Below are positions 1 to 64,000 of a DNA stretch of 64,000 nt, piece after piece. The stretch is from an uncultured Proteiniphilum sp. (GTDB lineage Bacteria > Bacteroidota > Bacteroidia > Bacteroidales > Dysgonomonadaceae), in the NCBI GenBank assembly GCA_927407015.1, contig CAKMJT010000029.1:62001-126000 (forward strand), written 5' to 3'. The position numbers were made by a program, and so were the translations under genes. Each line of letters opens with the position of its first letter. Positions within the stretch are counted from its first letter, which is position 1. The notes below the pieces were generated by a model that searched no databases, was not told where the DNA came from, and was given only the letters and a program-made list of their open reading frames with translations.

Positions 1-1632
1 GGCATCGTGCTGTTTTCCGAAGGACAATACAACGTACGGACCGTGTACCTGCAAAGCAACGTTTGGCTCTACATCGACAGAAAAGCTGCCATTCAGGCCA
101 TAGAAGGAAGTGACGAGCCGGAAGCAACCTGGTTCAGTGATCTTGCTTATCGTTCGGGATTATCGCCCACCGATCCGAAACCCTATCAGGATCCCGAAAA
201 TTATCTGACAAAACAGGATGTGGGGCATACATTCTTTCGCAACGCGATGTTCTTTGCCGAAAGAGCGGATAACATCAAAATTATAGGAAACGGGTATATC
301 ACTGGAAATGGAGTTTTGGCTACTTCCGATCGCGTAATGAACAATGTTCCCGGAAAAAGAGCAGATAAGATGTTTTCTTTAAAATTGTGCTCCAATATCG
401 AGATTGGCGGATTGGATAACGGAAAGGACTTATGGTACGACCCCGATAAAGATCTCCCCTATTATATTGATGGAACTGAGTATGACGATAGTAACATGCT
501 GCAAATAGACAGAGGGGGGCATTTTATTCTCCTGGCTACGGGAACCGATAACGTATATGTACATAATACCTGCTTTGCAAAAAGGAACAGCTTAAACGCG
601 CGTGACATTTACGACTTTATGGCTTGTAATAACGTTATAGTTACCAATATTTACTCAAAAGTCAGTTCCGATGATATTGTAAAATTGGGATCAGATTGTG
701 CATTGGGATTCACACGACCGGTAAAAAATTATAGGATACGAAATATCATTGGAGATACGAACTGTAACTTATTTCAAATAGGTTCCGAAACAGCTGACGA
801 CATTCAGGATGTGTATGTAGACAATATCTATGTACTGGGATCGAATAAAGCAGGCTTTTCAATCTCTACAAACGATGGAGGCCATATAAAAAACATACAC
901 CTGAACAGTGGACGGACAGGAACTCTTCATTCACGCTCGGTCATGAAACGTACAAGAGCACCTTTCTTTATTTCCATTTCAAACAGGGCGCGCGTTATCG
1001 GAGCAGATGTAGCAAAATTTTCATTTAATGAGAATGGAGCAACAAGAAGTGAATTACTGGTAACAAACGTGAGTATTGGAAAAGTTGAGAACGTCACGAT
1101 CAACAAAGTCGATATTTCGGAGGTATACGGAGGAAGTTCTTTCCGTGGGGACAGGTGGAAAGCGTATGACGGTTCTCAAAATAAAGCAACGGCGATAATT
1201 GCGGGCTACAAGTTACCCGATGAAGCGGACGTGGAAGGTGGACTTAACTTCAAGTTGCCAAACGGGCAACACAACGGCTATATTGAAAATATCAGCTTTA
1301 GCGACGTGAACCTGACAGTAAAGGGAGGGCACGCTGCTGCCGACGCCGGATTGATCCCCCCGGAATTGGGTGTGGGACGTTACAACGTGTCTGATTTCCA
1401 GATACAACCCTCCTACGGTTTTTGGATACGCCATGTAAAAAATCTTACCTTGAAAAATTGTAACATAAAAACAGAAAAAGCCGATGGCCGCTACGCAGTG
1501 GTTTTAGATGACGTACACAATGCCAAAATAACCCGATTGAAGGTGACAAACGAAGGAGTTGCCGATGAGGCGATAAAAATTATTCGTTCTTCCGGAATAA
1601 AAATTATTAACTGTTCATATAAAGTGTTATGA
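1..1632 (+). CDS. GH28-like parallel beta-helix glycosidase, 5' end cut by window edge
   Basis: The frame is open from the first base, and the first residues already match the interior of a GH28/pectate-lyase-like beta-helix (a block ending in SNVWLYIDRKA), so the true start and any signal peptide lie upstream. Later motifs fit GH28: an NIKIIGNGYITGNG strand, and SSDDIVKLGS, which resembles the GDD motif carrying catalytic aspartates. GH28 enzymes hydrolyse galacturonic-acid-containing polymers such as pectin or rhamnogalacturonan. The divergence from the canonical NTD and GHG motifs leaves the substrate open. Its stop overlaps the start of the PL6 gene (ATGA), so the two are probably translationally coupled in one operon. 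Confidence 0.8.
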   Translation, partial: GIVLFSEGQYNVRTVYLQSNVWLYIDRKAAIQAIEGSDEPEATWFSDLAYRSGLSPTDPKPYQDPENYLTKQDVGHTFFRNAMFFAERADNIKIIGNGYITGNGVLATSDRVMNNVPGKRADKMFSLKLCSNIEIGGLDNGKDLWYDPDKDLPYYIDGTEYDDSNMLQIDRGGHFILLATGTDNVYVHNTCFAKRNSLNARDIYDFMACNNVIVTNIYSKVSSDDIVKLGSDCALGFTRPVKNYRIRNIIGDTNCNLFQIGSETADDIQDVYVDNIYVLGSNKAGFSISTNDGGHIKNIHLNSGRTGTLHSRSVMKRTRAPFFISISNRARVIGADVAKFSFNENGATRSELLVTNVSIGKVENVTINKVDISEVYGGSSFRGDRWKAYDGSQNKATAIIAGYKLPDEADVEGGLNFKLPNGQHNGYIENISFSDVNLTVKGGHAAADAGLIPPELGVGRYNVSDFQIQPSYGFWIRHVKNLTLKNCNIKTEKADGRYAVVLDDVHNAKITRLKVTNEGVADEAIKIIRSSGIKIINCSYKVL

Positions 1633-2975
1633 TACAAAGAGATTTGATTTTTATTGGGTTATTATTGGTTCTCCCTTTACAACTTGTACAGGCGAAAATA
1701 TATCCTGTTGCAAACCTGCAAGAATTTAACAAAACAGTTTCCCGACTCACACCCGGGGATGAGATTGTCCTAAAAAACGGTGTGTGGAACAATGTGGAAC
1801 TTCAGTTTTCTGGCAAAGGATCTCCTGAGGCCCCAATTACATTAAGGGCAGAGACTCCCGGAAAAGTAAGCATCGAAGGTAGATCAAACCTGAAACTGAG
1901 CGGAGAATATCTGCATGTATCGGGATTGATTTTCAGAAATGGTTATACCCCCTCAGGCAGTGTGATTGAATTTAGGAACAAGAACGAAGTTGCAAATAAC
2001 TGCATTGTTTCAAATTGTGTAATCGATGGTTTTACAAATCCGGATAAAAGTAAGCAGGATATCTGGATCCAGGTGAACGGAAAAAACAACAGGGTTGAAT
2101 ATTGCTCGCTGACGGGAAAGACCAACAAGGGAATGACCCTCACCGTCCGGCTGGATTCCCTGACAAGTACCGAAACCAATCATCATATTTATCGCAACTA
2201 TTTCGGGAAAAGGGAACCGCTGGGCGAGAACGGCGGGGAAACAATCCAGATAGGACTTTCCCAGACTTCTCACCTGAACGGGTGGACAAAAGTGGAAGAA
2301 AATTTCTTTGAACGGTGCGACGGGGAATTAGAAATTATATCGGTTAAATCGTGCGAGAACCTGATTATTAACAATGTATTTAAGGAGTGCAGAGGGATGC
2401 TCACCTTAAGGCACGGACACCGCAACATCGTGTACGGGAATATTTTCCTGGGAGATGGCGTGGAAGGAACAGGGGGTGTACGCGTGATCAACGAAAATCA
2501 GAAAGTGTTTAATAATTTCTTTTCGGGTTTACGGGGTATTGGTGTTAACAGTGCATTGGTTTTAGTGAACGGCATTCCGAATGCAAAACCAAAAGAGTAT
2601 GATCAGGTGAAAAATGCCGTGATCTTTAACAATACCTTTTATGATTGTTCCACCCCTTTTCAGCTCGGACATGGAAACGGGCCAAACCGAAATATGCGTC
2701 CAGTAAATACAGTTTTGGCAAATAACCTTGTTTATTGTATGAACGAAGATAGTTTAATCCAGGCTTACGACAAAACAGACGGTATTCGATTGGTAAATAA
2801 CCTCATGATCAGCAAAAATGGAAAAATGGGGGGTAACGATATGTCCGATGGACAGGTTACACTATTAAAAAAAGACGATCTGATTATCCCTATATCTCAA
2901 TCTGTGGGGACTATGCCAAACACGGCTCTATTGGATAAAAGCAAGTATGGACCGGCATGGTGGCAAAAAAAATAG
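1629..2975 (+). CDS. PL6 family polysaccharide lyase (chondroitinase B / alginate lyase-like)
   Basis: This 448-residue secreted protein has an N-terminal hydrophobic signal (about residues 4-22). It then has the PL6 beta-helix pattern, including NGGETIQIG (about 201-209), an ENFFERCDGELEIIS stretch, the conserved lysine K240 in ISVKS and the arginine R261 in LRHG. The 21-residue K-to-R spacing equals that of Lys250/Arg271, which I recall as the catalytic pair of chondroitinase B. PL6 lyases cleave uronic-acid polymers by beta-elimination, leaving unsaturated ends. The GH88 enzyme of the same locus (19378-20622) could remove these. The start overlaps the upstream stop and the GH28 gene begins 7 bp downstream, so this is an operon gene. 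The substrate is not decided by sequence. Confidence 0.88.
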   Translation: MIQRDLIFIGLLLVLPLQLVQAKIYPVANLQEFNKTVSRLTPGDEIVLKNGVWNNVELQFSGKGSPEAPITLRAETPGKVSIEGRSNLKLSGEYLHVSGLIFRNGYTPSGSVIEFRNKNEVANNCIVSNCVIDGFTNPDKSKQDIWIQVNGKNNRVEYCSLTGKTNKGMTLTVRLDSLTSTETNHHIYRNYFGKREPLGENGGETIQIGLSQTSHLNGWTKVEENFFERCDGELEIISVKSCENLIINNVFKECRGMLTLRHGHRNIVYGNIFLGDGVEGTGGVRVINENQKVFNNFFSGLRGIGVNSALVLVNGIPNAKPKEYDQVKNAVIFNNTFYDCSTPFQLGHGNGPNRNMRPVNTVLANNLVYCMNEDSLIQAYDKTDGIRLVNNLMISKNGKMGGNDMSDGQVTLLKKDDLIIPISQSVGTMPNTALLDKSKYGPAWWQKK

Positions 2976-2982
2976 TAATCAT

Positions 2983-4356
2983 ATGAAAGAGAAACTTTTA
3001 ATTATTTCAATCTTATTTGTTTTCTGTAGTGCAATAGCCGTAGGAAAAGATTTTAATGTGAAGAATTTTGGAGCTAAGGGAAATGGGAAAAAGATGGATT
3101 CTCCTGCCATTCAAAAGGCGATAGATAAATGTGCCGAAAGTGGTGGAGGGAGAGTGATTGTCCCTCCGGGAACCTATCTTTGTGCAACCATTGTCCTGAA
3201 AGATAATGTCATGCTTTCCCTTCAGAAAGATGCTCTTTTGTTGGGAACCACAGATATAAATGCCTACAAAAACCTGGACCCTTTTACCGAAGGATTGGGC
3301 ATTGAAGTTGGTTCAGCCTTTATTGTTGCTATCGATGCGAAAAATATCGGGCTGGAAGGTGAAGGAGTGATTGACGGACAAGGCTCAGCCCTGAAAGCAA
3401 AACATATCGAAACAGATACAAGGCCTGAGGGACAGCGATGGGGGTTAAGGCCATTTTTACTGCGAATTGTACGTTGCGACGGAGTGAAAATAAAAGACAT
3501 TACCCTGAAGTATGCCGGAGCGTGGACATCTCACTATTTTCAAAGCAGAAATATTGAGATTGACAATGTCAAAATACAAAGTGTGGGTGTAGCCCATAAC
3601 GATGGGATCAACATCGACGGCTGTCAGGAGGTCACCATTTCAAATTGTGATATTTTGAGCGGTGATGATGCACTCTGCTTTAAATCTACATCGTCAAAAA
3701 TGCCCTGCAAAAACATTGTTGTCAACAATATGCGTTTAAAAAGTAATCAGGCGGGAATCAAAATGGGCACCGAATCGATGTCCGGTTTCGAACAAATCAA
3801 GATAACAAATTGTCATATCTACGACACCCGAAACGGAGGAATCAAGCTTTTCACGGTCGACGGTGCAAAACTTAGGGACGTCATCATTGAAAACATCACC
3901 ATGGAGAATGTGCGGACACCCATGATGTTTCGCCTGGGAGCCCGGTTGAGTGTTTTCAGAAAAAATGAAGACGTACAGCAACCTGTTGGTTCTTTCGAGC
4001 GCGTACTGATTAAAAATGTAAAAGCAATCGCAGACGATGATTCGCAGTTAAACCCACCTTCAGGAATTTTGATTACCGGGATTCCGGATCATTATATCAC
4101 GGACCTGACCTTAGAAAATATCAGTATCACATTGCTGGGTACAGGAACTGAAGAACATGCAAAAAGAATCGTTCCCGAAGCGATCACAGAGTATCCGGAA
4201 GTAAAAACTTTTGGTCCCTACTTGCCGGCCTACGGTGTATGGGCGCGACACGTAAAAAATCTGATACTTAAAAATGTAACATTTCATCTAAAGAACGCCG
4301 ATTATCGTCCGGAACTCATATTTGATGATGCTGTAAATGTGAAGATATATCGATAA
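2983..4356 (+). CDS. GH28 family polygalacturonase-like glycosidase
   Basis: I start it at the ATG at 2983, which gives a clean signal peptide (MKEKLLIISILFVFCSAIA) and avoids overlap with the upstream stop. The 457-residue protein shows the opening GAKGNGKKMDSPAIQKAI typical of GH28/pectate lyase 3 proteins. It then has HNDGINIDGC (about 205-214) and SGDDALCFKS (226-235), which carry the three catalytic aspartates. The usual GHG histidine motif appears as QAGIKMGTES, and the RIK-like motif as GGIKLF. Inverting exo- or endo-hydrolysis of alpha-linked galacturonic acid is the expected activity. The altered GHG motif suggests a non-canonical substrate within GH28. Confidence 0.88.
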   Translation: MKEKLLIISILFVFCSAIAVGKDFNVKNFGAKGNGKKMDSPAIQKAIDKCAESGGGRVIVPPGTYLCATIVLKDNVMLSLQKDALLLGTTDINAYKNLDPFTEGLGIEVGSAFIVAIDAKNIGLEGEGVIDGQGSALKAKHIETDTRPEGQRWGLRPFLLRIVRCDGVKIKDITLKYAGAWTSHYFQSRNIEIDNVKIQSVGVAHNDGINIDGCQEVTISNCDILSGDDALCFKSTSSKMPCKNIVVNNMRLKSNQAGIKMGTESMSGFEQIKITNCHIYDTRNGGIKLFTVDGAKLRDVIIENITMENVRTPMMFRLGARLSVFRKNEDVQQPVGSFERVLIKNVKAIADDDSQLNPPSGILITGIPDHYITDLTLENISITLLGTGTEEHAKRIVPEAITEYPEVKTFGPYLPAYGVWARHVKNLILKNVTFHLKNADYRPELIFDDAVNVKIYR

Positions 4357-4394
4357 GAGTCTGATACAGAATTATTCACAAATAAATATTATAC

Positions 4395-5564
4395 ATGATG
4401 AGAATTTTATTCACAATACTGCTTGCGTTCGGTCCTCTTCTTTTGGGATCCTGCTCAACGGGAGATAAAGATGCAAAGATCGTACAGGATTTGTTGAAAG
4501 ATGAAGTATTAAAAAGAGCAGATCGCAATTTAAATGAAAATCCGGTTACCGTAACTGCTTTTCACAGTGAAAGAAGTGCGGGGGGAATACATGATTTCTT
4601 TTCGGAAGGCGATTACTGGTGGCCCGATTCACTCAACCCGGAGGGTCCCTACGTACAACGTGACGGACAAACAAATCCGGAAAATTTTGTGGCACACCGG
4701 CATGCAATGATTCGTTTCAGTATGTTGGTCGGCAACCTGACATCAGCGTATCTGCTAACAAAGGATCAGAAATATATTGATGCGGCTCTGGTACATATCC
4801 GGGCATGGTTTATCAACGACGAGACAAAAATGAATCCGAACCTGCTCTATGCACAAGCAATCAAGGGCATTACAACGGGGCGTGGAATCGGAATAATAGA
4901 TACCATTCACCTGATTGAGGTGGTTCAATCGTTGTTGCAAATGGAGAAGTACGGATTATTGTCCGATGAGGATCTGAAAGGGACCAAACAATGGTTTTCC
5001 GAATACCTGACATGGTTAACAACACATCCGAACGGAATAACTGAAATGAATGCACAGAATAACCATGGTACATGCTGGGTGATGCAGGCTGCCATCTTTG
5101 CAAAATATTCCGTCAACAAGGAAGTGTTGCAGTTCTGTTCAGATCGGTACAAAACCGTTCTTCTGCCGGATCAGATGGCTACTGACGGAAGTTTTCCACG
5201 CGAGTTACGCAGGACCAAACCATACGGATATTCGCTTTTCAATCTCGATGCTATGGCCACGGTATGCCAGATATTATCGACCGAAGAAGATAACCTGTGG
5301 ACATATACCACAACGGACGGAAAAAATATTCAGAAAGGAATTGATTTCATGTTACCTTTTGTAACAGATAAATCTTCGTGGGAATATCAACCTGATGTAA
5401 TGTATTGGGATGAGTGGCCTGTTGCACAACCTTTCCTGCTCTTTGGATCAATGGGATTAAAGAACCGGGCGTACCTGGAGACATGGAGAACACTTGACCA
5501 TTTCCCTGAAAACGACGAAGTGATTCGTAACCTGCCGATACGAAATCCATTGATATGGCTCTAA
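4395..5564 (+). CDS. Alginate-lyase-fold (PF05426) lipoprotein, PL5/PL38-like uronate lyase
   Basis: A lipoprotein signal with lipobox LLLGSC (Cys20) predicts membrane anchoring. The 389-residue protein has the alpha/alpha-toroid signatures of PF05426: DYWWPDSLNPEGPYVQRDG near 73-91, HRHAM (101-105), the NNHGTCW motif (222-228) with catalytic-type Asn/His, and a tyrosine-rich PYGYSLFNLDAM segment near 278-289. Related families cleave alginate (PL5) or glucuronan (PL38) by beta-elimination. I favour a PL38-like enzyme because of the tryptophan-rich N-terminus, but this is weak. Together with PL6 and GH88 it points to a uronic acid-rich backbone. An ATG also occurs one codon downstream. Confidence 0.8.
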   Translation: MMRILFTILLAFGPLLLGSCSTGDKDAKIVQDLLKDEVLKRADRNLNENPVTVTAFHSERSAGGIHDFFSEGDYWWPDSLNPEGPYVQRDGQTNPENFVAHRHAMIRFSMLVGNLTSAYLLTKDQKYIDAALVHIRAWFINDETKMNPNLLYAQAIKGITTGRGIGIIDTIHLIEVVQSLLQMEKYGLLSDEDLKGTKQWFSEYLTWLTTHPNGITEMNAQNNHGTCWVMQAAIFAKYSVNKEVLQFCSDRYKTVLLPDQMATDGSFPRELRRTKPYGYSLFNLDAMATVCQILSTEEDNLWTYTTTDGKNIQKGIDFMLPFVTDKSSWEYQPDVMYWDEWPVAQPFLLFGSMGLKNRAYLETWRTLDHFPENDEVIRNLPIRNPLIWL

Positions 5565-5596
5565 TCATCACATCATAATCAGCATAAAAAAATCAA

Positions 5597-7732
5597 ATGA
5601 AGAAAATAATATTAAGTGTGACTTTATATCTTGCAGCGTTGTTCATTTCTGCACAAGTGAGCTGGCAACAAGTTGAGCCAGGCGTCTGGAAAGGTATTGT
5701 CGGAACACCCGAAGCGTACTCTTTACTGAGTGTCGCGGATGTTTCACCTCAGTCCGAGGCGTTGAGGAAAATGCCTGTCATTAGCTTTCCTGCACTTGGG
5801 AACGAAGTCGTTGGAGCTGTATCGGGAGGTAAAACGTCGTTGAGAATACCCCTTGTAAAAGGAGAGCAATTATATGGCTTCGGGTTGAATTTTCAGACGG
5901 TGCATCAACGCGGAAAAATTCTGAACCTGCATGTCGACCATTACGGAGGAAAGGATAATGGGCGAACACATGCTCCGGTGCCTTTTTACGTTTCCAGTCA
6001 GGGATATGGCGTATTGGTAAATTCTGCCCGCTATGTAACTGTTTACGCAGGGACTGGCGTTCGAAAAGACAGTCCCAATGCGCCGGTAGCTCAAGACAGG
6101 AATACCGATAAAAACTGGTCGTCACGCCCCTATTCCGATGCTGTAGAGATATTGATTCCTGCCGAAGGTGTGGAAATATATCTCTTTGCAGGTCCTACAA
6201 CACTGGATGCTATTCGCAGGTATAATTTGTTTTGTGGCGGAGGTACGCTGCCTCCGCGCTGGGGATTAGGTTTTACCCAGCGCACACAAAGACTGTATAC
6301 CGATGAACAGGTGAAGGAAGAGGTGGCATTGTTTGAAGAAAAAGGGTTCCCGCTGGATTACATCGGTCTGGAACCCGGGTGGCAGAGCAAAGCCTATCCT
6401 TGCACCTTTGAATGGGATAAAGGCAGATATCCCGATCCTACAGGTTTTGTGAAAGAGATGGCAGAACAGGGTGTGCGCATCAATTTATGGACCAACCCCT
6501 ATATCTCTCCGGCTTCCGGCATTTACAGGGAGATGTACCCGTTGAGTGGTTCCCACACGGTTTGGAATGGAATTGTACCCGACTTTTCCATGGGTGCAGC
6601 ACAAAAAATATGGAAAGAAAAGCTGGAGAAGGAGCATGTTTCTATTGGTGTCAGCGGATATAAAATTGATGAGGTAGATGGTTACGATCACTATCTATGG
6701 CCTGATGTAGCCACCTTTCCTTCCGGATTAAGTGCAGAACAGATGCGTCAGACCTATGGCTTGTGGGTTCAGAAAATTACGGCCGATATGTATAAAGATC
6801 GAAATGTAAGAACATTTGGTTTGGTGAGAGCCTCCAATGCAGGAGGTAATTCTTTACCCTATGTCATTTACAATGATTATTACAGTCATGAGGACTTTAT
6901 CACTGCATTGATCAACAGTGGATTTAGCGGTGTGTTATGGACCCCGGAAGTGAGAGGTTCCAAAACCGGCGAAGAGTGGTTAAGACGATTCCAATCGGTC
7001 GTATTTTCTCCCATGGCAATGATCAATGCCTGGTCCAGCGGGACAAAACCATGGTCATTCCCTGAAGTAGCGGAGAATGTAAAAGAATATGCGCTACTAC
7101 GGATGGAGATGTTGCCCTATTGGTATTCTGAATTTGCAAAGTATCGTTTTGAAGGCACCCCTCCCTTCAGGGGAATGAATCTGGAACCGGGTTTTAGTGT
7201 GATGGTAACCGAAGAGCTCCTGTCACAGAACCTGGAAGACAATCCCTATCTGGAGGCGGTAAACAGAGAAGTAAAAGACCAGTATATGGCAGGAGAGTAT
7301 CTTCTGGTAGCCCCCATGTTTGTGGGTCAGGAATCGCGCAGAGTGATCCTTCCCAAAGGGAACTGGTATGATTTCTATACAGGCGAATATGCCGGAAACG
7401 GTGAAGTGATCACCGTGACACCCGGATTGGAAAAAATACCGGTATTCGTGAAAGATGGCGGAATCATCCCCATGATGGCCCCCCTGTTGCATGCACCGAA
7501 AGCGGGTGATATAGTGGATCTTGAAGTCCGTCATTACGGAACAAAACCAAACAGCTACCTGCTCTACGACGATGATGGCGAAACATTCGATTACGAAAAA
7601 GGAGCATATTCCTGGCGAACATTGACTGTGAAAACTGACAAAAAGAACAGGCTGACCGGAGAAATCTCTAAAGCAGAAAGGAACAAGCCAAACACAATCG
7701 GCAAAGTAACGTGGAGATTCATGACAAAATAG
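5597..7732 (+). CDS. GH31 family alpha-glycosidase
   Basis: This 711-residue protein has a Sec signal ending around AALFISAQ (residue 20), an N-terminal beta-sandwich and the GH31 barrel. The motif GYKIDEVDG carries D358, the likely nucleophile. The region YNDYYSHEDF supplies D433, a candidate acid/base in place of the common WSGDN motif. LPPRWGLGF (218-226) and the C-terminal YLLYDDDGETFDYEKG strand are family-typical. GH31 includes alpha-glucosidases, alpha-xylosidases and alpha-galactosidases. The absence of WSGDN and the WTPEVRG motif mean I cannot name the sugar. It sits 32 bp after the lyase gene and 22 bp before GH36, in one operon. Confidence 0.88.
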   Translation: MKKIILSVTLYLAALFISAQVSWQQVEPGVWKGIVGTPEAYSLLSVADVSPQSEALRKMPVISFPALGNEVVGAVSGGKTSLRIPLVKGEQLYGFGLNFQTVHQRGKILNLHVDHYGGKDNGRTHAPVPFYVSSQGYGVLVNSARYVTVYAGTGVRKDSPNAPVAQDRNTDKNWSSRPYSDAVEILIPAEGVEIYLFAGPTTLDAIRRYNLFCGGGTLPPRWGLGFTQRTQRLYTDEQVKEEVALFEEKGFPLDYIGLEPGWQSKAYPCTFEWDKGRYPDPTGFVKEMAEQGVRINLWTNPYISPASGIYREMYPLSGSHTVWNGIVPDFSMGAAQKIWKEKLEKEHVSIGVSGYKIDEVDGYDHYLWPDVATFPSGLSAEQMRQTYGLWVQKITADMYKDRNVRTFGLVRASNAGGNSLPYVIYNDYYSHEDFITALINSGFSGVLWTPEVRGSKTGEEWLRRFQSVVFSPMAMINAWSSGTKPWSFPEVAENVKEYALLRMEMLPYWYSEFAKYRFEGTPPFRGMNLEPGFSVMVTEELLSQNLEDNPYLEAVNREVKDQYMAGEYLLVAPMFVGQESRRVILPKGNWYDFYTGEYAGNGEVITVTPGLEKIPVFVKDGGIIPMMAPLLHAPKAGDIVDLEVRHYGTKPNSYLLYDDDGETFDYEKGAYSWRTLTVKTDKKNRLTGEISKAERNKPNTIGKVTWRFMTK

Positions 7733-7754
7733 AAACAGCTAATCAGAAAAAAGA

Positions 7755-9926
7755 ATGATTCGAAAAAATATAGGACTTTCCATCCTGCTTTTTGTCTGTC
7801 TTATCATACAGGCACAGGACTCCCCTGTCGCAAAAAAAATCTTTAGCATCACATCGGGAGAATTGAAACTGACGCTGATGGTGGGAAACGATGACCGGCT
7901 TTACCAGCTCTATTTTGGGAATGCAGATACCAATGTTGCCATACCGCAAAAACTCCCGACGCGGGAATGGGAATTTTTACCGCCGTATGGAAACGGCGTA
8001 CTTACGGAGCCGGCAATTCAGGCAACCCACTCAGATGGCAATACTTCTACTGAGCTTCACTATGTAAATCACAACACGGAAGTAATGCCAGATGGATTAG
8101 AACTGACAACAATTTCTTTAAAAGATCCGGCATATCCGTTTTATGTGGAAATTTACCTGAAATCCTATCCGAAAACCAATGTACTGGAGATATGGAATTC
8201 CATTTCACATGACGAAAACAGTAAAATTACCCTTTACCGGTATGCTTCGGCCTCTCCTGTTTTGAAAGCCAAAGAATACTGGATGACGCAGTTTATCGGA
8301 AACTATAAACGGGAAGCAACACTTTCGGAAGAAAAATTAACGGAAGGAATAAAGATCCTGGATTCAAAACTCGGTATACGGGCAACGCAAATGCGCATTC
8401 CTTCGTTTATGCTTTCCATGAATCAAAAAGCAGAGGAAAACAGTGGCGAAATTTATGGGGCATCACTGAGCTGGCCGGGAAGTTTTCAGATGGCTTTTGA
8501 TATGGATTGGAATAAAAATTTACGCATCCTCCCCGGGATGAATCCAACAGGCGCACAATATCATCTGCAAAAAGGTGAAAAATTCACTACACCGGCAATT
8601 GTCTGGGCATATAGCAAAAACGGGAAAGGTGATATCAGCCGTAAATTTCACCGCTGGTCGACCGATTATGTCATCAGAGATCCACAAAAAAACCGGCCCG
8701 TTTTACTTAACAACTGGGAGGCAACGCATTGTGATTTTGACGAGAAGAAGCTGACCGCCCTTTTCGACGGAGCACAGAAAGTGGGTGCCGAGCTGTTTCT
8801 GCTCGATGATGGCTGGTTTGGAAATGGGGAGTTTTCCCGGGACGACGATAAGAGAGGACTGGGAGACTGGCAGATTTCCCGTAAAAAACTTCCAAACGGA
8901 TTCCCTTATTTGGTGAAAGAGGCAAACAAAAGGAGTATAGACTTTGGAATTTGGATTGAACCCGAGATGGTTAATCCCAATAGCGAACTTTACCAAAAGC
9001 ATCCGGACTGGATTATCACGCAATCAAAACGTGAACCTATTTTGGGCCGAAATCAGGAAATTCTCGATTTGACCCGTCCCGACGTGCAGACATTCGAATG
9101 GAATGTCATCCATGACATCTTACATCCCAATCCGGATGTAGCCTATGTAAAATGGGACTGTAACCGCTATGTAACTCAACCGGGTTCAAATTATCTATCC
9201 ACGGATGAACAAAGCCATCTTCTGATTAATTACAACAGGGAATTGTTAAAGTTAATGGAACGTTTCGCTACAACTTTTCCCAATGTCATGGCAATGATCT
9301 GCTCCGGGGGCGGAGGCAGAGTCGATTTTGGTTCGTTGCGGTATTTCCACTCATTCTGGCCAAGCGACAATACGGACCCGATTCAACGCGTGAAAATTCA
9401 ATGGGGTTTTTCCCATTTCTTTCCTGCAAGCACTATTTCTTCGCATGTTACCCGCATGGGAAAAGCCAAAATGAAATTTGCCATAGACGTGGCATTGAGC
9501 GGGGCATTTGGTGTAGACCTGGCATTAGACAATGCAACACCCGAAGAACGTGAACAAATAGCGGAAGGTATCCGGATTTACAAAAACACAATCCGAAATC
9601 TGGTGATGTCGGGAGAGTTGTATCGCCTGCTCTCTCCGTATGATAGCCCGACATCTGCATTAAGTTATGTGTCGCCAGGGAAAGATAAAGCGGTTGTGTA
9701 TATTTATCAGATAGATGACGGGAAAGTTCCCATAATCACACTGAATGGTTTGGCAAAAGACAGAAAATATTTCATCAGGGAAATGAATATCCCAAAGGGT
9801 ACAATTTCGAAGTTCCCGGCCAATGGAAAAGTGTTTCCGGGTTCGGAATTAATGGAAATAGGAATTGAGAATCCACTGTCTGTGAAGTATGAGAGTGCTG
9901 TGTTTGAATTAAGTGTTGTAAATTAA
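7755..9926 (+). CDS. GH36 alpha-galactosidase
   Basis: This secreted 723-residue protein has a signal peptide of about 20 residues ending at IIQAQ. Its GH36 catalytic motifs are complete: LLDDGWFG (349-356), WIEPEMVNP (400-408), VKWDCNR with nucleophile D468, CSGGGGRVDFG (516-526) and FWPSDNTDP with acid/base D538. The expected reaction is retaining hydrolysis of terminal alpha-galactosyl residues. It follows GH31 at 22 bp and precedes the six-hairpin glycosidase at 11 bp, consistent with coordinated side-chain trimming in the periplasm. Length and motif order are standard. Confidence 0.92.
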   Translation: MIRKNIGLSILLFVCLIIQAQDSPVAKKIFSITSGELKLTLMVGNDDRLYQLYFGNADTNVAIPQKLPTREWEFLPPYGNGVLTEPAIQATHSDGNTSTELHYVNHNTEVMPDGLELTTISLKDPAYPFYVEIYLKSYPKTNVLEIWNSISHDENSKITLYRYASASPVLKAKEYWMTQFIGNYKREATLSEEKLTEGIKILDSKLGIRATQMRIPSFMLSMNQKAEENSGEIYGASLSWPGSFQMAFDMDWNKNLRILPGMNPTGAQYHLQKGEKFTTPAIVWAYSKNGKGDISRKFHRWSTDYVIRDPQKNRPVLLNNWEATHCDFDEKKLTALFDGAQKVGAELFLLDDGWFGNGEFSRDDDKRGLGDWQISRKKLPNGFPYLVKEANKRSIDFGIWIEPEMVNPNSELYQKHPDWIITQSKREPILGRNQEILDLTRPDVQTFEWNVIHDILHPNPDVAYVKWDCNRYVTQPGSNYLSTDEQSHLLINYNRELLKLMERFATTFPNVMAMICSGGGGRVDFGSLRYFHSFWPSDNTDPIQRVKIQWGFSHFFPASTISSHVTRMGKAKMKFAIDVALSGAFGVDLALDNATPEEREQIAEGIRIYKNTIRNLVMSGELYRLLSPYDSPTSALSYVSPGKDKAVVYIYQIDDGKVPIITLNGLAKDRKYFIREMNIPKGTISKFPANGKVFPGSELMEIGIENPLSVKYESAVFELSVVN

Positions 9927-9937
9927 AAGATAAACCG

Positions 9938-11962
9938 ATGAAGAAATACATTCTTTTGATTATCTTCCTGTTGCTGCACACATGTATATTTGCTCAGAAC
10001 GGGGACAGATGGAGTATACAAGAAAATGGATCCATTCAATGGACTATTGAAAAGAGCAATACACCGCATCATGATCATCTTGAGATGAGCGGACAGATGT
10101 TATCGGTTGTATTGCGATACGGTGTGGATGAGGAGGGCGCTTTTCATCTGAACAGAAGCCTGGTCTTTCCGATGCTCAGGATGAAACCCAACAAAACACA
10201 AAGTAATCTGAAACAGCGGTTTGACATCAGCATTCCGGCACTGATTACCATTGAAGATAAAAGTCTAACAAATGAAAAAGTGAAAGATATCTCATTCGAT
10301 GGTATAATGAGAGTTGAAAGCTCTTTCAGTTATATCAGCGGCCGAAATCTGGTGAATGATGGAATCAGCGTGACCCGACAGCTTTACCCTTCTACCTTAT
10401 CTCCTTTTTATTGTGAAGAATATGCTTTGGTAAACAGGAAAGACAAGCCGGTAGTGATTCGCATTCCGGACTGGAAAATTGCCTACGCCACACCTGATTC
10501 GGCAGGTGTTTATGGCGCCTACATTGTGGAAGCTGTCTTGTCCAAAAAGGGAACATTCGTGCTGAAACCGAATGAAAAACTGGAATTTTATGCACTATTC
10601 TCCGGGAGAAAAACAGAAGAATCTTCTTATACTTCCACAGATATTGCAGCTGAGAAAGAAGCACGGAAGAAACTACTTGAGCAATGGCGCAATAGTCTGA
10701 TATTGCACACGCCCGATCCCGTGCTAAATAGGATGTTTGCATTTGCAAAAATCAGAGGTGCGGAAAGTATCTATCATACCAAAGGCGGTTTGATGCACGG
10801 CCCGGGTGGTGAATCATACTACGCCGCCATCTGGGCAAACGACCAGGCTGAATATATAAATCCTTTTTTTCCCTATTTGGGCTATGAAGTAGGAAATGCA
10901 TCCGCCTTAAACGCTTTTCGCCATTTTGCACGTTTCATGAATCCGGATTATAAGCCTATTCCCAGTTCCATTATTTCAGAAGGAACGGGTACCTGGCAGG
11001 GAGCCAAAGACAGGGGTGACGGCGCCATGATCGCCTACGGAGCCTCAAGATATGCACTTGCACGCGGAAATAAAGCCGAAGCGCTGGAATTATGGCCGCT
11101 TATTGAATGGTGCCTTGAATACTGCCACCTGAAACTAACGCCTTACGGAGTGGTAGCATCTGATTCCGATGAGCTGGAGAACCGTTTTCCGGCAGGTGAT
11201 GCCAATTTATCCACTTCCTCTTTGTACTATGATGCTCTACATTCCGCGGTTTTACTGGGAAAAGAATTGGGGGTGCCTGCTTCCAAACTGAAAATCTATG
11301 ACCAACAGGTAAAAGCACTCGAAAAAGCCATTGAAAAACATTTTGGCTATGAAATAGAAGGGTTTCACAGCTATCGCTATTATGAGGGCAATGAAATTCT
11401 TCGTTCCTGGATATGCATGCCCCTGACAGTAGGAATTTATACACGTGCAAAGGGAACAGTAGATGCTTTATTTTCACCCCGACTCTGGACGGATGACGGA
11501 TTGTTGACACAGGCAGGTACCGAAACTTTCTGGGACAGATCCACTTTGTATGCACTAAGGGGTACCATTGCTGCAGGAGAAGTGACCCGGGGAATGAATT
11601 TCCTGAAAAAATATTCCCGCAGAAGATTATTGGGAGATCACGTACCTTACGCCATTGAAGCCTGGCCGGAAGGTGAACAGCGCCATCTCTCGGCTGAAAG
11701 CGGGCTTTATTGCCGAATTTACACGGAAGGCTTGTTTGGAATACGGCCTACCGGACTGAGACGATTTGATATGACACCACGGTTACCAAAAGATTGGGAT
11801 TATATGAATCTTGAAAACATCAAAGCACACGAAAATAACTTCTCCCTGTTTGTGAACAGGCTGGATGATAATCTCCTGGAGGTGCGTGTAACGACAAGTA
11901 ATCAAAAAACCATCTTCAAAAAACGGATAAAAGAAGGTGAAAAAATAACAGTCCGTCTATAA
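9938..11962 (+). CDS. Secreted six-hairpin (alpha/alpha)6 glycosidase, family unassigned
   Basis: This 674-residue protein has a signal peptide (MKKYILLIIFLLLHTCIFAQ). It has a beta-sandwich N-terminal region (about 20-260) followed by an (alpha/alpha)6-type domain with GPGGESYYAAIWANDQAEY (about 288-306), SEGTGTW, RGDGAMIAYGASRYAL and AEAWPEGEQRHLSAESGLY. The last stretch holds acidic residues suitable for catalysis. The architecture recalls GH78, GH95 and related six-hairpin enzymes, but I do not recognise a numbered family. Its place inside the operon makes a glycosidase role likely. A family search against CAZy HMMs would decide. Confidence 0.7.
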   Translation: MKKYILLIIFLLLHTCIFAQNGDRWSIQENGSIQWTIEKSNTPHHDHLEMSGQMLSVVLRYGVDEEGAFHLNRSLVFPMLRMKPNKTQSNLKQRFDISIPALITIEDKSLTNEKVKDISFDGIMRVESSFSYISGRNLVNDGISVTRQLYPSTLSPFYCEEYALVNRKDKPVVIRIPDWKIAYATPDSAGVYGAYIVEAVLSKKGTFVLKPNEKLEFYALFSGRKTEESSYTSTDIAAEKEARKKLLEQWRNSLILHTPDPVLNRMFAFAKIRGAESIYHTKGGLMHGPGGESYYAAIWANDQAEYINPFFPYLGYEVGNASALNAFRHFARFMNPDYKPIPSSIISEGTGTWQGAKDRGDGAMIAYGASRYALARGNKAEALELWPLIEWCLEYCHLKLTPYGVVASDSDELENRFPAGDANLSTSSLYYDALHSAVLLGKELGVPASKLKIYDQQVKALEKAIEKHFGYEIEGFHSYRYYEGNEILRSWICMPLTVGIYTRAKGTVDALFSPRLWTDDGLLTQAGTETFWDRSTLYALRGTIAAGEVTRGMNFLKKYSRRRLLGDHVPYAIEAWPEGEQRHLSAESGLYCRIYTEGLFGIRPTGLRRFDMTPRLPKDWDYMNLENIKAHENNFSLFVNRLDDNLLEVRVTTSNQKTIFKKRIKEGEKITVRL

Positions 11963-12008
11963 ATATAATTATTTAACAAAAGTAAATCAATCAGTAAACA
12001 TCAAAGAT

Positions 12009-13454
12009 ATGAACAAAAAACTATTTCTCTCTCTGATAATTCTTCTACTAACACTGGCAACGTTTTCTCAGAATCAAACCTCATCAAATCTTGATTACAA
12101 TGAAAAGATGAGTTGGTGGCGCGATGCAAAATTTGGCATGTTCATTCATTGGGGACCTTACTCGATGTATGGTGGTGTGTATAACGGTTTTAATCAGCAA
12201 CGCGGTGGTGCGGAGTGGATTATGAATCGCTGTAAAATTCCGGTCATGGAGTACCGGGCAAAAGCAAGTACATTTAATCCGGTAAACTGGAATGCTGAAG
12301 AACTGGTGAAACTGGCAAAAGAAACGGGAATGAAATATATGGTCTTCACAACAAAACATCACGATGGATTTGCCATGTTTCAAAGTGACGCCAGTAATTT
12401 CAACATAGCTGACTACACCCCTTTCAAACGGGATGTGATCGATGAATTTGTGAAAGCTTGTCGTAAGCATGATATGAAATTCGGCTTTTATTACTCTCAG
12501 TCGCAGGACTGGTGCAACCCGGGCGGTGCAACGGCACGCAAGCTCATGCACGAAGGGTGGCCAAATCCCGATTCATTGCGGATCAACGAACATACTGCAG
12601 CAAACCGCGGTGCCTGGGACTGCCTGCAAATAGCCAATACTTTCGACGAATATTTCCACAAAGTGGCACTTCCTCAGGTAAAAGAATTATTGGAAAGATA
12701 TAGTGACATATCGGTTTTCTGGTGGGATACCCCCATGTCGATCACGGATGAACAGGCTTCCAGATTACAAGAGGAGCTGGCTAAATATCCTCAGGTAATT
12801 ACCAACGACCGGTTAAAAAGGCCCAATTTTGCCGGTGATTTCAAAACTCCGGAAGGCCTGATACCCAAAGCGGAGGATATTGTCGGAGTAGATTGGGAAA
12901 CCTGTATGAATATCGGCAGTTCCTGGGGATATAAATCCTGGGAAAACAGATGGAAATCACCTTACGAATTAATCAAAAATCTGACTTCGATAGCGGCCCG
13001 CGGCGGGAACTACCTGCTGAATGTCGGCCCCACCCCCTTTGGTGATGTTCCTGATGAAGCGGTATCCCGGCTAAATGAAATGGGAAAATGGATGTCGGTA
13101 TATGGCGAAGCAATTTATGGAACGCAGCGAAGCCTTATTTACCCCGCCTGGGGCGAATGTACGCGAAAGGACACCGGAAATAAAACCGTTCTGTACTTGT
13201 GCGTCTCCGAGTGGCCGAAGGACGGCAAGCTCATTTTCGATGCAAGCTACAAGGTCAAAAAAGCCTCTTTGCTGAACGATAACAGCACTCTAAAGGTGGA
13301 CAGGAAAAACAGACAGATCGCTATCCAAGTCCCGCAGCAGGCTCCCAACGAGTATGTATCGGTAATAAAGCTGGAGTTAAACGAGAAATTACCCGTCAGC
13401 AAGCTGATCTCCAACACGGCTAAATATTTTGAAATCGCAGATGAACAAAAATAA
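12009..13454 (+). CDS. GH29 alpha-L-fucosidase
   Basis: This 481-residue protein has a signal peptide cleaved near TLATFSQ. The GH29 barrel is clear: KFGMFIHWGPYS (41-52), TTKHHDGFAMF (114-124), FGFYYSQSQDW and VFWWDTPM with nucleophile D240. The ARGGNYLLNVGPTPFG motif follows. The expected activity is release of terminal alpha-L-fucose from side chains. It is the first of two GH29 enzymes in the locus and is immediately followed by a GH95 fucosidase, so fucose is likely an abundant decoration of the target. The two GH29 proteins differ considerably and may address different linkages. Confidence 0.93.
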   Translation: MNKKLFLSLIILLLTLATFSQNQTSSNLDYNEKMSWWRDAKFGMFIHWGPYSMYGGVYNGFNQQRGGAEWIMNRCKIPVMEYRAKASTFNPVNWNAEELVKLAKETGMKYMVFTTKHHDGFAMFQSDASNFNIADYTPFKRDVIDEFVKACRKHDMKFGFYYSQSQDWCNPGGATARKLMHEGWPNPDSLRINEHTAANRGAWDCLQIANTFDEYFHKVALPQVKELLERYSDISVFWWDTPMSITDEQASRLQEELAKYPQVITNDRLKRPNFAGDFKTPEGLIPKAEDIVGVDWETCMNIGSSWGYKSWENRWKSPYELIKNLTSIAARGGNYLLNVGPTPFGDVPDEAVSRLNEMGKWMSVYGEAIYGTQRSLIYPAWGECTRKDTGNKTVLYLCVSEWPKDGKLIFDASYKVKKASLLNDNSTLKVDRKNRQIAIQVPQQAPNEYVSVIKLELNEKLPVSKLISNTAKYFEIADEQK

Positions 13455-13461
13455 TTTAAAC

Positions 13462-16038
13462 ATGAAGAAAACAGTACATCATACAGCGTTGCTTCTTCTC
13501 GGAATAATACTTTCGTTTTGTTCTTCCGACAAACAATCTTCAGCGGATTTAAAGCTTTGGTATGACACACCTGCCCGGATATGGGAGGAAGCGTTGCCGC
13601 TCGGAAACGGCAGCCTGGGGGCAATGGTTTTTGGCAATCCCCTCGATGAGGTGTACCAAATGAATGAGGAAACGCTGTGGTCCGGACCCATGGAAGAGAG
13701 AAACAATCCTCTTGGACCGGCTGCTTTGCCCAAAATTCGCGAAGCAATTGACAAAGGCGATTACAAGCTTGCCGAGAGCTTATGGAAGAACAACTCTCAA
13801 GGTCCGTATACAGCCAGGTACCTGCCTCTTGCAAACTTGTTGCTGAATATGCACAGTGAGGGGAGTGACGTAGAAGATTTCCATCGCGATCTGAACATCT
13901 CGGATGCCACTGCCTGTGTCTCTTACAGGATAAATGACGTAGAATACAGGAGAAGCAGTTTTATCTCATTCCCCGACCGTGTAATGGTCATTCAACTCGA
14001 AGCAGATAAAAAAGAGGCAGTCTCTTTTGATCTGGGAATAAACAGTGATTTGCGCTACGAAACCCTCATCGAGGGCAACAAGCTGATCCTGAAAGGAAAA
14101 GCGCCACATTATGTAGCAAACAGGAAGTATGATCCCAATCAGATTCTATACTCAAATGAGAAAGATGGCCCGGGAATGAATTTCGAAGTCCACCTGCTTC
14201 TCATTCCCCAGGGGGGAAACATCGAAATGAATGATTCTGTTTTGTCGCTGTCAAATGCGAACTCGGCTACGATCATTGTTGCCGCGGCGACCAGCTATCA
14301 TCAGGATTCATTTGAACAATCTTCCACCGATCTGACTTCGGCAGGGAAAAAAGCGGAAGAGTACCTGACCAAAGCACAAGCTCTTGGATACAAAAAGCTG
14401 ATCAGCAGGCACAAAGAAGATTACAAAAATTTATTTGACAGGGTTACACTGAATTTGGGCGAAGGAAAAGAAGAACTTCCGGTAAACAAGCGTCTTGCAG
14501 CATTTCAAAACGATGATTCAGACAAAAGCCTCATTGCTCTTTACTATCAGTATGGACGTTACCTGACCATCGCGTCCTCAAGAGCGGGGAGCTTACCCTC
14601 CAACCTGCAAGGGATCTGGAACAGGCATGTTCAGCCACCCTGGGGGTCCAATTACACCACCAACATCAATACAGAAATGAACTATTGGCCGGTGGAGACA
14701 ACCGGACTTCAGGAGTGTTTCGAACCACTGCTTTCGTTTGTCGAACGTCTTTCGCAGGAAGGTGCCAAAACGGCCAAAATTAACTACGGGATAAACAGGG
14801 GATGGCTTGCGCATCATAACTCTGATGCCTGGGCGCAAACCTCACCGACCGGCGGGTATGATCAGGATCCAAGTGGCACACCCCGGTGGTCGTGCTGGCC
14901 AATGGCCGGTGTCTGGTTTTGTCAGCACCTGTGGGAACATTATGCATTTGGCGGAGATAAAAAATATCTCGGGGAAAATGCCTATCCCCTGATGAAAGGG
15001 GCAGCCGAATTTATGCTACAGTGGCTGCAGGAGGACCCCGAAAGCGGCTATCTGGTCACCAATCCCTCTTCTTCTCCGGAGAATAATTTCAAATATATCG
15101 ACCGCGACGGAAACGAGCAGGTGGGGGTAATTGCCAAAGCCACGACCATGGACATGAGTCTGATTCGTGATCTGTTTGTCAACAGCATCCGGGCTTCGGA
15201 AATATTGGAGACGGATGCAGCGTTCAGGGAAGAATTAAAAACGGCATTAGCCCGCTTGTTTCCTCCTCGCATGGGATCCAAAGGGCAACTCCAGGAGTGG
15301 CACAAAGACTTTGAAGATGTAGACCCCGAGCACCGCCATGTTTCCCATCTCCTGGGACTACACCCGGGAAAAGAGGTTTTGCCCCGGATCAACCCGGACT
15401 ATGCAAAAGCCTGCAAACGCACCCTTGAGCTTCGTGGTGATGGGGGCACAGGATGGGCTATGGCATGGAAAATAAACTTCTGGGCCCGTCTGGAAGATGG
15501 TGATCACGCATACAAGATGTTGAAAAACGGGTTGAGACATGTGGATGCGACAGAAGTGTCCATGAAGGGAGGTGGCACCTATTCCAACATGTTCGACGCA
15601 CATCCGCCATTTCAAATTGATGGCAACTTCGGAGGCACGGCAGGCATCACCGAAATGTTATTGCAAAGTCATTCCGAAGAGATTTTTGTTTTACCGGCGC
15701 TTCCCGGCAACTGGAGTTCAGGCTCGGTAAAAGGTCTTCGTGCCAGAGGAGGTTTTATATTGGATTTCGACTGGGAAAACGGGGCATTGAAAAATGTGGC
15801 GGTGCACTCCACTTTGGGAGGAAATTGTCGCATCAGAACACAGGGTAAGCTTCGGTCGAAAGATGGCTTGGCGGAGGAAGCTACGGGAGAAAATCCCAAT
15901 GCTTTTTACAAGAAACAGACGCTGCCGGTATTTATGATGGCGGACAACACAGAGACGGCTGAGCTTTCCCTGAAAGAAACCTATGTGTATGATTTCAATA
16001 CGGAAAAAGGAAAAACTATTACTTTTGAAGTACGATAA
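13462..16038 (+). CDS. GH95 alpha-L-fucosidase or alpha-L-galactosidase (lipoprotein)
   Basis: I choose the ATG at 13462, 7 bp after the GH29 stop, because it yields a lipoprotein-like signal (GIILSFC, Cys21). Upstream in-frame ATGs would run into the previous gene. The 858-residue protein starts with LKLWYDTPARIWEEALPLGNG, the GH95 N-terminal signature. It has TNINTEMNYWPVE with the paired Asn residues of the active site, and ends with the PPFQIDGNFGGTAGI motif. GH95 enzymes invert alpha-1,2-linked L-fucose or L-galactose. Complementarity with the flanking GH29 genes suggests stepwise removal of differently linked fucoses. Confidence 0.92.
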   Translation: MKKTVHHTALLLLGIILSFCSSDKQSSADLKLWYDTPARIWEEALPLGNGSLGAMVFGNPLDEVYQMNEETLWSGPMEERNNPLGPAALPKIREAIDKGDYKLAESLWKNNSQGPYTARYLPLANLLLNMHSEGSDVEDFHRDLNISDATACVSYRINDVEYRRSSFISFPDRVMVIQLEADKKEAVSFDLGINSDLRYETLIEGNKLILKGKAPHYVANRKYDPNQILYSNEKDGPGMNFEVHLLLIPQGGNIEMNDSVLSLSNANSATIIVAAATSYHQDSFEQSSTDLTSAGKKAEEYLTKAQALGYKKLISRHKEDYKNLFDRVTLNLGEGKEELPVNKRLAAFQNDDSDKSLIALYYQYGRYLTIASSRAGSLPSNLQGIWNRHVQPPWGSNYTTNINTEMNYWPVETTGLQECFEPLLSFVERLSQEGAKTAKINYGINRGWLAHHNSDAWAQTSPTGGYDQDPSGTPRWSCWPMAGVWFCQHLWEHYAFGGDKKYLGENAYPLMKGAAEFMLQWLQEDPESGYLVTNPSSSPENNFKYIDRDGNEQVGVIAKATTMDMSLIRDLFVNSIRASEILETDAAFREELKTALARLFPPRMGSKGQLQEWHKDFEDVDPEHRHVSHLLGLHPGKEVLPRINPDYAKACKRTLELRGDGGTGWAMAWKINFWARLEDGDHAYKMLKNGLRHVDATEVSMKGGGTYSNMFDAHPPFQIDGNFGGTAGITEMLLQSHSEEIFVLPALPGNWSSGSVKGLRARGGFILDFDWENGALKNVAVHSTLGGNCRIRTQGKLRSKDGLAEEATGENPNAFYKKQTLPVFMMADNTETAELSLKETYVYDFNTEKGKTITFEVR

Positions 16039-16053
16039 TGTAAAACAGCACCT

Positions 16054-17946
16054 ATGCGTACAAAATTTTCGCTCATCTGGATACTCCTCCTTCTCTCCGG
16101 TATGATACTGAAAGCACAGGACAAGGGAGAAGAACAGGGTCTGGAAATCCCGACAGATTTGCAATTAACGGAGGATAAACTGGCGTTGGAAAAAGCCAGC
16201 CATAGCTGGTGGAAAGAATCCAAACGCAATTATGACCAACGGATGGAATGGTATGCCGATGCGAAATTCGGATGCTTTATTCATTGGGGCGTGTATTCTG
16301 TTCCAGCAGGAGTGTGGAAAGGAAAAAAGGTGGGAGGATATACAGAGCATCTTATGCGAAAAGCTCAAATTCCTTTAGTAAATTATATCAAGGAACTGGT
16401 TCTGCCTTTTAATCCGGTAGATTTTGATGCAAATGAATGGATGCGAACGATTCGCGATGCCGGCATGAAATATGTTGTAATTACAGCTAAGCATCACGAT
16501 GGATTCGCGATGTATTTTTCGGACGCGTATCCGTATGATATGTCGTTGACAAGGTATAACAAAGATCCTATGACCGAACTTCGGGAGGCTGCCCGAAAAT
16601 ATGGCATCAAATTCGGATTTTATTATTCGCATGCCTTCGATTGGGAGCATCCGTGCGCACCGGGAAATGACTGGGAGTACCCCGATCATCCCGGGGGCGA
16701 CCGTTTGGTGGGAGGGAGCGATTGGTGGCTGACACGGCCGGACTATCTTCCCATTGCCGATAAATACGTCAGAGAAAAATCAATTCCTCAAATACAGGAG
16801 TTGATTAAAAAGTATGATCCTGATCTGATGTGGTTTGACACTCCTCACAAATTACCGTTATACCAAAACATCCGCATTCTGGAGGCTATCCGGGAAATCG
16901 ATCCGGAAAACAAGATTGTAGTAAACGGACGGCTGGCTCGTTTTGCCGATAGAAACTTAGGCGACTACGTGAATACGGGCGACCGGGCAGCGCACTTTTA
17001 TCCCACACTTGGCTTTTGGGAATCTATCCCCACAACCAATGAATCTTACGGTTACAGCCTCGTAGATACTGTTCGCAAGCCGGTAAGCCATTTCGTGCGG
17101 TTGCTCTCTTCCGCGGTGGCAAAAGGGGGAAATATTTTATTGAACGTCGGCCCGATGGGGAACGGAAGATGGGATGAAGTAGATGCCACAATCTGTCTCG
17201 AAATTGGAAAATGGTTAAAGATAAACGGTGAAGCAATCTATGGCGCTCAAAAAACAGATTTACCCGTACAATCGTGGGGCGTAACAACCAAAAAGGGAGA
17301 TACCCTGTATGCTCACGTGCATCAGTGGCCGAAAAACGGTATTCTCACGATAGGGGGACTGACTTCTGACATTGGCAAAGCCTGGATTATTTCGGATCCT
17401 CAACTAAAGAGAGTCTCTTTTTCTCGGGTAAATGACAAGGATGTGGCGGTCTATCTGCCTGCAAAAGCCCCGGATTCGATGAATACCGTCGTTGCGTTTG
17501 CTGTAAAAAAAACAAAAAAATCCTATCCGATCCGGCTGTTGGACGACACCGGCGACAATACACTGTTCACATTTGATGCCGAAATAATGGGCAGTGGGTT
17601 ACGGTTTGGTGATGGAAAGGTTAACAGAAATTATGTGACAAACTGGAAAAAGAATGATCAATGGATGAGATGGAAAGTGAGAATTAACAGACCTGCAAAA
17701 TATGATCTCTTCCTGGATTATAACACTGTTGAAGAAACTGATACGGGTGAAGTATTTATAAATATATCCGGTGAAAATTTTACAGTAAATTATCCCTCAC
17801 ATCCCGAGAGAAAGGGAACGAACAGTGTGTATGCCGGCAGCATAACATTAACGGAAGATGAGTTTGATTGTTACCTCAGGGGAAAGATTTATCGGGGGAA
17901 TCAGTACATGAACCCAATTGCTGTCAGGTTAAGAAAAATATTTTAA
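16054..17946 (+). CDS. GH29 alpha-L-fucosidase with C-terminal accessory domain
   Basis: This 630-residue secreted protein has a signal peptide ending near MILKAQ. Its catalytic domain carries KFGCFIHWGVYSVPAG (71-86), TAKHHDGFAMY, FGFYYSHAFDW and LMWFDTPHK with nucleophile D262. Beyond about residue 500, a beta-rich stretch (starting PIRLLDDTGDN) looks like a carbohydrate-binding or galactose-binding-like module that the first GH29 lacks. This suggests a different linkage or polymer-targeting role. The gene lies 15 bp after GH95 and 66 bp before the oxidoreductase. The binding-module call rests on pattern only. Confidence 0.9.
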   Translation: MRTKFSLIWILLLLSGMILKAQDKGEEQGLEIPTDLQLTEDKLALEKASHSWWKESKRNYDQRMEWYADAKFGCFIHWGVYSVPAGVWKGKKVGGYTEHLMRKAQIPLVNYIKELVLPFNPVDFDANEWMRTIRDAGMKYVVITAKHHDGFAMYFSDAYPYDMSLTRYNKDPMTELREAARKYGIKFGFYYSHAFDWEHPCAPGNDWEYPDHPGGDRLVGGSDWWLTRPDYLPIADKYVREKSIPQIQELIKKYDPDLMWFDTPHKLPLYQNIRILEAIREIDPENKIVVNGRLARFADRNLGDYVNTGDRAAHFYPTLGFWESIPTTNESYGYSLVDTVRKPVSHFVRLLSSAVAKGGNILLNVGPMGNGRWDEVDATICLEIGKWLKINGEAIYGAQKTDLPVQSWGVTTKKGDTLYAHVHQWPKNGILTIGGLTSDIGKAWIISDPQLKRVSFSRVNDKDVAVYLPAKAPDSMNTVVAFAVKKTKKSYPIRLLDDTGDNTLFTFDAEIMGSGLRFGDGKVNRNYVTNWKKNDQWMRWKVRINRPAKYDLFLDYNTVEETDTGEVFINISGENFTVNYPSHPERKGTNSVYAGSITLTEDEFDCYLRGKIYRGNQYMNPIAVRLRKIF

Positions 17947-18012
17947 ACAGCTATTTTCCCATCTGACATGGAAAATAAGAAGTGATCAATATTTACCAAA
18001 ATCCACAATAAT

Positions 18013-19356
18013 ATGAACGTAAACAGAAGAGATTTTATCAAAAAAATGGGTGCCGGAGCTGCAGGAATGGCTTTAGGAGGTTCACTGACGGGTATGACGG
18101 CAAAAAGTTACAACAGAATTATCGGATCCAACGACCGGATAAGGGTTGCCATAGCCGGGCTGGGTCGAAGGCTGGGCGCTTATTACGAACCCATTGCATT
18201 GAAGAAAGCAAATGTAGAATTGGTCTACCTGTGTGATGTAATGGAAAAGCAACGGGTAAGCGCAATACAGAATTTTTCCAAACATATCGACTATAAACCA
18301 AGGCTGGAAAATGACATCCGGCGGGTACTCGATGATCCGAAAGTGGATGTATTAATCAATGCCACTCCGGATCACTGGCATGCTCCGGGATCCATCATGG
18401 CGATGAAAAACGGAAAACATGTGTACGTAGAAAAACCATGCAGCCACAACATGTTCGAAAATGACCTGCTGGTGGAAGTATCTAAAAAACTGAATAAAGT
18501 AGTACAGATGGGTAATCAGCAACGTTCATCACCCCATACCTCCGAAATTATCAACGAAATACATCGTGGTGTGATTGGAACACCCTACAAAGCACTGGCA
18601 TTTTATACCAACACAAGAGGCGAAGTGCCGTTACAAAAAAAAGCACCTGTGCCCGCCGGCCTCGACTGGGAACTTTTCCAGGGTCCTGCCCCGCGACGTG
18701 AATACACCTCTGAAACATGGGATTACAACTGGCACTGGTATGGGTGGGATTATGGCACCGCCGAAACTGGAAACAATGCTACCCATGAACTGGATATTGC
18801 ACGTTGGGCGTTGGATGTAAACTTTCCCCTCCGGGTAGATGTAGAAGCAGCCAAACGTCATTTTGTCCACGATGGTTGGGAAATGTACGATACCATGGAC
18901 GCGACCTTCCGTTTCTCCGGGAACAAAATTATCCAGTGGGATGGCAAAAGCCGCAACGGATACAACACCTATAACGGCGGAAGAGGAACAATTATTTATG
19001 GAAGCGAAGGAACTGTATTTATCGACCGGGGTAAGTATAGCCTGTTTGACAGGACCGGGAAATTAGTCAAAGACAACCAATCATCTGCAAACGAAGCCGG
19101 AACGGCTTTGGGAGGGGGAGGCGATATGACTACCGGACATGTCATCAATTTCTTTGAAGCGGTAAGGGGCAAGGAGAATTTGACTGCACCCATCGATGAT
19201 GCCAGTATCAGCATGGCAATGGTTCACTATTCAAACATTGCATATCGTATAGGGAAAGGATTTGATATTGATGAAGAAACCGGCAGGATGTACGACCGCG
19301 ATGCGATGAAACTATGGAGTCGCGATTATGAACCCGGATGGGAACCAACAATATAA
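18013..19356 (+). CDS. Tat-exported Gfo/Idh/MocA family oxidoreductase
   Basis: The N-terminus NRRDFIKKMGAGAAGMALGG is a twin-arginine signal, implying export of a folded, cofactor-loaded protein. A Rossmann motif VAIAGLGRRLGAYY follows, then the EKPCSHN motif of the Gfo/Idh/MocA family (about 140) and a TGHVINFFEAVRG segment in the C-terminal domain. Members bind NAD(P) tightly; some, such as GH109, use it for redox-assisted glycoside cleavage. The substrate here is unknown. Its place between a fucosidase and GH88 supports a role in breaking down the same polymer. I see no GH109 hallmark glycine-histidine motif, so I do not assign that family. Confidence 0.85.
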   Translation: MNVNRRDFIKKMGAGAAGMALGGSLTGMTAKSYNRIIGSNDRIRVAIAGLGRRLGAYYEPIALKKANVELVYLCDVMEKQRVSAIQNFSKHIDYKPRLENDIRRVLDDPKVDVLINATPDHWHAPGSIMAMKNGKHVYVEKPCSHNMFENDLLVEVSKKLNKVVQMGNQQRSSPHTSEIINEIHRGVIGTPYKALAFYTNTRGEVPLQKKAPVPAGLDWELFQGPAPRREYTSETWDYNWHWYGWDYGTAETGNNATHELDIARWALDVNFPLRVDVEAAKRHFVHDGWEMYDTMDATFRFSGNKIIQWDGKSRNGYNTYNGGRGTIIYGSEGTVFIDRGKYSLFDRTGKLVKDNQSSANEAGTALGGGGDMTTGHVINFFEAVRGKENLTAPIDDASISMAMVHYSNIAYRIGKGFDIDEETGRMYDRDAMKLWSRDYEPGWEPTI

Positions 19357-19377
19357 ATTTAAATTAAATTGAAAAAG

Positions 19378-20622
19378 ATGAACAAAATATTTTACTTATC
19401 AAGCATCCTCGCTATCGGCATTCTTACATCTTGCAAAACGCAGGTATCCGGTGATTTGGTAAAACAAAACTTTGATTTTGCCTCAAAACAACTTGTCTAC
19501 GCGTTGCAGGAAATAGATTCCGCGAAAGCAAGAGATGGACGAGATTCTCTCACCAAAGTAGAAAAGCCATTGGTCAGCCCCCGCACCCTTGATGAAAATG
19601 GAAATCCGAAGCTGGTTGTTTCCCGGGACTGGACAAGTGGCTTTTTCCCGGGAGAACTGTGGTATATGTATGAATTTACGAAAGATCCGAATTGGGAAAA
19701 ACAGGCAAGAACATTCACCGCTTCCCTCGAAGTGCAAAAGTTTACGAAGACCACCCACGATTTGGGTTTCATCATGTATTGCAGTTTTGGGAACGGGCTA
19801 CGGCTTACGAACGACCAAAGTTTCAAGCCTATTTTGATGGAAGCGGCAAACTCACTGATCTCCAGATACAAGCCCAATGCAAAAATTATTCGTTCGTGGG
19901 ATCACAATCGCGACAAATGGCAGTGTCCGGTTATCATCGATAATATGATGAATCTGGAATTACTTTTCTGGGCATCCAAAGAAAGCGGCGACTCCACCTA
20001 TTACGATATCGCTGTTAATCACGCGAATACGACCATGGAAAATCATTTTCGCCCTGATTACGGTACCTATCACGTGGTCGACTACGATACCATTACAGGC
20101 AAAGTATTGAATCGTCACACCCATCAGGGCTATGCGCACGAGTCCACCTGGGCCCGGGGCGAAGCATGGGCACTGTATGGCTATACGATGTGTTACCGTG
20201 AGACAAATGAGGACGCCTATTTGAATCAGGCCAGACATGTGGCAGATTTCATCTTTGCTCACCCCAATTTACCGGAGGATCTGATTCCTTACTGGGATTT
20301 TAATGCACCCGAAATTCCCGACGAACCCCGTGATGTCTCTGCAGCCACAGTTATCGCATCGGCGCTTTATGAGCTGAGTACCTTTGGTGGTGAGAAGGCG
20401 GTTCAATACAAGGAACAGGCCGACACCATCCTGAAGAACCTGACACTTCACTATCGCGCCACCTTGCACGACGATGGCGGATTTCTGTTGCTTCACAGTA
20501 CCGGATCAAAGCCGTCGGACTCGGAAGTAGATGTTCCTTTGGTATATGCGGACTATTATTTCATGGAAGCGCTCTTACGAAAAGATAAAATGGAGAAAAA
20601 CCTGTCTTTAACCGAAAATTAA
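19378..20622 (+). CDS. GH88 unsaturated glucuronyl/galacturonyl hydrolase (lipoprotein)
   Basis: The ATG at 19378 is preferred over an in-frame TTG 9 bp upstream. It gives a 414-residue protein with lipobox ILTSC (Cys19). GH88 hallmarks are present: SRDWTSGFFPGELWYMY (82-98), THDLGF with catalytic D128 and VIIDNMMNLELLFWA with D188, plus HQGYAHESTWARGEAW. Such enzymes hydrate the 4,5-unsaturated uronic acid left by lyases, releasing a keto-uronate. This links the PL6 and alginate-fold lyases of the same operon to monosaccharide release. The GH2 gene starts 1 bp after its stop. Confidence 0.93.
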   Translation: MNKIFYLSSILAIGILTSCKTQVSGDLVKQNFDFASKQLVYALQEIDSAKARDGRDSLTKVEKPLVSPRTLDENGNPKLVVSRDWTSGFFPGELWYMYEFTKDPNWEKQARTFTASLEVQKFTKTTHDLGFIMYCSFGNGLRLTNDQSFKPILMEAANSLISRYKPNAKIIRSWDHNRDKWQCPVIIDNMMNLELLFWASKESGDSTYYDIAVNHANTTMENHFRPDYGTYHVVDYDTITGKVLNRHTHQGYAHESTWARGEAWALYGYTMCYRETNEDAYLNQARHVADFIFAHPNLPEDLIPYWDFNAPEIPDEPRDVSAATVIASALYELSTFGGEKAVQYKEQADTILKNLTLHYRATLHDDGGFLLLHSTGSKPSDSEVDVPLVYADYYFMEALLRKDKMEKNLSLTEN

Positions 20623-20623
20623 A

Positions 20624-23092
20624 ATGAAGCAGTCGAAATATCTGTTTACAATTTTGTTGGTTGGTTGTAATATGATTACCGCACTGGGGCAAATCAACTA
20701 CTCGCAGAAAACAAGATTGAATGATCACTGGGAGTTTTTAAGATCAGACCTGGGCAGTGTATGGGAGGCGGTACGCCCCGGCTCGGAAGGCTCTCCGGAG
20801 ATGGTACCACTGTGGGAGCCGATTACCCTACCCCATTGCTACAATGCTACTGACGCAGTTGATCCGAATCTCAACTACTACCAGGGGCCGGCCTGGTACA
20901 GGACCCTTTTAACTGTGGACAATCCTTATAAAGACGGAAGGACGCTGCTCCATTTCGAGGGCGCCGGTCAAAAAACCAGGGTTTATATCTATACAGAAGA
21001 AGTGGCATCTCATGTAGGGGGCTATGATGAGTGGGACACTGATATCACCGATGCGGTAAATCGTTTTCTTTCCTCGGACGATGCGGATCGCTTCGGAGGA
21101 AAAATTCCCCTGTCAATTCGTTGTGACAACTCGAGGGATACTGAGATGATCCCGTCCGATCTTTCCGATTTCAATCTGTACGGGGGAATATATCGCTACC
21201 TGAATCTGGTATATACACCGGCACTGGCTCTCCGGTCTGTACGTGTAGATGCCACTGTCGATGCAAACGGAAAAAACGGTATGCTGGACATTTTTGCCAC
21301 TTTCAATCAAAAGAAGCCGGCTGGCATCCTGAATGTGAAAATATTCTCGCCGCAGAACAAGCTTCTGAAATATCAGGATATCCGGCTGGAAGATTATTCC
21401 GGTCTGAAACTGTTATCCTTCTCTCTGAATAAACCGGAGCTGTGGTCACCGGAACACCCTTCTCTCTACCGGTGTGAAGTGACATTACAATCGGAAGCCG
21501 GAGCCATGCAAGCGGAAGAGACATTTGGCTTCCGCCATTTTGAATTTGTCAAAAAAGGCCCGTTTATGCTAAACGGAAAACGACTATTGTTGCGTGGCAC
21601 CCACCGTCATGAAGATCATGCGGGGGTGGCAGCTGCCATGACCGAAGAGATGATCGTGGAGGAGATGGAAATGATGAAATCCATGGGAGTCAACTTTATC
21701 CGGCTGGGGCACTACCAGCAATCGCGTATCGTGCTTGAGGAGTGCGACAGACTGGGCATTCTCGTCTGGGAGGAGATACCCTGGTGCCGCGGGGGACTAG
21801 GTGGCGAGCGGTATAAGGAACAGGCACGGCGTATGCTTACGAATATGATCACGCAGCACAAGAACCACCCTTCCGTGATCCTGTGGGGACTGGGAAACGA
21901 GAACGACTGGCCAAACGATTTTCCTGAATTTGACAAAGAAAAAATCAGAGTCTTTATGAAAGAACTTCATGCACTTTCTCATACACTCGACGATTCGCGG
22001 CTCACTTCCATCCGGCGGTGCGACTTCTGCAAGGATATTGTGGATGTATATTCACCTTCTATCTGGGCCGGTTGGTACAGAGGTATCTATACCGATTACA
22101 AAAACGTTTCATACAATGAGATGCAGAAAACAGATCACTTCCTGCATATGGAATGGGGAGGAGATAATCATGCACGCCGTCATGCCGAGGATCCCTATAT
22201 CAATCTTGACAAGATCGACAGTGGCGGACAAAAAGCAGATGAACGTGCCGGTGACGCATCGCTGTATGGCGGCACGGCCAGGGCGTCGCGCGATGGAGAC
22301 TGGAGTGAGACGTATATCTGTGATCTGATTGACTGGCACCTGAAGGAGCAGGAGACGATGCCCTGGCTTACCGGAGCCGCCTACTGGCCATTCAAGGACT
22401 TTTCCACACCGGTACGTCCCGATAATCCGGTACCCTATATGAACCAGAAGGGTGTGATGGAGAGAGATCTGACACCGAAAGAGGCGTTCTACGTCTTTCA
22501 GTCCTATTGGACGGAAAAACCGATGCTCCACATTTACGGACACAGCTGGCCAGTACGCTGGGGCAAACCCGATGAAGAAAAGACCATTAAGGTCTATTCC
22601 AACTGCGAAGAGGCGGAACTGTTCCTCAACGGACGGAGCATGGGTGTCAGGAAGCGTTACAGTCAGGATTTTCCTGCTGCAGGCCTGCGCTGGAACACCT
22701 CCTTTGAACCGGGGAAAAACAAGGTGAAGGTGATCGGCAGGAAAGGAAACGAGATAGTAGAGGATACCATTGCTTTCAACTACGAAACCCGTCCTTTTGG
22801 AGAACCGGTGAAAATTGTTGCCCATGTGATTGAGGATACCGATTCATATGTATGGATAGAAGCGGAACTTCGCGATCAAAACGATGTGCCGTGCCTCACA
22901 TCGACCGACTACATCTGCTTTGATTCTACCGGTGACGGTGAGTTAATAATAAACATGGGTACTTCTACCGCTTCAAGCAAGGTGCAGGCATATAACGGAC
23001 AGGCAAGGATAAAGTTGCTGAAAGGAGGAACGAAGAGCATCATATCCGTAAAATCGAACGGGCTGAGAACCATCTTTATTGAAGTAAAATAG
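20624..23092 (+). CDS. GH2 beta-galactosidase-type glycosidase
   Basis: This 822-residue protein has a signal peptide (MKQSKYLFTILLVGCNMITA) and the GH2 order of N-terminal jelly roll (about 25-200), immunoglobulin-like domain (200-305), TIM barrel (305-600) and C-terminal beta domains. GLGNENDW holds acid/base E426 and LHMEWGGDN holds nucleophile E510. RGTHRHEDH is the conserved barrel entry motif. GH2 covers beta-galactosidases, beta-glucuronidases and beta-mannosidases. Beta-galactosidase is the most common annotation, but the aglycone is open. It is the last enzyme of the one-strand locus; about 140 bp without genes follow. Confidence 0.9.
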   Translation: MKQSKYLFTILLVGCNMITALGQINYSQKTRLNDHWEFLRSDLGSVWEAVRPGSEGSPEMVPLWEPITLPHCYNATDAVDPNLNYYQGPAWYRTLLTVDNPYKDGRTLLHFEGAGQKTRVYIYTEEVASHVGGYDEWDTDITDAVNRFLSSDDADRFGGKIPLSIRCDNSRDTEMIPSDLSDFNLYGGIYRYLNLVYTPALALRSVRVDATVDANGKNGMLDIFATFNQKKPAGILNVKIFSPQNKLLKYQDIRLEDYSGLKLLSFSLNKPELWSPEHPSLYRCEVTLQSEAGAMQAEETFGFRHFEFVKKGPFMLNGKRLLLRGTHRHEDHAGVAAAMTEEMIVEEMEMMKSMGVNFIRLGHYQQSRIVLEECDRLGILVWEEIPWCRGGLGGERYKEQARRMLTNMITQHKNHPSVILWGLGNENDWPNDFPEFDKEKIRVFMKELHALSHTLDDSRLTSIRRCDFCKDIVDVYSPSIWAGWYRGIYTDYKNVSYNEMQKTDHFLHMEWGGDNHARRHAEDPYINLDKIDSGGQKADERAGDASLYGGTARASRDGDWSETYICDLIDWHLKEQETMPWLTGAAYWPFKDFSTPVRPDNPVPYMNQKGVMERDLTPKEAFYVFQSYWTEKPMLHIYGHSWPVRWGKPDEEKTIKVYSNCEEAELFLNGRSMGVRKRYSQDFPAAGLRWNTSFEPGKNKVKVIGRKGNEIVEDTIAFNYETRPFGEPVKIVAHVIEDTDSYVWIEAELRDQNDVPCLTSTDYICFDSTGDGELIINMGTSTASSKVQAYNGQARIKLLKGGTKSIISVKSNGLRTIFIEVK

Positions 23093-23233
23093 ATTTTCAT
23101 ATCGTCTTCAATTTATCCTGATAAACCTGTAAAACGAATTAACTTTTATTGATGATTATTTTAACCACATTCATATCCTATTCCAATCAATTGTCGTATT
23201 TTTAAAAATTATTCGTTGATAAAGAGAAAGACG

Positions 23234-24007
23234 ATGAGACTAAAATCATTTTTGTTTGCGTTGATGCTGATGCTGGGCATGGCCGGCTTGAATGCCCAGC
23301 AGATTATTGCGCACCGCGGCTACTGGAAAACAAACGGATCGGCACAAAACTCCATTACAGCGCTGATGAAAGCCGACTCCATCCGGGTTTTCGGCTCTGA
23401 GGTCGATGTATGGTTGTCCTCCGACGGCGTTCCGGTCGTCAATCACGATGCCCATGTCACACTGAACGGGAAGGAACTGATTGTGCAGGATACACCACTC
23501 GCCACACTTCGAAAAGTGAAACTTGCCAACGGTGAGACACTGCCCACCGTGGAAGAGTATCTCGATGCATTTGCATCCTGCAGGCACACCAGGCTGATCA
23601 TAGAGTTCAAGACACACAGCAGCAAAGAGCGTGAAGCCGAGCTGGCCAGGAAAGTGATCGGCATGGTTCGCGAACAGGGTCTGCAGGAGAAGGTGGAGTA
23701 TATCACCTTCGGACTACACTTTGTGCAGCAGGTGAGAATGATCGATCCGCAGGCTAAAGTTTATTATCTCAACGGCGATTTATCTCCAGGTGTACTGGCA
23801 GCGATCGGGGCAGCCGGCTTCGACTACCACTACAACGTAGTTTACAAGCGGCCTCAATGGGTGCAGGCAGCACACAATCTGGGGCAGAAAGTCAACATCT
23901 GGACCGTCAACAGTCCGGAAGATATTCAAAAGATCATCGGTCTGAAGGCCGACTATATCACCACCGACGAGCCGCTGCTGGTAAGAGAGACAATTGAGAA
24001 ACAATAG
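23234..24007 (+). CDS. Glycerophosphodiester phosphodiesterase family protein
   Basis: Start at ATG 23234, preceded by the purine-rich AAAGAGAAAG. The 257-residue product has a signal peptide ending AGLNAQ. It begins its catalytic domain with IIAHRGYWKTNGSAQNS (catalytic His), then SEVDVWLSSDGVPVVNHD with the metal-binding Glu/Asp and second His, and ends with NIWTVNSPEDI and a TTDEP element typical of GDPD barrels. It would cleave deacylated phospholipid head groups to glycerol-3-phosphate in the periplasm. It is 7 bp from the HD gene, so the two are likely co-transcribed. Confidence 0.9.
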   Translation: MRLKSFLFALMLMLGMAGLNAQQIIAHRGYWKTNGSAQNSITALMKADSIRVFGSEVDVWLSSDGVPVVNHDAHVTLNGKELIVQDTPLATLRKVKLANGETLPTVEEYLDAFASCRHTRLIIEFKTHSSKEREAELARKVIGMVREQGLQEKVEYITFGLHFVQQVRMIDPQAKVYYLNGDLSPGVLAAIGAAGFDYHYNVVYKRPQWVQAAHNLGQKVNIWTVNSPEDIQKIIGLKADYITTDEPLLVRETIEKQ

Positions 24008-24014
24008 AGAACCC

Positions 24015-24446
24015 ATGAACCTGAAAGAACAGCTCAACCGGGCTATTGAAATCGCGGTGTCGGCACACGAGGGACAACTCGACACCAACAATGGCCGTCC
24101 CTACATTGAACATCCCTTCCGGGTGATGAGTGCAGGACAGACACTGCAGGAAAAGATCGTGGGCGTGCTTCACGATGTGGTGGAAGATACATCCTGGACA
24201 CTGGAGCAGCTGACGGAGGAGGGCTTTTCGAAAGAAGTCGTTGATGGGATTGATGCCATGACACGTCGCGACAACGAGTCATACGACGATTATCTGCTGA
24301 GGGTGCAGGACAACCCGCTGGCCACACGGGTGAAGCTGAACGACCTGACGGACAACATGGATATCCGCCGCTGGAACGAGATACCCTACCACGAGCTGGC
24401 ACGACTGCAGAAGTACCTGAAAGCCTACAAACAACTTACGGAATAG
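24015..24446 (+). CDS. HD-domain phosphohydrolase (RelA/SpoT hydrolase-like, single domain)
   Basis: The 143-residue protein begins at ATG 24015, just after the GDPD stop. It consists of one HD domain: a metal-binding HPFRVM histidine, the HDVVEDT motif (HD plus ED) and LNDLTDNMD. This layout matches the hydrolase domain of SpoT/MESH1-type small alarmone hydrolases and guanosine polyphosphate phosphohydrolases. No synthetase or TGS domain is present. It could hydrolyse (p)ppGpp or another nucleotide; sequence alone does not decide. Its stop codon overlaps the GTG start of hemW. Confidence 0.85.
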   Translation: MNLKEQLNRAIEIAVSAHEGQLDTNNGRPYIEHPFRVMSAGQTLQEKIVGVLHDVVEDTSWTLEQLTEEGFSKEVVDGIDAMTRRDNESYDDYLLRVQDNPLATRVKLNDLTDNMDIRRWNEIPYHELARLQKYLKAYKQLTE

Positions 24447-25570
24447 TGGCAGGCATCTACATCCATATCCCCTTTTGCAAGACGCGCTGCACCTACTGCG
24501 ATTTCTATATGGGTACCAATGAATCGCTGCTGGATGCATTCGTCGATACCTTGTGTGCCGAGGCGAAGATAAGAAAGGAGGAGACGGGGGAAACGGTGGA
24601 GACGATCTATTTCGGCGGAGGGACACCCTCGCGGCTGCACCGCGCTCATTTCGACCGGATCTTCGATTCACTTTTCTCCCATTATACCATTGCACCTGAT
24701 GCGGAGATCACTCTTGAGGCCAACCCCGATGATCTCACCGGCGATTATGTGGAGATGCTGTCACAGCTGCCTTTCAACCGCCTCAGCATCGGCATTCAGA
24801 GCTTCAGCGACGAAGAGCTGCGGTTCCTCAGCCGGAGGCACAACGGCCGGGAGGCAGTGGACGCGGTCAGGAGATGTCAGCAACAGGGCTTCCGGAATAT
24901 CAGCATTGATCTGATGTACGGCCTGCCAGGGCAGACAACGGAGATATGGCGGGATAACCTGCAACACGCTATCAGACTCGATATTCAACATATCTCCTCC
25001 TATCATCTGATCTATGAGGAGAAAACCAGGATGTACCGGCTGCTGAAGGCGGGAAAGATACAACCCGTACCGGAAGAAACCAGCACGGAGATGTTTGCCC
25101 TGCTGATCGACACGCTCACCACCCATGGATTCATCCATTACGAGATCTCCGCTTTTGGCAAACCCGGCTATTTTTCCAGGCACAATATCTCTTACTGGAA
25201 AGATGCAACATACCTCGGCCTGGGACCGGCTGCGCACTCCTACGACGGACAGTCCCGTTCGTGGAATATCGCTTCCATCACCCGCTACAACCAAACCAAG
25301 GAGTCAGGCCTGTTTGAACGGACCTCGGAACAGCTGAGCCTGCCGGAGAAGTACAACGAATTCATCCTCACGGGACTGCGCACCATGTGGGGCATCAACC
25401 TGGCAGAATTGAAAAGCCGTTTCGGAGAAACACTTTTTCAATTCTGCATGGAGAATGCGAAGAAATACCTGGACCAGGGACTTCTAAGCACGGAAGATCA
25501 GACTATGAAGCTCACCCGCGAGGGTATCTTTATCTCCGACGGGATCATGAGCGACCTGATGTGGGTCTGA
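24446..25570 (+). CDS. hemW: HemW-type radical SAM protein (coproporphyrinogen oxidase-like)
   Basis: A GTG start at 24446 overlaps the previous stop (TAGTG). It gives a 374-residue product starting AGIYIHIPFCKTRCTYCDF, whose CxxxCxxC motif binds the 4Fe-4S cluster. IYFGGGTPS, LEANPDDL, NRLSIGIQSF and ISIDLMYGLPGQT follow in the HemN/HemW order. HemW proteins are haem chaperones and lack the extra N-terminal segment of true HemN, as here. The gene ends 75 bp from the convergent fhs gene. Confidence 0.92.
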   Translation: MAGIYIHIPFCKTRCTYCDFYMGTNESLLDAFVDTLCAEAKIRKEETGETVETIYFGGGTPSRLHRAHFDRIFDSLFSHYTIAPDAEITLEANPDDLTGDYVEMLSQLPFNRLSIGIQSFSDEELRFLSRRHNGREAVDAVRRCQQQGFRNISIDLMYGLPGQTTEIWRDNLQHAIRLDIQHISSYHLIYEEKTRMYRLLKAGKIQPVPEETSTEMFALLIDTLTTHGFIHYEISAFGKPGYFSRHNISYWKDATYLGLGPAAHSYDGQSRSWNIASITRYNQTKESGLFERTSEQLSLPEKYNEFILTGLRTMWGINLAELKSRFGETLFQFCMENAKKYLDQGLLSTEDQTMKLTREGIFISDGIMSDLMWV

Positions 25571-25645
25571 AATGCACAAGAGGCGACCTCCCCCATCGTG
25601 GAAGCTGAAGAAATGGTGACTTGCCGCTGCAATCAGCGGTATCCA

Positions 25646-27310
25646 TCAACTCAACCCCTCTATCACTCCGTTCACAATATCGATACGTTTTGCCTGCGGG
25701 TCGGCAGGAAGTCCCGGCATGCGCATCATCTCCCCGGCGATAGCCACGATGAACTCCGACCCCTGGTTGATCACCAGGTCGTTGATCTTGAAACGGAAGT
25801 CTTTCGCCACACCGTACCAGCGGGGGTCGGCAGAGAAGGAGTATTGTGTTTTGGCTATGCAGACAGGCATCTTCTCGAGGGGTGTCCCTTCAATCATCCT
25901 CAGTGTTTTCAGCGCTTTCTCTCCCAGCACCACATCACGGGCACCGTAAATCTTCGTGGCTATCTTGGTCAGCTTGGTCTCAATCGTATCCTCGTCGTCA
26001 TAGGTAAAGCGCAGCTCCCCGGATGGTCTGTGCTCCACCGCATCGATCACGGCACGGGCCAGCTCAACGGCACCTTCACCACCATCGGTGAACGCTTCAT
26101 TCACGGCAAAGGAAACCCCTTTCACCTCACAGAAGGAGCGAACGGTCCCGATCTCTTCGGGTGTGTCGAACGGGTACCTGTTGAACGCCACCACCACCGA
26201 CTGTCCGAAATCAGCCAGGTTCACCAGATGCCTCTCCAGGTTCTCCAGTCCCTTTCTCAAACCCTCCATATCGGGCTCCTTGATGTTCTTCTCGGGTGTG
26301 CCGCCATGCATCTTGAGTCCCTGCGCCGTCACGACGATGACCGTGAGCTTCGGGCGCAGTCCGCTCTTGCGGCATTTGATATTGAAGAATTTCTCCGCCC
26401 CCAGATCCGCCCCGAATCCGGCTTCCGTAACCACATAGTCACCGTACGTCATCGCCATTCTGGTGGCCAGCACCGAGTTGCACCCATGGGCAATATTGGC
26501 GAAGGGTCCTCCGTGCACGAAGGCAGCCGTGTTCTCTGTCGTCTGCACCAGGTTGGGGTTGATGGCATCCTTCATCAGCACGGTGATGGCACCGGCCACA
26601 CCCATATCCTTCACCGTGAAGGGTTCGCCGCTGCGCTTATAACCCAGCAGGATGTGCTCGATACGCCGCCGCAGGTCGGCCTCATCTTCTGCAAGGCAGA
26701 GGATCGCCATCAGTTCCGAGGCGGCGGTGATATCGAAACCCGACTCCATGGGAACACCATTGCCCGGTCCCAGTCCAGTCACAATATGTCGCAGGCTCCG
26801 GTCGTTCACATCCAGCACGCGCTTCCAGAGAACCTCTCTGATTTCGTCACCCGTCCCCTGTACACGAAAGATATAGTTGTCGAGCAATGCCGAGATGGTG
26901 TTGTGCGCCGTGGTTACTGCATGGAAATCGCCGGTAAAGTGAAGGTTGATATTCTCCATGGGCAGCACCTGGGCATAGCCTCCTCCCGCGGCACCGCCCT
27001 TCATGCCGAAGACAGGACCCAGCGAGGGCTCCCTGAGGACGACAATAGCTTTTCTCCCAATCTTGTTGAGTCCCAGCGCCAGGCCGATAGAGACGGTGGT
27101 CTTCCCGATTCCGGTCTTCGTAGGCGTGATGGCTGTCACCAGGATCAGATTGCTCTGATCTACTTTTTCATTGTCGATAAGACTGACGGGGATCTTGGCC
27201 ATGTGCCTACCGAAATTGATGACCTCATCCCGAGGAATGCCGATGCTCTCGGCCACATCCTTGATTTTTCTGAGCGGTGTCTCTCTTGCAATTTGAATGT
27301 CAGTTTTCAT
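25646..27310 (-). CDS. fhs: Formate--tetrahydrofolate ligase
   Basis: This 554-residue protein is full length for the family. [20 protein letters not shown] is the nucleotide-binding P-loop (about 64-83), followed by [20 protein letters not shown] and the [13 protein letters not shown] motif. The enzyme makes 10-formyl-THF from formate, ATP and THF in one-carbon metabolism, in the cytoplasm. It lies downstream of uvrB on the same strand, separated by about 108 bp of degenerate repeats. A long reading frame on the opposite strand is a codon-bias shadow. Confidence 0.97.
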
Positions 27311-27323
27311 TATTTATGTAGCT

Positions 27324-27436
27324 GTAAGTTGTAAGCTATATTGTAAGTTGTAAGCTATGTTGTAAGTTGTATGTTGTAAGTTGTATATTGAATGTTGAAT
27401 GTTGTAAGCGGTCAGCTTTCAGTGGTCAGCTTTCAA
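27324..27436. repeat. Degenerate GTAAGTTGTA repeats between uvrB and fhs
   Basis: GTAAGTTGTA occurs at 27324, 27343, 27362 and 27376, interspersed with related GTTGTAAG and TTGAATGTTG words. GGTCAGCTTTCA then occurs twice, at 27410 and 27424. The second copy lies inside the last codons of uvrB, so the end of that gene has been duplicated just downstream of its stop. It looks like slippage-type intergenic expansion and has no ORF or hairpin terminator. Confidence 0.8.
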
Positions 27437-29437
27437 CTTTTCCTCCAGCATCGCCAGATGGTCACGCAGTTGTGCCGCCTCCAGGAACTCCAGCTTCCTG
27501 GCTGCTACCATCATCGCCTTGCGGGTCTGTTCAATTTTCGTCTTCAGGTCAGCGGCAGTGTGAAACTCAACCAGTGGTTCAGCGGCCAGCGCGTAGTAAT
27601 CGGGTTCCACATAGGCCCTGGCTTCGCCAATGGCGATATACTCCTTGCTCAGGGCCGAGGAATGGCCTCGTGTAATCTGTTGCGGCGTGATGCCATGCTC
27701 TTCGTTGTATTGCATCTGTTTCTCACGGCGACGGTTGGTTTCGTCGATGGTCATCTGCATGCTGTTGGTGATTTTATCGGCATAGAAGATCACCCTGCCG
27801 TTCACGTTACGGGCTGCCCTGCCGGCCGTCTGAGTGAGGGAACGGTGCGACCGGAGGAATCCCTCCTTGTCGGCATCCAATATCGCCACCAGTGACACCT
27901 CCGGCAGGTCGAGCCCCTCGCGCAGCAGGTTCACCCCCACCAGCACGTCGAAGCGTCCGCTGCGCAGGTCATCCATGATCTTCACCCTCTCCAATGTCTC
28001 CACGTCGGAGTGGATATAGTTACAGCGGATATTACCGGCGGTAAGATAATCGGTCAGCTCCTCGGCCATACGCTTGGTGAGCGTGGTCACCAGCACCCTT
28101 TCATCTTTCTCCACGCGTTGTTGTATCTCTTCCATCAGGTCGTCGATCTGGTTCAGGCTGGGACGTACGTCAATGGGCGGGTCCAGCAGCCCCGTGGGGC
28201 GTATCAGCTGATCCACGACGATCCCTTCCGATTTCTCCAGCTCATAGTCGGCGGGTGTGGCGCTCACAAAGATGATCTCCTTGCTGATCTCCTCGAACTC
28301 CTCGAACTTGAGCGGCCGGTTATCGATCGCTGCTGGCAGACGGAAGCCATACTCCACCAGGTTCATCTTGCGGGAGTGGTCGCCCCCGTACATGGCCCGT
28401 ATTTGCGGGATGGTCACATGGCTCTCATCGATGATGGTAAGATAGTTTTCCGGGAAGAAGTCAAGCAGGCAGAAAGGGCGTGTCCCGGGCAGCCGGCCGT
28501 CGAAATACCTCGAGTAGTTCTCAATGCCGGAGCAGTAGCCTATCTCCTTGATCATCTCCACATCGTAGGTCACCCTTTCGTAGAGCCGTTTAGCCTCGTA
28601 GGGTTTACCAATGGACTGGAAGAACTCCACCTGTTTGCCCAGGTCCAGTTGTATCTCATCCACGGCGCGGTGAATACGCTCCTGTGTGGTGACGAACAGG
28701 TTGGCAGGGAAGATACGGTAGGATTCGAGCCGCTCCATGGTGACACCGGTGAGCGGGTCCACCGTCTCGATGCTTTCGATCTCATTCCCCCAGAAGATCA
28801 CGCGGATGATATAGTCATGGTAGGCCAGGAACACATCCACCGTATCGCCCTTCACCCGGAAGTTTCCCCGGTTGAAGTCGGCCGTCTCGTTGCGGGAGTA
28901 GAGACTGTTCACCAGCAGCCGAAGGAGGTCATCCCGATCGAGGGTCTGCCTCACTCCTATTTCGATGGTAGTCTTGTTGAAATCCTCCGGATTGCCGATC
29001 CCGTAGAGACAGGAGACAGAGGAGACCACGATCACATCGTTCCTGCCGGAAAGCAGCGAGGAGGTGGCTGCCAGACGCAGCTTCTCTATCTCATCGTTGA
29101 TGGAGAGATCTTTCTCGATATAGGTGTCGGTAGTGGGAATATAGGCTTCCGGCTGGTAGTAATCGTAATAGGAGACGAAATACTCCACCGCATTGTGGGG
29201 GAAGAAGTTTTTGAACTCGCTGTAGAGCTGTGCCGCGAGCGTCTTGTTGTGGCTCAGCACCAGCGTGGGCTTGTTGATCTGAGCAATCACGTTGGCGATG
29301 GTGAAGGTCTTGCCCGATCCGGTCACCCCGAGCAGCGTCTGGTAAGGGACTTTTTGCTGCAGTCCCTCCATCAGTGCCCTGATGGCATCGGGCTGGTCGC
29401 CCGTAGGTTGATATGCTGAAGTAAGTTGAAATTGCAT
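27419..29437 (-). CDS. uvrB: UvrABC excinuclease subunit B
   Basis: This 672-residue UvrB has the Walker A motif GVTGSGKTFT (about 38-47) and the beta-hairpin region YYDYYQPEAYIP. DESHV is its Walker B motif, and the helicase motifs VGVNLLREGLDLPEVSLVAI and QTAGRAARN follow. The C-terminal UVR domain (KTKIEQTRKAMMVAARKL) binds UvrC. It loads on damaged DNA and positions the nuclease in nucleotide excision repair. The last codons are duplicated just downstream of the stop. The next gene upstream on this strand is the zinc-ribbon membrane protein, about 72 bp away. Confidence 0.97.
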   Translation of the reverse strand: MQFQLTSAYQPTGDQPDAIRALMEGLQQKVPYQTLLGVTGSGKTFTIANVIAQINKPTLVLSHNKTLAAQLYSEFKNFFPHNAVEYFVSYYDYYQPEAYIPTTDTYIEKDLSINDEIEKLRLAATSSLLSGRNDVIVVSSVSCLYGIGNPEDFNKTTIEIGVRQTLDRDDLLRLLVNSLYSRNETADFNRGNFRVKGDTVDVFLAYHDYIIRVIFWGNEIESIETVDPLTGVTMERLESYRIFPANLFVTTQERIHRAVDEIQLDLGKQVEFFQSIGKPYEAKRLYERVTYDVEMIKEIGYCSGIENYSRYFDGRLPGTRPFCLLDFFPENYLTIIDESHVTIPQIRAMYGGDHSRKMNLVEYGFRLPAAIDNRPLKFEEFEEISKEIIFVSATPADYELEKSEGIVVDQLIRPTGLLDPPIDVRPSLNQIDDLMEEIQQRVEKDERVLVTTLTKRMAEELTDYLTAGNIRCNYIHSDVETLERVKIMDDLRSGRFDVLVGVNLLREGLDLPEVSLVAILDADKEGFLRSHRSLTQTAGRAARNVNGRVIFYADKITNSMQMTIDETNRRREKQMQYNEEHGITPQQITRGHSSALSKEYIAIGEARAYVEPDYYALAAEPLVEFHTAADLKTKIEQTRKAMMVAARKLEFLEAAQLRDHLAMLEEKLKADH

Positions 29438-29509
29438 AGATAAGTGTAAACAAACAGAAGTGAATTTAGTTTAGTGGTCCGGTCAGTGAAAAGTGTTACC
29501 GGTATTCAC

Positions 29510-30760
29510 TCAGGGCGCACCGGAAAAAGGCTTGGTCTCATGGATGCTGATGATCTGGAAGAGCGGGTTCAGCTCCATATGCACGATATAACCGCTCACC
29601 TGCTCCACGGCACCCTCCTTGAGATAGGTTTTCAACAGCGGCACGTTCACTTTGAAGTTATCGTTGAATGTTTTATCGTATTGCACCGACTGCAGATCGG
29701 GTATAAACTTGAGTGTTGTCCCCTGTGTCTGTGAACCCGCGACGAGCAGCTCGCCCAGGATCCGCTCCCGTGTGGCGGTACCCGAGTTGAAAAAACGGTG
29801 AACTGTAGGGGCAAGCCATCGGCTCATGCCGGAGTGATCCACGGCGGAGAGGGCGCTGTAAAAACCGTTGACGGTGGCACGGATACTGTCCAGCGTGGCC
29901 ACATCCACCGGATAGGACTGGAAGAGCAGGCCATACCGTTCTTCCGCCTCGGCAAAATAATCCCCTTTAAATTCGCCGCTTTGCACCATCATCATGTAAT
30001 CGGAGTAGGATGCGGCCGTATTCATATGCAGCGCACCCATCCAGGAGAGTGAGTCCAGTCGTCTTTTGACCAAAGGAGCATAATTGCTCGCGGGATGTTG
30101 CTGCAGGAAGTTACGTAGCTCGGTCACCTTATCGGTCGTTCTCATCTGCTCCCATACCGATGCTTCATCCGTCTTCAAGCGGATCAAAGCGGTCTCGGCC
30201 TCCTCTGCATGTGCACCTCCGGGGTGTTCTTCCATATAGGTAAGGTAACCTTCCACACTGTTCTCACTCACGGCCTGTTCCCAGCCGCTGCGCTCCAGGT
30301 TGCCCTTGCGGATTGTCTCATTGTAGATAAAAAAAGCCCCTACCAACAACAGCACTGTGAGAACGATCCAGAGAAAAGTACCTCTCTTTTTTTTCTTCAC
30401 CGGGTGCGGGTAATGACCCCTCTCCAATGGTTCGCTATTCTCAACCGCTACTGCTTCCTCTACCCCTTTAACCGTTGCAGGATTGTCATTCAGGACAGCC
30501 TCCTTTGTTTTATCATCAATCCCGGTATTGTCATGCGGTGCGGTAAAATCCGTTTCATCCTGCAGGTCATGAGCTGTCTCTGGGTGATCAGTGAACTCAT
30601 TCTCGTCCTGCGAGGCCGGCCCCTCCTCCGGAGGGATTTCCCCTGCCCCATTTTCAGGCAGCTCTACCTCGTAATCCAACCGTATCTTCTTTGTGCACTC
30701 ATCACAAAAGAGTGCTTCTTCGATCTTATTTTTTCCGCAGAGTGGACATAGTTGAGACAT
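29510..30760 (-). CDS. Zinc-ribbon, single-pass membrane protein with NTF2-like tail
   Basis: I start it at ATG 30760; an in-frame TTG 12 bp upstream is less likely. The 416-residue protein opens with a zinc ribbon, CPLCGKNK (Cys5 and Cys8) and CDECTKK. An acidic low-complexity linker (about 30-130), a basic stop PVKKKKRG and one transmembrane helix (FLWIVLTVLLLVGAFFIYN) come next. The periplasmic portion has repeat-like helical segments (GYLTYMEEHP, LRNFLQQHPAS) and a C-terminal NTF2/DUF4440-like region. I do not recognise a named function. The form suggests an envelope stress or scaffold sensor. Confidence 0.75.
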   Translation of the reverse strand: MSQLCPLCGKNKIEEALFCDECTKKIRLDYEVELPENGAGEIPPEEGPASQDENEFTDHPETAHDLQDETDFTAPHDNTGIDDKTKEAVLNDNPATVKGVEEAVAVENSEPLERGHYPHPVKKKKRGTFLWIVLTVLLLVGAFFIYNETIRKGNLERSGWEQAVSENSVEGYLTYMEEHPGGAHAEEAETALIRLKTDEASVWEQMRTTDKVTELRNFLQQHPASNYAPLVKRRLDSLSWMGALHMNTAASYSDYMMMVQSGEFKGDYFAEAEERYGLLFQSYPVDVATLDSIRATVNGFYSALSAVDHSGMSRWLAPTVHRFFNSGTATRERILGELLVAGSQTQGTTLKFIPDLQSVQYDKTFNDNFKVNVPLLKTYLKEGAVEQVSGYIVHMELNPLFQIISIHETKPFSGAP

Positions 30761-30796
30761 ATGTGAAACCAATTATAGAGCAATTATACCTTTTCA

Positions 30797-30804
30797 CAAA
30801 GATA
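30797..30804 (-). promoter_or_regulatory. Putative Bacteroidota -7 box (TATCTTTG) of the zinc-ribbon gene
   Basis: The minus strand reads TATCTTTG, matching the TAnnTTTG -7 consensus, 37 bp upstream of ATG 30760. A CAAA at 30829-30832 (TTTG on the minus strand) gives a -33 element at 24 bp instead of about 19 bp, so the -33 match is imperfect. Confidence 0.5.
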
Positions 30805-31056
30805 TGAATGTTTTACATAAACAGTTGGCAAAACAGGAGAATTTACATGTGAGCTCCTGAGCAGATTTGCCCGGTATAACCTTCCCCTCAGTTTTGTGAA
30901 TCGACTGGTCGTGCCGACCGCTCAGGGTCCTGTTTACTGTACACTGCTTTTTTCATTTTCCAGCCGAATGCGAACAGCTCTTTACAACCTCGTGCACGAG
31001 AATTGCGAAGTGCTGTATGATATGGAATTTTAATGGGCTATTTCACCTCTTCCACT

Positions 31057-31284
31057 TCACATCGCACAAAAACGGACCAAGAATAAGCTGTCATCTTCTA
31101 ATTCCCATGTAGCAACATAACCTCTCCACAGCGCAGTGCAGAATCCTTGCATTTCAATATCTCCAATTGTTCGAGAGCCTTTTTTGTTAAAGTATTCTTC
31201 TAGTGGATTCGAATTTATCCATGATTCTTTTTGCCCGTGCCGAACTTCACTTTCATTAAAAAAAAAATATTCTATGAAAACAAT
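31057..31284 (-). pseudogene. Remnant of a small conserved hypothetical protein
   Basis: The minus strand carries a 75-codon open stretch without a start codon. Its protein-like sequence includes NPLEEYFNKKGSR, TALWRGYVATWEL and DDSLFLV. The WRGY-x-x-TWE pattern followed by a short LFLV strand resembles a Bacteroidota family of small hypothetical proteins that I cannot name. The frame is closed upstream by TAG at 31285-31287, next to a run of seven A's at 31261-31267. It ends with an abrupt TGA. Both ends look damaged. The rest of the interval 30805-31482 shows no further gene that I can support. Confidence 0.5.
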
Positions 31285-31482
31285 CTATTGTCAGTCTGTG
31301 TTTTGAAAGTGAGATTAAAAAATAAAAAATCAATTGCTATGACAACTTTTAATGAAAAGGTTCCCGGGTTAAATAATAAATATCCAGCTACAACCTCGAA
31401 AAAGAAAAAGTAGACAGGTCTCGATGTTCTTCGTCAATTACTCTTAAAGTTCACACAGGTAGAATTCAGAAATATAAATCGT

Positions 31483-32256
31483 ATGAAGTCAATTTGGAAC
31501 GGTGCTATCGGATTTGGTTTGGTCAACATCCCGGTTAAAATGTATTCGGCAACTGAGAGCAGTACGCTCGATCTGGATATGCTAGACAAAAATGATCTGT
31601 CAAATATCAGGTTTAAACGTGTAAACGAAAAAACCGGTAAAGAGGTTCAATGGGAGAATATCGTAAAAGGCTATAAGCTGGATGACAAATACATTGTGCT
31701 CGATGATGAGGATTTTGAGTCAGCAAGCCCCGAAAAAAGCAAAGTATTCTCCATTGAACAGTTTGTTGATGAGGATGAAATAGAAAGCGTCTATTTTGAA
31801 ACACCTTACTTTCTGGAACCCCAGAAAAACGGAGAAAATGCCTATGTATTGCTGTTGGAGGCGCTGAAAAAGACCAAAAAGGCAGGTTTGGGCACTTTTG
31901 TGATGCGTAGTAAAGAGATATTGGGAATCGTGAAGCCTTTTCGTGACCTGTTAATCGTAAATACAATACGTTTCCCGGAAGAGCTGCGCGAATACGAAGA
32001 GCTTAATATATCCGGTAAAAAAGTGAAACCGGGTGAGTTAAAAATGGCCATCACGTTGATCGAACAGAATGTAAGACCTTTCGACAGTGCACAATTTAAG
32101 GACACCTACAGTGCCGATCTATTGAAGATTATCAAGCAAAAGGCGAAGGGAAGGAAACCAAATAAGGCAAAAGTTGAAGAAACACCTGATAAAACAATCG
32201 ATTTGATGGCTAAACTGAAAGCCAGCCTCGAGAAATCCAATAAAAAGGTCTCCTGA
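31483..32256 (+). CDS. ku: Ku-type DNA end-binding protein (bacterial NHEJ)
   Basis: This 257-residue protein starts MKSIWNGAIGFGLVNIPVKMY, the classic bacterial Ku N-terminus, and has GLGTFVMRSKEILGIVKPF and LRYPEEL-like (RFPEELREYEEL) core motifs. The lysine-rich tail is usual. A Ku homodimer rings double-strand DNA ends and recruits LigD. The LigD start overlaps its stop by one base (TGATG), so the two are translationally coupled and form a complete two-gene NHEJ module. Confidence 0.96.
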   Translation: MKSIWNGAIGFGLVNIPVKMYSATESSTLDLDMLDKNDLSNIRFKRVNEKTGKEVQWENIVKGYKLDDKYIVLDDEDFESASPEKSKVFSIEQFVDEDEIESVYFETPYFLEPQKNGENAYVLLLEALKKTKKAGLGTFVMRSKEILGIVKPFRDLLIVNTIRFPEELREYEELNISGKKVKPGELKMAITLIEQNVRPFDSAQFKDTYSADLLKIIKQKAKGRKPNKAKVEETPDKTIDLMAKLKASLEKSNKKVS

Positions 32257-34769
32257 TGTCGTTGGAACAATATAAAAAGAAACGTGATTTCACCAGGACA
32301 TCCGAACCCGTGGAAGGAGCCTCCACTCCCGGAAAACGGCTGGTATTCGTGGTGCAGCGACACGCTGCGCGGCGGTTGCATTACGATTTCCGCCTGGAAA
32401 TGGAAGGAGTGCTTAAAAGCTGGGCTGTTCCAAAAGGACCGTCACTTAATCCGTCAGATAAACGATTGGCAGTGATGGTGGAAGATCATCCTTTTGACTA
32501 CCGTACGTTCGAAGGTACAATCCCTGAAGGCAGTTATGGTGCCGGAGAGGTAGAGATATGGGATGAGGGATTTTACGAACCACTGAAAAGAAAAAAGAAC
32601 AAAACAGTTGATGAGACCCTGCAGGAGGAATTAAAGAAAGGGTCCATCAAAATAATCCTGCATGGTAAAAAGCTAAAAGGTGAATTTGCATTGGTTAGGA
32701 TGCATAACGCAAAAGACGAAAACGCATGGTTGCTTATTAAACACAATGACGAGCATGCGATAAAGGAAGCATACGACGCTGAGAAAGAAACTCCTGCGGG
32801 TTCAAGAGTTACCAAACTGGCTGAAAAAAAATACAATAAAACGAATAAAACAACTTCACGAAAAAAGAGATCCCCTGCTCTGCTGTCCGGTCAGCGTAAA
32901 TTGTCCGACTATAAAAAACCGATGCTGGCAAGCAGATCAGAAGAACCATTCAACAGTCCGGACTGGCTGTTCGAAATCAAATGGGACGGATACCGCGCCA
33001 TCGCTGAAGTGGGAGACGAAATCCGATTCTATTCGCGCAACGGATTATCGTTCATCGAGAGATTCCCGGCTATTGCCTCAGCATTAGAAATACAGGAACA
33101 TGAGATGATTCTTGACGGCGAGATTGTCGCCTATAACGAAGAAGGCAACCCCGATTTTCAGACACTGCAACACTACGACGAGAATCCGCAGGCACCCATC
33201 ATATTTCACGTGTTCGATCTGCTCTTTCTTAATGGTCACAGTACCGTAGATCTTACCTTGCTGCAACGTAAGGAATTGCTCAAAGATGCCCTCACAGAAA
33301 CAGCTCACCTGAAATATTGTGACCATGTGGAAAACGATGGGGAAGCCTTCTTTAAAAATATTCTGGATGCGAATCTTGAAGGAATGATAGCGAAGCAAAA
33401 ATCGGGCACTTACCACGAAGGCACCCGCAGCACGGAATGGCTTAAAATAAAGAACCACAAAAGCGATGATGCGGTTATCGTGGGTTATACCCAACCACGT
33501 GGTTCGCGTAAATATTTCGGATCACTGATCCTGGGACGATACAGGGCTGGAAAGCTGCATTACATCGGGCATGTTGGGACCGGGTTCAATGAAAAATCCC
33601 TTAAAGAGATTCATGCGCAACTGAAACCGCTGGTAACGGAAGATATGCCTTTCGACACAAAACCGGCCACCAATATGCCGCCCACCTGGGTGAAACCCCA
33701 ATTAGTGGCTGCCGTAACATATACGCAGCTCACTGAAGATGGTTTCTTTCGGCACCCAGTGTTTATCGGCATAAGGGAGGATGTGGATGCACATAACCTA
33801 TATCAGGATAGCCTCCCCGATACAAAACAACCGGAAAAGAGGAAGAGGTCAACAAGTAATAAATCTTCTTCTGCAGGGAAAAAAGATGTTAAGTTTACCA
33901 ACCGGGATAAGCTATACTGGAAGAAAGAGAAAATCACCAAAGGTGATTTAATTGATTATTACCTTTCGGTATCTGATTATATTTTGCCACATCTGAAAGA
34001 GAGGGCACAATCGTTGCATCGGTTTCCTGAAGGAATCGATGGACCGGGTTTTTATCACAAAGATGCCGGAAAGGATGCACCCTCATGGGTGCCTACTGTA
34101 CGCATATTCTCGGAATCGAACCAAAAGGAAATAGAGTACATCGTATGCAACGACAAGGATACGCTTGGCTACCTTATCAATCTGGGATGCATTGAACTGA
34201 ACCCGTGGAGCAATCGTCTGCAAAATCCCGAGAAACCCGACTACTTGATAATTGACCTCGACCCCTCTGAAAAAAACAGTTTCGGGCAAGTGGTCGAAGT
34301 GGCAAAAACAACGAAAGAGGTACTTGATTCTGCAAATATTCCGGCAAGGTGCAAAACATCCGGAAGTACCGGTCTTCATATTTATTTACCTCTTGGTGCA
34401 CGTTATGAGTACAATCTCGTCCGCGATTTTGCGCACATCATTGTTCAACTTGTTCAGCAACGTTTACCCCAGATTACGACACTGGAACGAAGCCTCAAAA
34501 AGCGTGGCTCAAAGATCTATCTCGACTATCTTCAAAACCGTACGGGACAAACAGTGGCCAGTGTTTATAGCGTCCGTCCCAAGCCGGGTGCCCCTGTTTC
34601 CATGCCCATAGAATGGGATGAACTGACTAACGAAATGTCCATTCGTGATTTCACAATCGAAAACGCTTTGGCACGTCTCATCAAGAAGGGCGATATTTTT
34701 TCACCGGTACTGGAGGATGGTATCGATCTGGAAAAAGCATTGGATGAATTACTCAAAGGTGCAACATGA
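32256..34769 (+). CDS. ligD: Multidomain ATP-dependent DNA ligase D (PE-LIG-POL order)
   Basis: The 837-residue protein has three domains. The 3'-phosphoesterase at about 5-170 includes RHAARRLHYDFRLEM and VPKGPS. The ATP-dependent ligase at about 215-520 has nucleotidyl lysine K242 in FEIKWDGYRA, and EGMIAK and EWLKIK motifs. The primase-polymerase at about 545-837 has an acidic pair in IIDLDPSEKN near 665. Order varies among bacteria; PE-LIG-POL is the arrangement seen in Pseudomonas-type enzymes. It processes and seals ends held by Ku. All key motifs appear intact. Confidence 0.96.
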   Translation: MSLEQYKKKRDFTRTSEPVEGASTPGKRLVFVVQRHAARRLHYDFRLEMEGVLKSWAVPKGPSLNPSDKRLAVMVEDHPFDYRTFEGTIPEGSYGAGEVEIWDEGFYEPLKRKKNKTVDETLQEELKKGSIKIILHGKKLKGEFALVRMHNAKDENAWLLIKHNDEHAIKEAYDAEKETPAGSRVTKLAEKKYNKTNKTTSRKKRSPALLSGQRKLSDYKKPMLASRSEEPFNSPDWLFEIKWDGYRAIAEVGDEIRFYSRNGLSFIERFPAIASALEIQEHEMILDGEIVAYNEEGNPDFQTLQHYDENPQAPIIFHVFDLLFLNGHSTVDLTLLQRKELLKDALTETAHLKYCDHVENDGEAFFKNILDANLEGMIAKQKSGTYHEGTRSTEWLKIKNHKSDDAVIVGYTQPRGSRKYFGSLILGRYRAGKLHYIGHVGTGFNEKSLKEIHAQLKPLVTEDMPFDTKPATNMPPTWVKPQLVAAVTYTQLTEDGFFRHPVFIGIREDVDAHNLYQDSLPDTKQPEKRKRSTSNKSSSAGKKDVKFTNRDKLYWKKEKITKGDLIDYYLSVSDYILPHLKERAQSLHRFPEGIDGPGFYHKDAGKDAPSWVPTVRIFSESNQKEIEYIVCNDKDTLGYLINLGCIELNPWSNRLQNPEKPDYLIIDLDPSEKNSFGQVVEVAKTTKEVLDSANIPARCKTSGSTGLHIYLPLGARYEYNLVRDFAHIIVQLVQQRLPQITTLERSLKKRGSKIYLDYLQNRTGQTVASVYSVRPKPGAPVSMPIEWDELTNEMSIRDFTIENALARLIKKGDIFSPVLEDGIDLEKALDELLKGAT

Positions 34770-34930
34770 TCCTTAATTCTATTTCTGAATCGATGCAGAG
34801 GAAGACGTTCAAGTATAACAATTGTAGCCGATTGCGTACCACTTACCTGTCAAGTTACTAGGCTGAAGCGGGTCACAACCCTTGAATTTACTAGTAAACC
34901 GGCTATTATTTTTATACATTATTGGGTGCT

Positions 34931-35160
34931 TTATTTATTCTTTCCATTTTTTGTCTGGTATTGATTTGACCGGTTCCAATCCATCGCCGCTAACCAGAGA
35001 GAATGTCCACCAGCAAACGATTCCGAAGCATGTTGACTCCACCCCGGGGAATGTTCTCGAGATAGTTTATCCCAATAGCGTTCAAGTGTGTGTTCCCATG
35101 GGAGTTGACCCAACTCAGTTACGGTCATTAATCCTTTTGAAGTGTCTAAAATTGGATTCA
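34931..35160 (-). pseudogene. Open fragment of unknown origin next to the TIR remnant
   Basis: Directly downstream of the broken TIR frame, the minus strand is open for about 76 codons from an ATG at about 35161, overlapping the TIR stop. The product includes LGQLPWEHTLERYWDKLS and WLAAMDWNRSN, composition that looks protein-like, but I do not recognise a family. It may be the 3' part of the same ancestral gene in another frame or a separate relic. A plus-strand frame across the interval (34882-35217) looks less protein-like. Confidence 0.35.
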
Positions 35161-35358
35161 ACTGTTCTGTTTTTTGAAAATGACTTCACAAAAATCTATA
35201 GGGCTTATGTCGGCTAGAGGAATATATCCAATTGTTGGAAGTAGGCCAGGTATTTCAGTTTCATCAAATCTTGCTGGCAATACGTATTCTTGATTTTCTT
35301 GAAAGGTGCGACTTTGCATCGCTTGTCTTTCATGATTAGTCCATAACTTTTTTTTGTT
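35158..35358 (-). pseudogene. C-terminal fragment of a TIR-domain protein
   Basis: A 67-codon minus-strand frame without a start encodes the second half of a TIR domain. KLWTNHERQAMQ is followed by ENQEYVLPARFDETEIPGL, LLPTIGYIPL and a short helix, then TGA. I recognise this block as the conserved tail of short bacterial TIR proteins, which act in defence as NAD-consuming or signalling enzymes. The N-terminal half, with the catalytic glutamate, is missing. The frame closes at TAA 35359-35361, right after a run of eight T's at 35348-35355 on the plus strand. It lies between ligD and a GNAT gene and is surely non-functional. Confidence 0.75.
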
Positions 35359-35454
35359 TTATCAAGAGTAAATAATGTGAAAGAATATCCGGAAGATTAA
35401 ATGAAAGAGATCTATTTTCGTTACGATGAAGGATAGAAAACAGCACAAATTTCG

Positions 35455-35462
35455 TACTTTTG
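35455..35462 (+). promoter_or_regulatory. Putative -7 box TACTTTTG of the GNAT gene
   Basis: TACTTTTG fits TAnnTTTG and lies 22 bp before ATG 35485. No exact TTTG is found at the expected -33 distance, so this is a partial match. Confidence 0.5.
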
Positions 35463-35484
35463 GAAAACAAAATAAACCGTAATT

Positions 35485-35985
35485 ATGATTCAAATTGTTC
35501 CCGCAACAACCGCTCATGTCAAAGCGATACAGGAGGTCTCCGCCATTGCATGGCCGGATGCTTTTAAAGATATACTCTCCGCCTCACAGATTGCCTACAT
35601 GATGGAGTGGATGTACAGCGATTCCAGCCTGCACGAACAAATGGAGGAGAAAAATCATCGCTACTTCCTGGCCATATCGGATGATGAAAACGTGGGGTAC
35701 ATGTCCATCGAGCATAATTGTGAAAACAAGGGGAAAACGAAAATCCACAAACTCTATATCCTGCCCGGTCAGCAGAAAAAGGGGATAGGAAGGATGCTGA
35801 TAGATTTTGCACTGGAGAGAGCACATGAAGCGGGCGACGGTGCCATCTACCTGAATGTGAACAAGTACAATGGGAATGCGATTGCATTTTACCAACGTAC
35901 CGGCTTCTTTCTGGCCAAAGAAGAGGTGATCGATATTGGCAACGGTTTTATTATGGATGATTTTGTGTTTGAGAGAACAATATGA
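35485..35985 (+). CDS. GNAT family N-acetyltransferase
   Basis: This 166-residue protein has GNAT motif A, LYILPGQQKKGIGRMLIDFAL (about 91-111), with the Q/RxxGxG/A acetyl-CoA pyrophosphate loop. It also has the motif B stretch YLNVNKYNGNAIAFYQRTGF. The acceptor is unknown; proteins of this type often acetylate small amines or peptide N-termini. It is followed by dgkA after 7 bp and, through overlaps, by the nuclease-helicase gene, forming a short operon driven from the TACTTTTG box. Confidence 0.88.
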   Translation: MIQIVPATTAHVKAIQEVSAIAWPDAFKDILSASQIAYMMEWMYSDSSLHEQMEEKNHRYFLAISDDENVGYMSIEHNCENKGKTKIHKLYILPGQQKKGIGRMLIDFALERAHEAGDGAIYLNVNKYNGNAIAFYQRTGFFLAKEEVIDIGNGFIMDDFVFERTI

Positions 35986-35992
35986 ATATCAT

Positions 35993-36364
35993 ATGAGTTA
36001 CATAAAAAAAAGAATTCTTTCCTTTAGATTTGCCTTCCGGGGAATAATAACACTTTTCAGGGAGACCCCCAACGCCGTTTTACAGCTGATCGCGGCGGCT
36101 CTTGCAGTGGTCCTGGGCGTTTTTCTTCACATCTCCCGTGGTGAATGGCTGGCACTGGTGATCGTCATCGGTGGCGTCCTGGCCATGGAGGCGCTGAACA
36201 GTGCACTGGAGGTTCTTTCTGACTATGTCTGCAGGAAAGAGATTCACCCTGCCATCAAAAAAGTGAAAGATATCTCCGCTGCTGCAGTGCTGCTGGCAGC
36301 AATGGCTGCACTGGCGGTGGGGATCGTCATCTTTCTGCCGAAAATTATTTTACTCTTTTCATGA
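35993..36364 (+). CDS. dgkA: Diacylglycerol/undecaprenol kinase (DgkA family)
   Basis: ATG 35993 is the start, 7 bp after the GNAT stop. The 123-residue protein has three hydrophobic helices, about 30-48, 50-65 and 95-118. The family signature MEALNSALEVLSDYV carries the catalytic glutamate, and KKVKDISAAAVLLAA closes the active site. In Gram-negative bacteria it recycles diacylglycerol; the short forms related to Gram-positive enzymes phosphorylate undecaprenol. Its stop overlaps the next start (ATGA). Confidence 0.9.
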   Translation: MSYIKKRILSFRFAFRGIITLFRETPNAVLQLIAAALAVVLGVFLHISRGEWLALVIVIGGVLAMEALNSALEVLSDYVCRKEIHPAIKKVKDISAAAVLLAAMAALAVGIVIFLPKIILLFS

Positions 36365-39300
36365 TCGATCTGCAACCCTATATTTCCGAAACGGAGGAGC
36401 TCTCTGCAACACCTGACCAACCCAAAAAGAAACTGCACGAACTGAAGCGTATACTGGAGCGGCTCAGCAGAGAGTTGACGAGCGATGAACCGATTCAGTT
36501 TTCCAACCTCTTCTCCCGCCTGGTTTTTGTCGCGCAGAAACATCACCTCCCCAAACAGCTGGAGTGGCAGCTGCAACATTTCCGTGTGAAGGAAAAGGAG
36601 CTGCGCAGTGAACCGGAGCCGGAGGCTGCAGCACAGCTTTTCCGCTCTGCCGTGAAAGCGATGATGGAGCTGTTCAGGTTCCTGCAGGAAAGTACTACAG
36701 GTGAGGAACAGTCTTCGGGTGAGGAGGATATGGTAACAGGTATCTCTTCCCACACCCTTCGGGTTCACCTGTTGAAGATCGACAACGAAAAGAGAGAGCT
36801 GCTCTGCGTGGCTGAGAGCACTCCCGGCTCGGAGCTGATGGTCCGCTACGACCTGCCGCACCTCGGCGACAGCCAGACCGCCCCGGAGGTACCGTTCCGG
36901 GAGGGAGCGCAACTGAACCTGATCGACTGCGAGATCAACAAAGAGGGATATTTCATCCCCCGGCTGATCGTACTCGAGCCCGACTACCTGATCGACGCAT
37001 CCGCCATCGCGGAGTGCTTTCAGGATTATACCATCACTCCTCTTCACTACTTCCGCAACAAGTTCGAGGCGAGGGAGAACCGCTCCTACCTGCTGCTGGG
37101 TAACCTGGCTAACTTCTTCCTCGATGAACTGGTCTTCGCCGAAAATTCCGATGAGGTCTCTTTTGAAAATGTCTTTTTGCGTTCATTCCGGCAATCGCCG
37201 TTCGAATATACCAGCTGTGAGGATATCCGCAGCGACGATGATTTCCGCCTGTTTATGCAGAAGGCGAAGAGTCAGTTCGACCATATCCGTCGAGTGATCC
37301 GCGACGATTTCCCCAGGCGGGCAATAGATGTGCATCACTGTACGCTGGAACCCTCCTTCTTCAGCGAACGGTTCGGTTTCCAGGGACGGCTGGATCTGCT
37401 GCACCTACCTCCCGGGGACGCGGAGGCGAAGATCGTGGAGCTGAAATCGGGCAGGCTACCCTATCCCGCCACCAACAGCAGCAGGATCGCCCTCAATCAT
37501 GAGGTGCAGACGGCTGTCTACCGGCTGATGGTGGAGAGCGTCTTCGGAAAGGATGCCCGCCACGTGGAGGCAGCCATCCTCTACTCGGCAGGTGAGAATC
37601 CGGGTGAGAACCTCCGTTTTGCACCGGTTTACAGGGAGCTGGAGAAGATGATCATCCATGTCCGCAACCTAATCGTGGCGAATGAACAGAAGATCATACA
37701 GGGTGACAACACAGCGGTTGAAAAATTATTCGATTCACTATTTAATACGGTGTTGACGGAAAGTAGATTACCCGATTTCTATAAAGTAAAAATTGAGGAT
37801 ATCCGTACCGTGCTTTCGCAATGCAGTGACCTGGAGAAAGCCTGGTTCTACCGGTCCATCCGCTTTATCGCCAGGGAGCTCTACCTTCAGAAGATCGGTG
37901 ATGTGGAGTATGAATCACCCACGGGGCTGGCTTCGCTCTGGAACAGCGACTTCAGTGAACGCGCCGGGGCCCTCGACCTGCTTTACAATCTTTCCATCCG
38001 TGAGATTGATGATACAGGGAGTGATATGACCATTTTCTTTTCCCGTCATCAGGTGGATAACGACATCGTCAACTTCCGTGAGGGAGAGATCTGTATCGTT
38101 TACCCGCGTCAGGATGAGAACGACACGGTGCTGAACCGGCAGATACTCAAGGGCAGCATCGTGCACATCACCGCGGAGACGGTGGAGGTGCGTTTCCGAT
38201 ACAAGCAGAAGAACCGCCGCTACTTCAGCGAGAATAAGCTGTGGGCTATTGAGCATGATAGCATCGACAGCTCCTACAACAACATGTACAAAAGCATCTA
38301 CGCTTTCCTCAACGCATCGAAACAAAAAAGAGAAATGCTTCTCGGGTTAAGCGCACCGGGAAATGTGGAAATAACCGTCGGGAGCGAAGACGAAACATCT
38401 TCGGGTAGTAATTATGCAACAACCACCGGGAAGGAAAATGAGACATCATCCGGGAGTTCTTATGCATCAACCACCGGGAGCGAAAACGAAACAACTGCCA
38501 GGCCAACAGCCGGGGTTTTCACTAAAAATGAAAAAAATGACTTAAGCCCAGTAAACCAAGCGGATTATCCCGAAAATATCATTCAAAAAGCGATGCAGGC
38601 AGAGGACTACTTCCTGATCGTGGGACCTCCGGGAACGGGTAAGACCTCCATTTTTGCCCGTCGTCTGATAGAGGAGTATCACAAACAGCCCGACACCAAC
38701 ATCCTGGTGATGGCATACACCAACCGTGCGGTGGATGAGCTCTGCGAGGCCATTAATGCCGCTTTCGGTTGCAGCGGGGGTGCCTGTGACAGCTACATCC
38801 GTGTGGGCACGGAACTCTCCTGTGCCGAACCGTTCCGACACCGCCTGCTGCAGCAGATCTCTGAGAAAGCGAAAAACAGGGAGTCGCTGCGACAGGAGAT
38901 CAGGCAGTGCCGCATTTATGTCTCCACGCTGGCATCCATCCAGGGACGGATGGAGCTCTTCGCGCTGAAACATTTCCACCTGGCCATCATCGACGAGGCT
39001 TCGCAGATCCTGGAGCCGCAGATCATCGGCCTGCTGCCCCGCTTCGACAAGTTCATCATGATCGGTGATCACAATCAGCTCGCGACCATCGTCCTGCAGA
39101 AACCATTCCTCTCCCGGATAGAGGAGCCGGAGCTGCACGAGGCGGGCATCACCGACTGCCGCGACTCACTGTTTGAGCGGCTGCTGCGCCGCTGCACGGA
39201 GCAGGGGTGGCACCACGCCTTCGCGCAACTCACCCGCCAGGGACGGATGCACAATGACATCGCCGCCTTCCCTGCTACGTTCTTCTATTCCGGCAGCCTG

Positions 39301-39897
39301 CTTCCTGCGCTCGACTGGCAATCCGATACCTGGTCGTTATACCATTCTTCCGATAATCTCTTCCGGTCATGCATCGCGACGGAGCGAACCGTCTTTTTCT
39401 CCACCGAGAATATCAATCGTCCCGGCACCTCTGAAAAAACCAACGAAACGGAGGCAGCCATCATCGTCCGGCTGATCCGGTCCATTCAGGTTCTTTATGA
39501 AGCGAACGGGAAAGGGTTCGACAGCAGTACCGTCGGCATCATCGCCCCCTACCGCAATCAGATCGCCCTGATCAGGCATCAGCTGTCAGAATCGGGCTTC
39601 ACCGGAGCCGATCAAATCATGATCGACACCGTTGAGCGATTCCAGGGGAGCCAGCGCGATGTGATCATCCTGTCGTTCTGTGTCAACAAACCCTACCAGA
39701 TGAACTTCCTCTGCAATCTCAACCACGACGGGACAGTGGACCGGAAACTGAATGTAGCCATCACCCGTGCCCGACAGCAGCTTTTCCTGATCGGGAACGC
39801 ACAGATATTGAAACAACATCCCGTTTATGCCACCCTGCTCGATTTTTATCGGAAAAAATTGATTGTTTTGGAGGCAAACGATGGAATTCTTCCGTGA
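36361..39897 (+). CDS. Dna2-like fusion of PD-(D/E)XK nuclease and superfamily 1 helicase
   Basis: The 1178-residue protein has three parts. Residues about 1-300 are uncharacterised. The Cas4/RecB-like nuclease spans about 300-400, with HHCTLEPSFFSERFGFQG, GRLDLL, the IVELKSG catalytic EXK and HEVQTAVYRLM. A UPF1/Dna2-type SF1 helicase follows, with Walker A GPPGTGKTS (about 756), DEASQ Walker B, GDHNQL, VERFQGSQRDVIILS and AITRARQQL. This order is that of eukaryotic Dna2, which trims flaps and resects ends. I see no iron-sulfur cysteine cluster, unlike Dna2/Cas4. Between nuclease and helicase is a 16-residue repeat linker. The context with Ku/LigD suggests DNA repair, but defence is also possible. 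Confidence 0.85.
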   Translation: MIDLQPYISETEELSATPDQPKKKLHELKRILERLSRELTSDEPIQFSNLFSRLVFVAQKHHLPKQLEWQLQHFRVKEKELRSEPEPEAAAQLFRSAVKAMMELFRFLQESTTGEEQSSGEEDMVTGISSHTLRVHLLKIDNEKRELLCVAESTPGSELMVRYDLPHLGDSQTAPEVPFREGAQLNLIDCEINKEGYFIPRLIVLEPDYLIDASAIAECFQDYTITPLHYFRNKFEARENRSYLLLGNLANFFLDELVFAENSDEVSFENVFLRSFRQSPFEYTSCEDIRSDDDFRLFMQKAKSQFDHIRRVIRDDFPRRAIDVHHCTLEPSFFSERFGFQGRLDLLHLPPGDAEAKIVELKSGRLPYPATNSSRIALNHEVQTAVYRLMVESVFGKDARHVEAAILYSAGENPGENLRFAPVYRELEKMIIHVRNLIVANEQKIIQGDNTAVEKLFDSLFNTVLTESRLPDFYKVKIEDIRTVLSQCSDLEKAWFYRSIRFIARELYLQKIGDVEYESPTGLASLWNSDFSERAGALDLLYNLSIREIDDTGSDMTIFFSRHQVDNDIVNFREGEICIVYPRQDENDTVLNRQILKGSIVHITAETVEVRFRYKQKNRRYFSENKLWAIEHDSIDSSYNNMYKSIYAFLNASKQKREMLLGLSAPGNVEITVGSEDETSSGSNYATTTGKENETSSGSSYASTTGSENETTARPTAGVFTKNEKNDLSPVNQADYPENIIQKAMQAEDYFLIVGPPGTGKTSIFARRLIEEYHKQPDTNILVMAYTNRAVDELCEAINAAFGCSGGACDSYIRVGTELSCAEPFRHRLLQQISEKAKNRESLRQEIRQCRIYVSTLASIQGRMELFALKHFHLAIIDEASQILEPQIIGLLPRFDKFIMIGDHNQLATIVLQKPFLSRIEEPELHEAGITDCRDSLFERLLRRCTEQGWHHAFAQLTRQGRMHNDIAAFPATFFYSGSLLPALDWQSDTWSLYHSSDNLFRSCIATERTVFFSTENINRPGTSEKTNETEAAIIVRLIRSIQVLYEANGKGFDSSTVGIIAPYRNQIALIRHQLSESGFTGADQIMIDTVERFQGSQRDVIILSFCVNKPYQMNFLCNLNHDGTVDRKLNVAITRARQQLFLIGNAQILKQHPVYATLLDFYRKKLIVLEANDGILP
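38374..38517 (+). repeat. 48-bp in-frame tandem repeat in the nuclease-helicase linker
   Basis: Units start at 38374, 38422 and 38470, giving 48-bp (16-codon) periodicity over about three copies, the third diverged. Each codes for a Thr/Gly/Ser/Glu-rich segment of the type TTGSENETSSGS. It sits just before the helicase domain and is a likely flexible linker prone to copy-number change. Confidence 0.85.
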
Positions 39898-39903
39898 TTT
39901 TTC

Positions 39904-39931
39904 TTTGTTATTAAAAAATTTTGTACTTTTG
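39904..39931 (+). promoter_or_regulatory. Putative promoter of tRNA-Gln
   Basis: TTTG at 39904-39907 and TACTTTTG at 39924-39931 form a TTTG/TAnnTTTG pair with a 16-bp spacer, somewhat short of the usual 19 or so. The -7 box ends 11 bp before the mature tRNA 5' end. The -33 box overlaps the region just past the helicase stop codon. Confidence 0.6.
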
Positions 39932-39942
39932 CACTCCGTAAC

Positions 39943-40013
39943 TGTCTTATGGTGTAATGGTAGCACAACAGATTCTGGGCCTGTTTGTCCAAGTTCGAGT
40001 CTTGGTAAGACAA
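39943..40013 (+). tRNA. tRNA-Gln (anticodon CTG)
   Basis: The 71-nt sequence folds as a cloverleaf. The acceptor TGTCTTA pairs with TAAGACA (7 bp, perfect). The D arm contains GGTGTAATGGTAGCAC and the T arm is CCAAG-TTCGAGT-CTTGG. The anticodon loop TTCTGGG gives anticodon CTG. The last pair of the anticodon stem (31-39) is an A-C mismatch, which is unusual for a tRNA-Gln. No CCA is encoded. A promoter and a hairpin terminator flank it, so it is an independent transcription unit. Confidence 0.9.
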
Positions 40014-40059
40014 CAAAATACCTATTAATCAATAACTTGCAATAACACACAACAGAGAG

Positions 40060-40096
40060 TGTCGGACTGATGTATCATTGGTCCGACATTTTTTTT
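40060..40096 (+). terminator. Rho-independent terminator of tRNA-Gln, inside the end of the convergent MGMT gene
   Basis: TGTCGGAC (40060-40067) pairs perfectly with GTCCGACA (40081-40088) over a 13-nt loop, followed by eight T's (40089-40096). The 3' arm and T tract code for the last residues of the convergent AraC/MGMT gene on the other strand (Met-Ser-Asp). Confidence 0.85.
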
Positions 40097-40923
40097 GCAC
40101 TCTCCCACCCGATCATGGCACTCTTTCTTGTACTGCCCCACATATAACCACCGATATGTCCCGTGGACTGTATCACACGGTGACACGGAATCAGGAAGGC
40201 CACAGGATTACTTCCTATAGCCGTTCCCACAGCCCTTGATGCATTGGGATTCCCCACTTGCGCAGCGATGCGTCCATAAGTAGAAAGCCTGCCCACAGGT
40301 ATTTTCAGGAGTGTTTCCCACACCTTCAGCTGAAAGGGTGTACCTTTCAAATGCAGTTTTATGTTTGGTAACTTACTCCAGTCATGCTGAAAAATGGATA
40401 ATGCATTTTGTTGCATCAGATCCTCTCTTTGATAAATAACAGCGTTGGGAAATTTATGTCTCAGATGGCTTACTGCTGTGGCATCTTCTTCATGAAACGC
40501 CATATAACAGATGCCCTTTTCAGTGGAGGCAACCATGAGCCTGCCAAAAGGACTTGCTGCATAACTGTAATGGATCGAAAGGTTTTTCCCTCCGTTTTTA
40601 TATTCGGCAGGCGTCATTCCTTCCAGGCTGATGAACAGGTCGTGCAGCCTTCCGGTACCGGAAAGACCTGTGTCAAACGCCGTATCAAAAAGAGTGGCCC
40701 GCTGCTCTGTCAATAACTTCCTGGCATGTTCCAGACTAATGTACTGCAGGAACTTCTTGGGTGTCGTTCCTGCCCACTCGCTGAACAAACGCTGAAAATG
40801 AAAAGGGCTTACATGCACTTTCGCTGCCACCTCTTCAAGGGAGGGCTGCTCCCTGAAATTGTCCCTTATATATTCAATCGCTTCAGCGATGCGTTGATAA
40901 TTCAAACCCTGCTGTTCGTTCAT
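40075..40923 (-). CDS. AraC-type HTH fused to methylated-DNA--protein-cysteine methyltransferase (Ada-like)
   Basis: I choose ATG 40923 (282 residues), because a TATATTTG -7 box lies between it and an alternative GTG at 41013. The N-terminal AraC helix-turn-helix (AAKVHVSPFHFQRLFSEWAG, about 30-50) is joined to an MGMT domain. This has FQLKVWETLLKIPVG, the active-site motif IPCHRV with the acceptor cysteine, and GGYMWG. It resembles Ada without the N-terminal zinc/phosphotriester domain. It repairs O6-alkylguanine and may self-regulate. The C-terminus overlaps the tRNA terminator hairpin. Confidence 0.93.
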   Translation of the reverse strand: MNEQQGLNYQRIAEAIEYIRDNFREQPSLEEVAAKVHVSPFHFQRLFSEWAGTTPKKFLQYISLEHARKLLTEQRATLFDTAFDTGLSGTGRLHDLFISLEGMTPAEYKNGGKNLSIHYSYAASPFGRLMVASTEKGICYMAFHEEDATAVSHLRHKFPNAVIYQREDLMQQNALSIFQHDWSKLPNIKLHLKGTPFQLKVWETLLKIPVGRLSTYGRIAAQVGNPNASRAVGTAIGSNPVAFLIPCHRVIQSTGHIGGYMWGSTRKSAMIGWESAKKMSDQ

Positions 40924-40942
40924 TGTCCCTGAATTGATATGG

Positions 40943-40950
40943 CAAATATA
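40943..40950 (-). promoter_or_regulatory. -7 box TATATTTG of the Ada-like gene
   Basis: On the minus strand the sequence reads TATATTTG, 20 bp before ATG 40923. It argues for this start over the upstream GTG. A clean -33 TTTG is not seen. Confidence 0.5.
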
Positions 40951-41081
40951 GTCACATTCTTTTGTATATAAAATCCGAAACTTGCTGAATATTTGATTCG
41001 CATTCAACGCCACATTACCCTGTTAAGTGCGGGGATGAGCACCGGCATCATGACTGACAGGGTTGGAAAAGCTGCCCCATG

Positions 41082-42341
41082 CTACTTCAAACCGAACAGA
41101 AAAGGCAATACAAATACCACAAAGACAGTCCATACGGCATACAGGGGTAAGTATTTCGCGATGGTCACCTCCACCGTTTTTATCTCTTTTCCTTTTCTTA
41201 CAACCTGAAAGAGATCCATCATGATGAAAGTGAGGTGTCCGAATATCAGAAGATTGGAGCCCAGAACAGCTGTTCTGTTAGGCGTAAAGCCAAACTCTCC
41301 CAGCCGGTAGATGATAGCGGACAACGCAATCATATTAACAATCAGCGTGATAAGGGCCAGGATAAAAAGGACCCATTCATTGAAACGCTGCTTTTTCCGG
41401 ACCGATGTCCCGGTCACCGAGAAGACAATGATCGCCATCACCCCCAACAGCATCAGGTTAAACACAATCAGGAAATCCCTGTCGCTGTAGGGATCTTTTC
41501 CGGTCAGGATGATGCTTATCAGATAAATCACCAGCGTAATCAACACCAAAGGGCTGAAAATGCCTGCCATAATCGGGGCAATCCTGTTGGTTACTACCGG
41601 AAAGTTCCGGATAATATATGTCGCAACGATAGGTGCCGAGACCACGCCGACAATCGCGATATTCTCCATATAGAAATTCTCAATATTCAGGTCAATGGCA
41701 GAAAACAGCCCGATCGTAACCGCGGTAAGAATTCCTCCAGCAATCAGGATGATGGCGGTCAGTATGGCCAGATCACCGTTGTACCTGATGTACCCTATCC
41801 GCTTCAAATGATCCTTTGTATCAAAATCGATGAAAATCAGGCCGTAAATACACCAGAGCAACAAGGGCAGATGGATACTGGCCAGGACAAACGAATCGCT
41901 CTCCTCTCCTGCCGGCAACAGGTTGATATAAAGAGCGGAAAGAGTGAATACCAGCAGCGACAGGACCAAATGCCAGGAGTTGATCTTATTTTTTGTGAGA
42001 AAGATGTATGCCGACAATCCCATGAAAATAATGATTCCCCCATTCTTCATGTAGTAAGCATACTCGTCCGGATCAAAACCGGTCAGTTGAGGGATCTTGA
42101 TCAAAAGTCCGGCCAGCACACAGGAAATGATCAGAAAAAGGAGATCACTCTTCATGACTCTCCGGCCGGGGTCAGCCTGATGATCGAACTCCAGCCTGGC
42201 TTTCCAGTAGTCGGCCATCGCAGAACCGGCAATGTCGGGATAGATGGCAAAGAATGATTGCTCAAAACGCTTTTTATCGGACCGGTAGAGTTTTTCAAGT
42301 TCACCGGGGTAGTCCAGGCTCTCTCTAATGGCTGTTTCCAT
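41082..42341 (-). CDS. Multi-pass membrane protein, DUF4153-like
   Basis: The 419-residue protein begins with a soluble segment (about 1-60, acidic/basic, ELEKLYRSDKKRFEQSFF). This is followed by about ten to eleven hydrophobic helices from residue 66 to the C-terminus (VFVVFVLPFLFGLK). The helix pattern and loops (SVRKKQRFNEWVLFILALIT) resemble the DUF4153 family of uncharacterised inner-membrane proteins. It is the last gene of a minus-strand group with a small winged-helix regulator and another membrane protein, suggesting joint control. No enzymatic motif is seen. Confidence 0.75.
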   Translation of the reverse strand: METAIRESLDYPGELEKLYRSDKKRFEQSFFAIYPDIAGSAMADYWKARLEFDHQADPGRRVMKSDLLFLIISCVLAGLLIKIPQLTGFDPDEYAYYMKNGGIIIFMGLSAYIFLTKNKINSWHLVLSLLVFTLSALYINLLPAGEESDSFVLASIHLPLLLWCIYGLIFIDFDTKDHLKRIGYIRYNGDLAILTAIILIAGGILTAVTIGLFSAIDLNIENFYMENIAIVGVVSAPIVATYIIRNFPVVTNRIAPIMAGIFSPLVLITLVIYLISIILTGKDPYSDRDFLIVFNLMLLGVMAIIVFSVTGTSVRKKQRFNEWVLFILALITLIVNMIALSAIIYRLGEFGFTPNRTAVLGSNLLIFGHLTFIMMDLFQVVRKGKEIKTVEVTIAKYLPLYAVWTVFVVFVLPFLFGLK

Positions 42342-42420
42342 ACTGTGTAAAGAATAATGTTTACTGATTTGCCGACGGAGTTGTGAATAGCAGACCGTCG
42401 GCAGGTTTTTATTGTCTGTT

Positions 42421-42714
42421 CTATTGAAGAAGCTTCTCTATTGCACCGATATGTTTCCTGAATGCCTTCTTTCCTTTGGTTGTTGCAGTGTAGCTTGTGT
42501 TGGGTTTACGCTTCAGGAATGATTTGCTGTAGGAGACATATTCGTTTTTTTCCAGTGATTTGAGATGACTCGCCAGATTACCGTCGGTGACTCCCAGCAG
42601 ATCCTTCAGTGTATTAAAGTCCAGCTGATCATTCACCATCAGTGCCGACATGATACCCAGGCGGATTCTGTTCTCGAATGCCTTGTCCAGATCTTTCAGA
42701 AACTCTTTCACCAC
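42421..42714 (-). CDS. Small winged-helix regulator (HTH_34 type)
   Basis: A GTG start directly abuts the TAA of the upstream gene. The 97-residue protein is a single winged helix-turn-helix: IRLGIMSALMVNDQLDFNTLKDLLGVTDGN is helix 1-2, LASHLKSLEKNEYV is the recognition region, and the wing SYTATTKGKKAFRKHI closes it. This matches the HTH_34/PadR-like family that often controls a neighbouring membrane protein in Bacteroidota. It is probably translated with, and may repress, the adjacent membrane genes. Confidence 0.88.
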   Translation of the reverse strand: MVKEFLKDLDKAFENRIRLGIMSALMVNDQLDFNTLKDLLGVTDGNLASHLKSLEKNEYVSYSKSFLKRKPNTSYTATTKGKKAFRKHIGAIEKLLQ

Positions 42715-43326
42715 TTATCCTTTCCGTTGAATCATCAATCCGTAAATCATCTGCACCACACCAAAACCCAGCATCCACAGGTAAAGGCTCTGGCCGATAA
42801 AGAGGAAAGCTGCAAGACCCAGCACAATCTCCGTGATGCCCAGATAACGGATATGACTGAACGTGTAATGGCTGCCGTTGACCAGCGCCAGACCGTAAAA
42901 GATCAGTGTCAACGCTGGGACAAAGCCCACATAACCTTTGAATAAAAGGACCAGACAGAGGATCCCGCCGGTTATCAACGGTATCAGCAAATTGATCAGC
43001 AGTCGTCGCGCCTGGTCATCCCATACACGCTGATTCTCCTTTCTGCTCTTTCTGCCGGTGAACCAGACGGCACTGACAACCGAAAAGAACAGCGTACCCA
43101 GCGCAATCAGCAACAGCGTACTCAAACTTTCCACGTTGATCCGCACTGCTTTGTCAACCAGATAATCGTGATATCTGAAAACCAGCTGATGGGCCAGCAG
43201 TGCTCCCGCCAGGGCGATGACTCCTGTCGATACACCGCTGAGGCCACTCAGGGAGATAAACCGGGCACTGCGGCTCATGATTTTTCTAATCTCACTCAGG
43301 TCGTCTAAATATTTTTCTTTTTCCAT
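42715..43326 (-). CDS. Hypothetical four- to six-helix membrane protein paired with the HTH_34 regulator
   Basis: The 203-residue protein has a charged N-terminus (MEKEKYLDDLSEIRKIMSRSARF) and about six hydrophobic segments, around 24-46, 66-88, 108-126, 130-146, 156-172 and 176-196. No catalytic motif is visible. In Bacteroidota, pairs of an HTH_34 regulator and a small membrane protein are common, but the function is unknown to me. It is the first gene of the small cluster 41082-43326; the 213 bp upstream of it show no clear promoter match. Confidence 0.75.
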   Translation of the reverse strand: MEKEKYLDDLSEIRKIMSRSARFISLSGLSGVSTGVIALAGALLAHQLVFRYHDYLVDKAVRINVESLSTLLLIALGTLFFSVVSAVWFTGRKSRKENQRVWDDQARRLLINLLIPLITGGILCLVLLFKGYVGFVPALTLIFYGLALVNGSHYTFSHIRYLGITEIVLGLAAFLFIGQSLYLWMLGFGVVQMIYGLMIQRKG

Positions 43327-43539
43327 CTGAAAGTACTTTGTTTTGCAAAGTAATATATAAAAAAAATAGCATGCAAATTTTTACTCAAAAAAATAACAAT
43401 TATTTTACAGAATCCGTGTCATCCTGATTTAGGCTGATTTAGCTGAAACGTTCCAGCCCTTATAAAAAAAGGCGTTGAGCCGGGTCATCACTTTTACTGG
43501 TGTTTGTTCCTGTGATTTTGATGTTCCCCGTGCCAACAG

Positions 43540-44000
43540 TCAGATCCAGGTCAGCAGATAACCTGTCAGTGCACCGCCAATCACGATAAAGGCACTATTT
43601 ATTTTCCTGAAATAAAATACGGCAACGAGGCTCAACAGGGCAATGAGAATAGTCCGCCAGTCGGTGAGCGTTTCTTTCCCCATCACCACACAGACAGCGG
43701 CAATCACCGCAACCGATGCCATGTTGACCGCGTCCAGAAAGGCAGCGACTACTTTCGATCTCCGCATTTTAGGCACCAGCGGGTTGAGTGCAGCCACCAG
43801 GAGGAACGAATACCGGGAGTGGCAATTACCTGAAGGAGTAGCAGCGGCGTGAAGCTGCGTAGACTGTTATCAGGGTTGCGAATCAGATGCCAGGCCAGAC
43901 CGAGCAGTCCCCCGGCAAAGAGAGCCAGTATTTCATTCACCCCCACGAGAGTGGCAGCAAGCGTCAGTAAGCCCAGCACCGCAAGCTCCCTGTTTTTCAT
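43540..44000 (-). pseudogene. chrA: Chromate transporter (ChrA) remnant with deletions and a frameshift
   Basis: Two overlapping minus-strand frames together spell ChrA fragments. From 44000, the frame encodes LAVLGLLTLAATLVGVNEIL, the region between the two CHR domains. From about 43830, a second frame gives FLLVAALNPLVPKMRR, AAFLDAVNMASVAVIAAV and NSAFIVIGGALTGYLL, the end of the second domain. About 190 N-terminal residues are missing, and about 90-100 residues between the two parts are also absent. The frames switch near 43805-43830. An intact ChrA is about 390 residues; this one would be about 155. Confidence 0.8.
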
Positions 44001-44320
44001 CGCTTTTTCAATATCAAAGCCAATTTGCCTGATTTAAGACAACGAGTTCTATCCCTGTATTGTTCATAAAAAATCACACGCACATTATAAATTAATCAGC
44101 AATCAGCTTTTTGTCATTCCATTGAATATCTGCTGCTTAAAATTAGATTGATTTCAGTTCCTTTCCGTGATTTCAGGTTTCTTTGCACAATCCGGCAGTG
44201 AAAAATAAATTATTTAACTTTAAATCAGGGCATTATTTACATCAAAAAGCATAACTTATCCGAAAAAAAACAGTATCATTGTATCCATATTCCTAAGACG
44301 TAATCGTTTATATAAGAAGT
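44001..44320. other. AT-rich intergenic stretch without a visible gene
   Basis: 320 bp between the chrA remnant and mlaE. It is AT-rich with short poly-A runs, no ORF I can support, no tRNA and no convincing TTTG/TAnnTTTG pair. It presumably carries the mlaE promoter. Confidence 0.6.
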
Positions 44321-45142
44321 ATGGCAAAAATCAATGTTTCTGTAATCAGGCAGGGCATCAGGGGAAGACTGAAGGTGAAGGAAGAAACCCGTAAATTTTA
44401 CAACGGTATTTTTATCGACTTGGGAGAACTGGTTTTGTTTACCGGGAAAGTGTTTCAACAGATGTTCCAATCTCCCTTCGAATTTCGAGAGTTCACCAAA
44501 CACGGGTTCTTACTGGGTAACAAGTCACTGCCACTGGTAGCAGTCACCGGATTTATCATGGGGCTGGTACTCACCATGCAAATGCACCCTGTTCTTGCCG
44601 ACTTCGGCGCACAGACTCTGTTGCCGGGCGTAGTCGCTATTTCGATGGTGCGGGAGCTGGGGCCTGTCATCACGGGACTGATCTGTGCGGGAAAGATCAG
44701 CTCAGGAATAGGTGCTGAAATTGCAGCAATGACAGTCACCGAACAGATAGATGCGATGGAGGTGTCAGGAACCCGTCCCCTGAGTTTTGTGGTTGCCTCT
44801 CGCATAACGGCTGCCACGCTGGTTGTTCCGATACTGGTCATATTCGCCGATGCATTCAGTCTTTTCGGTTCATTTCTGGCGGTGAATATATTCGAAGACA
44901 CTTCGCTTACACTTTTCTTCAATCGTTCCTTTTCAATGATGGGTTTTGTCGATTTGTTTCCTTCCATTCTGAAAACGGTCTTCTTCGGCTTTTTCATCGG
45001 CTTGATCGGTAGCTATAAAGGGTACACCGCCGGTAGGGGCACAGAATCAGTGGGACTTGCCGCCAACTCAGCCGTGGTAGAAGCTTCCCTGACCATTTTT
45101 GTGATCGATTTGGTTTTTGTATTAATAACGAGTATCCTGTAA
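44321..45142 (+). CDS. mlaE: MlaE-type ABC transporter permease
   Basis: This 273-residue protein has the MlaE/YrbE pattern. The amphipathic N-terminus ends at GNKSLPLVAVTGFIMGLVLTMQ, with VVAISMVRELGPVITGLICAGKISSGIGAEIAAM after it. The EQIDAMEVSGTRPLSFVVASRI coupling helix contacts the ATPase, and SYKGYTAGRGTESVG follows. With the following ATPase and MCE protein it forms an inner-membrane complex moving phospholipids between the membranes. No MlaB or MlaC gene follows in this window. Confidence 0.95.
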   Translation: MAKINVSVIRQGIRGRLKVKEETRKFYNGIFIDLGELVLFTGKVFQQMFQSPFEFREFTKHGFLLGNKSLPLVAVTGFIMGLVLTMQMHPVLADFGAQTLLPGVVAISMVRELGPVITGLICAGKISSGIGAEIAAMTVTEQIDAMEVSGTRPLSFVVASRITAATLVVPILVIFADAFSLFGSFLAVNIFEDTSLTLFFNRSFSMMGFVDLFPSILKTVFFGFFIGLIGSYKGYTAGRGTESVGLAANSAVVEASLTIFVIDLVFVLITSIL

Positions 45143-45148
45143 AGCTAT

Positions 45149-45883
45149 ATGGACAAAGAAGAGGTCATTGTTGTAGAAAATTTGTATAAATCCTTTGACG
45201 AGAATTCTATCTTGCGCGGTATCAACCTGACGCTTCACAAAGGGGAGAATCTGGGCATTGTGGGGAAATCGGGAATCGGGAAATCGGTCCTTATCAAGAG
45301 TATCGTAAGGCTGATAGAGCCCGATGCAGGGATCATCAACGTGTTGGGGACCAATATCCTCGAGTGTGACAGCAACGAGCTGAATGAAGTGAGGAAGAAA
45401 GTGGGTTATCTCTTCCAGGGTGGGGCTTTGTACGATTCGATGAGCGTACGTGAAAATCTCCTTTTCCCCATCCGGAGAACACAATTTAAAGACAAGCAAC
45501 ACGATACGGAGGAGCTGATTGAACAATCGCTCAGCAGTGTGGGATTACTGGATGCCATCGATAAAATGCCATCGGAATTATCCGGTGGGATGAAAAAGAG
45601 GATAGCCCTGGCCAGGACATTGATTCTGAAACCGGAAATTATTCTCTACGATGAGCCAACCACCGGACTGGATGCGGTGACATCGGGTGAAATCAGCGAA
45701 CTGATCCTGAAAATACGCGAGGAATACAACACGGCGGCCATTATCATCACGCACGATATGAAATGTGCAAAAATAGCCACCGACAGCATAAAGATCATGG
45801 ACGAAGGAATCTTCATGGTAGAAGGTACTTACGACGAATTGAGCCATAGTGAAGAAAAAGAGATACGGGATTTTTTTATTTAG
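45149..45883 (+). CDS. mlaF: MlaF-type ABC transporter ATPase
   Basis: A 244-residue nucleotide-binding protein, 6 bp after mlaE. Walker A is GKSGIGKSVLI (about 37-47), the Q-loop is in YLFQGGALYDSMSV, and the signature is LSGGMKKRIALART. Walker B is IILYDEPTTGLD and the switch histidine is in ITHDM. It powers the MlaE permease. The next gene is the MCE protein, 15 bp downstream. Confidence 0.96.
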   Translation: MDKEEVIVVENLYKSFDENSILRGINLTLHKGENLGIVGKSGIGKSVLIKSIVRLIEPDAGIINVLGTNILECDSNELNEVRKKVGYLFQGGALYDSMSVRENLLFPIRRTQFKDKQHDTEELIEQSLSSVGLLDAIDKMPSELSGGMKKRIALARTLILKPEIILYDEPTTGLDAVTSGEISELILKIREEYNTAAIIITHDMKCAKIATDSIKIMDEGIFMVEGTYDELSHSEEKEIRDFFI

Positions 45884-45898
45884 TAAAAAGAAAGAAAT

Positions 45899-46927
45899 AT
45901 GAAAAATACAAAGAAAACATTGAGGTTGGGTATTTTCATTGCATCGGCCCTCATATTGTTTATTGTGGCGATATATCTGATCGGGAGCAAGCAGAATCTG
46001 TTTTCCTCTAACACCGAGGTGCATGCATCATTCAAGGATATTCGCGGATTGATGTCGGGCAATATTGTCCGTTTCGCGGGAATCAATATCGGCACCGTGA
46101 ACGATATTCGGGTCGTCGCCGATACATCTGTCATCGTAAGCATGACCATACAGGATGCCTATACCGATTTTATCTATAAAAACTCTTCGGTACAGATTGG
46201 ACAGGAGGGGCTGATGGGGGGTAAAATTGTCCTGATCTCTACCGGTGATCCGGCTACGGGAAAGGTGGAAGAGGGCGATTATCTGCCTGTCGCCGAAGGC
46301 ATCGATATTCAGGCGATGATTGCGCAGGCAACGGAGATGCTGGATGAAGCCAAGGGAACCGTTGCCAATCTGCGGTCTATTACCGGCAAGCTTGATACAG
46401 GGGATGGAGATATTGCACGCCTGTTGAATGATAGTGACCTGACCATTGCTCTTGGAGAAGCCACCACTAGTCTGAATGCATCTCTCTCCGACGTGAACGG
46501 GATCACCACCAAAATCAACAATGGCCAGGGAGATTTAGGGAAGCTGGTGAATGACGATTCCATCACCACCCAACTCAACTTGATCACGGCCAACCTAAGT
46601 TCAATCACAAAGAAAGCTGACTCAGTGGTGAATCAGCTTCACCAGACTTCCTATACCATTAACCATGGCGACGGGGTGCTGCCGCGTCTTCTGAATGACA
46701 GGCAGATGGGGTTAACGGTAGATACAGTCATCACCAGTGTGGATCAGGGTGTGATTGAGATAACCAAAGCCGCTGAAACAATTGCCAACAGCTGGATATT
46801 CCGGTTGTTCTCCAAAAAAAAGGAAAAGCCAAATGATCAGCAACCGGAGACATTAAAGGTGAATGCCGGAGATACCATCATCATACGTCCCGTCAACAGA
46901 AACATACCGGAAGTACCTGAAGAATGA
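45899..46927 (+). CDS. mlaD: MlaD/MCE-domain lipid-binding protein
   Basis: This 342-residue protein has one N-terminal transmembrane helix (LGIFIASALILFIVAIYLIG), then the MCE domain with the FKDIRGLMSGNIVRFAGINIG motif and VGQEGLMGGKIV-like LMGGKIVLIS. A coiled-coil, repeat-rich periplasmic part (about 140-290) follows with repeated LNDS/VNDDS segments. Members form a hexameric lipid channel ring between the membranes. The C-terminal tail is charged (KKKEKPNDQQ). It completes the mlaEFD operon. Confidence 0.93.
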   Translation: MKNTKKTLRLGIFIASALILFIVAIYLIGSKQNLFSSNTEVHASFKDIRGLMSGNIVRFAGINIGTVNDIRVVADTSVIVSMTIQDAYTDFIYKNSSVQIGQEGLMGGKIVLISTGDPATGKVEEGDYLPVAEGIDIQAMIAQATEMLDEAKGTVANLRSITGKLDTGDGDIARLLNDSDLTIALGEATTSLNASLSDVNGITTKINNGQGDLGKLVNDDSITTQLNLITANLSSITKKADSVVNQLHQTSYTINHGDGVLPRLLNDRQMGLTVDTVITSVDQGVIEITKAAETIANSWIFRLFSKKKEKPNDQQPETLKVNAGDTIIIRPVNRNIPEVPEE

Positions 46928-47061
46928 AAATCTCCCGGACTGCCCTATCTAAAACAAAGATAGCTGCTGTCGATCAGGGTCTCCGCTCGAAAGATGAAAA
47001 CGGGAAGGAGTACTGGAATATCATCAACCATATAGACGGGGCCAATGCAAACGATGGGACA

Positions 47062-48318
47062 CTAATTATTCACGTGAGCATTTCTGATGTATCTGTCGAA
47101 AATATCACGGTATGCTTCCACCATCTTATCCCAGGAGTAATTTTTCCCGGCAAAATCCTTTGCCTGGGACGAAAAGATGCTCAGCTTGTTTTTGTCCCGT
47201 AGCAATTCGTGTATCTTATCTGCCCAGGCTGTTGCGTTTCCGCTCGGCAAGTGAAATCCGTTCTGACCATGGATGACCGATTCGGTTATCCCTTCTATTC
47301 CCGATGCCAGAACGAATGTTCCACGCATGTTTGCCTCCAGGGCTACAAGACCGAAGCCCTCTTCATCACCTTCGATCTCGATATTTGGCATGATAAACAA
47401 ATCAGCCAGCGATAACAATTGTACAAGATCGGCAAAAGGAACGGTTCCCAAATGGTGTACATTTTCGTTATTAGAGAGTTCCTTCACTATTTGCACTGCA
47501 TCGGAATTCAATCCCAAGATCATTTGCAGTGTAGGGCTTACTTTATCAATGATTCGTAGTGTTGTCCTTTGCATTTTATTCGGATGATTCCTGAGCGGAC
47601 CTGCCATCAGCAAAACAATGTCTTTGTCGAGCAATGGCATCACATTTTTGATGAACCATGAAAAACCTTTTCGTTTCACCGGACGGCCCATAGTGAAGAG
47701 AATGCGTTTGTGTGTGAGATCGACAGCATATTTGTCTTTCACCATTTGTACAATACCGGGATTGACGGGTATTTTTCCCAACGAAATATCGACACCATTC
47801 CGTACGGTATAGGTTGTATCATGAGCAAATCCTCTCTTCAACGCCTCGGAGCGGGTGTATTCGCTTACGCAAATGGCTCCGGCGTACTGTTTTAGTTTCG
47901 GCAGTATTTTGTGTTGAAATACAGATAACGATAACGTGAGGTCCAATCCATGAAAGGTAACAATGATGGGTATCGCTGTTCTTTTGATCAACCAGAGACA
48001 GGCAACGCCCATCGATCCATCGTTTAAGTGAATAAGCTTTATACCCGGATTCTTTTTGAGCGTTTGCATTATTTTAAACGGAAGTTTCAGGAACCAGAGT
48101 ACTTTGTTCGAATCGTTTCGATAGGCAATAACATGGGTGATATAGTACCGGTTAAGTCCAAGAATCAATTCATAACTTTGTTTTTCCATTCCCCCGACAG
48201 ACGGTGGATGCTTATGGGTAATACAAAGAATTTCGGTCTCATGCATACGAAATGATCGATAATGGGAATAGATTGCTTGTTTTTCCCGATAAGACCGGTT
48301 ATATACATTGCTTTTCAT
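47062..48318 (-). CDS. GT4 family glycosyltransferase
   Basis: This 418-residue protein contains the N-terminal GT-B acceptor domain with CITHKHPPSVGGMEKQSYEL. The C-terminal nucleotide-sugar domain has FTMGRPVKRKGFSWFIK, then EGDEEGFGLVALEA, the GT4 EX7E motif with catalytic-site glutamates. It probably transfers a hexose from a nucleotide sugar to a lipid or polysaccharide acceptor. The start at 48318 overlaps the upstream GT4 gene by 20 bp, hinting at coupling; ATG 48243 is an alternative that removes a weak 25-residue extension. Confidence 0.85.
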   Translation of the reverse strand: MKSNVYNRSYREKQAIYSHYRSFRMHETEILCITHKHPPSVGGMEKQSYELILGLNRYYITHVIAYRNDSNKVLWFLKLPFKIMQTLKKNPGIKLIHLNDGSMGVACLWLIKRTAIPIIVTFHGLDLTLSLSVFQHKILPKLKQYAGAICVSEYTRSEALKRGFAHDTTYTVRNGVDISLGKIPVNPGIVQMVKDKYAVDLTHKRILFTMGRPVKRKGFSWFIKNVMPLLDKDIVLLMAGPLRNHPNKMQRTTLRIIDKVSPTLQMILGLNSDAVQIVKELSNNENVHHLGTVPFADLVQLLSLADLFIMPNIEIEGDEEGFGLVALEANMRGTFVLASGIEGITESVIHGQNGFHLPSGNATAWADKIHELLRDKNKLSIFSSQAKDFAGKNYSWDKMVEAYRDIFDRYIRNAHVNN

Positions 48319-49531
48319 TCACACTTATAGCCAGGTTGGCCAGATTTTCAATATCTTTGAAATACTCCCTGGCAAGGTTGTCCCAACTCAGGTTAGATGT
48401 ATATTGTAGTCCTGCAGATTGCATCTTTTCTCTCAGCGTTTCATCGCGAAGTAAGCGTTTCATTTTTTTCAGATAATCATCCGGTTCATTTGGACTGCAT
48501 AGGAACCCGTTTACTCCGTCCACAACCAAAGCCTGTGATCCACCACCTCTTGCGATGACCGGAATGCATCCGCTTGCCATGGCTTCCACCACAACATTTC
48601 CATAGGTTTCAGAGGTTGAAGGGAATAAAAAAATAGCAGAAGAGGCATATACTTTCGCCAACGTATCGTGGTTGACAAATCCTAAAAAAATCGCATTTTT
48701 CATTCTCGCTCGCGCCGCAGCTTCGGCTGCCCCGCTTCCCGCAATAATGAAATTAACCTTTAGATCCTCCTCCTGAACCCGGTCGTAAATGGCAAACAGT
48801 GTTTCCAGATTTTTCTCCCATACCAGTCTCGAAGCGAATAAAATGCACGGATTATCATTCCCTGTCAAAGTTTTGATTAAATGATCACACCGTTTCAACG
48901 GGGTAAAGAGAGCCGTATTGATTCCCCGTTGCCAAATTCTAAGATGCTGAACCGAAACGCCATGTCTCATGAGTTCTTCCGCAATAGATACGGTGGGCAC
49001 ATACGTTACGGTGCAGCGGTTGTAAAATCTACGGTATGTTTTTGCGATCATCGCTTCCGTTAGAGGTACCAGAAACGGAAGATACTTGAAATAATATTTG
49101 ATGTATGAAATAAAATGCGTGTGATAGATGGACAGAACCGGAATCTCTTTTTTCAGGGCATAATTCAGTGCGAAAAAACCCAGCGCCGAAGGAGTGGATA
49201 TATGAATGACATCTGGACTGAACAAAGCCAGTGATTCCATCAATTCCGTTTTGCATAAATCCGGAAGGGCTATTTTATAAGAATGATTATTGGGAATGGA
49301 TAAGATCGGAATTTTAACGGTCGCCCGGTTTTTATGCTGTTTGGACATTCCGCAGAAAAAAAGGTATTCAAATTGTCTCTCGGGTATTCTGTCGATCAGT
49401 TGATACATCGTTTTGTTTGCCCCGTCGAAGTCTCTGATCAGCATATCGGAGAAAAAGGCTACTTTTATTTTTCTATTTACTGCACGTATACCAACGTCAG
49501 CATTTTGAACGAAATTATTTTGCATAAGCAT
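48299..49531 (-). CDS. GT4 family glycosyltransferase (glycolipid/mannosyltransferase-like)
   Basis: A 410-residue GT-B protein. KVAFFSDMLIRDFDGANKT is the acceptor-side loop, FASRLVWEKNLETLFAIYD precedes the donor domain, and PSTSETYGNVVVEAMASG is the EX7E-type signature. The opening resembles glycolipid mannosyl- or glucosyltransferases with a FSD/DGA-type motif. It is the first of a two-gene minus-strand unit and has an alternative ATG two codons in. No other cell-envelope sugar genes flank it. Confidence 0.87.
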   Translation of the reverse strand: MLMQNNFVQNADVGIRAVNRKIKVAFFSDMLIRDFDGANKTMYQLIDRIPERQFEYLFFCGMSKQHKNRATVKIPILSIPNNHSYKIALPDLCKTELMESLALFSPDVIHISTPSALGFFALNYALKKEIPVLSIYHTHFISYIKYYFKYLPFLVPLTEAMIAKTYRRFYNRCTVTYVPTVSIAEELMRHGVSVQHLRIWQRGINTALFTPLKRCDHLIKTLTGNDNPCILFASRLVWEKNLETLFAIYDRVQEEDLKVNFIIAGSGAAEAAARARMKNAIFLGFVNHDTLAKVYASSAIFLFPSTSETYGNVVVEAMASGCIPVIARGGGSQALVVDGVNGFLCSPNEPDDYLKKMKRLLRDETLREKMQSAGLQYTSNLSWDNLAREYFKDIENLANLAISVNEKQCI

Positions 49532-49934
49532 GAAAAAAAAAAATTAATCAGACTCAATATTTTGTCATCGGGCTAAGGCATATCTTTTAAAAAAAAGATA
49601 TGACGGCAGTTTCGTCGTGAACCTTTTCTTTCTTTGCATCGGACAGCATATAGTTCGATTTTCTGCAGTCTAATATGTTGCAAAATTCCCTCTTTTTTCT
49701 GTTTTACTACGCTGATTCCGGTTAATTTATTGTGAAGTTTCTATTACGTATTTATTACGATGACTGCAATGACTTAACTCCTCCAGCGTCTCGATGGAGA
49801 AGAGCTTGCCGGCTTTAAATTCGTAATTTTATTCTACTAAACCAAATCATTTAAGAACTTTTTAACCTTTCTTCTAAACAGGATTCTTCATGTAATATAC
49901 TTATTTCGTGATAATTAATTGTTTTCTGGCAGAC
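49532..49934. other. Intergenic stretch with one perfect AT-rich hairpin
   Basis: 403 bp between the GT4 pair and the peroxiredoxin remnant. The only structure seen is the inverted repeat at 49578-49601. No ORF longer than a few dozen codons with protein-like content was found. Confidence 0.6.
49578..49601. promoter_or_regulatory. Perfect 10-bp inverted repeat upstream of the GT4 pair
   Basis: CATATCTTTT is followed by AAAA and its exact reverse complement. The site is 47 bp upstream of the GT4 start on the minus strand. The A-rich core and the distance from the next gene's stop (49935) leave two options: an operator for the GT4 genes or a weak terminator for the cluster to its right. Confidence 0.5.
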
Positions 49935-50300
49935 CTAATTATCTAATTTCAGGTTCTTCAGAACAGCGAGCAAGAGTTCGGCCGACAACCGGGTTTTATA
50001 ATCGGGATTGATATATTCAAAAGCAATTTTTCCGCTGGTGTCGGTAACAAAAACAGCGGGGACAGGCAAAAAGCCATCGTTTAATCCATCCGATTTTTCT
50101 GAAAGCATCCCGAAGAAATTTCCCGGTGCTTTAAATGCAATACCGATGGCTTTAATGAGTTCCCCATCAGCGTCGGAATAGAGGCTATACTGCAGGTGCT
50201 GATTTTCATCTGTAACCCTGAGGTTTTCGGGCGAATCGGGGCTGATGGCTATAATCTGGTAACCCGTGCGGTTGAAGATGAAACGACCTCTCCGGCAATA
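49935..50300 (-). pseudogene. N-terminally truncated peroxiredoxin-like (AhpC/TSA) protein
   Basis: The minus-strand frame encodes the C-terminal two thirds of a redoxin: GYQIIAISPDSPENL, SLYSDADGELIKAIGIAF, FLPVPAVFVTDTSGKIAFEY and the final helix. There is no start codon. The N-terminal part with the peroxidatic Cys loop is absent; only CRRGR-like residues remain at the junction next to the ATPase stop. About 60-70 residues appear lost. It directly follows the transporter ATPase at the end of the ergothioneine-type cluster, so it may once have been a member of it. Confidence 0.75.
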
Positions 50301-50304
50301 CGGG

Positions 50305-51033
50305 TTAAATATGTATAAATTCTTTTACCCATTTATTGACCGGTTCATGCTGAATATTCTCCGGCGTATCAAATTGTACGATTTCTCCTTTATTCATAAT
50401 GGCAACATGGGTTCCCAGCGTAAATGCTTCGTGTAAATCGTGGGTAACCATTATAAACGTGATTTTCATTTTGCGATGCATTTCCTTGATTTCATGTTGC
50501 AGGTTTCGGCGGGTAATGTTATCGAGAGCGCCAAACGGTTCGTCCATCAGCACAATTTCGGGTCGCGATGCAAGCGCCCGGGCAACTCCAACCCTTTGTT
50601 GCTGACCGCCGCTTAATTCAGAAGGAAAAGCATTTAACTGACGTTCATCAAAACCCATCATTTTTGCCAATTCACTCACCCGTTTTTCGATCGCCTGCTT
50701 TTCAACCGATGAAATGCGTAAAACAAAAGCGATATTCTGCCTTACGGTAAGGTGAGGAAAAAGACCACCTTGTTGAATGACATAACCTATTTTCCGGCGG
50801 AGTTGAATTTTATCCCAATTTTCCAGGTCTTTGTCCATCACTATAATCTTGCCCGAATCAATACCGGTCATCCCGTTCATCAGGCGCAACAACGTAGTTT
50901 TTCCACAACCGCTTGGGCCAATTATTGTGACAAAAGCCCCCTGTGAAATATCCAGCGAAACATTAATCAGCGCCTTGCTCTCCGGTTCGTAGGATTTGGT
51001 AACGTTTACTATTTCGATGACAGAATTGTTCAT
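50305..51033 (-). CDS. ABC transporter ATPase, EgtV/OpuCA-like
   Basis: This 242-residue ATPase has Walker A GPSGCGKTTLLRL (about 37-49), YVIQQGGLFPHLTV as Q-loop, LSGGQQQRVGVARALA as signature, VLMDEPFGALD as Walker B and VTHDLHEA. It lacks the CBS domains of classical OpuCA, as does the ergothioneine transporter ATPase EgtV (about the same length). It follows the permease-binding-protein fusion at 9 bp, so they form one importer. Substrate choice between ergothioneine/hercynine and other betaines rests on context. Confidence 0.85.
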   Translation of the reverse strand: MNNSVIEIVNVTKSYEPESKALINVSLDISQGAFVTIIGPSGCGKTTLLRLMNGMTGIDSGKIIVMDKDLENWDKIQLRRKIGYVIQQGGLFPHLTVRQNIAFVLRISSVEKQAIEKRVSELAKMMGFDERQLNAFPSELSGGQQQRVGVARALASRPEIVLMDEPFGALDNITRRNLQHEIKEMHRKMKITFIMVTHDLHEAFTLGTHVAIMNKGEIVQFDTPENIQHEPVNKWVKEFIHI

Positions 51034-51042
51034 TCTCCGGTT

Positions 51043-52599
51043 TTATTTCAATAATTTGTGTTGTTTCAAAAAATTAGCTGCGACTTCGTTGGGTGATTTT
51101 TTTTCAATTTCAACCTCATAATTGAGCTGAAGCATTGCTGAATCGCTGATGGAATTTTCAAGGCGCTCAAACAATCCTTTTAATTCAGGATATTGTTGCA
51201 GGGTTTCATTTCGGATAACAATACCTGCCTGATAAGCCGGGAAAAATTGTTTGTCATCTTTCAATACCCGGAGATTCATTTGCCTGATTCGCGAATCGGT
51301 TGAAAACGCATTGATAACATCGACTGTGTGGTTTTCCAACGCCTGAAATTTCAGGTTGATATCAAGTTCCACCTCGTTTTTAAAATTGAAAGGATAGACC
51401 TTATTCAGTCCGGTAAAACCGTCTTCGCGCTCAAAAAAATCGAATTCAGCGCCAAAAACAAATTGGTTGCTTTGAACTGCCAATTCCGAAAAAGTATTGA
51501 TATTTTGGTTTTGTGCCACAGGTTCAGGAAGCGCAAGGGTAAACGTGTTGTTAAATCCAAGCCTGCAAGCCCATTCCAGATTGAATTGTTCGGCATACAT
51601 TCTTTTTAACGCCGCATACAAACTATCCGGATTATTCATTGGTGGCTCTTTCAAAACAAACAGCCACGCTGTTCCGGTGTATTCAGGATAAATATCAATT
51701 TCTCCTTTCAACATGGCTGGATGGATATTGGAAGTACCGCCGCCGATGCCAAATTTCCGGATGACCTGAATATCGGTATTGTTTTCCACAAGCAGTGATA
51801 TGATTTCGCCTAAAATATATTGCTCGGCAGTAGGTTTTGTGGCAACTACAATTTTTTTTCCGGACGAATTGCCTGGTTTTGGCAGGAGCATGAAAATGAA
51901 CAACAACGCAAGAATTCCCAACCCGAAATATCTCAGGAAACGATTTTTTTTATCCGGTTTTCTTGCTTTTGTTTTCAGTGACTTTTCGAGAGCCCCGATT
52001 CCCAAATCGGCTACCAGCGCTAACAAAGCCACCGCGATTGAGCCGACAAGAATGAGCGAAGAGTTGTTGGTGTTGATTCCGCGATAAATGGCCTGTCCCA
52101 AACCACCGGCCCCGATAAAAGAGGCCAACCCGGCCAGTGCAATTGTCATGACTACCATTGTGCGGAATCCACTTACAATGGTTGGAAAGGCCAGTGGCCA
52201 GCGTACAATTGAAAAAACCTGCCAGGGCGTGGCGCCCATTCCTTTTGCGGCATCGAGCAGGAGCGGATCAACTTCGTCCAACCCTGTGTATGTATTTCTG
52301 ATAACAGGCAGCAAGCCATAAATTACCAACACTACTAATGCATTGCCATAACCGATTCCAATTAAGGGGATGAATAATCCAAACATGGCGATTGACGGGA
52401 TGGTGTAAAGGAAATTGACCGTCCCCAAAACAATTTGTCTCCATTTTTTAGATTGCAGGATGGCAATTCCGGTTGAAATACCAATAACAGAGATGATAAT
52501 AATGGCGGTGAGGCTAAGCAGAATGTGCTGAACGAGCAGTTCGTAAAGGTAATCGCGGCGGTCGGCGATGGTTGTAAAAATATCGTTCAGCAAAGTCAT
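51043..52599 (-). CDS. Fused permease and substrate-binding protein, EgtU-like betaine importer
   Basis: I use ATG 52599, 11 bp after the methyltransferase stop; an upstream GTG overlaps that gene. The 518-residue protein combines a BPD-type permease (about 1-215, with helices LLSLTAIIIISVIGISTGIAI and the coupling loop DAAKGMGATPWQVFSIV) and an OpuAC-like binding domain. The latter starts at KKIVVATKPTAEQYILGEII and contains GEIDIYPEYTGTAW. This fusion is the layout of EgtU, the pneumococcal ergothioneine importer, and of several choline/carnitine systems. Its place right behind a histidine methyltransferase favours hercynine or ergothioneine, but binding residues cannot be judged here. Confidence 0.85.
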   Translation of the reverse strand: MTLLNDIFTTIADRRDYLYELLVQHILLSLTAIIIISVIGISTGIAILQSKKWRQIVLGTVNFLYTIPSIAMFGLFIPLIGIGYGNALVVLVIYGLLPVIRNTYTGLDEVDPLLLDAAKGMGATPWQVFSIVRWPLAFPTIVSGFRTMVVMTIALAGLASFIGAGGLGQAIYRGINTNNSSLILVGSIAVALLALVADLGIGALEKSLKTKARKPDKKNRFLRYFGLGILALLFIFMLLPKPGNSSGKKIVVATKPTAEQYILGEIISLLVENNTDIQVIRKFGIGGGTSNIHPAMLKGEIDIYPEYTGTAWLFVLKEPPMNNPDSLYAALKRMYAEQFNLEWACRLGFNNTFTLALPEPVAQNQNINTFSELAVQSNQFVFGAEFDFFEREDGFTGLNKVYPFNFKNEVELDINLKFQALENHTVDVINAFSTDSRIRQMNLRVLKDDKQFFPAYQAGIVIRNETLQQYPELKGLFERLENSISDSAMLQLNYEVEIEKKSPNEVAANFLKQHKLLK

Positions 52600-52610
52600 A
52601 TTATTTTTTT

Positions 52611-53573
52611 CTATATTTTCTCCCACAGCGAATCCACAAAGTAATTCCGTTGGTCGGTGAAATTTTGAACCACTTTAAAATGGTGGTATAAAGCCAGTTC
52701 CTCAATAGTTTTAATGTCATACTTTCGTGATCGCTCCATAAAGATGGCCTCCCACTTTGTAAAACGGAATGTTTTCTCGAGCGTTCCAATCTGAACAGTT
52801 TGGTCAGAATTTGAAATCAGGAAACTTTTTACCTCGCCGCTTCGCGGGTTGTAGGTAGTTTGATGTTCGAACTTTTGGATATCAAAATTGGCATCCAGTT
52901 CACGGTTCAGGCGAACAAGGTGGTTCAGGTTGAAACGGCTCGTGTGACCGTGCGGGTCGTTGTAGGCCTCCATAATTATGGCAGGCGATTTTTTCAGGTC
53001 GAAACCAATCAAAACTTTATCCCCAACATTTGAATACGCTGATAGCCGGCTCAAAAATTCAGTTGTTTCATCAACAGAAAAATTCCCGATGTTCGACCCC
53101 AGAAAAAGGATGATTTTTTGAATGGAAGCATGTCCCTGCAGATTCTTCAGTTTTTGAAAATAATCGCCGGTTTGGGCTTCAACTTGTAAATTTGGCAACT
53201 CTTTTTTCAGGCTTTGTACCAGTTCGTGGTTGGCTTTTGCACTGATATCAACGGGAGTGTATTGAAAATGAATGCCCTCATCAACCAGGTGCTTTAGCAG
53301 GATTTTGGTTTTCAACCCGTCGCCCGAGCCCAGTTCAACCAGATTAAACAGCTTCTTTTCCGGGCAAATTGCCTGTGTGATTTCCTCTTTTTGATTTGAA
53401 AATATCTCATGCTCACAATCAGTCAGGTAATATTCAGGCATATTCATGATTTCCTGAAAAATGGCGCTTCCGGCATCGTCGTAAAAATATTTCGACAAAA
53501 GATATTTGGGGTTCGAGGACAGTCCTTTTAACGTGTCGGTTGCCAGTTCGGAAAGAAGTACTTGTTGTTCCAT
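52611..53573 (-). CDS. eanA: L-histidine N-alpha-methyltransferase (EanA/EgtD family)
   Basis: This 320-residue protein matches the EgtD/EanA length and pattern. KYFYDDAGSAIFQEIMNMPEYY (about 28-49) is the N-terminal histidine-side signature with tyrosines. VELGSGDGLKTKILL is the SAM-binding glycine loop, PVDIS the acidic end of strand 2, and FLGSNIGNF and LLIGFDLKK-like LIGFDLKKSP complete the Rossmann core. It trimethylates histidine to hercynine. EanA is the name used for the version paired with an EanB rhodanese; here such a rhodanese is two genes away in the same operon. The start is ATG 53573, 34 bp after the reductase stop. Confidence 0.88.
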   Translation of the reverse strand: MEQQVLLSELATDTLKGLSSNPKYLLSKYFYDDAGSAIFQEIMNMPEYYLTDCEHEIFSNQKEEITQAICPEKKLFNLVELGSGDGLKTKILLKHLVDEGIHFQYTPVDISAKANHELVQSLKKELPNLQVEAQTGDYFQKLKNLQGHASIQKIILFLGSNIGNFSVDETTEFLSRLSAYSNVGDKVLIGFDLKKSPAIIMEAYNDPHGHTSRFNLNHLVRLNRELDANFDIQKFEHQTTYNPRSGEVKSFLISNSDQTVQIGTLEKTFRFTKWEAIFMERSRKYDIKTIEELALYHHFKVVQNFTDQRNYFVDSLWEKI

Positions 53574-53607
53574 ATTTTTTTCTGATGGAAATTTTTGCTT
53601 GTTCAGT

Positions 53608-54984
53608 CTAATCTTTCAATTCCTGAAGGCCTTCCAGCATGGTTGGAATTAACTCTGAAACAGTGGGATGAGGTAACACGGAATCCATCAACACTTTGTA
53701 AGAAGCACCGGCGTACATCATGCCCAGAAAAACAGAAATAATTTCATCGCCACCGGTTCCCAACACACATGCGCCAAGTATTTTATCTGTTTCGGCATCA
53801 ACAATCACCTGCATAAAACCGGTCGTTTCCCCTTTTTCGCGGGCGCGGGCCACATTGCTCATTTTCAGGAATCCAACTTTCAATTTTTTCCCGGTTTTCC
53901 GGGCTTGTTCCAGCGTCAATCCCGCCCTTCCCAGCGGAGGATCGGTAAATAAAGAATAGGTTAATATCCGGTCTGAAACTTTCCGTGTTTTTCCTCCAAA
54001 CAAGTTATCAGCTACAATTTCGTAGTCATTGTAAGCAGTATGTGTGAAAGCGCCTTTTCCGTTGCAATCGCCCAATGCATAAATTCCGGGAACATTTGTT
54101 TCCAGGGTTTCATTTACTTCAATAAACCCGCGTTCGTTGGTTTTTACGCCGGCAATCTCAAGGTTTAAGGTGTCAGTGTTGGGTGCCCGGCCAACTGCGA
54201 GAAGCAGGTGTGAACCGGAAATTTCGGGTGCTCCACTTGTGCAATCCACTTTTACCGTCACACCCCCTGAAGCATTATTCTTACCCGAAAGGCAATTAGC
54301 ATTCAGTCGAAATTCGATTCCTTCTTTTTCCAGAAATTGCCGGATGGCATCGCTTACATCTTTGTCTTCGCGTCCGATAATGGTTGCGTTACGTTCAATA
54401 ATGGTTACTTTACTTCCAAAGCGCCTGAACATCTGACCAAATTCAAGTCCGATATAGCTTCCGCCAACAATGATAAGATGTTCGGGAATTTCTTTCAGTT
54501 CCAGAATGGATTGATTGTCGAGATAATTAACCTGTTTAAAACTTTCTGGGACAAAAGCTCTTCCGCCTACGTTGATGAATAATTGATCAGCGGTGATTTC
54601 GTCCTTGTTAACCTTAACTGTTTTATCACCGGAAAATGCAGCTTCGCCTTCGTAAAAGGTTATATTTTTATTGTTGTTTAAACCATCTAAAATGCCATTC
54701 ACCGATTTCGAAATCATCGCATCTTTCCGTTCTTTCACTTTTTCCAGATTCACTTTCGTCCCCGCCGGAATATCAACGCCCAGTTCTTTTCCGTGCATCG
54801 AATCCCAAACCCGCCGGGCGCTGGCCACATACGTTTTTGTGGGCGTGCAGCCTACGTTCAGGCAGGTGCCGCCAACATGTTCTTTTTCGATAAAAGCCAC
54901 TTTTTTGCCTTCAGAAGCCAGTTTAAAAGCCAGGGGTGTCCCGGCTTGGCCTGAGCCGATAATAATTGCATCAAACTTTTTCAC
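53608..54984 (-). CDS. FAD-dependent pyridine nucleotide-disulfide oxidoreductase
   Basis: A GTG start overlaps the eanB stop (GTGA). The 458-residue protein has the FAD motif IIIGSGQAGTPLA, the redox disulfide GGTCLNVGCTPTKT (CxxxxC), an NAD(P) motif IIVGGSYIGLEFGQ, a second FAD motif YALGDCNGKGAF and the dimer-interface HPTVSELIPTML. The last holds the histidine-glutamate pair. It resembles mercuric or dihydrolipoamide reductases, without an HMA domain or the C-terminal MerA cysteines. In this operon it could reduce polysulfide or ergothioneine disulfide, or supply persulfide to EanB; this is inference from position only. Confidence 0.9.
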   Translation of the reverse strand: MKKFDAIIIGSGQAGTPLAFKLASEGKKVAFIEKEHVGGTCLNVGCTPTKTYVASARRVWDSMHGKELGVDIPAGTKVNLEKVKERKDAMISKSVNGILDGLNNNKNITFYEGEAAFSGDKTVKVNKDEITADQLFINVGGRAFVPESFKQVNYLDNQSILELKEIPEHLIIVGGSYIGLEFGQMFRRFGSKVTIIERNATIIGREDKDVSDAIRQFLEKEGIEFRLNANCLSGKNNASGGVTVKVDCTSGAPEISGSHLLLAVGRAPNTDTLNLEIAGVKTNERGFIEVNETLETNVPGIYALGDCNGKGAFTHTAYNDYEIVADNLFGGKTRKVSDRILTYSLFTDPPLGRAGLTLEQARKTGKKLKVGFLKMSNVARAREKGETTGFMQVIVDAETDKILGACVLGTGGDEIISVFLGMMYAGASYKVLMDSVLPHPTVSELIPTMLEGLQELKD

Positions 54985-56294
54985 GATATTTTTTTTTGAT
55001 TTCTATTTTCAAATTCCCGAGGCACTCCGGTTTCAAACGGGTTTTCCGGGTCGTTGCTCCATTCAAACCAACCGCCATCATACACCGAAACACGCGGCCA
55101 TCCCATCAGCCACGCATTAAACCAGGCTTCGCTGCCCCGCCAACCTGTACCACAGTAAAATGCAAGATGTTTGTCGGGCGTTATTCCGTTGTTCATCCAA
55201 ATTTCCTCCGTTTCGTGAAACTCACGGGTGGTATGGTCCACATTGCGGTAGTTTTCCATGTGATACGCATCCGAGCCACAATCGGCAAACACGGCGCCGG
55301 GGATACGGCCTTTGGCCTCGATGTAGTTGTAACCGCTCACTTCCCCAATATACTCCGGGTAACTGCGCACACAAACCAGTTCGGCATTTGGCGAAGCAAT
55401 CATTTCTTTGGCTTCGGGCGTGTCCACTGCCAATTCGGGCTTTTGCGGAATGGATACGCCAAAATCGGCAGCCTGTTTTTTGGGCTCATCGGAAAACGAA
55501 ATTTCAAAACCGGCGTCCTGCCACGACTGAAAACCACCGTTTAATATCCTTACGTCTTTCACCCCGGCATACAACATGATGAATGCATTGCGGATGGCGC
55601 CAATGTCGCCGGCAGCACTGCCCGGAAATTCGTCGTCGTTGTCAGGGTCCATGTATTTGCCGTATAAAACCACGGTTGTATCGGCAGTGATTCCGTGCGC
55701 TAAGAGCGCTTTCTCCAATTCTTCGGGCGAACGGCGGTTCCATGTTTCCGGCGCCTCCAAAGCCAACGTATCCATATCAATGGCACCCGGAATGTGACCA
55801 CTCAAATAAGCATCACGGTTGCGATAATGGGAGTGGACTAGTACAAAATTATCGTTATCATATTCAGCAGGTTTTCTGCCCGAAATCAATTCGTTTACCC
55901 ATTCTGCTGAGACCAGGTTTTTGTAGCGTTCGAGTTTTTGCATGGGCAAGCTAGGATTGACAACCCATTCATCCGCAAAATGATGGTAAACAGAAACCTT
56001 TTTATAGCCCGATTTTAATAACCGTTCGGCTACTTCTTGCGTTTCTTCGGGCGAATATCCGTAAATGACAATTTCATTTTCCGGCAGGATGTTTTTGTGC
56101 CGCACGATTTCAATCCAGTCGATGTATTTTAACCATTTTGCAGGCAGACTTTTTGCTCCCGCAATGTGGCCGCCGCGGGATTCATTTCTCAACTGCCATC
56201 CGTTGTAGGCCTCCACCGGTCGGACATCCACTATTTTTACGCCTTCTTTTTTTAGATGCCTTAATAGTTCTGCAGTTGTTTTTTCGATTACCAT
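54981..56294 (-). CDS. eanB: EanB-like multi-rhodanese sulfurtransferase (anaerobic ergothioneine synthase)
   Basis: The 437-residue protein has three rhodanese-like units. The first two have no cysteine in the active loop (IVIYGYSPEE; VVLYGKYMDP), while the last has FYCGTGWRGSEAW with Cys381. The protein has only three cysteines, C308, C339 and C381, with spacings of 31 and 42. These are the spacings I recall for Cys339, Cys370 and Cys412 of the Chlorobium limicola EanB. Tyr322 and Tyr380 fall where its active-site tyrosines Y353 and Y411 lie. EanB inserts polysulfide sulfur into hercynine without oxygen. The DUF427 fragment overlaps its start by 7 bp. Confidence 0.85.
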   Translation of the reverse strand: MVIEKTTAELLRHLKKEGVKIVDVRPVEAYNGWQLRNESRGGHIAGAKSLPAKWLKYIDWIEIVRHKNILPENEIVIYGYSPEETQEVAERLLKSGYKKVSVYHHFADEWVVNPSLPMQKLERYKNLVSAEWVNELISGRKPAEYDNDNFVLVHSHYRNRDAYLSGHIPGAIDMDTLALEAPETWNRRSPEELEKALLAHGITADTTVVLYGKYMDPDNDDEFPGSAAGDIGAIRNAFIMLYAGVKDVRILNGGFQSWQDAGFEISFSDEPKKQAADFGVSIPQKPELAVDTPEAKEMIASPNAELVCVRSYPEYIGEVSGYNYIEAKGRIPGAVFADCGSDAYHMENYRNVDHTTREFHETEEIWMNNGITPDKHLAFYCGTGWRGSEAWFNAWLMGWPRVSVYDGGWFEWSNDPENPFETGVPREFENRNQKKIS

Positions 56295-56410
56295 AAAAAA
56301 TCTTTTAAAAACTCTTTTTTTACCGATTCAATCGGAAAATAAGCATTTCCCTCAACGTTTACGATGTCGTTGCTTTCGGCAATGACTTTTCCGTTCCATA
56401 TTGCTTTCAT
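56288..56410 (-). pseudogene. Truncated DUF427 protein
   Basis: ATG 56410 begins MKAIWNGKVIAES, then VNVEGNAYFPIESVKKEFLK, the N-terminal half of a DUF427 domain. It stops after 40 residues inside the start region of eanB (ATGGTAA). Full DUF427 proteins are about 90 residues. The C-terminal half, with the WYYPEP-like block, is absent. It may be a relic, or a short leader translated ahead of eanB. The stop is real in this sequence. Confidence 0.7.
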
Positions 56411-56484
56411 CTTTTGTTCATTTTAATCAGGGTCAATTTACTCATTAAACTGTTTTCGTCTGTAAATTGTTTTCGTCTGTTTTA

Positions 56485-57063
56485 TCAAATAAGCTGGTTC
56501 AAAGCCACGTCAATAAAATCGGATAACTGGCTTTTGTCCATTGTTTTGTTGGCCACCGAAATTCCCTGCATCACACCAAGTAAAAAACTGGCTTGTTTTT
56601 CAACTTCCGTATGAGCCGGAATTTCATTTTTTTCGATTGCATTTTTTAATACCCGGAGAAACATATTACGGATAAAATCATAATACAGATTTATTTCCTT
56701 GGCGATATCCGGGTCTTTTTCGCCCAATTCACCGGCAGTATTTACCACCAGGCAACCCCTTCTGTCATCGTTGCCGTGACGGACAATCGTTGCATTTTTA
56801 AAAAAAATTTCAAGTTCGGCCAAACCCGCGCCTTCCTGTAATAAAGGTTGAAACCTGTTTATGATAACAAACTCGCGGTATTTGCGTAAAACGTTTATAA
56901 ACAGGTTTTTTTTATTTTTAAACGATGCATACATGGAAAACTGGTTGATGCCCATTTCTTTTTCGAGCAAACGCACCGATGTTCCCTCGTAACCATGAAC
57001 CCAGAACACATTCATGGCTTTCTCCAACACCAAATCATCATCGTATGTTTTATTTCGCGGCAT
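56485..57063 (-). CDS. TetR/AcrR family transcriptional regulator
   Basis: This 192-residue protein has a TetR-type N-terminal HTH: VLEKAMNVFWVHGYEGTSV, then LLEKEMGINQFSMYASFKNK. The C-terminal ligand domain contains RRGCLVVNTAGELG. It is the first gene of the minus-strand cluster and lies directly behind a well-formed promoter. It probably senses a small molecule or thiol stress and controls the cluster, perhaps by autorepression. The CLVVN loop has a cysteine (about residue 94) in a ligand-domain position. Confidence 0.9.
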   Translation of the reverse strand: MPRNKTYDDDLVLEKAMNVFWVHGYEGTSVRLLEKEMGINQFSMYASFKNKKNLFINVLRKYREFVIINRFQPLLQEGAGLAELEIFFKNATIVRHGNDDRRGCLVVNTAGELGEKDPDIAKEINLYYDFIRNMFLRVLKNAIEKNEIPAHTEVEKQASFLLGVMQGISVANKTMDKSQLSDFIDVALNQLI

Positions 57064-57082
57064 ATTGAACCTAAATAAGATA

Positions 57083-57113
57083 CAAAACTAAGCAATTGCT
57101 TTGAAATATCAAA
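57083..57113 (-). promoter_or_regulatory. Consensus promoter of the tetR-eanB-eanA-transporter cluster
   Basis: On the minus strand, TTTG (57110-57113) is followed after 19 bp by TAGTTTTG (57083-57090). This fits the Bacteroidota consensus TTTG-N19-TAnnTTTG. The -7 box ends 19 bp before the tetR ATG. It is the best promoter match in the window. Confidence 0.75.
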
Positions 57114-57289
57114 ATCTTTTCCATAAATTTCAGCAAAAAAGCCGGATTGTACAAATCTGAGAAATCGTTTTGGATTGGGTTAACCACTTATCTATATTTC
57201 TCAACAAAGCAATCCGAAGAGAGGACAAGCTGCACCTTGTATGATCTCAAGCAGTTGCTGAGAAAACAGAGCTTCTTTCATTTATAATA

Positions 57290-57345
57290 AAAGATTTCTT
57301 TCATTATATTGAAAGATTTCTTATCTTTGCAGTGAAAGATTATTC
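57290..57345 (+). promoter_or_regulatory. Three direct repeats around the promoter of the AAA ATPase gene
   Basis: AAAGATTTCTT at 57290-57300 and 57312-57322 and AAAGATTATTC at 57335-57345 recur at 22 and 23 bp, about two helical turns. The -7 box TATCTTTG (57322-57329) overlaps the end of the second copy. The repeats are on one face of the helix and could bind a regulator. Confidence 0.6.
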
Positions 57346-57362
57346 ATATTACAGTTAAGAAC

Positions 57363-58571
57363 ATGATGCGGCAGGAAGAAATAGCTTTCGTGATAGATGC
57401 ACAGCGTGAAACTTTTTCGAAACGGGATCCCGGTTTCCTCCGGGATGCGTTATCCGAAATACCTGTTGCAGATTCTTTTGCCACAATAATAACGGGAATA
57501 CGTCGGTGTGGAAAAAGCACCTTGCTTCTGCAATTGCTTCGCCGGGATTATCAGGATGCCATATATCTCAATTTCGATGATATACGTCTGTCCGGTTTTG
57601 AAACAGCAGACCTTGTACGACTTCACAGGGAGATAGGAAAGAGAGAAATAAAAGTACTTTTCTTTGATGAAATACAGATTGTCAAAGGATGGGAAACTTA
57701 TATCAATCAACTATTGCGCGAAGGATATAAGGTATTTATAACAGGTTCCAACGCTTCCATGCTTAGTAGGGAATTGGGAACACATTTAACCGGCAGGTAT
57801 CTGCCTATGGAATTGTTTCCATTCTCTTACCTGGAGTTTATCCGGTTTAAAGCACTGAATAACGGGGAAAACGCCATAGTGAATTATCTGAAAGACGGGG
57901 GAATGCCCGAATATGTTAAAACCGGTGCATCGGTTGTCCTGAATACGTTGGTGGACGATATATTGATGCGAGATATCGCTATCAGGCATAATATCCGTGA
58001 TGTAATCTCATTGAGACAATTAACAGCATACCTGATAACCAATATAGGGAATCTCGTTTCTGCCAGCAAACTCGTCGGAATGTTTGGCATAAAATCACCT
58101 GCTACTTTTCTGGAATATTTTTCATTTCTGAAAGATGCATATTTACTTGAATTTATCCCTATATTCAGTTACTCATTGAAGGTACAGGCACGGAATCCTA
58201 AAAAGGTATATCTGATCGATTTGGGGATCTATACGGAAAATGCCGTATCGACAAGCGAGAATATGGGTAAACGTTTAGAGAATCTGGTATTTTTGCATTT
58301 ACGTCGGAAATACAGGCAAATCTTCTATTATAAGGGTCATGGTGCATGTGATTTCGTCACGATGGAAAAAAACAGGGTAAAAGAAGCCGTACAGGTATGC
58401 CTGACCATCGACGATGAGAATTTTGAAAGGGAATACAACGGGTTACTCGAAGCCATGCGAGATCTCGGTATCAAGGATGGAAGTATCGTAACCCTCAATC
58501 AAAGTGATACTTTTGAGAAAGAGGGTATGACAATCAAAATGGTACCTGCTCATCTATTTCTTCAAGAATAA
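57363..58571 (+). CDS. AAA family ATPase with DUF4143 domain
   Basis: The 402-residue protein has Walker A GIRRCGKSTLLLQ (about 45-57), Walker B VLFFDEIQ, TGSNASMLS (sensor 1) and the family block HLTGRYLPMELFPFSYLEF. A C-terminal DUF4143 region with KVYLIDLGIYT and ENLVFLHLRRKY follows. It belongs to the AAA_14/DUF4143 group, abundant in anaerobes; its role is unknown. An ATG also follows one codon later. The gene stands alone between the tetR cluster and the decayed glycerate genes. Confidence 0.9.
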   Translation: MMRQEEIAFVIDAQRETFSKRDPGFLRDALSEIPVADSFATIITGIRRCGKSTLLLQLLRRDYQDAIYLNFDDIRLSGFETADLVRLHREIGKREIKVLFFDEIQIVKGWETYINQLLREGYKVFITGSNASMLSRELGTHLTGRYLPMELFPFSYLEFIRFKALNNGENAIVNYLKDGGMPEYVKTGASVVLNTLVDDILMRDIAIRHNIRDVISLRQLTAYLITNIGNLVSASKLVGMFGIKSPATFLEYFSFLKDAYLLEFIPIFSYSLKVQARNPKKVYLIDLGIYTENAVSTSENMGKRLENLVFLHLRRKYRQIFYYKGHGACDFVTMEKNRVKEAVQVCLTIDDENFEREYNGLLEAMRDLGIKDGSIVTLNQSDTFEKEGMTIKMVPAHLFLQE

Positions 58572-58666
58572 GGGTTAGTTGATAAATATCAGGACATCTG
58601 TTATTGTAACAATTCATTTCTTCGCAGCAGTGTTCCAGTTTGGGTTAGTCCTGTTAATAGCGGCCG

Positions 58667-59361
58667 TCACTTATCTTCTATCACAACTACGACCATATCC
58701 ATTACATTCGTCCGTGTGTTTCCGGTGATAATATGGCCACCGGTTTGTTGAAAAAAAATGGTAAGAATTGTAATTTTGGAGAAAAACCCGGGGATCGATA
58801 TTTTTCTTCCCTGCAGTAGCTGTCGTTTCATTATCAACCACGGCTCCGGCAGCATCGGTCGGTCCATCTGTACCATCTGTTCCTGCACATAAGATGGTGA
58901 TGTGTTTTTCGTGATCAATTTTAATCGAGCGTGGTACCTTCCGGAAAATCAGCCATCAGGGCTGATGCACCGCCCGATATCAGGCAGACCACCAAATCAT
59001 CTTCAACGGCTTGGCGGGCAATGTCAAGCATTTCCCGTGTCTCCTTCACACCTTCGGCATCCGGTATCGGATGTCCGGCTTCGGTAAGTTTCAGATATTT
59101 TAAATTTGTTTCGTGCCCGTATTTGGTAACAACGTGTCCTCCTGTTATTTTGTCGCCTAAAATTCGTTCGGTTTCCTTCGCCATTAAAGCGGCTGCTTTT
59201 CCGGCTGCCAAAACGTAAATATGCCTGAATCGGGATAACGGGTATGATTTACCGGCAATTTGCAGTACATCACCCCTCCATTTTATTTGTGTTTGAATCA
59301 ACTTTTCAGGCAAAACACTTTCAACTCCGGCGAGAAATATTTCTTCAGCTTTCTTTCTCAT
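58667..59361 (-). pseudogene. Glycerate 2-kinase (MOFRL/DUF4147 type) remnant
   Basis: From 59361 the frame encodes the N-terminal part: VESVLPEKLI, IYVLAAGKAAALMA, GGHVVTKYGHET and LISGGASALMADFPEGTTLD. Then the frame stops. From about 58914 a second frame resumes with HITILCAGTDGTDGPTDAAGA, the C-terminal MOFRL block, and a third frame after an eight-T run gives QQTGGHIITGNTRTNVMD to the end. About 180-200 residues between the halves are missing. Full-length enzymes are about 430. It is 9 bp from the gntP remnant, so a glycerate-use operon decayed here. Confidence 0.85.
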
Positions 59362-59370
59362 CTCATCTTA

Positions 59371-60136
59371 TTACAACATAAAAAATGAAGCCAGCCATAC
59401 ACACAGAAACGTAACGATTCCCATCACGATGGTGGCTGTAGAATAGACTTTTAAGGTGGTATTAGAGTTGATTCCGGAAAATCGCGAAATCACCCAGAAA
59501 TAAGAATCATTGGCGTGAGACACCATCATGGAGCCGGCACCCATCGAAATCATTGCCAGGAGTTTTCCGGTTTCGGAATCCAATCCCAGTGCAGGTAACA
59601 TTGGTACATTGAATTGATGCTTTTCATCGCCTTGTTTTTCAATAAAAACAGCGATAAAAGTGTACCAATCAGCAGGGCAATAATAGGTTGCCCAATAAAC
59701 GCCAGTCCTTTCAATACAACATTGCCTTCGGGCACTTTCATTACCGCGAGTAGAGAGCCAATGGCTATAAGAATAAGCGGGAATCGCAAAAAATGGTCGA
59801 TCCTACGACAAATCCCGTAATGCCCATTGCCGAAGCGGCTTTACCGTGTCCTGTTTTCGACAAAATATAATTAGCGATGCTTATGGCACCGCCTGTTTTT
59901 TCCAGCACCACGGCAATAATTGCCCCGAAAATAATCAGAAACCCGATGGATGCCATGGTACTTCCAAATCCCTCTTTCAGAATTTCGACCACATTTTTAT
60001 CGGGGAGGGTAATCATGGCTAACAACAGGGCGACGATAAACAGCGAAGCAAACGCGTTTAGTTTCGTGACAGAAGTGAGTATCACGATAAGCACGATGCT
60101 CAGCAGAACCAGGAGAGAAATTGTAACAATACTCAT
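59371..60136 (-). pseudogene. GntP-family gluconate/glycerate permease remnant
   Basis: Three overlapping frames carry GntP pieces. The N-terminus (from 60136) runs to GITGFVVGSTIFCDS. The middle (PLILIAIGSLLAVMKVP, FIGQPIIALLIGTLLSLFLL) is in a second frame. The C-terminus (MLPALGLDSETGKLLAMISM, SHANDSYFWVISRFSG, VTFLCVWLASFFML) is in a third. Joins after STIFCDS and after NKAMKSINSM each omit about 100 residues expected in GntP (about 440 total). The operon partner is the glycerate kinase remnant. Confidence 0.85.
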
Positions 60137-60345
60137 ATTACTTTAATCGTTTTTTAAAGAGACATTATAGACACGTGAATATTCTATTCCTCCACTTCAA
60201 CGCCCTCTGTTGCAACACCTCTGCAGTGACAGTTTTCGTTTTCGGTACTCAACCGGTTGTATTCATCCATTTGCCGGGTATTTATTATTATTGCTGGAAC
60301 TACCACTTATTTCCATAAGTAGAGGAGCTACACCTCTTCAACATA

Positions 60346-61257
60346 TCATGCCATCGCTAATTTCTTTTTGATCTTCTCGACCTGGGAGGTGATATATTGT
60401 TCAAATTCCGGGGAGTCGATGATCTCGATGTCCTCCGGCAGGCCGAGGACGAAGCGCCCCACCCCGTCGTAGGAGCATACCTCGGTGTCGAGCAGCCATT
60501 CGTTGTCCGAGATCTTTTGCAGTTGTTTCGATGCAAGCGGAAACTCCTCCACCAGCAGACTCGAGGAGCGAAGTCCCATCTTCAGTATGACCCGCATTTT
60601 CTCGTTGCTGTGCATCCGGAAGATATCGATATAGCCCGCTTAGTGAGCCGCCTCATGCTGCCACAGCTCCGGCTGGATCTCCACCGCCCCGATGCGGGAG
60701 ACCCTGAAAAGCTTCACCTCCTGTTCTTCCAGACAGTAGCACCACACCTGTTCATAGTTTGTGGTGAAAGCGAAGGCCTCCACCCTGCGGTCGCGGATAT
60801 CATTGCCGTGCGATGAAGCGTACTTCTTCAGAATCACCGTCCGATGCTCCTCCATGGCCTGTACCAGCTGTCGCACGTTCCTGCCGTTCTTGCCGTTGAC
60901 GATAGTCTCCGCCAGGATCTTGTAGTCGTACACCGTGTAGAGCTTCTTCTTCAGGTTCTGCTTCAGGATATTGTTTTCGTCGACGCTCTCGATGGCCGAT
61001 TTCAGGATGTAAGCCTCTTCCTCCGTGAAGTGAATCAGTTCGCTGATATCCTTGAAGTAGGGCGACGACTTGTCGAGGCGGATGCAGCCGTTCTGCTTCT
61101 TGATCACGAATCCTGCTTCCCGGAACGTGTCGATGTAACGGTACACCGAGCGGGGCGTGATGGATAGCCTGGCGGCGATCTCCTCTACCGTCAGGTAATT
61201 GTTGGCCGTGAGCAGTTTCATCAGCCGGAGCAGCCGCTCCAGTTTGGGTTGGTCCAT
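60346..61257 (-). pseudogene. WYL-domain regulator interrupted by an in-frame TAA
   Basis: The reading frame is continuous from ATG 61257 to 60346 (303 residues) except for TAA at 60640-60642, codon 206. The N-terminal HTH (NNYLTVEEIAARLSITPRSVYRYIDTF) and the WYL region are intact. The stop falls within HEAAH-x-AGYIDIF, where homologues continue. No frameshift is visible. It could be a single-substitution nonsense mutation, an assembly error or, less likely, readthrough. Confidence 0.85.
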
Positions 61258-61334
61258 GGTATGTGGATATTTATGTTTTCCCGTTCTCCAGCGGAAAGGG
61301 TTAACAAAAATAGTAAATTTCCCGAATGAAACCT

Positions 61335-62978
61335 TTAGTATTGAGCGATCAATTCGTTTATTTTATCCATCAGCTCCTGGCGGGGTATACCGGATTGTTC
61401 ACTCATCATTTTGATGGTAGCGATGGGAAGAATCACTTTGGCCATCGGGATGTTCAGTACTGAAAATTTGGGATTGAATGCTATCAGGTCGTCCTTCAAC
61501 CCGGGAAATTGCTGTAGCAGCGTTTTTAATTTGGTATCACCCGAAAGGGTCAATTTTCGGGGACTTCCGTTTGTTGCGATACCCTCGTCGCCTGTTTCTA
61601 CATTGTTACCGGTTTTGAGGGTATACCCGGTTTCATCGTTTGTTTTTGTTGCTTCGTGCACTTCAGCCTGTTCATGATAGCCGTCTTTATCTGCTTTCTC
61701 CGTGCCCTAGGATAGCAGGCGTTGTTCCCCCTCGAGCTGGCGGATATGGGTGCAATCCTGCATCATCTCCATCACCCCGCGGAAGTTACCCTGATCGTCT
61801 CTCACCGCCACATAGACGATGTAGATAAAGAGGCCGGGCTTGTTGATCCAGAACTCGGCCTTGCTCTGTTCTCCACTGCGGAATTTCTCAATGATCTCCT
61901 CCACCAGATGGACACTTTTGGGGGGATGGCAGTTGCGCACCTCGCGCCCGATCACTCCCTTGCTTCTTGGAAAGACCCGGTGTTTGGTATCGGTGTAGAA
62001 CTTTACCAGCTCGTTTTCATCCACGAAAGAGATATCTACCGGCATATGCCGGTAAAGCAGGTTGATCTGTTCCAGCGTCAGCTTACCGTGGGCCACATCC
62101 AGCACCTGATCCGGTTTGTCGCTCTTTGTCTCATGCCCGTATTTGGCAAGCAGGGCAACCAGATCCTGCATAAAGTCGCCCTGATCCGCCGGTTGATCGG
62201 CCGCCTTTTCCGGTTTCTACTGCGCTGGCCTCCCGATAGCTACCTGTTCGACGCCAAAGAAACCGATTTCGCGGTCGCCCGACTTCAACTGCTCCATCTT
62301 GTCGGCGGAGATCAGTTTCAGGGAGGTAGGATAGAGAATCATCTCCTCCTTCTCCATCAGGTCGCGCAAGTCGACAGCCATCTCCCGGTAGGTATCGAGG
62401 AAGGTTGCCCTGTCTACCGGCTCGCTTTGCAACTGCTCCCAGGCCTTGTTCATCTCGTCGCGGATGTAATCGTCATACACTCACATGGTGGTGGTGGGAC
62501 GGTCGAAACCTTCCCGCTCCAGTGCCGAGTAGAGTTGATTCTGTTTGCGACTGAAATGCACCTTATAGGGCAATATCTGCTCCATCAGCTCCAGCCATTG
62601 ATTCAGTATAAAAGGCTTTTGGGCGAGGGCATCACCCTGCTGCAGCAATTCCTTCATCCGGCTATTCTCCCGCCGGTATGTGTCAATGGTATGACCCTCG
62701 GGCAGTTCTACCTCATCCGTATCCATCAGCCCTTCAAAGACTTCGAGCATCCCCCTGACATCCTCGTTGCGACACTCATCCGGATCTTCATCCTTGAGCA
62801 GCTGCTCCGCCGCGGCAAACTCGGCTGCCGAGATCTTGCCGACCTCCATTTTCATCCGGGTTCTTGCCTCCTCAAGCGGTAGAAGTCCGTTGTCGTACTG
62901 CCGTTTGATCTCCAGCATCCGTCTCAGCTTATCCTGATCGAGGCTGGCAAATATGCGATTGGTTTACTGTTCTTCCAT
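61335..62978 (-). pseudogene. DUF438/hemerythrin/PAS/DUF1858 sensor with four in-frame stops
   Basis: A single frame from ATG 62978 to 61335 (547 codons) spells a complete protein: DUF438 (about 10-155), a hemerythrin-like region (about 160-250), a PAS domain (about 280-420, with PRSKGVIGREVRNCHPPKSV) and DUF1858 (about 475-545). It is broken by TAA at 62964-62966 (codon 5), TGA at 62481-62483 (166, where a Trp is expected), TAG at 62217-62219 (254) and TAG at 61707-61709 (424). No indel is needed to join the pieces. Confidence 0.85.
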
Positions 62979-63380
62979 ATCTGTCGGAAATTAACTTATC
63001 CGACACAAAATTAAGGAGATCACGGCAGCATTGCAATACCAACAAATAGCCATTTTTCAGGTCGCTTTATCCCTATTGATAGGCAATAGTCTACGGTTAT
63101 CGTCTACAAAGTTCAGCTATCGGGCATGAATATCGAACATGTTTTCGTAAAGGCGTTCCACATTTCTGTGGTTCGTAATGGCAGAAGACAGTGAAGTAAA
63201 GACTCCTTCCCGTGGTATACTTGGGTGAATTGTCCTGCATGTAATTTACTTTTAGTGTAAACCAGTTTCAGGAATAACAAGTGAAAGTCAACAAATATCA
63301 GTAATAAGTTATAAACCGAGTCAACTTTCTTTAGGGATAAGGGATGGAATTAGTCAACCTAAATCAGGAAAATACAGTTG
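62979..63380. other. Intergenic stretch with no recognised gene
   Basis: About 400 bp between the DUF438 pseudogene and the repeats. No ORF with protein-like content, tRNA or promoter pair was found. It could be the remains of a mobile element whose end is the repeat block. Confidence 0.5.
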
Positions 63381-63480
63381 TTACTGAAATTACTGCATCA
63401 TTGTTACCAAAAGTGCTGCATTGTTGTTACCGAAAACACTGCACTTTAATTTACCGAAATTACTGCATTCTCAGTTACCG
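63381..63480. repeat. Four to five imperfect 23-24 bp direct repeats next to a gene disruption
   Basis: TTAC(C/T)GAAATTACTGCAT-like units start at 63381, 63404, 63427, 63451 and 63475 (spacings 23, 23, 24, 24). The last one is partial and ends in a GTTAACA-type terminus exactly where the NAD(P)-binding gene is cut. Such arrays of about two-turn sites near a terminus resemble transposase-binding sites at the ends of Tn7-like or IS21-like elements, but no transposase is visible here. Confidence 0.75.
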
Positions 63481-63483
63481 TTA

Positions 63484-63657
63484 ACACCATTGCTCGTTCC
63501 GATTAAAATCGATCAGATGCACCTTCAGTTTTGGATGGTTGATCTGCGGATCTCTCCTCACGAAAATCATCACGCTCTCCACTTCGCTATCCTTCAGCAA
63601 CAGTTGCAGCAGATCGCTGCCCGTGGCACCAGTGGCGCCGATCAGTAATGCTTTCAT
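63484..63657 (-). pseudogene. NAD(P)-binding oxidoreductase, truncated at the repeat block
   Basis: ATG 63657 begins MKALLIGATGATGSDLLQLL, a Rossmann glycine motif of atypical short-chain/NmrA-like proteins, and reads on to VHLIDFNRNEQW. It then meets a foreign-looking stop (TAA at 63481-63483) in the repeat array. Relatives are about 210-220 residues; 58 remain. The rest of the gene was probably displaced by an insertion. Confidence 0.75.
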
Positions 63658-63664
63658 ATCCGCT

Positions 63665-64000
63665 CTATTTAAATGATGGGTACGGCACGAACTCCGTCTC
63701 TCCCGGCACCTCCGGGAAGCGGTGGTCGATCCAATCTGACTTCGTCTGTTGGAGCCGATCCCTGCGCGAAGAGACAAAGTTCCAATCGATAAATCGTTTC
63801 TCCGGAAACGGTTCGCCGCCGAAGAGGTAAACCGTTGTGTTGGCCCCCATCTCAAACGTGCAGAGGCGACTGTTCTGCGCGATCAGCAGCTTACCCGGCC
63901 CGAAGCGATAGTTCTCGCTGCGCACCTCCCCTTCCAGGATGTAGAGGCCGCTCTCACCGTAGAGCGCATCGTCCGGGTCAAATGTCTGTGGCTTGTCACT
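63665..64000 (-). CDS. Pirin family protein, C-terminal part (cut by window edge)
   Basis: The minus-strand frame is open to the window edge and carries the pirin C-terminal cupin: ALYGESGLYILEGEVR-like residues, GPGKLLIAQNS, TTVYLFGGEPFPEKRFIDWN and FVSSRRDRLQQTKSDW, ending in PGETEFVPYPSFK. Some pirins act as quercetinases or redox-responsive co-regulators; the role here is not known. The start lies beyond 64000. It ends 7 bp before the truncated NAD(P)-binding gene. Confidence 0.85.
   Translation of the reverse strand, partial: SDKPQTFDPDDALYGESGLYILEGEVRSENYRFGPGKLLIAQNSRLCTFEMGANTTVYLFGGEPFPEKRFIDWNFVSSRRDRLQQTKSDWIDHRFPEVPGETEFVPYPSFK

Follow-up and report, generated by a model that had tools for sequence, protein, structure and literature searches.

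A candidate gene cluster for oxygen-independent synthesis and probable uptake of ergothioneine in an uncultured Proteiniphilum sp.

The described systems closest to the locus reported here are the EanA-EanB pair of Chlorobium limicola (Clim_1148-1149, adjacent by locus tags in the available part of PMC6282198) and the EgtU transporters, of which the Streptococcus pneumoniae protein (PDB 7txl) is a fusion of permease and binding domain (PMC9732360). According to the accessible portion of PMC12918743, Helicobacter pylori takes up ergothioneine (ET) from its host. We analyzed a window of 64,000 nucleotides from an uncultured Proteiniphilum sp. and found a cluster that is strongly supported by sequence comparison as encoding enzymes for oxygen-free ET synthesis. 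The cluster is likely an operon serving ET production as well as ET import. What the sequence itself shows is which families the enzymes belong to, which catalytic and substrate residues they keep, how the genes are ordered and that the arrangement recurs. In the literature that we searched, which did not extend to two founding papers, we found no earlier description of a cluster joining EanAB, an EgtUV-type importer and a flavoprotein.

The first-pass annotation had described a six-gene minus-strand cluster between positions 49935 and 57063, and all six genes were recovered in place. The leading gene, tetR (56485-57063), encodes a TetR-family regulator of 192 aa (PF00440 and PF16925). Pfam families agreed with the assignment of every cluster gene, and among the NCBIfam matches only those of the reductase and, by a small margin, the methyltransferase exceeded the cut-off, the other genes fitting general families below it. 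The close packing that had been proposed was borne out by the coordinates. The longest gap, 190 bp, separates tetR from eanB; eanB and the reductase gene overlap by 4 nt, the reductase and methyltransferase genes lie 34 bp apart, and egtU is 9 bp from the ATPase gene. Read from its GTG, egtU overlaps the methyltransferase gene by 16 nt; read from the ATG at 52599, it leaves a gap of 11 bp, and the starts seen in two other loci (L026 and L108) suggest that this ATG is the likely start. The consensus promoter claimed ahead of the unit was confirmed as a pattern match, TTTG-N19-TAGTTTTG, on the minus strand at 57083-57113, just 5' of tetR. We take patterns of this type to be the Bacteroidota promoter consensus. 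This site was the single match to TTTG-N18-21-TANNTTTG in the 64-kb window, where 1.32 matches are expected by chance on both strands; thus, the weight of the match lies in its position and not in its existence. Scans for sigma-70-type promoters and terminators gave counts no higher than in shuffles.

The 437-aa product of the second gene, eanB (54981-56294), is a rhodanese-family protein and a predicted polysulfide-dependent ergothioneine synthase. It contains three Rhodanese stretches and shares 301 of 423 residues (71% identity; 717 bits against PDB 6ktv) with the EanB structure of C. limicola. The catalytic residues Y353, C412 and R417 of the C. limicola enzyme correspond to Y322, C381 and R386 in the window and were kept in all 80 named loci of our survey. 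The E. coli sulfurtransferase YnjE, which is homologous over most of its length and has the CGTGWR loop in common with the window protein, also carries these three residues. Those residues alone thus cannot prove EanB activity, and we dropped them as proof. However, the window protein is only 39% identical to YnjE, against 71% to EanB, and YnjE lacks the stretch 216-230 (15 residues) that is common to the window protein and EanB. The larger of two EanB trees was built from the window protein, the 80 named loci and 7 of 17 additional loci from the phylum; in it, the window fell together with the Chlorobiaceae EanB rows (L090, L004 and L005) in one 55-row group (support 96/89). In the smaller tree of 27 rows, among them C. 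limicola EanB and YnjE, the window and C. limicola EanB shared one 15-row group with a support of only 86/68, and YnjE lay far outside. A placement of the rhodanese away from EanB, which the first-pass annotation had named as counting against its own proposal, did not result; it was placed with Chlorobiaceae EanB.

The methyltransferase gene (52611-53573) encodes a protein of the EanA/EgtD histidine N-alpha-methyltransferase family (320 aa; PF10017, 328 bits), which passed the EgtD equivalog model TIGR03438 by a hair's breadth (291.2 against a cut-off of 290.9). Compared with Mycobacterium EgtD (PDB 4uy6), it is identical at 95 of 274 positions and keeps all eight histidine-pocket residues (Y39, F47, Y56, N166, Y206, T213, E282 and S284, as listed in the available part of PMC8593015). 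We infer that the methyltransferase probably acts on histidine. One position, Met252 of EgtD, which presumably has a role in specificity, is Ser250 in the window protein. All 32 EanA rows of the window type have S or N at this position, and all 28 of the Chlorobium type have M. The EanA tree (46 of 62 rows, those of 250 aa or less having been left out beforehand) split into two groups (100/99), which separated the window from the Chlorobiaceae row L090; Clim_1148 was not itself among the rows. The putative EanA of the window is thus in a different clade from Chlorobiaceae EanA, and the survey shows EanB standing beside two separate clades of predicted methyltransferases. Together with the 71% identity and tree position of EanB, the equivalog match and the conserved pocket strongly support the anaerobic synthesis that had been proposed, and a two-step pathway as in C. 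limicola would be expected. A candidate for aerobic EgtB in the same genome was discarded, its best match being OvoA. Unlike the Chlorobium pair, the window adds reductase and importer genes; the Chlorobiaceae locus L090 had no EgtU match within 21 kb.

The importer genes are an egtU-like gene (51043-52626; 527 aa from GTG; PF00528 and PF04069), whose product fuses a permease to a substrate-binding domain, and an egtV-like ABC ATPase gene (50305-51033; 242 aa; PF00005), for which the best NCBIfam match was TIGR01186 proV (256.8 bits against a cut-off of 326.6). The binding domain spans residues 252-527 of the fusion. Its nearest solved chain was PDB 8dp6 (54% identical, 309 bits), which we take to be H. 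pylori EgtU, and 12 of 14 compared pocket positions were equal, with differences at 244 (S/T) and 341 (Y/F). Whereas H. pylori imports host ET, the transporter genes of the window lie with synthesis genes. Similarity to the pneumococcal protein was lower: EgtUC entries scored 166 to 177 bits against the window protein, and the binding domain was 35% identical to pneumococcal EgtU. The pneumococcal contacts K242, T296 and R379 are kept, as are T275, N339 and Y443, and the determinants G244, F293, Y337 and E375 are changed to T, Y, F and D; F also replaces the Tyr at 341 and at 419. Phe293 with Tyr337, and Gly244, are the criteria for pneumococcal-type EgtU (PMC9732360); with Y, F and T at 293, 337 and 244, the window protein was rejected as a member of this type. 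The importer genes thus encode an EgtU-like fusion with its ATPase, but the pneumococcal ET-specificity residues are missing. Overall, the EgtUV-like pump probably takes up ET or its precursor, and we infer that ET is the ligand.

It is unlikely, but conceivable, that EanAB make ET and that EgtUV is a general importer of quaternary ammonium compounds (glycine betaine, choline or carnitine, serving for instance as osmoprotectants), with the genes being neighbors through a shared betaine theme or by chance. The binding domain is called OpuAC by Pfam, the best NCBIfam match is OsmF, far below the cut-off, and the aromatic cage at 293/337 has the Y/F arrangement of glycine-betaine ProX (PMC9732360). 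Moreover, distant relatives of the binding domain occur away from eanB (L171 and L172) or, in Acetoanaerobium (L120), next to a histidine-degradation-like pair. In the loci searched, however, all near relatives (at least 63% identical in the binding domain, plus a 94% copy in genome G421) adjoin eanA. The nearest solved chain, presumably the H. pylori EgtU, also speaks against a general importer, since ET is what the transporter of H. pylori takes up (PMC12918743, in its accessible portion). K242, T275, T296 and R379 point the same way, yet they are also kept in some relatives unlinked to eanB. The lyase beside the Acetoanaerobium relative was considered as an ergothionase and found unsupported, since it scored 398 bits as histidine ammonia-lyase and 242 bits as ergothionase.

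We give little credence to a further alternative, in which the main ligand would be hercynine made elsewhere, which would be scavenged and finished by EanB, the transporter feeding the sulfur step. EgtU does adjoin eanA and share an operon with eanB. S. aureus EgtU showed no binding to hercynine, but it is placed with the pneumococcal type (PMC9732360), whose imidazole-side residues differ. In contrast, ET import is the function described for the relative in H. pylori (PMC12918743, same portion), and the cluster should produce its own hercynine. An operon that makes ET and takes it up remains the preferred reading.

The third gene (53608-54984; 458 aa) encodes a class I FAD-dependent disulfide reductase (PRK06370; NF004992, 647 bits against a cut-off of 629) with the redox motif GGTCLNVGC and a C-terminal HPTVSE. 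The five copies linked to EanB group together (92/89), and the reductase gene adjoins eanB in 4 of the 80 named loci. Relatives at 1e-120 were found in 24 of 395 sampled Bacteroidota genomes, own genome included, as befits a general reductase family. Among seven other genomes whose reductase surroundings were inspected (L154-L157 and L159-L161), one, G151 (L156), had eanB at a distance of about 2.6 kb; the other six had none nearby. An ET-specific enzyme was thus not upheld. Of the combined synthesis, redox recycling and uptake that had been proposed, synthesis is strongly supported and uptake probable, but redox recycling is backed by gene linkage only, and a role of the reductase in it is a guess.

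To survey the neighborhood of EanB homologues, 80 of 306 confirmed stretches from a genome scan were kept as named loci. By identity (at least 45% for the window type), 34 had an EanA of the window type and 26 one of the Chlorobium type, and 20 had none within 3 kb downstream. A 1.5-kb rule excluded loci with early contig ends (L019, L020, L044, L051 and L058 of the window type and eight of the Chlorobium type). Of the usable loci, 29 have an EanA of the window type and 18 one of the Chlorobium type; EgtU comes after eanA in 5 of the former and in none of the latter. The pairing of EanAB with EgtU thus recurs, and L059 repeats the complete order eanB-reductase-eanA-egtU-egtV as the only other locus to do so, but most usable loci lack EgtU (24 of 29 and 18 of 18, respectively). 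The binding domains linked to EanB, six in all, fall into a single clade (100/98). Three cultured relatives with EanB, Tangfeifania diversioriginum (L032), Thermophagus xiamenensis (L023) and Sunxiuqinia indica (L069), carry eanB-eanA but no EgtUV within 21 kb each. Among 393 Bacteroidales genomes, own included, EgtU occurred in 5; EanB was present in 4 of these, side by side with EgtU in 3, against an EanB background rate of 14 in 104 genomes, own included. In G421, the 94% EgtU lies beside an eanA fragment where the contig ends, and no EanB match was found in this 77%-complete genome. EgtU bearers were scattered in the larger EanB tree, with 6 changes, of which at least 4 are forced, and an equally low count in every one of 500 shuffles, and we therefore claim no single gain on that tree.

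Two gene remnants, both absent from the first-pass annotation, also lie on the minus strand of the cluster. The first (56288-56410; 40 aa) is the N-terminal part of a DUF427 gene (PF04248, 3.9e-07, profile positions 1-41 of 93), and its stop overlaps the eanB start codon; intact copies of 94 to 95 aa adjoin eanB in L020, L021, L024, L026 and L059. The second (49935-50276; 113 aa), after the ATPase gene, is a peroxiredoxin without its N-terminal half (PF00578, profile positions 55-122 of 124), 69 to 75% identical to the C-terminal parts of intact genes of 200 to 203 aa in L023, L024 and L042. This remnant explains the lower coordinate, 49935, of the cluster as first annotated. In the flank, a glycerate-kinase-like frame (named by eye) measures 146 aa, compared to 437 aa in L019. 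TetR relatives of 57 to 74% were found in L022, L042 and L056 in a search limited to the flanks of eanB loci; at 1e-30, TetR was found in 1 of 101 relatives' genomes, which was the own genome.

These remnants, the shortened flanking frame and a TetR match in L019 confined to the last 35 residues would fit a decaying island, in which the cluster is partly dead and the operon perhaps no longer expressed or used. We regard this as very improbable, since tetR and the five core genes are all complete and free of internal stops, a consensus promoter match lies upstream, and the core proteins or pieces of them in L019 and L108 are 88 to 97% identical to those of the window.

In the operon proposed here, EanA would add three methyl groups to histidine, yielding hercynine. 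EanB would take sulfane sulfur from polysulfide onto Cys381 and pass it on to the hercynine imidazole, so that ET forms without oxygen. ET (or hercynine) would enter the cytoplasm from the periplasm through the EgtU-EgtV ABC transporter, which would recapture leakage and take up the output of neighbors. The flavoprotein may use NAD(P)H to keep a low-molecular-weight disulfide or persulfide of the pathway reduced, this substrate being presumed, and TetR, with the promoter ahead of its gene, may control the unit. A bolder version, which we consider doubtful, is a self-contained ET economy of anaerobic Bacteroidales, in which EanB, an EanA of the separate clade and an EgtU lineage dedicated to them would act together to make, share and recapture ET or hercynine, and the flavoprotein, as their partner, would reduce the disulfide or polysulfides of ET. 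The EanA clade, with Ser for Met252, and the shifted binding pocket would in that case be geared to the same thiohistidine, or possibly to a slightly different one.

The role of ET in cells without oxygen has been raised as a question (PMC9516567, in its available part). If the proposed reading is true, oxygen-free synthesis coupled to uptake in a compact gene set would indicate that ET is worth recovering in anoxic cells. Importers related to H. pylori EgtU would then not be merely scavengers but could accompany synthesis.

All six genes of the cluster were found on the minus strand at the positions given by the first-pass annotation: tetR (56485-57063), the rhodanese gene eanB (54981-56294), a FAD disulfide reductase gene (53608-54984), the egtD-like methyltransferase gene eanA (52611-53573), an egtU-like gene for a permease-binding protein fusion (51043-52626) and an egtV-like ATPase gene (50305-51033). 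Each matched the corresponding Pfam families, NCBIfam cut-offs were passed by the methyltransferase and the reductase only, and all reading frames of the cluster were full length and free of internal stops. The proposed promoter was also present, as a match to TTTG-N18-21-TANNTTTG, which we take to be the Bacteroidota promoter consensus, directly before tetR (57083-57113, minus strand). This was the single match in the window, and its weight lies in its position, since 1.32 matches are expected by chance window-wide.

The window EanB aligned without gaps to the structure of Chlorobium limicola EanB (717 bits; 301 of 423 aligned residues identical). Tyr353, Cys412 and Arg417, whose roles in EanB are described in PMC10903977, correspond to Y322, C381 and R386. 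This trio was kept in 80/80 named EanB loci and also in Escherichia coli YnjE, which differs from the window EanB in lacking the stretch 216-230 and is 39% identical to it. In an 88-row tree, the window fell within a 55-row group (support 96/89) alongside L090, a Chlorobiaceae sequence, and two neighbours of that row, L004 and L005. A 27-row tree included YnjE and the C. limicola enzyme; the latter paired with L090 (100/100), both shared a 15-row group with the window at weak support (86/68), and YnjE stood on a long branch far outside that group. The window rhodanese is thus not placed away from EanB, a placement that would have spoken against its assignment. Activity of the window EanB and EanA is likely, since a Bacillus paper (PMC11767532) reports ergothioneine production by enzymes more distant from those of Chlorobium, namely an EanB with 38% identity and an EanA from Bacteroidales with 49%.

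The window EanA narrowly passed the EgtD equivalog cut-off (291.2 versus 290.9). It keeps 8/8 of the EgtD histidine-pocket residues named in PMC8593015, and has Ser for Met252. Methyltransferases beside EanB formed two groups, split at 100/99 in a 46-row tree; position 252 was S or N in 32/32 sequences of the window type and M in 28/28 of the Chlorobium type. EgtD sided with the Chlorobium type, on a long branch that drew a program warning. Nine Salinimicrobium EanB loci (L031, L033, L034, L036, L038, L039, L040, L048 and L049) had no EanA-like match within 12.7 kb (L031) or about 21 kb each (the others); there, the methyltransferase may lie elsewhere, or the EanB-like enzyme may have a different function.

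The closest solved chain to the window EgtU was 8dp6 (309 bits, compared with 166-177 bits for pneumococcal EgtUC entries), which is annotated as an osmoprotection protein in the structure table and which we take to be Helicobacter pylori EgtU. The binding domain was 54% identical to 8dp6 and 35% identical to pneumococcal EgtUC. Among the pneumococcal EgtU positions discussed in PMC9732360, K242, T275, T296, N339, R379 and Y443 are kept in the window and I243, G244, T274, F293, Y337, Y341, E375 and Y419 are not. The same paper states that key determinants are missing from other EgtU subclusters and that, within this cluster, certain transporters add to H. pylori ergothioneine uptake with significantly lower affinity; import of ergothioneine by the H. 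pylori transporter is described in PMC12918743. By sequence, the window importer thus belongs with the H. pylori type, and ergothioneine is its putative ligand. Elsewhere (L171:3567-4676 and L172:8847-10025), two EgtUV relatives lie away from eanB, beside a gene that by eye is porin-like (outer-membrane), and in Acetoanaerobium noterae (L120:1215-6552) the permease and the binding protein of an EgtU relative are separate and come after histidine ammonia-lyase and, by eye, urocanase-like genes.

EanB was found in 14/104 sampled Bacteroidales genomes (the window's own included), 8/101 genomes of relatives and 18/395 genomes across the phylum sample. EgtU was detected at 1e-60 in one of the 395 sampled Bacteroidota genomes, the window's own; in two of the 101 relatives' genomes (own and G421); and by profile in five of 393 Bacteroidales genomes, own included. 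In three of these five (own, G671 and G774), EgtU adjoins eanB-eanA; G671 and G774 are probably the genomes of loci L021 and L052, which they match in content. Genome G824 carries EanB on a separate contig, and no EanB was found in G512. In G421, EgtU lies beside an eanA piece at a contig end, and the genome had no EanB match. EgtU occurred at 5/80 named EanB loci, and, where at least 1.5 kb of sequence extended beyond EanA, at 5/29 loci with window-type EanA versus 0/18 with the other type. The complete order eanB-reductase-eanA-egtU-egtV was seen in L059, and eanB-eanA-egtU-egtV in L024, L052 and L026, where a short frame separates the first two genes in L026 only; in L021 two genes separate eanA from egtU. 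The six EanB-linked binding domains formed a single clade (100/98). In the literature covered, which includes PMC9732360, PMC9516567, PMC10903977, PMC11767532, PMC8593015, PMC11722985, PMC12918743 and PMC6282198, no account was found of an EgtU-type importer accompanying eanAB; the founding EanB and H. pylori EgtUV papers lie outside it, and their figures may show more.

The reductase adjoins eanB in 4/80 named loci, and these four and the window's form one group (92/89). Its family is general (24/395 sampled genomes), and a role in the cluster is a guess. At 1e-30, none of the other 100 genomes of relatives matched TetR; in a search confined to EanB loci, its relatives lay in the flanks of L022, L042 and L056. 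In L019 the match was limited to the last 35 residues. As the searched loci were EanB loci themselves, the association of TetR with them is a lead and no test.

Two gene remnants border the core genes. A 40-aa N-terminal DUF427 piece (56288-56410) has an end that runs across the eanB start codon, and egtV is followed by a peroxiredoxin of which the C-terminal 113 aa remain (49935-50276). Intact DUF427 genes (94-95 aa) adjoin eanB in L020, L021, L024, L026 and L059, and DUF427 (PF04248) occurs near eanB or eanA at 29/80 named loci, L083 among them, with EanB loci counted alone; the family, small and of unknown function, appears to be linked to the ean genes. Intact peroxiredoxin relatives (200-203 aa) occur in L023, L024 and L042, in the last immediately after a tetR that shares 57% identity with the one in the window. 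In L022, a tetR with 74% identity precedes what by eye appear to be an AhpD gene and the beginning of a peroxiredoxin of the same kind. Since tetR and peroxiredoxin are neighbours elsewhere, and the window's core genes sit between tetR and the peroxiredoxin tail, we infer that the core genes were inserted there.

Upstream of the cluster (58667-60136), a frame that by eye is glycerate-kinase-like is short (146 aa, versus 437 aa in L019), a gluconate-permease-like frame (named by eye) is also short (123 aa), and an ATPase-like gene (57363-58571, plus strand) lies between the former and tetR. L019, from a Draconibacterium MAG, is the closest named sequence (96% in EanB) among the 80 kept of 306 stretches. 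An AhpC/TSA peroxiredoxin lay within 7 kb of eanB in 17/81 loci. The same count applied to a protein without Pfam match (e.g., L067:12635-13492) and to a fusion of Rieske and glutamate-synthase-like parts; the window's genome has only a partial match (37%) to the fusion. A Rieske plus thiamine-diphosphate enzyme lay within that distance in 6 loci, and L022:12276-14820, L026:7415-10028 and L021:16978-20542 are recurring neighbour stretches. In 9/81 loci, the 3 kb upstream of eanB contained a LysE-type translocator, a candidate exporter (e.g., L022:8364-8975; L027:9017-9625).

EgtU bearers were scattered across the EanB tree, which fits repeated loss or gain. The window's own genome (G000; 3.18 Mb, 63 contigs) also encodes a 702-aa OvoA (L124:715-2823; contig C5:103268-104410) with 5-histidylcysteine sulfoxide synthase and methyltransferase domains (680 and 283 bits, cut-offs 400 and 170). 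Because of this OvoA, the organism may have an oxygen-dependent thiohistidine route, to ovothiol, alongside oxygen-free ergothioneine synthesis.
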